This document shows, in pieces, positions 1-17,484 of a stretch of DNA of 17,484 nt (the stretch's first letter is position 1; each line of letters opens with the position of its first letter). This DNA comes from a bacterium. Its GTDB lineage: Bacteria; Patescibacteriota; Minisyncoccia; Phycocordibacterales; UBA2100. The notes under the pieces are model-generated. The model worked only from the letters and a program-made list of their open reading frames with translations, ran no database searches and had not been told where the DNA came from. Location of the stretch: assembly GCA_030698935.1 (NCBI GenBank), contig JAUYLR010000057.1, forward strand, positions 1 to 17,484. Reading direction: 5' to 3'. The translations under genes and the position numbers were made by a program.

Positions 1-8
1 TAAGTGCT

Positions 9-56
9 TCCAAATGTTAATAAATTACGCCTAGGCGTAATTTATTAACATTTGGA
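9..56. repeat. Perfect 48-bp loopless palindrome
   Basis: The 24-bp half-sites are exact reverse complements with no spacer, centred between 32 and 33 on CCTAGG. The arms are AT-rich. No T-run follows on either strand, so it is not a typical intrinsic terminator, although it could end a gene lying to the left. A perfect palindrome with no loop can extrude as a cruciform. It can also arise as a snap-back assembly artefact near a contig end. Confidence 0.85.
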
Positions 57-121
57 TCCCGTTGCTACCGGCTACTGGCTTCTTTCTGTGTCTTTCTGCG
101 TTCGGGCTACGATAACCTGCG

Positions 122-149
122 AGCTACTGCTTGCGTCTAGGCAGTAGCT
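122..149. repeat. Hairpin upstream of rpsA
   Basis: AGCTACTGC at 122-130 pairs exactly with GCAGTAGCT at 141-149 across a 10-nt loop. It sits in the 272-bp region before rpsA and overlaps the possible -35 of the rpsA promoter. No T-run follows. It may be an operator-like dyad or the end of an upstream transcript. Confidence 0.6.
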
Positions 150-159
150 ACTATATATT
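131..159 (+). promoter_or_regulatory. Possible rpsA promoter
   Basis: TTGCGT (131-136), a 17-bp spacer and TATATT (154-159) form a weak sigma70-like arrangement. A second possible -10, TATACT at 212-217, lies closer to the gene but has no good -35. The choice between them is open. Confidence 0.3.
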
Positions 160-272
160 GTGCACACGTCGTCGTTTGACGATTTAACAATTTAATAGAG
201 AGCGGACGGTTTATACTCTTCTGCCAAGCGGCTGAAACGGAAGGAGCAGAGGGCACCGGAAGCACTTAACAC

Positions 273-1409
273 ATGTCGGATACAATTATTGGGCAAGATG
301 AGATTTTGGGAGATAAAAAGGTTGGTGGTGAAGACGCGGGAGAAGTTGTAATGAAGGAAGGACCGATGGCGGAACTGCTTCGCTCGGCTCCTAAGGTTCC
401 GTCTATTGATGATGTTGTGGAAGGGCCTGTCATCGCGTTCGGCAGGGCGCGCGTTTTCGTTGATATACACCCCTTCGGCACCGGCATCATTTACGGACGC
501 GAGTATCTCTCGGCCCGCGAGACGCTGAAGAACGTCAACATCGGCGACACCATCACGGCAAAAGTGATGGGCACGGATAACGCCGACGGCTATATTGAAT
601 TAAGTCTGCGCGAAGCGCGGCAGGCCCTCATCTGGAACGAGGCCGAATCCGCGATGAATAAGAAGACGATGTTCCAGCTTCCGATAACGGATGCAAACAA
701 AGGCGGACTCATCATCAACTGGAATGGAATCCACGGCTTCCTCCCCGCCTCCCAGCTTTCTCACGAGCACTATCCGCGCGTTCCGGACGGCGACAAGGAC
801 AAGATTTTCACGGAACTGAAGAAAATGGTCGGCATCAAGATTGACGTGCTTATCATCACCGCGAACCCGAAGGAACAGAAGCTTATTTTCAGCGAAAAGG
901 GCGCGGGTACATCCGAGCGTTCATCCATTGTTGAGAAATACCACACCGGCGATGTGTTTGAGGGCATTGTTACCGGCGCAACGGAATTCGGAATATTCGT
1001 GAAATTGGAAGAGGGTTTGGAAGGATTGGTGCACATTTCAGAAATGGACTGGGCGCTCGTTGAAAATCCGAAGTCGCGCTACAAAGTCGGCGAGAAAGTG
1101 AAGGTAAAGGTTATTGAGATAAAAGACGGCAAGGTGTCGCTTTCCCTCAAAGCGCTCACAGAAGACCCGTGGATTTTAGCGGGAGCCAAGTACAAGAAAG
1201 ACCAGAAGGTGGATGCGGTTGTCATCAAATACAACAAGCACGGCGCGCTCGCATCCATTGAGGAGGGCGTTGCAGGCCTCGTGCACATTTCAGAATTCGC
1301 GAGCGAGGAAGACCTGCATGCAAAATTGGAGCTTGGCAAGGTGTATCCCTTTATAATTACGTTTTTCGAGCCCAAAGAACGAAGAATGACACTCAAGCCT
1401 GCCGCATAA
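273..1409 (+). CDS. rpsA: 30S ribosomal protein S1, four S1 repeats
   Basis: Probable ribosomal protein S1 (378 aa), which binds mRNA on the small subunit and helps initiation. The two C-terminal S1/OB repeats are canonical: about residues 225-293, with GIVTGATEFGIFVKLEEGLEG then GLVHISE, and about 308-376, with GLVHISEF. The two N-terminal repeats (about 48-115 and 130-207) are degenerate, retaining IELSLREA and GIHGFLPASQLS. The protein is shorter than the six-repeat enterobacterial S1 and fits the four-repeat forms of many other phyla. The first 40 residues are acidic and non-conserved. The start is the ATG at 273. GGAAGGAG at 239-246 is too far upstream to serve it, so the start is not firmly fixed. 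Just after the stop lies a second, synonymously diverged copy of the last 13 codons (1452-1493). Confidence 0.93.
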   Translation: MSDTIIGQDEILGDKKVGGEDAGEVVMKEGPMAELLRSAPKVPSIDDVVEGPVIAFGRARVFVDIHPFGTGIIYGREYLSARETLKNVNIGDTITAKVMGTDNADGYIELSLREARQALIWNEAESAMNKKTMFQLPITDANKGGLIINWNGIHGFLPASQLSHEHYPRVPDGDKDKIFTELKKMVGIKIDVLIITANPKEQKLIFSEKGAGTSERSSIVEKYHTGDVFEGIVTGATEFGIFVKLEEGLEGLVHISEMDWALVENPKSRYKVGEKVKVKVIEIKDGKVSLSLKALTEDPWILAGAKYKKDQKVDAVVIKYNKHGALASIEEGVAGLVHISEFASEEDLHAKLELGKVYPFIITFFEPKERRMTLKPAA

Positions 1410-1421
1410 ACATTCTTCCTG

Positions 1422-1450
1422 CCCCGTTAGAAGTAATCTTTCTAACGGGG
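1422..1450. repeat. CCCGTTAGAA hairpin after rpsA
   Basis: CCCCGTTAGAA (1422-1432) and TTCTAACGGGG (1440-1450) form an 11-bp stem with a 7-nt loop. No T-run follows. The arm CCCGTTAGAA/TTCTAACGGG is the same as the terminal inverted repeat of the 122-bp elements before folB and metE, so this is probably a short relative of that family. Confidence 0.75.
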
Positions 1451-1451
1451 T

Positions 1452-1493
1452 GAACCGAAGGAACGACGGATGACGTTGAAGCCTGCGGCATAG
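1452..1493 (+). pseudogene. Duplicated rpsA 3' end, synonymously diverged
   Basis: These 42 nt read EPKERRMTLKPAA plus stop, exactly the C-terminus encoded at 1368-1409. The DNA differs at 10 of 42 positions, every change is synonymous and the stop is TAG instead of TAA. An in-frame TAA seven nt upstream shows the fragment is not the end of a longer ORF. It looks like a remnant of another rpsA allele left by recombination or by an insertion at the gene's 3' end. Confidence 0.85.
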
Positions 1494-1590
1494 GTAGTCT
1501 GTAGTTAGTAGTAAGTAGTCTGTAGAAAAGAAATGGGGTGCAGGCTTTCTGCATTTCACTACTAACTACTGACTACTTTCTACTGACTAT
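1494..1590. repeat. Imperfect inverted repeat between rpsA and pth
   Basis: A low-complexity left arm rich in TAGTCTGTAG and TTAGTAGTA faces a right arm rich in ACTACTGACTAC. The centre is TGCAG-GCTTT-CTGCA flanked by GAAA/TTTC. It lies between the convergent rpsA and pth genes and could fold on either strand, but there is no T-run. Confidence 0.6.
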
Positions 1591-2181
1591 TCAGTTGAAC
1601 TCATTCATCGCCCGCCCCGGTCCCTCCGTCGCGATGACTTCCAACGCGCGCGCGACACGCTTAAACACCGTCTTTAATACTTCAAGCTCATGCGCTTTGA
1701 ATTTCGTAAGAATATAGTTGACGACCACTTTGTCTCCGACGGGCTTTCGCAAAGCGCCGCTCGCCGTTGAGGGAGAAACGCCCACGCGCACGCGCGTAAA
1801 CTTCTTGGTCTTCAGTACCTTCATGAGCGACTCAACGCCCTTGTGCCCGCCGCTTCCGCGGTTGAATGAAATCTTCATTTCGCCCAGCGGCAAGTCCAAA
1901 TCATCGTAGACGACCGCCATGCGCTCGGCCGCCTTCGGGCTTTTCACGAATTTTGAGACGGCGGCGCCGGATTTATTCATGAAGGTGTTCGGGAGCACCA
2001 ATGCCGTCAATGTTTTTCCCACAATGCCCCGCGAAACAAGCGCCTTAGCCTTCTTGTCCTCCTTCCACTCGCTCAATTTCGCGCTTTTTGCGAAATATTC
2101 AACCGCCATGCGCCCCGTATTGTGGCGCGTGCCTTCATATTCGTATCCGGGATTTCCTAAACCGGCGATTATCCATGCCAT
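1591..2181 (-). CDS. pth: Peptidyl-tRNA hydrolase
   Basis: A 196-aa enzyme that cleaves the ester between peptide and tRNA to recycle peptidyl-tRNA dropped from ribosomes. The N-terminus IAGLGNPGYEYEGTRHNTG carries the invariant Asn10 and catalytic His20. PNTFMNKSG (64-72) and YDDLDLPLG (92-100) supply the conserved Asn and Asp93. FNRGSGGHKG and a tail with the usual YILTKF segment complete the fold. Length is normal for bacterial Pth. The start ATG at 2181 has no Shine-Dalgarno sequence but sits 7 nt from an extended -10, suggesting a leaderless mRNA. It is convergent with rpsA and divergent from lepB. Confidence 0.96.
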   Translation of the reverse strand: MAWIIAGLGNPGYEYEGTRHNTGRMAVEYFAKSAKLSEWKEDKKAKALVSRGIVGKTLTALVLPNTFMNKSGAAVSKFVKSPKAAERMAVVYDDLDLPLGEMKISFNRGSGGHKGVESLMKVLKTKKFTRVRVGVSPSTASGALRKPVGDKVVVNYILTKFKAHELEVLKTVFKRVARALEVIATEGPGRAMNEFN

Positions 2182-2188
2182 ACGGTGC

Positions 2189-2197
2189 AGGATAGCA
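2189..2197 (-). promoter_or_regulatory. Extended -10 promoter of pth
   Basis: On the minus strand TGCTATCCT ends 7 nt before the pth ATG. Transcription starting about 7 nt after the hexamer would begin at or next to the A of ATG. Confidence 0.45.
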
Positions 2198-2200
2198 CCG

Positions 2201-2327
2201 AAAGCACGAAATCCGAAGCACGAAATCCGAAAAAATCCAAAGCATAAAATTCAAAATCATGAACAAATTCGGAATTCTTTTATTTTCTCCGTTTTTTGGT
2301 TTTTTCGGATTTCGGATTTCGTGCTTT
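2201..2327. repeat. Inverted repeat with CGAAATCCGAA words
   Basis: A 17-bp arm (2201-2217) is the exact reverse complement of 2311-2327. The left arm word CACGAAATCCGAA is then repeated imperfectly in tandem, and the right side mirrors this. It fills the pth-lepB divergent spacer and has the word-like structure of the other spacer repeats in the window. Confidence 0.75.
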
Positions 2328-2333
2328 GAGCTT

Positions 2334-2356
2334 CGCGAATGTATTCAACATTCGCG
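2334..2356. repeat. Hairpin upstream of lepB
   Basis: CGCGAATGT (2334-2342) pairs with ACATTCGCG (2348-2356) over a 5-nt loop. It spans an in-frame ATG at 2339, which argues that this ATG is intergenic and not the lepB start. Confidence 0.6.
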
Positions 2357-2360
2357 TCGC

Positions 2361-2390
2361 TTGGTGTCAACGGCACGCGCGATGTAGACT
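2361..2390 (+). promoter_or_regulatory. Candidate lepB promoter
   Basis: TTGGTG (2361-2366), an 18-bp spacer and TAGACT (2385-2390) end 8 nt before the ATG at 2399. This predicts a nearly leaderless transcript and supports that start over the ATG at 2339. Confidence 0.4.
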
Positions 2391-2398
2391 GCTCGCAC

Positions 2399-2992
2399 AT
2401 GGAGATGACATTGAAAGATACCATCTCGTCACCGGAAACTCCTCCCGCCTCTTCCCGTTCCATTTTCGGATACACGGTGGTCGCGCTCGGCTTGGCACTC
2501 TTCATCAGGCTTTTTATCGCCGCTCCGTACATCGTGGAGGGCTCCTCCATGGAGCCGGCGTTCGCGGGGTGGGACTATCTGATAATTGATAAGATTGTGT
2601 ACGATATTAAAAAGCCGGAACGCGGGGACGTCATCGTCTTTACGCTCCCGCAAGACGCTTCCCGCTCGCTCATTAAACGCGTTATCGGGTTGCCCGGCGA
2701 AACGGTCAGTATTTCCGGCTCCGCGGTCACTATCGTGAACGCAAGCTACCCCGACGGGTTCACTCTTGAAGAGCCGTACATAGACCCGAAGAATGCCACA
2801 CGGGGCGAGAGCGTTGAGAGGATGCTCGGCGCGGACGAATATTTCGTCATGGGAGACAACAGGCGCGTTTCTTCCGACTCGCGGCTATGGGGAAATCTGC
2901 CTCTCGCGGATATCAGCGGGCGCGTAGATGCCCGCCTCTTCCCTTTCAATGTGATAGGAATTGTTCCGGGGAGATACAGCTACCAGGAATAG
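2399..2992 (+). CDS. lepB: Signal peptidase I
   Basis: A type I signal peptidase (197 aa from this start) that cuts signal peptides from exported proteins at the outer face of the membrane. One transmembrane helix lies at about 23-45. The catalytic Ser50 is in VEGSSMEPAF and the general-base Lys93 is in LIKRVIGLPGE. Later conserved boxes are GDVIVF and VMGDNRRVSSDSR. The frame is open back to an ATG at 2339, but that codon is inside a hairpin and upstream of a likely promoter, so I prefer 2399; 2405 is also possible. It is short and single-spanning, like Gram-positive and CPR enzymes. Confidence 0.93.
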   Translation: MEMTLKDTISSPETPPASSRSIFGYTVVALGLALFIRLFIAAPYIVEGSSMEPAFAGWDYLIIDKIVYDIKKPERGDVIVFTLPQDASRSLIKRVIGLPGETVSISGSAVTIVNASYPDGFTLEEPYIDPKNATRGESVERMLGADEYFVMGDNRRVSSDSRLWGNLPLADISGRVDARLFPFNVIGIVPGRYSYQE

Positions 2993-3022
2993 TTTTTTGA
3001 GTTATTTAGGAAATAGTATGTC

Positions 3023-3100
3023 CCAATCTACAAATGATACGAATACTACGAATGGTTACGAATGTGACCGATTTGTCATTTGTAGTTATTTGTAGATTGG
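3023..3100. repeat. Inverted repeat with CCAATCTACAAAT arms
   Basis: A 13-bp arm (3023-3035) matches the reverse complement of 3088-3100. A second, variant arm with GTAGATTGG follows at 3110-3118. ACGAAT words are repeated between the arms. It fills the lepB to HisRS-like spacer. TTTGTA (3089-3094), 16 bp and TAGATT (3111-3116) inside it could act as a promoter for the next gene. Confidence 0.65.
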
Positions 3101-3127
3101 AATGTATTCGTAGATTGGAACTTATAT

Positions 3128-4387
3128 ATGTTTAGATTAAAAGACACCCAGCATCAGAACACCGCGGAATTCCTTTCCTCGGCAATCGGGATTGCCGAGT
3201 ATTACGGATTCTCTTCGCTGGAAGATGCGGGGAAACTTCCGCGCCCGAAAGAAATCGTTCTTGCGAATCAGCCGGTGAAGCAGATTGAAAAACGCCGGAT
3301 TCCTTCCGCCGCAGAGTGTGAATCCGAAATGACATTCGCGCGGCGCGATGAGCGCGCCCTTGTCTCTGCCGCGAAACGCTGTCTCTCATCCCTGCGAGAC
3401 ACCGGCTCGCGGCTCCTGTGGAGGCAGTCTACGGGCGTATCGCGGGAGCGTTCCAATGTCCCTTCGGTCATATTGGAACTGCATGTCGTTGGCTCATCCG
3501 GAGCAATTGCCGAAGCGCTTCTCATCGTCGTCGCCGATGCCATCGCCGCGGAAGCGGGCATCAAACAGCGCGTCCTTTCCATCAACAGTATCGGCTCCAC
3601 GGATTCTTCCAACCGCTATGTGCGCGACATCGGGGTGTATTTGCGCAAGCACATTGAAAGCATTTCGCCCACTCTGCGGCCGAGGGTTGGGGATGACCCG
3701 CTCGGCGTCTTAATCCAATTGATAGAGCGCGGCCACCCTGCCACATCGCGCGCGCCCCAATCAATGGAATATCTGACGGAAGACGAGCGCAGGAAATTTT
3801 GGAACCTGCTGGAGTACCTGGAAGTGTTCGGACTGCCGTACGAACTGAATCCGCAGGTGCTCGGCAGCCGCGACTGCTGGGTGCATTCTATTTTTGAAAT
3901 AGCCGCCGTTGACGAAGAAACGGGCGCTCGTATTTTGCTCGCGTACGGCGGGCGGTACGATCCGCTCGCCGCGCGGTTTTCCGCCTCGCAGGGTGGAGCG
4001 GGACCCGCAGACGGCGTGCCCGCGGCGGTTATTTCAATCGCCTGCGAGATACACGGGAAAACCAGCGTGAAGCGTGAAGAACGCATAGCTCCCGCTCTTT
4101 ATTTTGCACACTTGGGGCCCGAGGCGCGCCGGCGGTCCCTTGGCGTCATGGAAACCCTGCGCAAGGCGGAAATTCCGGTATACCAATCTCTTCTGCACGA
4201 GCGTATTGCGGAGCAGATGGAGGAGGCGAAAAAATATGCGGTTCCCTATATCCTCCTTATGGGCCACAAAGAGGCGATGGAGGGTACTATCTTGGTGCGC
4301 GAGGTTGCCACAAACTCGCAGGATGCGGTGCAACTTCCCGAATTGACGAATTACCTCAAGCGGCACCGGGTGGTAGCTGTGGCGTAG
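3128..4387 (+). CDS. HisRS-like protein with degenerate catalytic motifs
   Basis: A 419-aa protein related to class II histidyl-tRNA synthetase. SINSIGSTDSSNRYVRDI (151-168) and DDPLGVL (189-195) match the HisRS core, GGRYDPL (274-280) is the HisB motif, and about 323-415 is an HGTP-type anticodon-binding domain (GIIV-like strands, LLMGHKEAMEGTILVREV). The expected motif 1 and the motif 2 Phe-Arg-x-Glu are not visible, and the HisA motif RGLDYY is replaced by GSRDCW (246-251), so the histidine-binding Arg appears lost. This suggests a paralogue without normal aminoacylation activity, comparable in idea to HisZ, rather than the housekeeping enzyme. No his genes adjoin it. The role is unknown; regulation or RNA binding is only a guess. 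Confidence 0.7.
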   Translation: MFRLKDTQHQNTAEFLSSAIGIAEYYGFSSLEDAGKLPRPKEIVLANQPVKQIEKRRIPSAAECESEMTFARRDERALVSAAKRCLSSLRDTGSRLLWRQSTGVSRERSNVPSVILELHVVGSSGAIAEALLIVVADAIAAEAGIKQRVLSINSIGSTDSSNRYVRDIGVYLRKHIESISPTLRPRVGDDPLGVLIQLIERGHPATSRAPQSMEYLTEDERRKFWNLLEYLEVFGLPYELNPQVLGSRDCWVHSIFEIAAVDEETGARILLAYGGRYDPLAARFSASQGGAGPADGVPAAVISIACEIHGKTSVKREERIAPALYFAHLGPEARRRSLGVMETLRKAEIPVYQSLLHERIAEQMEEAKKYAVPYILLMGHKEAMEGTILVREVATNSQDAVQLPELTNYLKRHRVVAVA

Positions 4388-4404
4388 GGGCAACAGGTTA
4401 ATGT

Positions 4405-4524
4405 CAAATTTCAAATGATAAATCTCGAGGAATAATTTCAAATGATAAATTTCAAATTTTTAATTAATGTCCTAATGATTTAATGAATTAATACACTAAG
4501 ATTTGTTTTGTAATTTGAAATTTG
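4405..4524. repeat. AT-rich inverted and direct repeats before rpsU
   Basis: CAAATTTCAAAT (4405-4416) is the reverse complement of 4513-4524. TTTCAAATGATAAAT occurs twice (around 4409 and 4436). This is another short-word spacer repeat, made of a different word from those of neighbouring spacers. No gene is seen here. Confidence 0.7.
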
Positions 4525-4556
4525 AAATTACATATTAAACATTCACTGTGCTGGCC

Positions 4557-4585
4557 TTGCTCTTGGCCGTGCGCAGTGGTATGCT
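4557..4585 (+). promoter_or_regulatory. Extended -10 promoter of rpsU
   Basis: TTGCTC (4557-4562), exactly 17 bp, then TATGCT (4580-4585) preceded by TGG (extended -10). The hexamer ends 7 nt before the ATG at 4593, predicting a leaderless rpsU mRNA. It also shows that the in-frame ATGs at 4548 and 4581 are promoter sequence, not starts. Confidence 0.5.
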
Positions 4586-4592
4586 CCTGCCA

Positions 4593-4922
4593 ATGATAAA
4601 CGCAGAAGTAACTAAGAGCGGAAGCGAAACCGCTATTTCTACTATCCGTAAATTCAGCCGCAAGGTACGCGGCGCGGGTCTTATCCGCACAGTCCGCAAC
4701 AAGCGCTATTTTGAGAGGGGCGCATCAAAAATCGTGAAAAAGAAACGCACGTTGAAGTCAATACGGCGCCGGAAAGAATACGGCCAACTTCTGAAAGAGG
4801 GAAAGGTGACCGAGGAGGTGCGCGGGCATGGCCACACAACGCGCTTCCCGTCGCAGGGGGGCGAATCGCAGCGGCCAAGCCAGCCGGCGCCGGCACATGA
4901 AGGTGCACCGATTGCTCACTAG
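4593..4922 (+). CDS. rpsU: 30S ribosomal protein S21, long C-terminal tail
   Basis: Probable ribosomal protein S21 (109 aa). Residues 4-65 carry the family pattern EVTKSGSE, TIRKFSRKVRGAGLI and RYFE, followed by a very basic KKKRTLKSIRRRK segment. Normal S21 is about 60-70 aa and would end near KEYGQLLKEGK. The remaining ~35 residues are Gly/Pro/His/Gln-rich and are read over the start of ybeY, so the tail is probably an overprinted, poorly constrained extension. The start at 4593 is chosen from the fit to S21 and the promoter 7 nt upstream; there is no Shine-Dalgarno sequence. It is followed by ybeY in the +1 frame, a sensible pairing of two small-subunit functions. Confidence 0.88.
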   Translation: MINAEVTKSGSETAISTIRKFSRKVRGAGLIRTVRNKRYFERGASKIVKKKRTLKSIRRRKEYGQLLKEGKVTEEVRGHGHTTRFPSQGGESQRPSQPAPAHEGAPIAH

Positions 4923-5361
4923 GAGCATGGGAAGTATTCTTGCGCGCGCAACAACGGAGATACGGTGCACGATTTCCTCGCGCGTTCCGCGCATTCCGTT
5001 TGAAACAATAGCCCGCGATATTTTAAGCGAGCGGTACGTCCTGTCGCTCGTCCTCTGCGGTGACACGCTCACAAAGCGCATCAACCGCACCTACAGCCTG
5101 CCTGCGCTGAAGCTTCGGCAGGCAGGGAAAAAAGATTATGCGCCCAACGTCCTTTCATTCCCTCTCGGCGAATATGAGGGGGAGATTTTCCTCAACGTGA
5201 GAAAAGCGGAACGTGAAGCTAGGGCCGCGGACATAAGCGCGCGCGAACGCATCGCGCTTTTATTTGTCCACGGATGCCTGCACCTGCGCGGGATGAAGCA
5301 TGGACACAAGATGGAGGCGGAGGAGCGAAAAGTCTTGAAACGATTTGGCTTCAAAATATAA
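4828..5361 (+). CDS. ybeY: YbeY endoribonuclease
   Basis: Zinc-dependent endoribonuclease YbeY, involved in 16S rRNA maturation and ribosome quality control. NVLSFPLGEYEGEIFLN (107-123) and the metal motif VHGCLHLRGMKHGH give zinc ligands His148, His152 and His158; the usual Asp before the third His is Lys here. The start at 4828 is chosen because AGGAGG (4813-4818) lies 9 nt upstream. It adds an Arg-rich N-terminal extension of about 40 residues that is not typical of the family, and ATGs at 4897 and 4927 are alternatives. From 4828 it overlaps rpsU by 95 bp in another frame. Residues 91-99 are an insertion encoded by a palindrome (5097-5126). Confidence 0.88.
   Translation: MATQRASRRRGANRSGQASRRRHMKVHRLLTRSMGSILARATTEIRCTISSRVPRIPFETIARDILSERYVLSLVLCGDTLTKRINRTYSLPALKLRQAGKKDYAPNVLSFPLGEYEGEIFLNVRKAEREARAADISARERIALLFVHGCLHLRGMKHGHKMEAEERKVLKRFGFKI
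5097..5126. repeat. Palindromic element inserted in frame in ybeY
   Basis: CCTGCCTGC (5097-5105) pairs with GCAGGCAGG (5118-5126), and the centre holds the palindrome GAAGCTTC. It encodes LPALKLRQA, exactly where YbeY proteins normally go from Tyr-Arg/Ser straight to Gly-Lys-Asp. The frame and the flanking conserved residues are intact, so it behaves like the in-frame palindromic elements known from Rickettsia. Confidence 0.75.
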
Positions 5362-5396
5362 AATCTTCTTGCCGCCTTATCCACGCATATATGCAC

Positions 5397-5424
5397 TTTG
5401 TATGCTGAAAATGCGCGCTACAAT
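5397..5424 (+). promoter_or_regulatory. Candidate ftsA promoter
   Basis: TTTGTA (5397-5402), 16 bp and TACAAT (5419-5424), with the hexamer ending 8 nt before the ftsA ATG. This predicts a nearly leaderless mRNA. Confidence 0.42.
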
Positions 5425-5432
5425 GAGAGTTA

Positions 5433-6602
5433 ATGCGTAAATACTACACGGGGATTGATATCGGCACGTATCACGTCAAAGTCGTGATTGCCGCGCCCGC
5501 TGAAAACCCCGACCTTCCGATGCAAATAATCGGAACGGGAGTCGCCGTTTCAAGGGGGATGCGCCATGGCTTTATCATTGACCCCGCAGAGGCGGTAAAA
5601 AGCGTGAAGGAGGCGCTTACGCGCGCATCACAATCGGCAAAAGTCCCCATCAAGAGCGCGCGCGTGGCTTTGGGCGGGCTAGGGCTTGACGAAATACGCT
5701 CAACGGGCGAGGTGACTCTGACGGCATCCGGAGGAATCGTGACTGCCCGCGAGATTGAGCGCGCGGAACGTGAGAGCGAGAAAAAGTCTTCGGCGAAGCT
5801 CACTAATCGCACAATCATCCACACCATTCCCGTTGAATTCCGCGTTGACGGTTCAAAGGTGTTGGGACAGCCGAACGGGCTCCAAGGCACAAAACTTGCC
5901 GTAGACACGCTCCTCATTACCATGCTTTCACAACATCACGACGACCTTATAGAGGCCGTGGAAGCGGCGGGCGTTGAGGTGGAGGGAGTCATGGCATCGC
6001 CCTTGGCGGCCAGCCTCGTTACCCTCTCAAAAGCACAGAAAACGGCCGGGGTGATTCTCGCAAATATCGGCGCAGAAACTCTCTCGGTGATAATTTTTGA
6101 TAATGATGTTCCCATTTCGGTCAAGGTATTTCCGAACGGCTCCACTGATATCACGAACACCATCGCACTCTCTCTCCAGATACCTCCCTCGGAGGCCGAA
6201 CAGCTGAAGCGCGGTGCGGTTACCGGAAGCGATGTCGCGCCGCGCAAGATGAACATGATAATCGCCGGACGACTCCGCGACATGTTTATCATTGTGAACG
6301 CACACTTAAAAACAATCGGGCGGCAGAGACTGCTACCGGCAGGCATCATCATTACAGGCGGTGGCTCCGGTCTCGCGAGCGCGGCGGATATCGCGCGCAC
6401 CGTCCTCCGGCTCCCCTCGCAAATTGGGCTCATCGGAAACTTGACGCGGACAGGGTCCGCGGATGCGACATGGTCTGTCGCCTATGGCCTTTGCCGGTGG
6501 GGCTTTGCCGAAGACACGGCGGCCGGGGAACATTCAATCGGGGAAATTCTCCGCCGCAGCGGAGAGTCTATCAAGCAAGCGGTACGGGCGCTGTTGCCGT
6601 AA
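5433..6602 (+). CDS. ftsA: Cell division protein FtsA
   Basis: Actin-like FtsA (389 aa), which anchors FtsZ filaments to the membrane and recruits the divisome. The N-terminal TGIDIGTYHVKVVIA (7-21) is the phosphate-1 loop of the actin/Hsp70 ATPase fold. The insertion typical of FtsA (domain 1C) follows, with ARVALGGLGLDEI and later THTIP-type residues (TIIHTIPVEF). A phosphate-2-like GVILANIGAETLSVIIFD and an adenosine-motif GIIITGGGSGL are present. The C-terminus IGEILRRSGESIKQAVRALLP is an amphipathic helix suited to membrane binding. It is followed by ftsZ after a 335-bp spacer with its own promoter. No ftsQ or mur genes are next to it. Confidence 0.95.
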   Translation: MRKYYTGIDIGTYHVKVVIAAPAENPDLPMQIIGTGVAVSRGMRHGFIIDPAEAVKSVKEALTRASQSAKVPIKSARVALGGLGLDEIRSTGEVTLTASGGIVTAREIERAERESEKKSSAKLTNRTIIHTIPVEFRVDGSKVLGQPNGLQGTKLAVDTLLITMLSQHHDDLIEAVEAAGVEVEGVMASPLAASLVTLSKAQKTAGVILANIGAETLSVIIFDNDVPISVKVFPNGSTDITNTIALSLQIPPSEAEQLKRGAVTGSDVAPRKMNMIIAGRLRDMFIIVNAHLKTIGRQRLLPAGIIITGGGSGLASAADIARTVLRLPSQIGLIGNLTRTGSADATWSVAYGLCRWGFAEDTAAGEHSIGEILRRSGESIKQAVRALLP

Positions 6603-6717
6603 CACTAGCTGTTAGCGATTAGCGTATAGCGTATAGAGAACATACAAAATGAAAGGCCGCCAGAGCGACCCAAATTCGCAACTCATGTGCGGACATAATC
6701 AGCGCGTATAGTCAACA

Positions 6718-6744
6718 TTGACTCTTTATCCGCTGTGCTATGAT
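6718..6744 (+). promoter_or_regulatory. Probable ftsZ promoter
   Basis: TTGACT (6718-6723) with a 15-bp spacer to TATGAT (6739-6744), which is preceded by TGC, making an extended -10. The start site would be near 6751, giving a leader of about 187 nt. TATAAT at 6773-6778 is a second -10-like hexamer without a good -35. Confidence 0.45.
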
Positions 6745-6785
6745 GTCGTAGGAAATTAAGGAGCAAAGCGACTATAATTTTCACG

Positions 6786-6891
6786 ATCCCTCCCCAATTT
6801 TGAAACAATGAAGAAGTATGCAACACTGTCATATCCAACCACAGTCAGAACTTATCAACAGAACTGCTGGAGTTCAAAATTGGGGAGGGAT
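6786..6891 (+). repeat. 19-bp inverted repeat in the ftsZ leader
   Basis: 6786-6804 and 6873-6891 are exact 19-bp reverse complements, with outer ends ATCCCTCCCC and GGGGAGGGAT, enclosing 68 nt. Inside is a direct repeat of CAGAACT (6846-6852 and 6860-6866 approximately). It lies downstream of the likely ftsZ promoter, so it would be transcribed as a long stem. It could be a leader regulator or a small inverted-repeat insertion. Confidence 0.7.
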
Positions 6892-6937
6892 GTAAGAGCT
6901 TCTAAACTCATTATCATTCGTTAAGAATCTCTAACAC

Positions 6938-8170
6938 ATGACAAAACAAGTGAAGCCGGATGTGGAATCGTTTGCGCGGATTCGCGTCATCGGCGTTGGA
7001 GGTTCCGGCGGGAATGCGGTGAACCACATGGTGAGTACGCATGTGCAGGGCGTTGATTTCGTAACGATAAATACCGACGGTCAGGATTTGCACAAATCAA
7101 AAGCAAAAAGAAAGATTCATATCGGAAAAGCTCTTACGCGCGGGTTGGGAACCGGCATGAATACCGATATGGGCCGCCAAGCGGCGGATGAAACGCGGGA
7201 AGAAATACAGGACGCCCTGAAGGGTTCCGATATGGTTTTCATCACGTGCGGAATGGGCGGCGGAACGGGAACGGGTGCCGCGCCCGTCGTCGCAAAAATC
7301 GCGCGCGAACAGGGGGCGCTCACGGTCGGCGTCGTGACCCGCCCGTTCGGATTTGAAGGCGCGCACAGAATGCGGCTCGCGGAACAAGGAATGGCGGAGC
7401 TTCGCAAGGCGGTTGACGCGCTCATCGTAATTCCAAACGATAAACTTCTCGCCGTCGTCTCTCGCGAGACAGGCATTAAGAATGCGTTCGCCATGTGCGA
7501 CGACATCCTGAAGCAGGCGGTGGAAGGCATCTCCGACCTCATCACCACAACGGGCATCATCAATGTTGACTTCGCGGATGTGCGCACCATCATGCAGAAC
7601 GCGGGCTCGGCGCTTATGGGCATCGGAACGGCGAGCGGTGAGAAGCGCGCGGAACTGGCCGCCCGCAATGCCATTAATTCCCCGCTCTTGGAGGTTTCAA
7701 TACACGGAGCAAAAGGCGTGCTTTTCTCTATTGCGGGCGGAGAGGACCTCGGAATGTTGGAGGTTCAGGATGCGGCAAACGTGATAACAGAGGCCATAGA
7801 CCCGGACGCAAAGGTCATCTTCGGAGCTGTCACCGACAGTTCGCTCAAGAAGGGCGAGGTTCGCGTTACCGTTATCGCCACCGGATTTCCGGAACTTCCC
7901 CCGCGTTCCACGCTTTTCGCCGCTTCCTCGCGCCTTGCCGCCAAGAAAGACTCGGAGGTTCCTCCCGTCACCGGTATACCCGTCTACAAGGAGGGCGGGC
8001 GTGATGGAGAGAAAGAAAGCGATGAGAGCAAGGCGGCTAAAGCAGAGAGGGAGCGGGCCTTCAGAGCGGCTGTAGCTGCAAGCAAAGCTGCGGAAGTTCA
8101 CCCGCCAACCGTAAAATCTGACGATGATGATTCATGGGGAGGACTTCCTTCCTTCCTGAGAAAGAAGTAG
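6938..8170 (+). CDS. ftsZ: Cell division protein FtsZ
   Basis: Tubulin-like GTPase FtsZ (410 aa), which forms the cytokinetic ring. RVIGVGGSGGNAVNHM (16-31) begins the nucleotide-binding fold, GGGTGTG (107-113) is the tubulin signature, and NVDFADV (209-215) is the T7 loop whose Asp residues trigger GTP hydrolysis. The conserved core ends near residue 320 at VTVIATGF. A charged, Lys/Glu/Ala-rich linker follows, then the C-terminal peptide DDSWGGLPSFLRKK that binds FtsA. Length is typical. The ATG at 6938 has no Shine-Dalgarno sequence, but the conserved N-terminus fixes it well. Confidence 0.97.
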   Translation: MTKQVKPDVESFARIRVIGVGGSGGNAVNHMVSTHVQGVDFVTINTDGQDLHKSKAKRKIHIGKALTRGLGTGMNTDMGRQAADETREEIQDALKGSDMVFITCGMGGGTGTGAAPVVAKIAREQGALTVGVVTRPFGFEGAHRMRLAEQGMAELRKAVDALIVIPNDKLLAVVSRETGIKNAFAMCDDILKQAVEGISDLITTTGIINVDFADVRTIMQNAGSALMGIGTASGEKRAELAARNAINSPLLEVSIHGAKGVLFSIAGGEDLGMLEVQDAANVITEAIDPDAKVIFGAVTDSSLKKGEVRVTVIATGFPELPPRSTLFAASSRLAAKKDSEVPPVTGIPVYKEGGRDGEKESDESKAAKAERERAFRAAVAASKAAEVHPPTVKSDDDDSWGGLPSFLRKK

Positions 8171-8260
8171 CGCAGTATAATCGTTCAACGCGTTCTAATC
8201 GTTCTAATCGCCGTAGTGACGAATAGAACGTTTACAACGATTACAACATATAGAACATGT
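8171..8260. repeat. ftsZ-trxB spacer with ATTACAACG/CGTTCTAATCG words
   Basis: CGTTCTAATCGTTCTAATCG is a near-tandem word at about 8190-8210, and related TAGAACGTTTACAACG words follow. TATAAT at 8176-8181 and TATAGA at 8249-8254 are -10-like; the second ends 6 nt before the trxB ATG. Neither is well supported by a -35. Confidence 0.45.
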
Positions 8261-9205
8261 ATGCTTGATTTAATCATTGTCGGCGGGGGCCCGGCAGGCG
8301 CTAGCGCCGGCGTGTATGCCGCGCGCAAGCGACTGAAAACTGTTCTGGTCGTGAAGGAGTGGGGTGGGCAAAGCACCGTATCGGACAATATTCAAAATTG
8401 GATAGGGAGTCCGACAATTTCGGGACAGCAACTCGCGGAGAACTTGCGCAAACACGTGGAAAGTTATGCGGGCGATTCCCTTTCGGTCGTCTTTCCCGAC
8501 ACCGCAGTTGCGCTTGCACAAGATAACGACAAAGTAACGGTCACACTCGCGAGCGGAAAGAAATACGAGGCACGCGCCGTTTTAATAACGGCTGGCGCCG
8601 CGCGCCGCAAACTGGAGATTCCGGGCGCCGCGGAGTACGACCAAAAAGGCCTCACCTATTGCGCGACATGCGACGGACCGCTTTTTGAGGGCAAAGACGT
8701 CGCCGTTATCGGCGGGGGAAATGCCGCTTTTGAAACCGCCGCCCAGCTTCTTGCATATTGCAAAACCGTAACTATCGTAAACAGGAGCGAAACATTCCGT
8801 GCCGATGAGATAACGGTGCGCGCGGTTCTAGCGCACTCCAATATACGTGTAATCAAGAACGCAATTCTGACCGAGGTTGTCGGGGATAAATTCGTCACCG
8901 GCCTCAAATATAAGCTCGCGGGAAAAGACGCAGAGGAAATCCTTTCCGTAGAAGGTATCTTCGTTGAAATCGGACTGCTTCCCAACACGTCGTGGCTTGC
9001 GGATTCCCTCGTGTTGAATAAAATCGGGCAGATTGAAGTGGACCCGCTTACGCAACGCGCATTAATGCCTGATGACAAGCATACGCCGTCAAGAGTGTGG
9101 GCCGCCGGAGATTGCACCGACGGAAAGTACCACCAGAATAACATCGCGGCGGGAGACGCCGTAAAGGCGCTGGAAGATATTTACCTCTTTATCAAGTCGT
9201 CTTAA
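8261..9205 (+). CDS. trxB: Thioredoxin reductase
   Basis: A 314-aa flavoprotein that passes electrons from NADPH through FAD and a disulfide to thioredoxin. IIVGGGPAG (5-13) binds FAD, CATC (134-137) is the redox-active pair, VIGGGNAAFE (149-158) binds NADPH, and WAAGDCTDG near residue 280 is the second FAD motif. The frame is open upstream to a GTG at 8216, but the ATG at 8261 begins directly at the conserved beta strand and is preferred. There is no obvious Shine-Dalgarno sequence. No thioredoxin gene is in the window. A strong terminator follows. Confidence 0.95.
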   Translation: MLDLIIVGGGPAGASAGVYAARKRLKTVLVVKEWGGQSTVSDNIQNWIGSPTISGQQLAENLRKHVESYAGDSLSVVFPDTAVALAQDNDKVTVTLASGKKYEARAVLITAGAARRKLEIPGAAEYDQKGLTYCATCDGPLFEGKDVAVIGGGNAAFETAAQLLAYCKTVTIVNRSETFRADEITVRAVLAHSNIRVIKNAILTEVVGDKFVTGLKYKLAGKDAEEILSVEGIFVEIGLLPNTSWLADSLVLNKIGQIEVDPLTQRALMPDDKHTPSRVWAAGDCTDGKYHQNNIAAGDAVKALEDIYLFIKSS

Positions 9206-9211
9206 TTTTTA

Positions 9212-9246
9212 GATGCGATGAGGTGACACCTCATCGCATCCTTTTT
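9212..9246 (+). terminator. Intrinsic terminator of trxB
   Basis: A 13-bp stem (9212-9224 with 9228-9240) has a 3-nt loop and is followed by CTTTTT. It begins 6 nt after the trxB stop. Confidence 0.85.
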
Positions 9247-9261
9247 CCAATCTTCAGCGAG

Positions 9262-9319
9262 AAGCCCGGGCGGTTTTAAACGGTATGAGTGATTCCTCCG
9301 TTTAAAACCGCCCGGGCTT
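9262..9319. repeat. 22-bp perfect inverted repeat between convergent genes
   Basis: 9262-9283 and 9298-9319 are exact 22-bp reverse complements with CCCGGG near the outer ends and TTTTAAA inside, enclosing 14 nt. It lies between trxB and the convergent cupredoxin gene, 11 bp beyond the latter's stop codon. There is no adjacent T-run, so it is probably a hairpin 3' end for the minus-strand transcript. Confidence 0.75.
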
Positions 9320-9330
9320 TGAGTGTCTTC

Positions 9331-9822
9331 TTATTCGGTTACCTTCACAGCGCCCCATTGTGATGCGTTCAGGTGATTGTGGAACTTCCATTCGCCGACA
9401 TAGTTAAATGTGAAATCCCACGATTCGCCCTGCGCGAGCCCTCTGCAGGCGTCAAACGAGCTGCCGAGACAATCAGATGCTGACTTCTGCGGATACACTG
9501 CGTGTGAGGGATGCACCGCTGAAGCCGGCCATACTTTAGCGCCTGAGTTGTTAGCCCACCGTACCGTTTGTCCCTTTTTAACGGTAACGGTAGAAGGCAC
9601 GAATCCGTTATCTGTAAAGGTAATGACTTCGGCCGGAACGTTTACGCCTACCGTCGCCGTGACATTCACGGCGGCATCCGCGGCCGGAACCTGTTGAGAT
9701 GCGGTGTCCCCCTCTACGCTCTCGCCTGTCTCCCCCGCTTCCTGCGCCGGAGTTGATGAATAAAGAAACCATCCGCCCGCGATAATCACGAGCGCAAGAA
9801 CCCACAATACTGTCTTGTTCAT
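9331..9822 (-). CDS. Membrane-anchored cupredoxin-like protein
   Basis: A 163-aa exported protein. A hydrophobic segment (5-22) is a signal anchor, then a Glu/Thr/Ala-rich linker (26-60) leads to a cupredoxin-like beta domain (about 62-162) with FTDNGFVPSTVTVKKGQTVRW and FNYVGEWKFHNH. In plastocyanin-type proteins the last loop is Cys-x(n)-His-x(n)-Met; here FHNHLNASQWG has no Cys or Met. Candidate metal residues are His104, His107, His148 and His150, and Cys118/Cys126 may form a disulfide. Copper binding is therefore uncertain and a blue-copper centre unlikely. It has its own promoter and follows pyrE without a terminator between them. Confidence 0.8.
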   Translation of the reverse strand: MNKTVLWVLALVIIAGGWFLYSSTPAQEAGETGESVEGDTASQQVPAADAAVNVTATVGVNVPAEVITFTDNGFVPSTVTVKKGQTVRWANNSGAKVWPASAVHPSHAVYPQKSASDCLGSSFDACRGLAQGESWDFTFNYVGEWKFHNHLNASQWGAVKVTE

Positions 9823-9874
9823 ATATGCCTGATTTTCTTACCTATTAAATACCTATTAAAATAGCACAGGAACG

Positions 9875-9883
9875 ATTGTACCA
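9875..9883 (-). promoter_or_regulatory. Extended -10 promoter of the cupredoxin gene
   Basis: On the minus strand TGGTACAAT (extended -10, hexamer TACAAT) lies 52 nt before the ATG at 9822. No clear -35 is seen. The leader would be about 45 nt. Confidence 0.4.
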
Positions 9884-9895
9884 TATGTCTTTGCA

Positions 9896-10525
9896 TCACT
9901 TTTTGCCTGCCAAGAATTCACGCCCGTGCCCGACATCGGGATTAACAGGAATCCCCTTCTTGCAGAGCTCACAATCAGCCGGTTCCCACGCTTCAAGTTC
10001 CAAATCAACAAGCGCTTCAAAGACCGGCGGATTGCCTACGTCTTCCTTGGTAACCGCACCCCGATTTGCCAACACAACAACCCCCACCACCTCGGCGCCT
10101 ACATTGCGTACCGCCTGTACGACTTTCTTAACGGAACCGCCCGTGGTCGTCAAATCTTCCACAATGAGAGTCTTCTTGCCCTTCACGAGCGCATCGTATC
10201 CGCGTTTTAAGACGAAACCCCCTTGTCCGTCCTTGTCGGCATAGGCGGCAGATATTCCCTGTCCCGTGATTTCAGTCAGGTGATATGCAACCCACTGTGC
10301 AAGAATCGCCGCACCAATCGCGGGACCAATCACTGCCTGCACACCGTTCTTCGCGAAGCGCTCTGCCATGGCGCGGCACAGTTTTGACGTTTCTACGGTG
10401 TCGGTATACAACGCGTCTTTATTGAGATAGTTGCCGCCATGCTTGCCGCTCGTTAAAGCGAAGTGTCCCGTTCGGAACATGCCGACTTTTTGAAAAGAAT
10501 CCATCACTTCTTCTTCCGTCAACAT
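9896..10525 (-). CDS. pyrE: Orotate phosphoribosyltransferase
   Basis: A 209-aa enzyme that joins orotate and PRPP to form OMP in pyrimidine synthesis. The PRPP loop is TLIVEDLTTTGGS (119-131). FALTSGKHGGNYLNKD (22-37) is the N-terminal orotate/PRPP region and VIGPAIGAAILAQ (65-77) is typical of the family. The C-terminal CELCKKGIPV carries a conserved Cys pair found in one PyrE subgroup. It lies 11 nt after pyrF on the same strand, forming a two-gene operon for the last two steps to UMP. No clear Shine-Dalgarno sequence precedes the ATG. Confidence 0.95.
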   Translation of the reverse strand: MLTEEEVMDSFQKVGMFRTGHFALTSGKHGGNYLNKDALYTDTVETSKLCRAMAERFAKNGVQAVIGPAIGAAILAQWVAYHLTEITGQGISAAYADKDGQGGFVLKRGYDALVKGKKTLIVEDLTTTGGSVKKVVQAVRNVGAEVVGVVVLANRGAVTKEDVGNPPVFEALVDLELEAWEPADCELCKKGIPVNPDVGHGREFLAGKK

Positions 10526-10536
10526 ATCCGGATATC

Positions 10537-11370
10537 TTACATCGCTTTACGAATTGCGCTATCCAGCGCAACGGCCTTCTTCCGCGCAGCCTCCGCAAAA
10601 TCCTTTCCGGCGGACGCAAAAATGACAGACCGAGAGCTGTTGATTATAAATCCTTTCCCGTTCTTACCCTTGCCTGCTGTAACCGCCTTTTCCAAATCTC
10701 CGTGCTGAGCTCCAATACCGGCGGTAAGTATCGGCATATCGCCGACAATTGCGCGAACTGCCGAGAGTTCTTCCGGATATGTGGCACCCACCATGACGCA
10801 ACAATTCCCGTTCGCATTCCACTTCTCCGTAGCAAGCCGTGCGACAACTTTATACAACGGCTCGCCCTTTGCTACTTCCAAATTCTGAATTTCGCCCGCA
10901 CCGCCGTTTGACGTGTGACACAGAACGATAATCCCTTTCTCTGTGCGTTCAAAAAAAGGCGCGAGCGGTTCTCCGCCAAGGTAGGGCTGTACGGTTATTG
11001 CGTCCGCTTGCAAATAATCAAAGGCGGATTCTGCATAGTTTCGGTTCGTGTTCTTTATGTCCCCGCGTTTGGCATCCAGAATAACCGGCACTTCGGGCGC
11101 CGCCTTGTGAATGTAGGAAATTGTTTCTCGCAGAGCGCCCCACCCCTCCTCGCCGTTCGTTTCATAAAACGCGGGGTTTGGTTTGTATGCGCAGACCAAA
11201 TCCCTAGTCGCATCAACTATCGCTGTGTTGAAACGTACAATGGTGTCGCGGGTGCTCGCCCCGCGCGCGGATTCCGGTATTTTCTCCGGCTCGCTGTCCA
11301 ACCCCACACACAAAAAATTGCCGAGCTTCCAGCGGCTTTCAAGCAGTTCTCGGAAATTCCGGGTATGCAT
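10537..11370 (-). CDS. pyrF: Orotidine 5'-phosphate decarboxylase
   Basis: A 277-aa OMP decarboxylase that forms UMP. FLCVGLDSEPEK (19-30) holds the first substrate Asp, CAYKPNPAFYE has the conserved Lys, and VILDAKRGDIKNT contains the catalytic Asp-x-Lys-x-x-Asp tetrad. The length and DAKRGD form fit the longer PyrF subfamily (about 270 aa) rather than the 230-aa E. coli type. TAGIGAQHGD and a phosphate-binding INSSRSVIFA near the C-terminus agree. Upstream is an extended -10 ending 10 nt before the ATG, so the transcript is probably leaderless. pyrE follows directly. Confidence 0.95.
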   Translation of the reverse strand: MHTRNFRELLESRWKLGNFLCVGLDSEPEKIPESARGASTRDTIVRFNTAIVDATRDLVCAYKPNPAFYETNGEEGWGALRETISYIHKAAPEVPVILDAKRGDIKNTNRNYAESAFDYLQADAITVQPYLGGEPLAPFFERTEKGIIVLCHTSNGGAGEIQNLEVAKGEPLYKVVARLATEKWNANGNCCVMVGATYPEELSAVRAIVGDMPILTAGIGAQHGDLEKAVTAGKGKNGKGFIINSSRSVIFASAGKDFAEAARKKAVALDSAIRKAM

Positions 11371-11380
11371 TGTGCCTCAT

Positions 11381-11389
11381 ATAGTACCA
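11381..11389 (-). promoter_or_regulatory. Extended -10 promoter of pyrFE
   Basis: TGGTACTAT on the minus strand; the hexamer TACTAT ends 10 nt before the pyrF ATG. TTGATA (rc of 11407-11412) is a possible -35, but the 20-bp spacing is long. Confidence 0.45.
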
Positions 11390-11396
11390 CAAACAG

Positions 11397-11424
11397 AGCC
11401 TGAAATTATCAATTTTTTCAGGCT
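11397..11424. repeat. Hairpin upstream of pyrF
   Basis: AGCCTGAAA (11397-11405) pairs with TTTCAGGCT (11416-11424) with a 10-nt loop that contains the possible -35 of pyrF. It could be an operator-like dyad or a second hairpin ending the folP transcript. Confidence 0.5.
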
Positions 11425-11447
11425 GTTTATGGCCATAGTAATCCCCG

Positions 11448-11482
11448 CAGCTCACTTGGGGGTTTCACCCCCAAGTGAGCTG
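11448..11482 (-). terminator. Hairpin at the folP 3' end
   Basis: 16-bp perfect arms (11448-11463 and 11467-11482) with a 3-nt loop begin 2 nt after the folP stop. The stem is strong, but no T-run follows on the minus strand, so it may act as an RNA 3'-end stabiliser or Rho-linked stop rather than a classic terminator. Confidence 0.6.
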
Positions 11483-11484
11483 GG

Positions 11485-12345
11485 TTAGCGCCTTACTATC
11501 GCATCCGTAAGCGTCGCCACCCGTTTCATCGCCTTCACGTCATGTACGCGCACAATATCGGCCCCGCGTTCAATGCAGAGCGTCACCGCGGCGGCTGTCG
11601 CCTCAAGGCGGTCCTCCGGCGGCACATTCAGAGTGTAACCAAGGAATGATTTGCGCGACGGCCCGACGAGCACCGGAAACCCGAGTGTTTTCAATTCGCG
11701 CAAGCGGAAAATGAGTTCCAAATTTTGTTCAACTGTTTTTCCGAAGCCGATGCCGGGGTCTACGATGATGTTTTCGCGGGCAACGCCCGCTTGGAGCGCC
11801 CGCTCAATTGATTCTTCCAATTCGCGTTTAATATCGGACATGAGGTCTCCATATTCCATGCCCACGTATCGCGCGCCCAGTTTCTCGCTCTCCTGTGCAT
11901 TTTTTGGCTTGCTGCGATTGTGCATGAGGATGAGCGGAACTTTATATTTCGCGGCAACATCCGCTATCGCAGAATCCGCCTTTAATGCCCACACGTCGTT
12001 GATGATGCTTGCGCCCGCGCGAATTGCCTGCCGAGCGACTTCTGATTTGTAGGTATCAATTGAAATCGGAACCGTGACTTGTTTGGCGAGCCCTTCAATA
12101 ACAGGAATGACCCGCGCCAATTCTTCCTCAAGAGAAACGGGGGTTGAACTAGGGCGCGTGGATTCGCCGCCGACGTCAAGAATATCCGCGCCGTCTTTCG
12201 CCTGCCGTATTCCCTGTGCAACTGCCGACCCGACCCAATTCCCTCCTTGCGCCATAAGCCCGTCTCCCGAAAACGAATCGGGTGTGGCGTTTATTATCCC
12301 CATCACAAAAGTGCGGCTTCCCCAGTTGAATTTCATTTTATTCAT
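11485..12345 (-). CDS. folP: Dihydropteroate synthase
   Basis: A 286-aa enzyme that condenses hydroxymethyl-dihydropterin diphosphate with p-aminobenzoate to give dihydropteroate. INATPDSFSGDG (18-29), ILDVGGESTRP (55-65), SIIND, IIVDPGIGFGK and LVGPSRKSFLG are the characteristic pterin- and phosphate-binding segments. The usual SDGG after DSF is SGDG here. The ATG at 12345 overlaps the TGA of folK by 4 bp (ATGA), indicating translational coupling; a second Met at residue 4 is an alternative start. Third gene of folB-folK-folP. Confidence 0.96.
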   Translation of the reverse strand: MNKMKFNWGSRTFVMGIINATPDSFSGDGLMAQGGNWVGSAVAQGIRQAKDGADILDVGGESTRPSSTPVSLEEELARVIPVIEGLAKQVTVPISIDTYKSEVARQAIRAGASIINDVWALKADSAIADVAAKYKVPLILMHNRSKPKNAQESEKLGARYVGMEYGDLMSDIKRELEESIERALQAGVARENIIVDPGIGFGKTVEQNLELIFRLRELKTLGFPVLVGPSRKSFLGYTLNVPPEDRLEATAAAVTLCIERGADIVRVHDVKAMKRVATLTDAIVRR

Positions 12346-12827
12346 AATGTGATTTCAGTTTTTCGCACTTCTTCAGATACGTTCAGTTTCTCTTTTAGTT
12401 TCCGTATCGTACTCTTAAGTACGGGATGCACAAAATCGGGGGCAATATCGGCGAGCGGGATGAGGGCGAACGCGCGTTCGGAGAGCCGCGGATGCGGCAC
12501 GATTAAGTCCGGCTCATTCACGCGCTCTGTGCCGTAGAACAAGAGGTCAATGTCTATGATGCGCGGTCCGAAACGCTCTGTTTCTGTTCTTCCTAAATCT
12601 GTTTCCACTTTCTTTAGGAATGTAAGCACCTCTCGCGCGCTTAATGTAGTCTTGCATTTGCAGGCGATATTCAGGAATTCCGGCTGGTTTTTCAGATACT
12701 GCGGTTCGGTTTCGTATACGGGTGATACGGCTTCCACAATAATGTCTGGCGGCAGTTTGGAAAGTGCCGTGCGCACATTCAATACACGGTCGCCAAGGTT
12801 TGATCCTAACCCTAAATAGATGTCCAT
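12342..12827 (-). CDS. folK: HPPK, hydroxymethyl-dihydropterin pyrophosphokinase
   Basis: A 161-aa pyrophosphokinase that activates the pterin with ATP for folP. YLGLGSNLGDR (4-14) is the N-terminal signature, SPVYETEP (35-42) contacts pterin, and RFGPRIIDIDLLFYG (85-99) supplies the two Mg ligands Asp92 and Asp94. VPHPRLSERAFALIPL completes the family pattern. It starts 9 nt after the folB stop and overlaps folP by 4 bp, so the three genes are one operon. Confidence 0.96.
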   Translation of the reverse strand: MDIYLGLGSNLGDRVLNVRTALSKLPPDIIVEAVSPVYETEPQYLKNQPEFLNIACKCKTTLSAREVLTFLKKVETDLGRTETERFGPRIIDIDLLFYGTERVNEPDLIVPHPRLSERAFALIPLADIAPDFVHPVLKSTIRKLKEKLNVSEEVRKTEITL

Positions 12828-12836
12828 ACGCGCATA

Positions 12837-13181
12837 CTACCTGCTCCGCACAATGGTCACGCCGGGAATGCCACTCTCAAGTACCTGCGGTTTGCGAACC
12901 GTAACGGAAACCGCTTTTATTCTTTCGTCTTCAAGAATCCGTTTCGCTATTTTGTGCGCAAGCGTTTCTATGAGATGCGAAGACGGGCCTTCAATTACTT
13001 CCCGCGCGATTTCCGCAAAATCTTTGTAATTCACCGTGTCGGAAATCTCGTCCGATTCGGCTGATGCGCGCGTATCCGCTTCGGCAGAAATATCAATCTG
13101 GAATTCCTGCGCCACTTCTCGCTCACGGTCTGAAACGCCGTGCTTCCCTTTGAGCACTAATTTTTCTATGAATATCTTCAT
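12837..13181 (-). CDS. folB: Dihydroneopterin aldolase
   Basis: A 114-aa aldolase that converts dihydroneopterin to hydroxymethyl-dihydropterin and glycolaldehyde. LKGKHGVSDREREVAQEF (10-27), NYKDFAEIA (51-59) and SVTVRKPQV (92-100) match the family, with Tyr52 and Lys97 in the catalytic positions. The frame continues upstream to a TTG at 13217, but those 12 residues (RKRKLPISNG-like) are the end of the 122-bp repeat and recur before metE, so the ATG at 13181 is chosen. No Shine-Dalgarno sequence is present; the ATG abuts the repeat end. First gene of folB-folK-folP. Confidence 0.9.
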   Translation of the reverse strand: MKIFIEKLVLKGKHGVSDREREVAQEFQIDISAEADTRASAESDEISDTVNYKDFAEIAREVIEGPSSHLIETLAHKIAKRILEDERIKAVSVTVRKPQVLESGIPGVTIVRSR

Positions 13182-13301
13182 CCCGTTAGAAATAGGAAGC
13201 TTGCGCTTCCGATTCAAAAGCTAGGTGACGTAAAATCTCGACCAACGTAACGCATCCGATGAATATACCACAGACCTAACTTCCGTCATTTCTAACGGGA
13301 T
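13180..13301 (-). repeat. 122-bp promoter-leader element, folB copy
   Basis: Terminal inverted repeats of 14 bp (13180-13193 and 13288-13301, ATCCCGTTAGAAAT) bound an element of exactly the same length as the one before metE. Both copies share the first ~33 bp, the last ~20 bp and a central TGAATATA, with a variable middle. On the minus strand it contains TGGTATATT (13262-13270), an extended -10 directed at folB, and GGAAGC-GCAA-GCTTCC, a hairpin with a GNRA loop. ATGAA occurs at both ends; the inner one is the folB start. It fills the metF-folB spacer. Confidence 0.85.
13262..13270 (-). promoter_or_regulatory. Extended -10 promoter of folBKP
   Basis: TGGTATATT on the minus strand within the 122-bp element, 80 nt before the folB ATG, the same distance as in the metE copy. 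The leader would be about 74 nt and include the GNRA hairpin. Confidence 0.5.
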
Positions 13302-13309
13302 TCATAGTG

Positions 13310-14257
13310 CTATGACTTAATTCCCCTCAATACATCTGATGTTGGTTTCGCCACGCTCATGCTGTAAAAATGAATGCCCGGCACGCCGTGCGCGAGCAAA
13401 TCCTTGCATTGGGCGACACTGGATTCAATACCGGCCTTGTATGCGTCGTCCGGATTATCGCACCGAGAAACAGATTCAATCACGGCCTGCGGAATTTTGG
13501 TATGGAATATCCGCGGAAGCACTTCCAGATGTTCTTTCTTGTAGAGCGGCTTGATGCCGGGGATTATCGGCACATTAATACCTGTTCTTTTTGCCTCATC
13601 CCTGAACCGGTAAAACGCCTCATTATCAAAAAACATTTGCGTGATGATGAAGTGCGCTCCCGCATCAACCTTTTTCTTCAGGTTTGCGAGGTCGGTTTTC
13701 ATGTCCGGCGCCTCAAAGTGCTTTTCGGGGTAACCGGCCACGCCGATGCAAAAATCTGTTTTGTCCGCATTTTCTATCGGGTCCAAATACAGCCCCTGAT
13801 TCATGCGCTGTATCTGCTCCACCAAATCCGATGCGTACTCGTTGGCGAACGCCGAAGCGGTGCCCGCGCGCGTGGGTGGGCCGTCGCCGCGAAGCGCGAG
13901 TACATTTTCTATGCCGTGGAAATGGAGCGTCAGGAGCACGTCTTCGGTTTCGTCTTTTGTGAACCCCCGGCAGATAATGTGCGGCGTCGGCTCAATGCCG
14001 AAACGCGCCTGCGCCGCGATGCAGATGGCGTTGGTGTCCAAGCGCTTATGCTTCATCCGCTCAACCTCTTTTCCGTCCACTTTTTCTATGCTCCATTCAT
14101 GCGCATGTGAAGTGACGCTCATGAAAGCCGGCTTATGCGCCATAAGCGCCTCAAGTTCGGCAAATAAAGTCTCCAAGCGTACGCCCTTGCGCGGCGGAAT
14201 AATCTCAATGGAGATGAAGGGCCCTGTAGACGTTTTTACTAAATCGGTTATTTTCAT
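13310..14257 (-). CDS. metF: 5,10-methylenetetrahydrofolate reductase
   Basis: A 315-aa FAD enzyme that reduces methylene-THF to 5-methyl-THF, the methyl donor for metE. FISIEIIPPRKG (14-25) carries the catalytic Glu18; MSVTSHAH, THPHIICRG-type (PTPHIICRGFT), VLALRGDGP and GVAGYPEKH follow in the family order. GAHFIITQMFFD is also typical. The start ATG at 14257 is 8 nt after a TATACT hexamer. It lies between metE and folB on the same strand but each neighbour has its own promoter element. It supplies metE's substrate and consumes the product of the folate pathway. Confidence 0.95.
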   Translation of the reverse strand: MKITDLVKTSTGPFISIEIIPPRKGVRLETLFAELEALMAHKPAFMSVTSHAHEWSIEKVDGKEVERMKHKRLDTNAICIAAQARFGIEPTPHIICRGFTKDETEDVLLTLHFHGIENVLALRGDGPPTRAGTASAFANEYASDLVEQIQRMNQGLYLDPIENADKTDFCIGVAGYPEKHFEAPDMKTDLANLKKKVDAGAHFIITQMFFDNEAFYRFRDEAKRTGINVPIIPGIKPLYKKEHLEVLPRIFHTKIPQAVIESVSRCDNPDDAYKAGIESSVAQCKDLLAHGVPGIHFYSMSVAKPTSDVLRGIKS

Positions 14258-14265
14258 GTGTATAC

Positions 14266-14271
14266 AGTATA
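14266..14271 (-). promoter_or_regulatory. Possible metF -10
   Basis: TATACT on the minus strand ends 8 nt before the metF ATG, in a stretch of overlapping GTATAC palindromes (14259-14287). No -35 is evident, and the palindromes make the hexamer less informative. Confidence 0.3.
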
Positions 14272-14297
14272 CGGTATACAGTATACCGAATACTAGG

Positions 14298-14324
14298 AAT
14301 CTTTGAGGTTTAACCTCATAGATT
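14298..14324 (-). terminator. Hairpin after metE
   Basis: AATCT with AGATT and then TGAGGT with ACCTCA form an interrupted stem just beyond the metE stop. No T-run follows, so it may be a weak terminator or 3'-end structure between metE and metF. Confidence 0.5.
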
Positions 14325-14325
14325 T

Positions 14326-16407
14326 CTATTTGCCTGCAACACCTGCTCGGAGGATTTTCACCGCTTGCATCATGAGTTCAAGTTGCGCCCATGCTTCCTC
14401 GCCGCGGGTTTTTAGGCCGCAATCGGGATTAATCCAAACCCTATGAGGGTCCATATCAAGCGAGTTGGGAATGGCGAGCATCTCCTCTACCGTGGGCAGG
14501 CGCGGGCTGTGCACATCGTATACGCCAAGCCCGATGGATGCCGGGAATCCTGAATCGCGGATTGAGGCGGCCACCTTACCCTTTGATTTGCTGTCTTCTA
14601 TGAGCAACACATCCGCACCCATGTCTTTAATCGCATCCAAGATATCATTGAATTCCGAGAAGCACATGTGCGTGTGAATTACCACTTCATCCGGCATCGC
14701 AGAGAAGACGAGCCGGAACGAATTCACCGAATGATGCAAGTAGTGGGCGTGACGGGCGGGATTAATAGGAAGCGCTTCGCGCAGAGCCGGTTCATCTATC
14801 TGAATGTGCTTGATGCCGGCCGAGGCGAGGTCTTTCACTTCTTCCGCGAGCGCACGGGCAACTTCATAAAAATGCGCCTCCTGCTCCATGTCTTCGCGGG
14901 GAAACGCCCACTTCACGATTGTGACGGGCCCTGTGAGCATTCCCTTGACCGGCTTTTTGGCGCACGATTGGGCATAGGTGCTCCATGGCACGGTGAACGG
15001 GCGCGGACGGCTGACAGGCCCCGTGATGACAGGCGGGCGGACATGCCGCGTGCCGTAGGATTGCACCGGCCCTTTGATGACGGTGAAGCCGGAAAAATTC
15101 TCGGCGAAGTACTGCACCATGTCGTTGCGCTCAAATTCGCCGTGCACGAGAAGGTCAAGACCCAGTTTCTCCTGCCGCTCCACGCACTCTTTCGTGAGCT
15201 TCTTCATGTAGCCTTCGTAATCAGCGAGGGTTTTCTTTCCCGCGCGCCAATCGCTCCGCGCCTTCCGCACATCCGCGGTCTGCGGAAAACTTCCGATGGT
15301 CGTGGTCGGATAGGCAATATCGCTCACCCAGTAATTCTTGCGCTTGCGCTCAAAACGCTCTTTCGGCAACGCGGGATTCTGCTGTGTGAAGGGGGCGTAC
15401 TTCGCTTTGCCGTCTTTCACTGTTTTCAGCTCCGCAATCTTTTCCTCGGCAAAAGAAAATGCACCCTTCTCGCCTTTGGCGGAAAGCGGCACATGCAAAA
15501 GCGAGCATGAGGGCGAAACGTACAACCGCTCTTCGGGAATTGACTTGCGCACCTCGGCAAGTAGCTTTTCTGTGCGCGCGGATACGGGCCAGACATTGCG
15601 ACCGTTTATGATGCCCGCGATAAGCGTCTTCTCTTTCGGGAAACGCGCCAAGAGCGAGAGGTTTTCGTGTCCGTCAAAGAAATCAAGGCCGATGCCCGCG
15701 ACAGGAAGAGCAAAGAGCCGCTCGGCAAAATCATTGACCGCACCAAAGTAAACGTGGAGATGCACCTGCCGTTTGATTCCCTTGAGGAAATCCTCATAGC
15801 CTTGCGGAATTCCCTTCGTGAGGAACGACGGTTCCTCTAACTGAACCTTTGTGTGTTCGGGGAGAGAATTAATGAACTTTTGATACTCCTTGGAAAGTAT
15901 GGAAAACAACTCCGGAATTGAACGTGATGTCGTGTTGATTGAATAGGCAAGAAGCGTCCACGGCCCGATGAGCGGCAAGATGTGGCGGGGTTGGGATAGG
16001 TCCGGCAAAGGCGCGTCTTTCTGCCACATCGGGTCGCGTTCAATTTCAGGCTGTACCACGTGGTAATTAGTATTGAACCATTTCACCATCGGCGACGCCT
16101 GCTTGTCTTTTATTCCCCGCGGAATTGAGAGATATGTCGCGAGCGATTTTATAGCGTCGGCCGGCGTGCCAAAGCGCGCGGGCACGATGCCGAAGCGGAC
16201 GGCAGTCGCCAGCATGCGGTCGTAGAGGTCAATTTCACCTACGGGAATGAGGTCAAGACCCTCCTGCGCAGAACGATTGTAGGCCTGCACATCGGCAAGC
16301 GCTTTGCGCACGTCTGTCTCCGTCGCCTCTCCTTTCCAAAACTTCTCAACGGTAACTTTGATGAGCGATTGGTAAACGTTCGGGAATCCTAAGTTTGTGA
16401 TTTTCAT
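14326..16407 (-). CDS. metE: Cobalamin-independent methionine synthase
   Basis: A 693-aa MetE that transfers the methyl group of 5-methyl-THF (polyglutamate) to homocysteine without B12. The C-terminal barrel carries zinc ligands His580 and Cys582 in THMCFSEF, Glu604 in LIEDS and Cys663 in NPDCGLKTRG. TTIGSFPQTADVRKAR starts that half and LLTGP-type GMLTGPVTIVKW and IQIDEPALRE follow. The N-terminal barrel is present but the protein is shorter than E. coli MetE (753 aa). The frame runs on to a TTG at 16443, but those 12 residues are the end of the 122-bp repeat, so the ATG at 16407 is chosen. Folate and methionine synthesis are uncommon in most small CPR genomes. Confidence 0.94.
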   Translation of the reverse strand: MKITNLGFPNVYQSLIKVTVEKFWKGEATETDVRKALADVQAYNRSAQEGLDLIPVGEIDLYDRMLATAVRFGIVPARFGTPADAIKSLATYLSIPRGIKDKQASPMVKWFNTNYHVVQPEIERDPMWQKDAPLPDLSQPRHILPLIGPWTLLAYSINTTSRSIPELFSILSKEYQKFINSLPEHTKVQLEEPSFLTKGIPQGYEDFLKGIKRQVHLHVYFGAVNDFAERLFALPVAGIGLDFFDGHENLSLLARFPKEKTLIAGIINGRNVWPVSARTEKLLAEVRKSIPEERLYVSPSCSLLHVPLSAKGEKGAFSFAEEKIAELKTVKDGKAKYAPFTQQNPALPKERFERKRKNYWVSDIAYPTTTIGSFPQTADVRKARSDWRAGKKTLADYEGYMKKLTKECVERQEKLGLDLLVHGEFERNDMVQYFAENFSGFTVIKGPVQSYGTRHVRPPVITGPVSRPRPFTVPWSTYAQSCAKKPVKGMLTGPVTIVKWAFPREDMEQEAHFYEVARALAEEVKDLASAGIKHIQIDEPALREALPINPARHAHYLHHSVNSFRLVFSAMPDEVVIHTHMCFSEFNDILDAIKDMGADVLLIEDSKSKGKVAASIRDSGFPASIGLGVYDVHSPRLPTVEEMLAIPNSLDMDPHRVWINPDCGLKTRGEEAWAQLELMMQAVKILRAGVAGK

Positions 16408-16527
16408 CCCGTTAGAAGTAGGAAGCTTGCGCTTCCGACTCAATAGTTATTGCTTGTAAGTACTTGACGCATGTAAAATGCCCGCTGAATATAACATATT
16501 CCAAACTTCCGCGACTTCTAACGGGAT
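16406..16527 (-). repeat. 122-bp promoter-leader element, metE copy
   Basis: 14-bp terminal inverted repeats (16406-16419 and 16514-16527, ATCCCGTTAGAAGT) bound the second copy, ungapped against the folB copy. The first 33 bp differ at two positions, the middle is diverged, and TGAATATA and CTTCCG near the far end are kept. On the minus strand it has TGTTATATT (16488-16496) and the identical GGAAGC-GCAA-GCTTCC hairpin, and ends at the metE ATG. A 39-codon ORF (MNPVRSRGS start) crosses the element; the folB copy has only MNPVRNDGS and a stop, so this reading is probably not functional. Confidence 0.85.
16488..16496 (-). promoter_or_regulatory. Extended -10 promoter of metE
   Basis: TGTTATATT on the minus strand within the 122-bp element, 80 nt before the metE ATG, matching position and sequence type in the folB copy. 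Confidence 0.5.
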
Positions 16528-16586
16528 TCATCGCGACATCATAGCATTTCATAAAATAGTATCCAATAGCTGGCCATAGCTTTGTT

Positions 16587-16634
16587 CAAAAAGAAAACCG
16601 GCGGGTCCACAAAGCTACTGTGGAACACCGCCGG
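16587..16634 (-). terminator. Intrinsic terminator of the 104-aa gene
   Basis: CCGGCGG/CCGCCGG (16598-16604 with 16628-16634) enclose a second stem CCACA/TGTGG (16607-16611 with 16619-16623). On the minus strand a TTTTCTTTTT tract follows. It lies 24 bp after the stop of the 104-aa gene. Confidence 0.85.
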
Positions 16635-16657
16635 CTGGAACATGGACTCGCCGATTC

Positions 16658-16972
16658 TTAGACCGGGTTGAGGTTGCAATCAACTAACCGCAAACCCCCG
16701 GATAGGTCGAGTTGAAATATCGGCATGGTCTTACCACCCAAGACCTCGCCGACCACCTTCTCCTGAATGAGAAGGAGTGTTAAAAAATACGGCACATTTT
16801 CGCTTCTGACGAATCCCCTCTCGTGAATTGTCAGCTTTTGCGCCGAATGGTTGAGCTGCGCCCGCAGGACCTCAATTCCTGCATCTCCTCCGTCTGGGCC
16901 TACCACTACGGCCCAGTTTTTATTCAAGGCCGTCGTCGCATCGACGACTGCTTTCTCAATTGTGCTATCCAT
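16658..16972 (-). CDS. Unknown 104-aa protein
   Basis: I do not recognise this family. The ATG at 16972 is chosen because AAGGAGG lies 9 nt upstream, although the frame stays open to a TTG at 17137. The protein has no transmembrane segment or signal peptide and no Cys motif (one Cys near the end). It starts with a helix-like MDSTIEKAVVDATTALNK, then AVVVGPDGGDAGIEVL, a beta-like QKLTIHERGFVRSENVPYF, a hydrophobic LTLLLIQEKVVGEVLGG and FQLDLSGGLRLVDCNL. It reads as a small alpha/beta cytosolic protein. It has a long structured leader with a strong promoter and an early terminator, and its own terminator afterwards, so it is probably monocistronic and regulated. Confidence 0.75.
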   Translation of the reverse strand: MDSTIEKAVVDATTALNKNWAVVVGPDGGDAGIEVLRAQLNHSAQKLTIHERGFVRSENVPYFLTLLLIQEKVVGEVLGGKTMPIFQLDLSGGLRLVDCNLNPV

Positions 16973-17021
16973 ACCTTGACCCCTCCTTGAGGCCGGAAAA
17001 CAAAGAAAAGAAAAACTGCGA

Positions 17022-17074
17022 TTGAAAATACCAAACTGCCCGCGAGGAGTTCCCGGCCAATTTGGTATTTTCAA
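17022..17074 (-). repeat. 14-bp inverted repeat in the leader
   Basis: 17022-17035 and 17061-17074 (TTGAAAATACCAAA and its complement) are exact 14-bp arms enclosing 25 nt. The upstream arm on the minus strand begins directly after AGGAGG, and the structure ends about 50 nt before the 104-aa start. Confidence 0.7.
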
Positions 17075-17085
17075 CCTCCTAATTA

Positions 17086-17178
17086 TCAATGAACTGTCTC
17101 CGCCGTAGGCGGATCCGCCTCTGGCGGAAAAGAACAAGGAGACAAGAACGGAAAGTCACGAGGAGACCCCAGTACCAT
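17086..17178 (-). CDS. Possible 30-aa leader ORF
   Basis: ATG at 17178 to TGA at 17088-17086 encodes a Pro-rich peptide starting MVLGSPRDF. GGAGG touches the ATG, which is too close for a good ribosome site, and the last third is read through the GGCGGATCCGCC palindrome. Probably not a real gene; recorded because it lies between terminator and start in a regulated leader. Confidence 0.15.
   Translation of the reverse strand: MVLGSPRDFPFLSPCSFPPEADPPTAETVH
17099..17128. repeat. Palindrome GGCGGATCCGCC with flanking hairpins
   Basis: TCCGCC-GTA-GGCGGA-TCCGCC-TCT-GGCGGA: two 6-bp hairpins in tandem that together make a near-perfect 30-bp palindrome interrupted only by the two triplets. It looks like a dispersed palindromic element. 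Confidence 0.7.
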
Positions 17179-17192
17179 CCTCCTTCGGAGGA
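17178..17192. repeat. Small TCCTCC/GGAGGA hairpin
   Basis: 17178-17183 pairs with 17187-17192 over a TTC loop. On the minus strand the 3' arm is GGAGGA, which could be a masked ribosome site for the ATG at 17178. Confidence 0.45.
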
Positions 17193-17201
17193 AAAGAGCA
17201 G

Positions 17202-17231
17202 AAAAAACAAAACCCCCCGATAAGCGGAGGG
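17202..17231 (-). terminator. Intrinsic terminator inside the leader
   Basis: Stem 17213-17219 with 17225-17231 and a 5-nt loop. Position 17216/17228 is G-U on the minus strand but C-A on the plus strand. A TTTTGTTTTTT tract follows on the minus strand, so the terminator acts mainly in that direction, before the 104-aa gene. Confidence 0.7.
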
Positions 17232-17300
17232 TTTTTGTCTGAATATCTAGTGAAAGTTATGCAGGCAAAACGCCTCCGCGCAGGGAGCTCATTTCACAGC
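17224..17300 (-). ncRNA. Candidate attenuator, riboswitch or small RNA
   Basis: On the minus strand GTGAAA/TTTCAC (17292-17297 with 17250-17255) can close a domain containing CTCC/GGAG and AGGC/GCCT hairpins. GCGGAGG (17273-17279) is a perfect complement of CCTCCGC (17224-17230), the 5' half of the terminator, so an antiterminator can form. No known riboswitch class was recognised. A ~140-nt small RNA ending at the terminator is equally possible. Confidence 0.4.
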
Positions 17301-17352
17301 CGCAAGTCAAAATTATAGCCGTTTTGTGTCCGTTTCTGTCCATAACAAGTCC

Positions 17353-17380
17353 AATATATCAACCTCCATTCACCTGTCAA
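17353..17380 (-). promoter_or_regulatory. Strong promoter of the structured leader
   Basis: On the minus strand: TTGACA (17375-17380), 16 bp, then TATATT (17353-17358) preceded by TGA as an extended -10. This is the best promoter match in the window. Transcription would start near 17346. Confidence 0.65.
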
Positions 17381-17382
17381 CC

Positions 17383-17409
17383 CTCTATCGACCTACGAGG
17401 TCGATAGAG
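17383..17409 (-). terminator. Hairpin spanning the stop of the upstream gene
   Basis: 12-bp perfect arms (17383-17394 and 17398-17409) with a 3-nt loop include the TAG stop at 17393-17395. No T-run follows on the minus strand, so termination is uncertain. Confidence 0.6.
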
Positions 17410-17484
17410 CTAAAAACGAGACAATTTGCTTCGCCACCTCTTCGGAACTCTTACCTTCCGTGTCTATTGTCATATCCGCATTAC
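17393..17484 (-). CDS. C-terminus of a probable P-loop kinase (partial)
   Basis: The last 29 residues of a gene that continues beyond the window. NADMTIDTEGKSSEEVAKQI followed by VSFL resembles the C-terminal Asp-x-x-Ile-Asp-Thr and helix of small P-loop kinases (shikimate, cytidylate, AAA-type), in which Ser-x-Glu-Glu-Val-Ala begins the last helix. No catalytic motif is in view, so the exact enzyme cannot be named. Confidence 0.55.
   Translation of the reverse strand, partial: NADMTIDTEGKSSEEVAKQIVSFLALSTS

Follow-up and report, generated by a model that had tools for sequence, protein, structure and literature searches.

The locus raises the question of why two homologous segments of the same length should end exactly on the start codons of two genes. 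The window, the whole stretch of DNA that was analysed (17,484 bp), is one whole contig of a 679-kb draft genome that is 69% complete. According to the ORF list of the window, its minus strand carries the run metE-metF-folB-folK-folP and two further ORFs, which we take to be pyrF and pyrE; the other gene names are likewise assumed, in part from the sequence-only reading. The segments at bp 13180 to 13301 and bp 16406 to 16527 were confirmed to be ungapped 122-bp homologues ending at the ATGs of folB and metE. They form the top-ranked repeat of the window (132 nt at 76%; 75% over 122 bp by BLAST), and a BLAST search with the folB copy found more full-length copies elsewhere in the same draft genome. 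The 14-bp terminal inverted repeats (TIRs) claimed by the sequence-only reading are perfect in the folB copy, with ATCCCGTTAGAAAT at bp 13180 to 13193 and its complement at bp 13288 to 13301 (14 of 14 positions), and the GGAAGC-GCAA-GCTTCC hairpin was found as described.

The explanation we favour, at a probability of roughly three in four, is that the window's two copies, at folB and at metE, are non-autonomous representatives of a family of Patescibacteria mobile elements that insert at start codons and have a parent form coding for a GIY-YIG nuclease. The features of the two copies are as follows.

13181-13300, minus strand: folB copy of the element, 120 bp, a 118-bp core CCCGTTAGA..TCTAACGGG plus terminal T/A (from sequence and the logic of the duplication)
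13180-13193, no strand: gene-proximal 14-bp TIR, 14/14 complementary to 13288-13301
13288-13301, no strand: gene-distal 14-bp TIR (from sequence)
13301-13304, minus strand: upstream target duplication TGAA, forming with the A at 13305 the stranded old ATG
13177-13180, minus strand: downstream target duplication TGAA, forming with the element's A at 13181 the folB ATG
13195-13210, minus strand: hairpin GGAAGC-GCAA-GCTTCC beside the gene-proximal TIR (from sequence)
13262-13267, minus strand: -10-like TATATT within the element, a possible internal promoter that is not general in the family (from sequence)
12837-13181, minus strand: folB from the re-created ATG (ORF list)
16407-16526, minus strand: metE copy of the element (repeat search, BLAST, site printout)
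16527-16530, minus strand: upstream target duplication TGAA of the metE copy (site printout, flanks)
16403-16406, minus strand: downstream target duplication TGAA of the metE copy (site printout)
16412-16531, minus strand: ORF of 39 codons that begins at the stranded left ATG, crosses the metE element and stops 4 nt ahead of the metE ATG, at a TAA in the TIR (translation; coordinates derived)
16538-16543, minus strand: -10-like hexamer TATGAT, 6 nt upstream of the stranded left ATG of the metE copy, a putative native promoter (flank sequence and position peak; coordinates derived)
14326-16407, minus strand: metE from the re-created ATG; the ORF finder runs further upstream through the element

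Element ends, target duplications and start codons

The ends of the family read YCCCGTTAGA...TCTAACGGGR, and printed sites together with paired-end parsing gave the general plan target-TGNN-Y-CCCGTTAGA....TCTAACGGG-R-TGNN-target. The end sequence ATTTCTAACGGGATGAA was matched 55 times in the 679 kb (at most 3 mismatches) and its reversed pattern not once, and the 10-mer YTCTAACGGG was matched 123 times against 5 for its control; with counts so far above the controls, the family is not a product of chance. Paired-end elements were parsed in the window's draft genome (G000, 45 elements) and in two genomes of the same genus (G003, 45; G023, 26). By shared sequence the latter two correspond to the Candidatus Kaiserbacteria records JACRFK010000004.1 and MFLD01000029.1, so that the genus of the window falls among the Kaiserbacteria. 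The pairs come from those of the single-end sites (123, 98 and 57, respectively) that were retrieved, with unpaired or diverged ends left out and 27-bp palindromes and nested elements included; 2 of the 116 have other end letters and belong to neither of the two classes below.

Insertion would fall between the first base of a start codon and its TG, duplicating TGNN, and the last base of the element would rebuild the downstream start codon, an A giving ATG and a G giving GTG. An element was counted as lying at a start if an ATG, GTG or TTG there opened a frame of 60 codons or more (30 where the locus ended). By this measure a start codon was found at 48 of 52 elements ending in T...A and at 27 of 62 ending in C...G. 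The other 35 C...G elements lie at sites such as TTGA, TCAA, TTCA and TAAA or have no clear duplication; to judge by the TTGA, TTCA and TAAA sites, the element can do without a start codon. As a scale for these counts, the listed gene starts make up 15 of the 551 ATGs in the window. The 4-bp TGNN duplication was identical in 62 of 75 start insertions of the three genomes and in 69 of 105 in a second set; in a few cases (e.g. L245, L261, L388) it is apparently 3 bp. An A precedes the upstream TGNN in 59 of the 62 with identical duplication, so that the old start codon is left stranded upstream as an ATG. Downstream, the last base of the element and the TGNN form the new start, ATG in 40 cases and GTG in 19 where the stranded copy is still ATG; L376 is the reverse conversion, from GTG to ATG. 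The ATGAA noted at both ends of the window's copies in the sequence-only reading is thus present, but is really a 4-bp target duplication, TGAA, plus an A borne by the element.

All 26 copies of 117/118 bp at starts have one orientation, with the hairpin end beside the gene. The start-codon sites have ATGNN in common, and in none of the 25 columns lying next upstream does a single base account for more than about 50%. This does not fit a homing endonuclease gene, whose insertion is confined to a long cognate recognition site. The ends, the duplications, the position on start codons and, as described below, the empty sites and the nuclease ORF between the same ends can all be read directly from the sequences. 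There is good support for regarding these as mobile elements that have inserted on start codons.

Several related arrangements were observed. At bp 1423 to 1449 of the window there is a 27-bp palindrome, CCCGTTAGAAGTAATCTTTCTAACGGG, just past a 378-aa S1-like ORF and followed by GTGAA, with no matching target duplication. Other 27-bp palindromes with family ends occur in L239 (bp 988 to 1014), L234, L277, L279, L284 and L286; the one in L239 (from G003) is an in-frame coding insertion in a dnaE-like ORF, with the frame open on both sides (..ILD-PVRGDASNG-AGKN..). Composites of about 225 bp in G000 (C8, C14, C27, C75, C80 and C90, in L075, L059, L062, L066, L069 and L077) consist of a 118-bp element with a nested CTGCCCGCC..GGCGGGC repeat, and have themselves multiplied, mostly at start codons.

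Target genes, empty sites and distribution

The targets include smc, infC, rpmI, rplQ, glyS, yvcK, tsaE, his genes, leuB, folB and metE, named on our recognition of their N-termini without a family search. The sequence-only reading had proposed listing the genes downstream of further copies and looking for empty sites in relatives; the neighbours proved to be unrelated genes, and empty sites were found, an outcome that it had named as refuting a regulon. Among 52 genomes of the genus, infC was found in 46, and of 30 infC loci viewed the element is present in two (G000 and G003) and absent from 28. All 28 empty sites read ATGGG, which is the duplicated target of the filled loci, and in 21 of them it is preceded by AA, as in the filled ones. 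The window has an element at folB and none at metF, while G023 has one at metF and none at folB, as read on the plus-strand locus L299. The start codons of smc, infC and rpmI are occupied in several species, so insertions can persist, and tandem insertions at one start codon were seen in L101, L161 and L163. In L071 (near bp 2012; G000 C101:3511) a yvcK-like gene starts with GTA after the element, where G023 (L285) has GTG; this is possibly a lost or non-standard start codon.

A prokaryote-wide pattern scan with one genome per species gave at least 109 loci, those listed being from Patescibacteria groups by title or from records titled just 'bacterium'; 80 of these (L089-L168) were parsed, with a start-codon fraction that is biased by the pattern, which demanded an ATG at one end. 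One end pattern was found in 22 of 60 relatives, and a stricter pattern in 29 of 379 genomes of the phylum. In viral contigs the TIR pair had no match at core lengths of 82-112 bp, which leave out the 118-bp class, and a single end had four matches, which look like chance since no partner end lies in those contigs. With TIRs, a fixed 4-bp target duplication, dispersed copies and empty sites in relatives, the family shares these features with miniature inverted-repeat transposable elements (MITEs). The mobile, start-codon-supplying element that the sequence-only reading had offered as one of its two interpretations is thus supported, and can be extended by a coding relative with the same ends.

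A GIY-YIG-coding relative

Eight parsed elements are 240-330 bp long. Four of these contain a GIY-YIG ORF (L109, L120, L084 and G000 C82), and the other four are read as composites. All four proteins that were scanned matched PF01541. Besides L109, L120 and L084, 20 of 80 inspected GIY-YIG loci (47 from the genus and 33 from the phylum, a non-random sample of the best-scoring plus 20 picked from lists) lie between family ends with at most one mismatch per end. The cores of these 20 elements measure 272-314 bp. Thirteen end at the ATG or GTG of a long ORF. One more, L367, ends at a CTG that lies six bases ahead of an ATG. The 4-bp duplication is intact in only six of the 20.

In the best 120 of 2908 homologous clusters the N-terminus [MVL]xPVR was present in 97 and the C-terminus LSLTG in 98; as a rule the left end of the element encodes the MxPVR residues and the right end SLTG. 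Since 77 of the 97 [MVL]xPVR homologues have no other Met in residues 2-14, the start codon of the target is their only evident start. Six of eight in-frame loci have their stop in a GGA-TGA that spans the junction and overlaps the ATG of the gene; in L084 it is a TAA in the end, and in G000 C82 a TGA shortly before the end. Several nuclease ORFs, e.g. in L385 and L388-L391, do not lie in the frame of the left ATG and must start elsewhere; others contain an internal Met. The putative catalytic residues Y13, Y24, R32 and E70 are invariant in 20 aligned sequences from the same best 120 of 2908. Ten pairs were compared, of which 7 allowed dN/dS to be computed; the ratios were 0.08-0.22, values that are rough because dS exceeded 1 throughout. 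A nuclease relative (E 1e-15 or better) was found in 25 of 29 genomes with the end pattern and in 97 of 350 without it (p 5.5e-10), although the two criteria are not fully independent, as nuclease-bearing copies also carry the end pattern.

A parent form of about 275 bp would accordingly hold the nuclease ORF, which in its commonest version would begin on the start codon left by the upstream copy of the target (ATG-NN-Y-CCC-GTT-AGA, hence MxPVR) and end on a stop that the downstream copy supplies (GGA-TGA), overlapping the ATG of the gene. Because the 118-bp copies share the ends and the start-codon reading frame of this element, they likely derive from it as internally deleted forms, many of which would have kept an open frame ending in TAA-CGGG-ATG. 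We infer that the GIY-YIG nuclease mobilises the family.

Four further GIY-YIG ORFs, in L397, L403, L404 and L406 (near bp 1500), have other ends, CCCTGT or CCCAGT ... ACAGGGT or similar; some lie just upstream of gene starts, and they may represent sister element families. In L399 (bp 1486 to 1761) a GIY-YIG element with the ends CCCGTGAGA/TCTCACGGG interrupts a sequence that continues GAGGAAAGTCCG, which resembles an RNase P RNA motif.

Promoters, reading frames and the hairpin

In the target flanks a -10 hexamer (>4 bits) was placed 6-9 nt before the stranded ATG in 10, 9, 7 and 6 of 62 cases, against 0-3 at other spacings; the peak was weaker in the second set (5, 8, 3 and 5 of 72, with as many as 4 at other spacings). 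The counts for flanks and ORFs exclude elements that have an ORF on each side. A -10 near the ATG was found in 23 of 62 target flanks versus 15 of 66 genes without an element, and at the empty infC sites a -10-like hexamer lies 10-13 nt before the ATG in 24 of 28. Shine-Dalgarno-like motifs are rare: none in the 62 target flanks, 4 in the 72 of the second set, 3 in the 66 genes without an element and only 2 at 180 restored starts. This suggests that short or absent leaders are a general trait and not specific to the targets. With such leaders, transcription from the native promoter would start on or close to the stranded ATG, and as many target genes look leaderless, that promoter would express the nuclease first and then the gene by stop-restart translation.

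The element itself was earlier thought to supply a promoter, with a -10 about 80 nt from the ATG. The folB copy does have TATATT 81 nt from its ATG, but a -10 of more than 4 bits stands at this offset in only 11 of 26 copies of 117/118 bp, and an internal promoter was rejected as a general feature of the family. Promoter supply by the element is thus a weak proposition, the upstream flank often having a -10 near the old ATG.

The frame of the left ATG is open across the interior of 33 of 62 elements, versus 9 and 14 in the other frames and 11.6 ± 2.8 in shuffles, and in 29 of 72 in the second set, versus 14 and 11 and 8.4 ± 2.6; the counts cover the interior only, the shuffles are mononucleotide, and the other frames hold built-in stops near the left end. 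Once related copies were collapsed (120 elements to 83 clusters), the excess persisted in weaker form, at 35 open clusters against 13 and 18 in the other frames (Fisher p 1.2e-4); their stop counts gave no significant difference in a sign test (p 0.11). The commonest outcome for this frame is a stop at the TAA of the TCTAACGGG/ATG junction, 4 nt before the gene; at other element lengths it stops at the TGA of ATGA or fuses to the gene. The frame of the metE copy is open over 39 codons, and that of the folB copy is closed by an early TAG. Translation would then restart at the restored codon. A stem of at least 6 bp was found beside the gene-proximal end in 45 of 134 elements, versus a mean of 1.5 (maximum 6) in 50 shuffles. 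As the hairpin sequences are many and different, though about 20 are one family, and occur well above the shuffles, the shape appears to be kept.

Alternative explanations

The other possibility raised in the sequence-only reading was a folate/methionine regulon whose genes share an RNA leader or operator acting in cis. The two copies in the window do stand before one-carbon genes, and the gene-proximal hairpin recurs with changing sequence at far more than the shuffled frequency. We nevertheless regard a regulon as highly improbable, since it is already contradicted by the copies at smc, infC, rpmI, rplQ and glyS, targets that are functionally unrelated, and by the target duplications and empty sites. 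No Rfam match touched either element even at E 1; two matches (E 0.67 and 0.9) lie outside the elements, far below gathering scores. A regulon or riboswitch was ruled out on targets, duplications and Rfam together.

It is unlikely, but deserves more weight, that a MITE family is being moved in trans by an unseen DDE transposase, with the GIY-YIG gene as a passenger or second parasite in some copies. In favour of this account, DDE elements typically have perfect short TIRs and a 4-bp duplication, a DDE enzyme elsewhere in the genome could move the element, and the three genomes have 26-45 paired elements each as against 4-5 GIY-YIG genes of any kind. Against it, 1.56 Mb of partly redundant loci, most of them 2-8 kb, gave only three end pairs 0.3-6 kb apart (L096, L111 and L195, all 4.6-5.2 kb) that passed the arm and duplication filter, and the two ends in L111 belong to two separate short elements. 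The elements of 240-330 bp offer only GIY-YIG ORFs and composites, and the co-occurrence of end pattern and nuclease also speaks against this account. An IS1380-type transposase (PF13701) was over the cut-off in none of the 197 genomes of the order, with two weaker matches, and was rejected. The Y1 transposase PF01797 had no match in the element's own genome, which is 69% complete; this counts against a transposase of that type, and IS200/IS605 or RAYT-REP elements were likewise rejected. A closer contender, possible though somewhat short of an even chance, is that integration is not aimed at starts: TNNA-like sites would be hit, and start insertions in working orientation would survive, with the gene still expressed and removal hard. 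The C...G elements at TTGA, TCAA, TTCA and TAAA agree with such retention, and uniform orientation could be selected. However, off-start T...A elements are rare (4 of 52, of which two are nested at one locus and one lies near a contig end with mirrored flanks), and the tandem cases are repeated insertions at one start codon. In the favoured reading start codons would be targeted and not merely retained.

Comparison with known systems

Correia, RUP and ERIC-type MITEs are about 100-150 bp long, with TIRs, a short duplication and many copies, and may carry promoters upstream of genes. The present family resembles them in size, TIRs, short duplication, copy number and position upstream of genes. 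It differs in that the start codon itself is hit and the element gives its first base, and in that the coding relative found has a GIY-YIG ORF and not a DDE transposase. GIY-YIG homing endonucleases and free-standing homing endonuclease genes are known from I-TevI and Seg, which are likewise small GIY-YIG nucleases (predicted here) with conserved active-site residues and the only gene of the mobile unit; the family described here has, in addition, TIRs, a 4-bp duplication, many unrelated sites, and start and often stop codons borrowed from the target. The group I intron endonuclease model TIGR01453 (NCBIfam) was matched far below its cut-off. The UPF0213 proteins (PDB 1zg2, 1ywl) are alike in the sequence of the GIY-YIG domain, as compared by protein alone. 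The Ty3 retrotransposon also inserts precisely at gene start regions with a short duplication, but Ty3 is an LTR element of eukaryotes that goes to Pol III start sites, and the analogy is functional only.

Insertions in CPR rRNA genes that hold GIY-YIG genes and match no group I or II intron are described in the main text of PMC11270868, along with short ORF-less insertions, mostly <200 bp. The CPR hosts and the pairing of GIY-YIG with short ORF-less forms are alike, a likeness by description only; that paper treats rRNA genes, and nothing on TIRs or on sites at start codons was seen in it, the terms 'inverted repeat' and 'start codon' each having 0 occurrences in its main text. In L366 a GIY-YIG ORF lies directly after a 16S rRNA-like 5' sequence (GTTTGATCCTAGCTCAG), as in the rRNA insertions described there. 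No description of a start-codon element was recognised in the literature searched, which included PMC11270868 and PMC12455944 and had preprints and most subscription papers outside its scope.

Implications

Taken to its full extent, the element would be a minimal transposon whose sole enzyme is a GIY-YIG nuclease of about 94 aa, without a start, stop or promoter of its own. It would enter the start codons of leaderless genes, the target copies would start and end the nuclease and restart the gene, and the short copies, of which a genome holds tens, would be derivatives acting as short upstream ORFs. We hold the chances of this complete scheme to be about evenly balanced. For annotation there is a practical warning, as ORF callers stretch proteins into such elements; the ORF finder prolonged both folB and metE upstream in this way. 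Mobile elements normally break their targets, whereas here even essential start codons (infC, smc, rplQ and glyS) appear to be safe sites, because the element gives the start codon back. If true, the scheme would account for part of the small GIY-YIG genes of Patescibacteria, named for example 'excinuclease ABC subunit C' or 'putative endonuclease'. It would also represent a transposition-like process without a known transposase, and in uncultured bacteria it would serve as a natural experiment on leaderless initiation and stop-restart translation.
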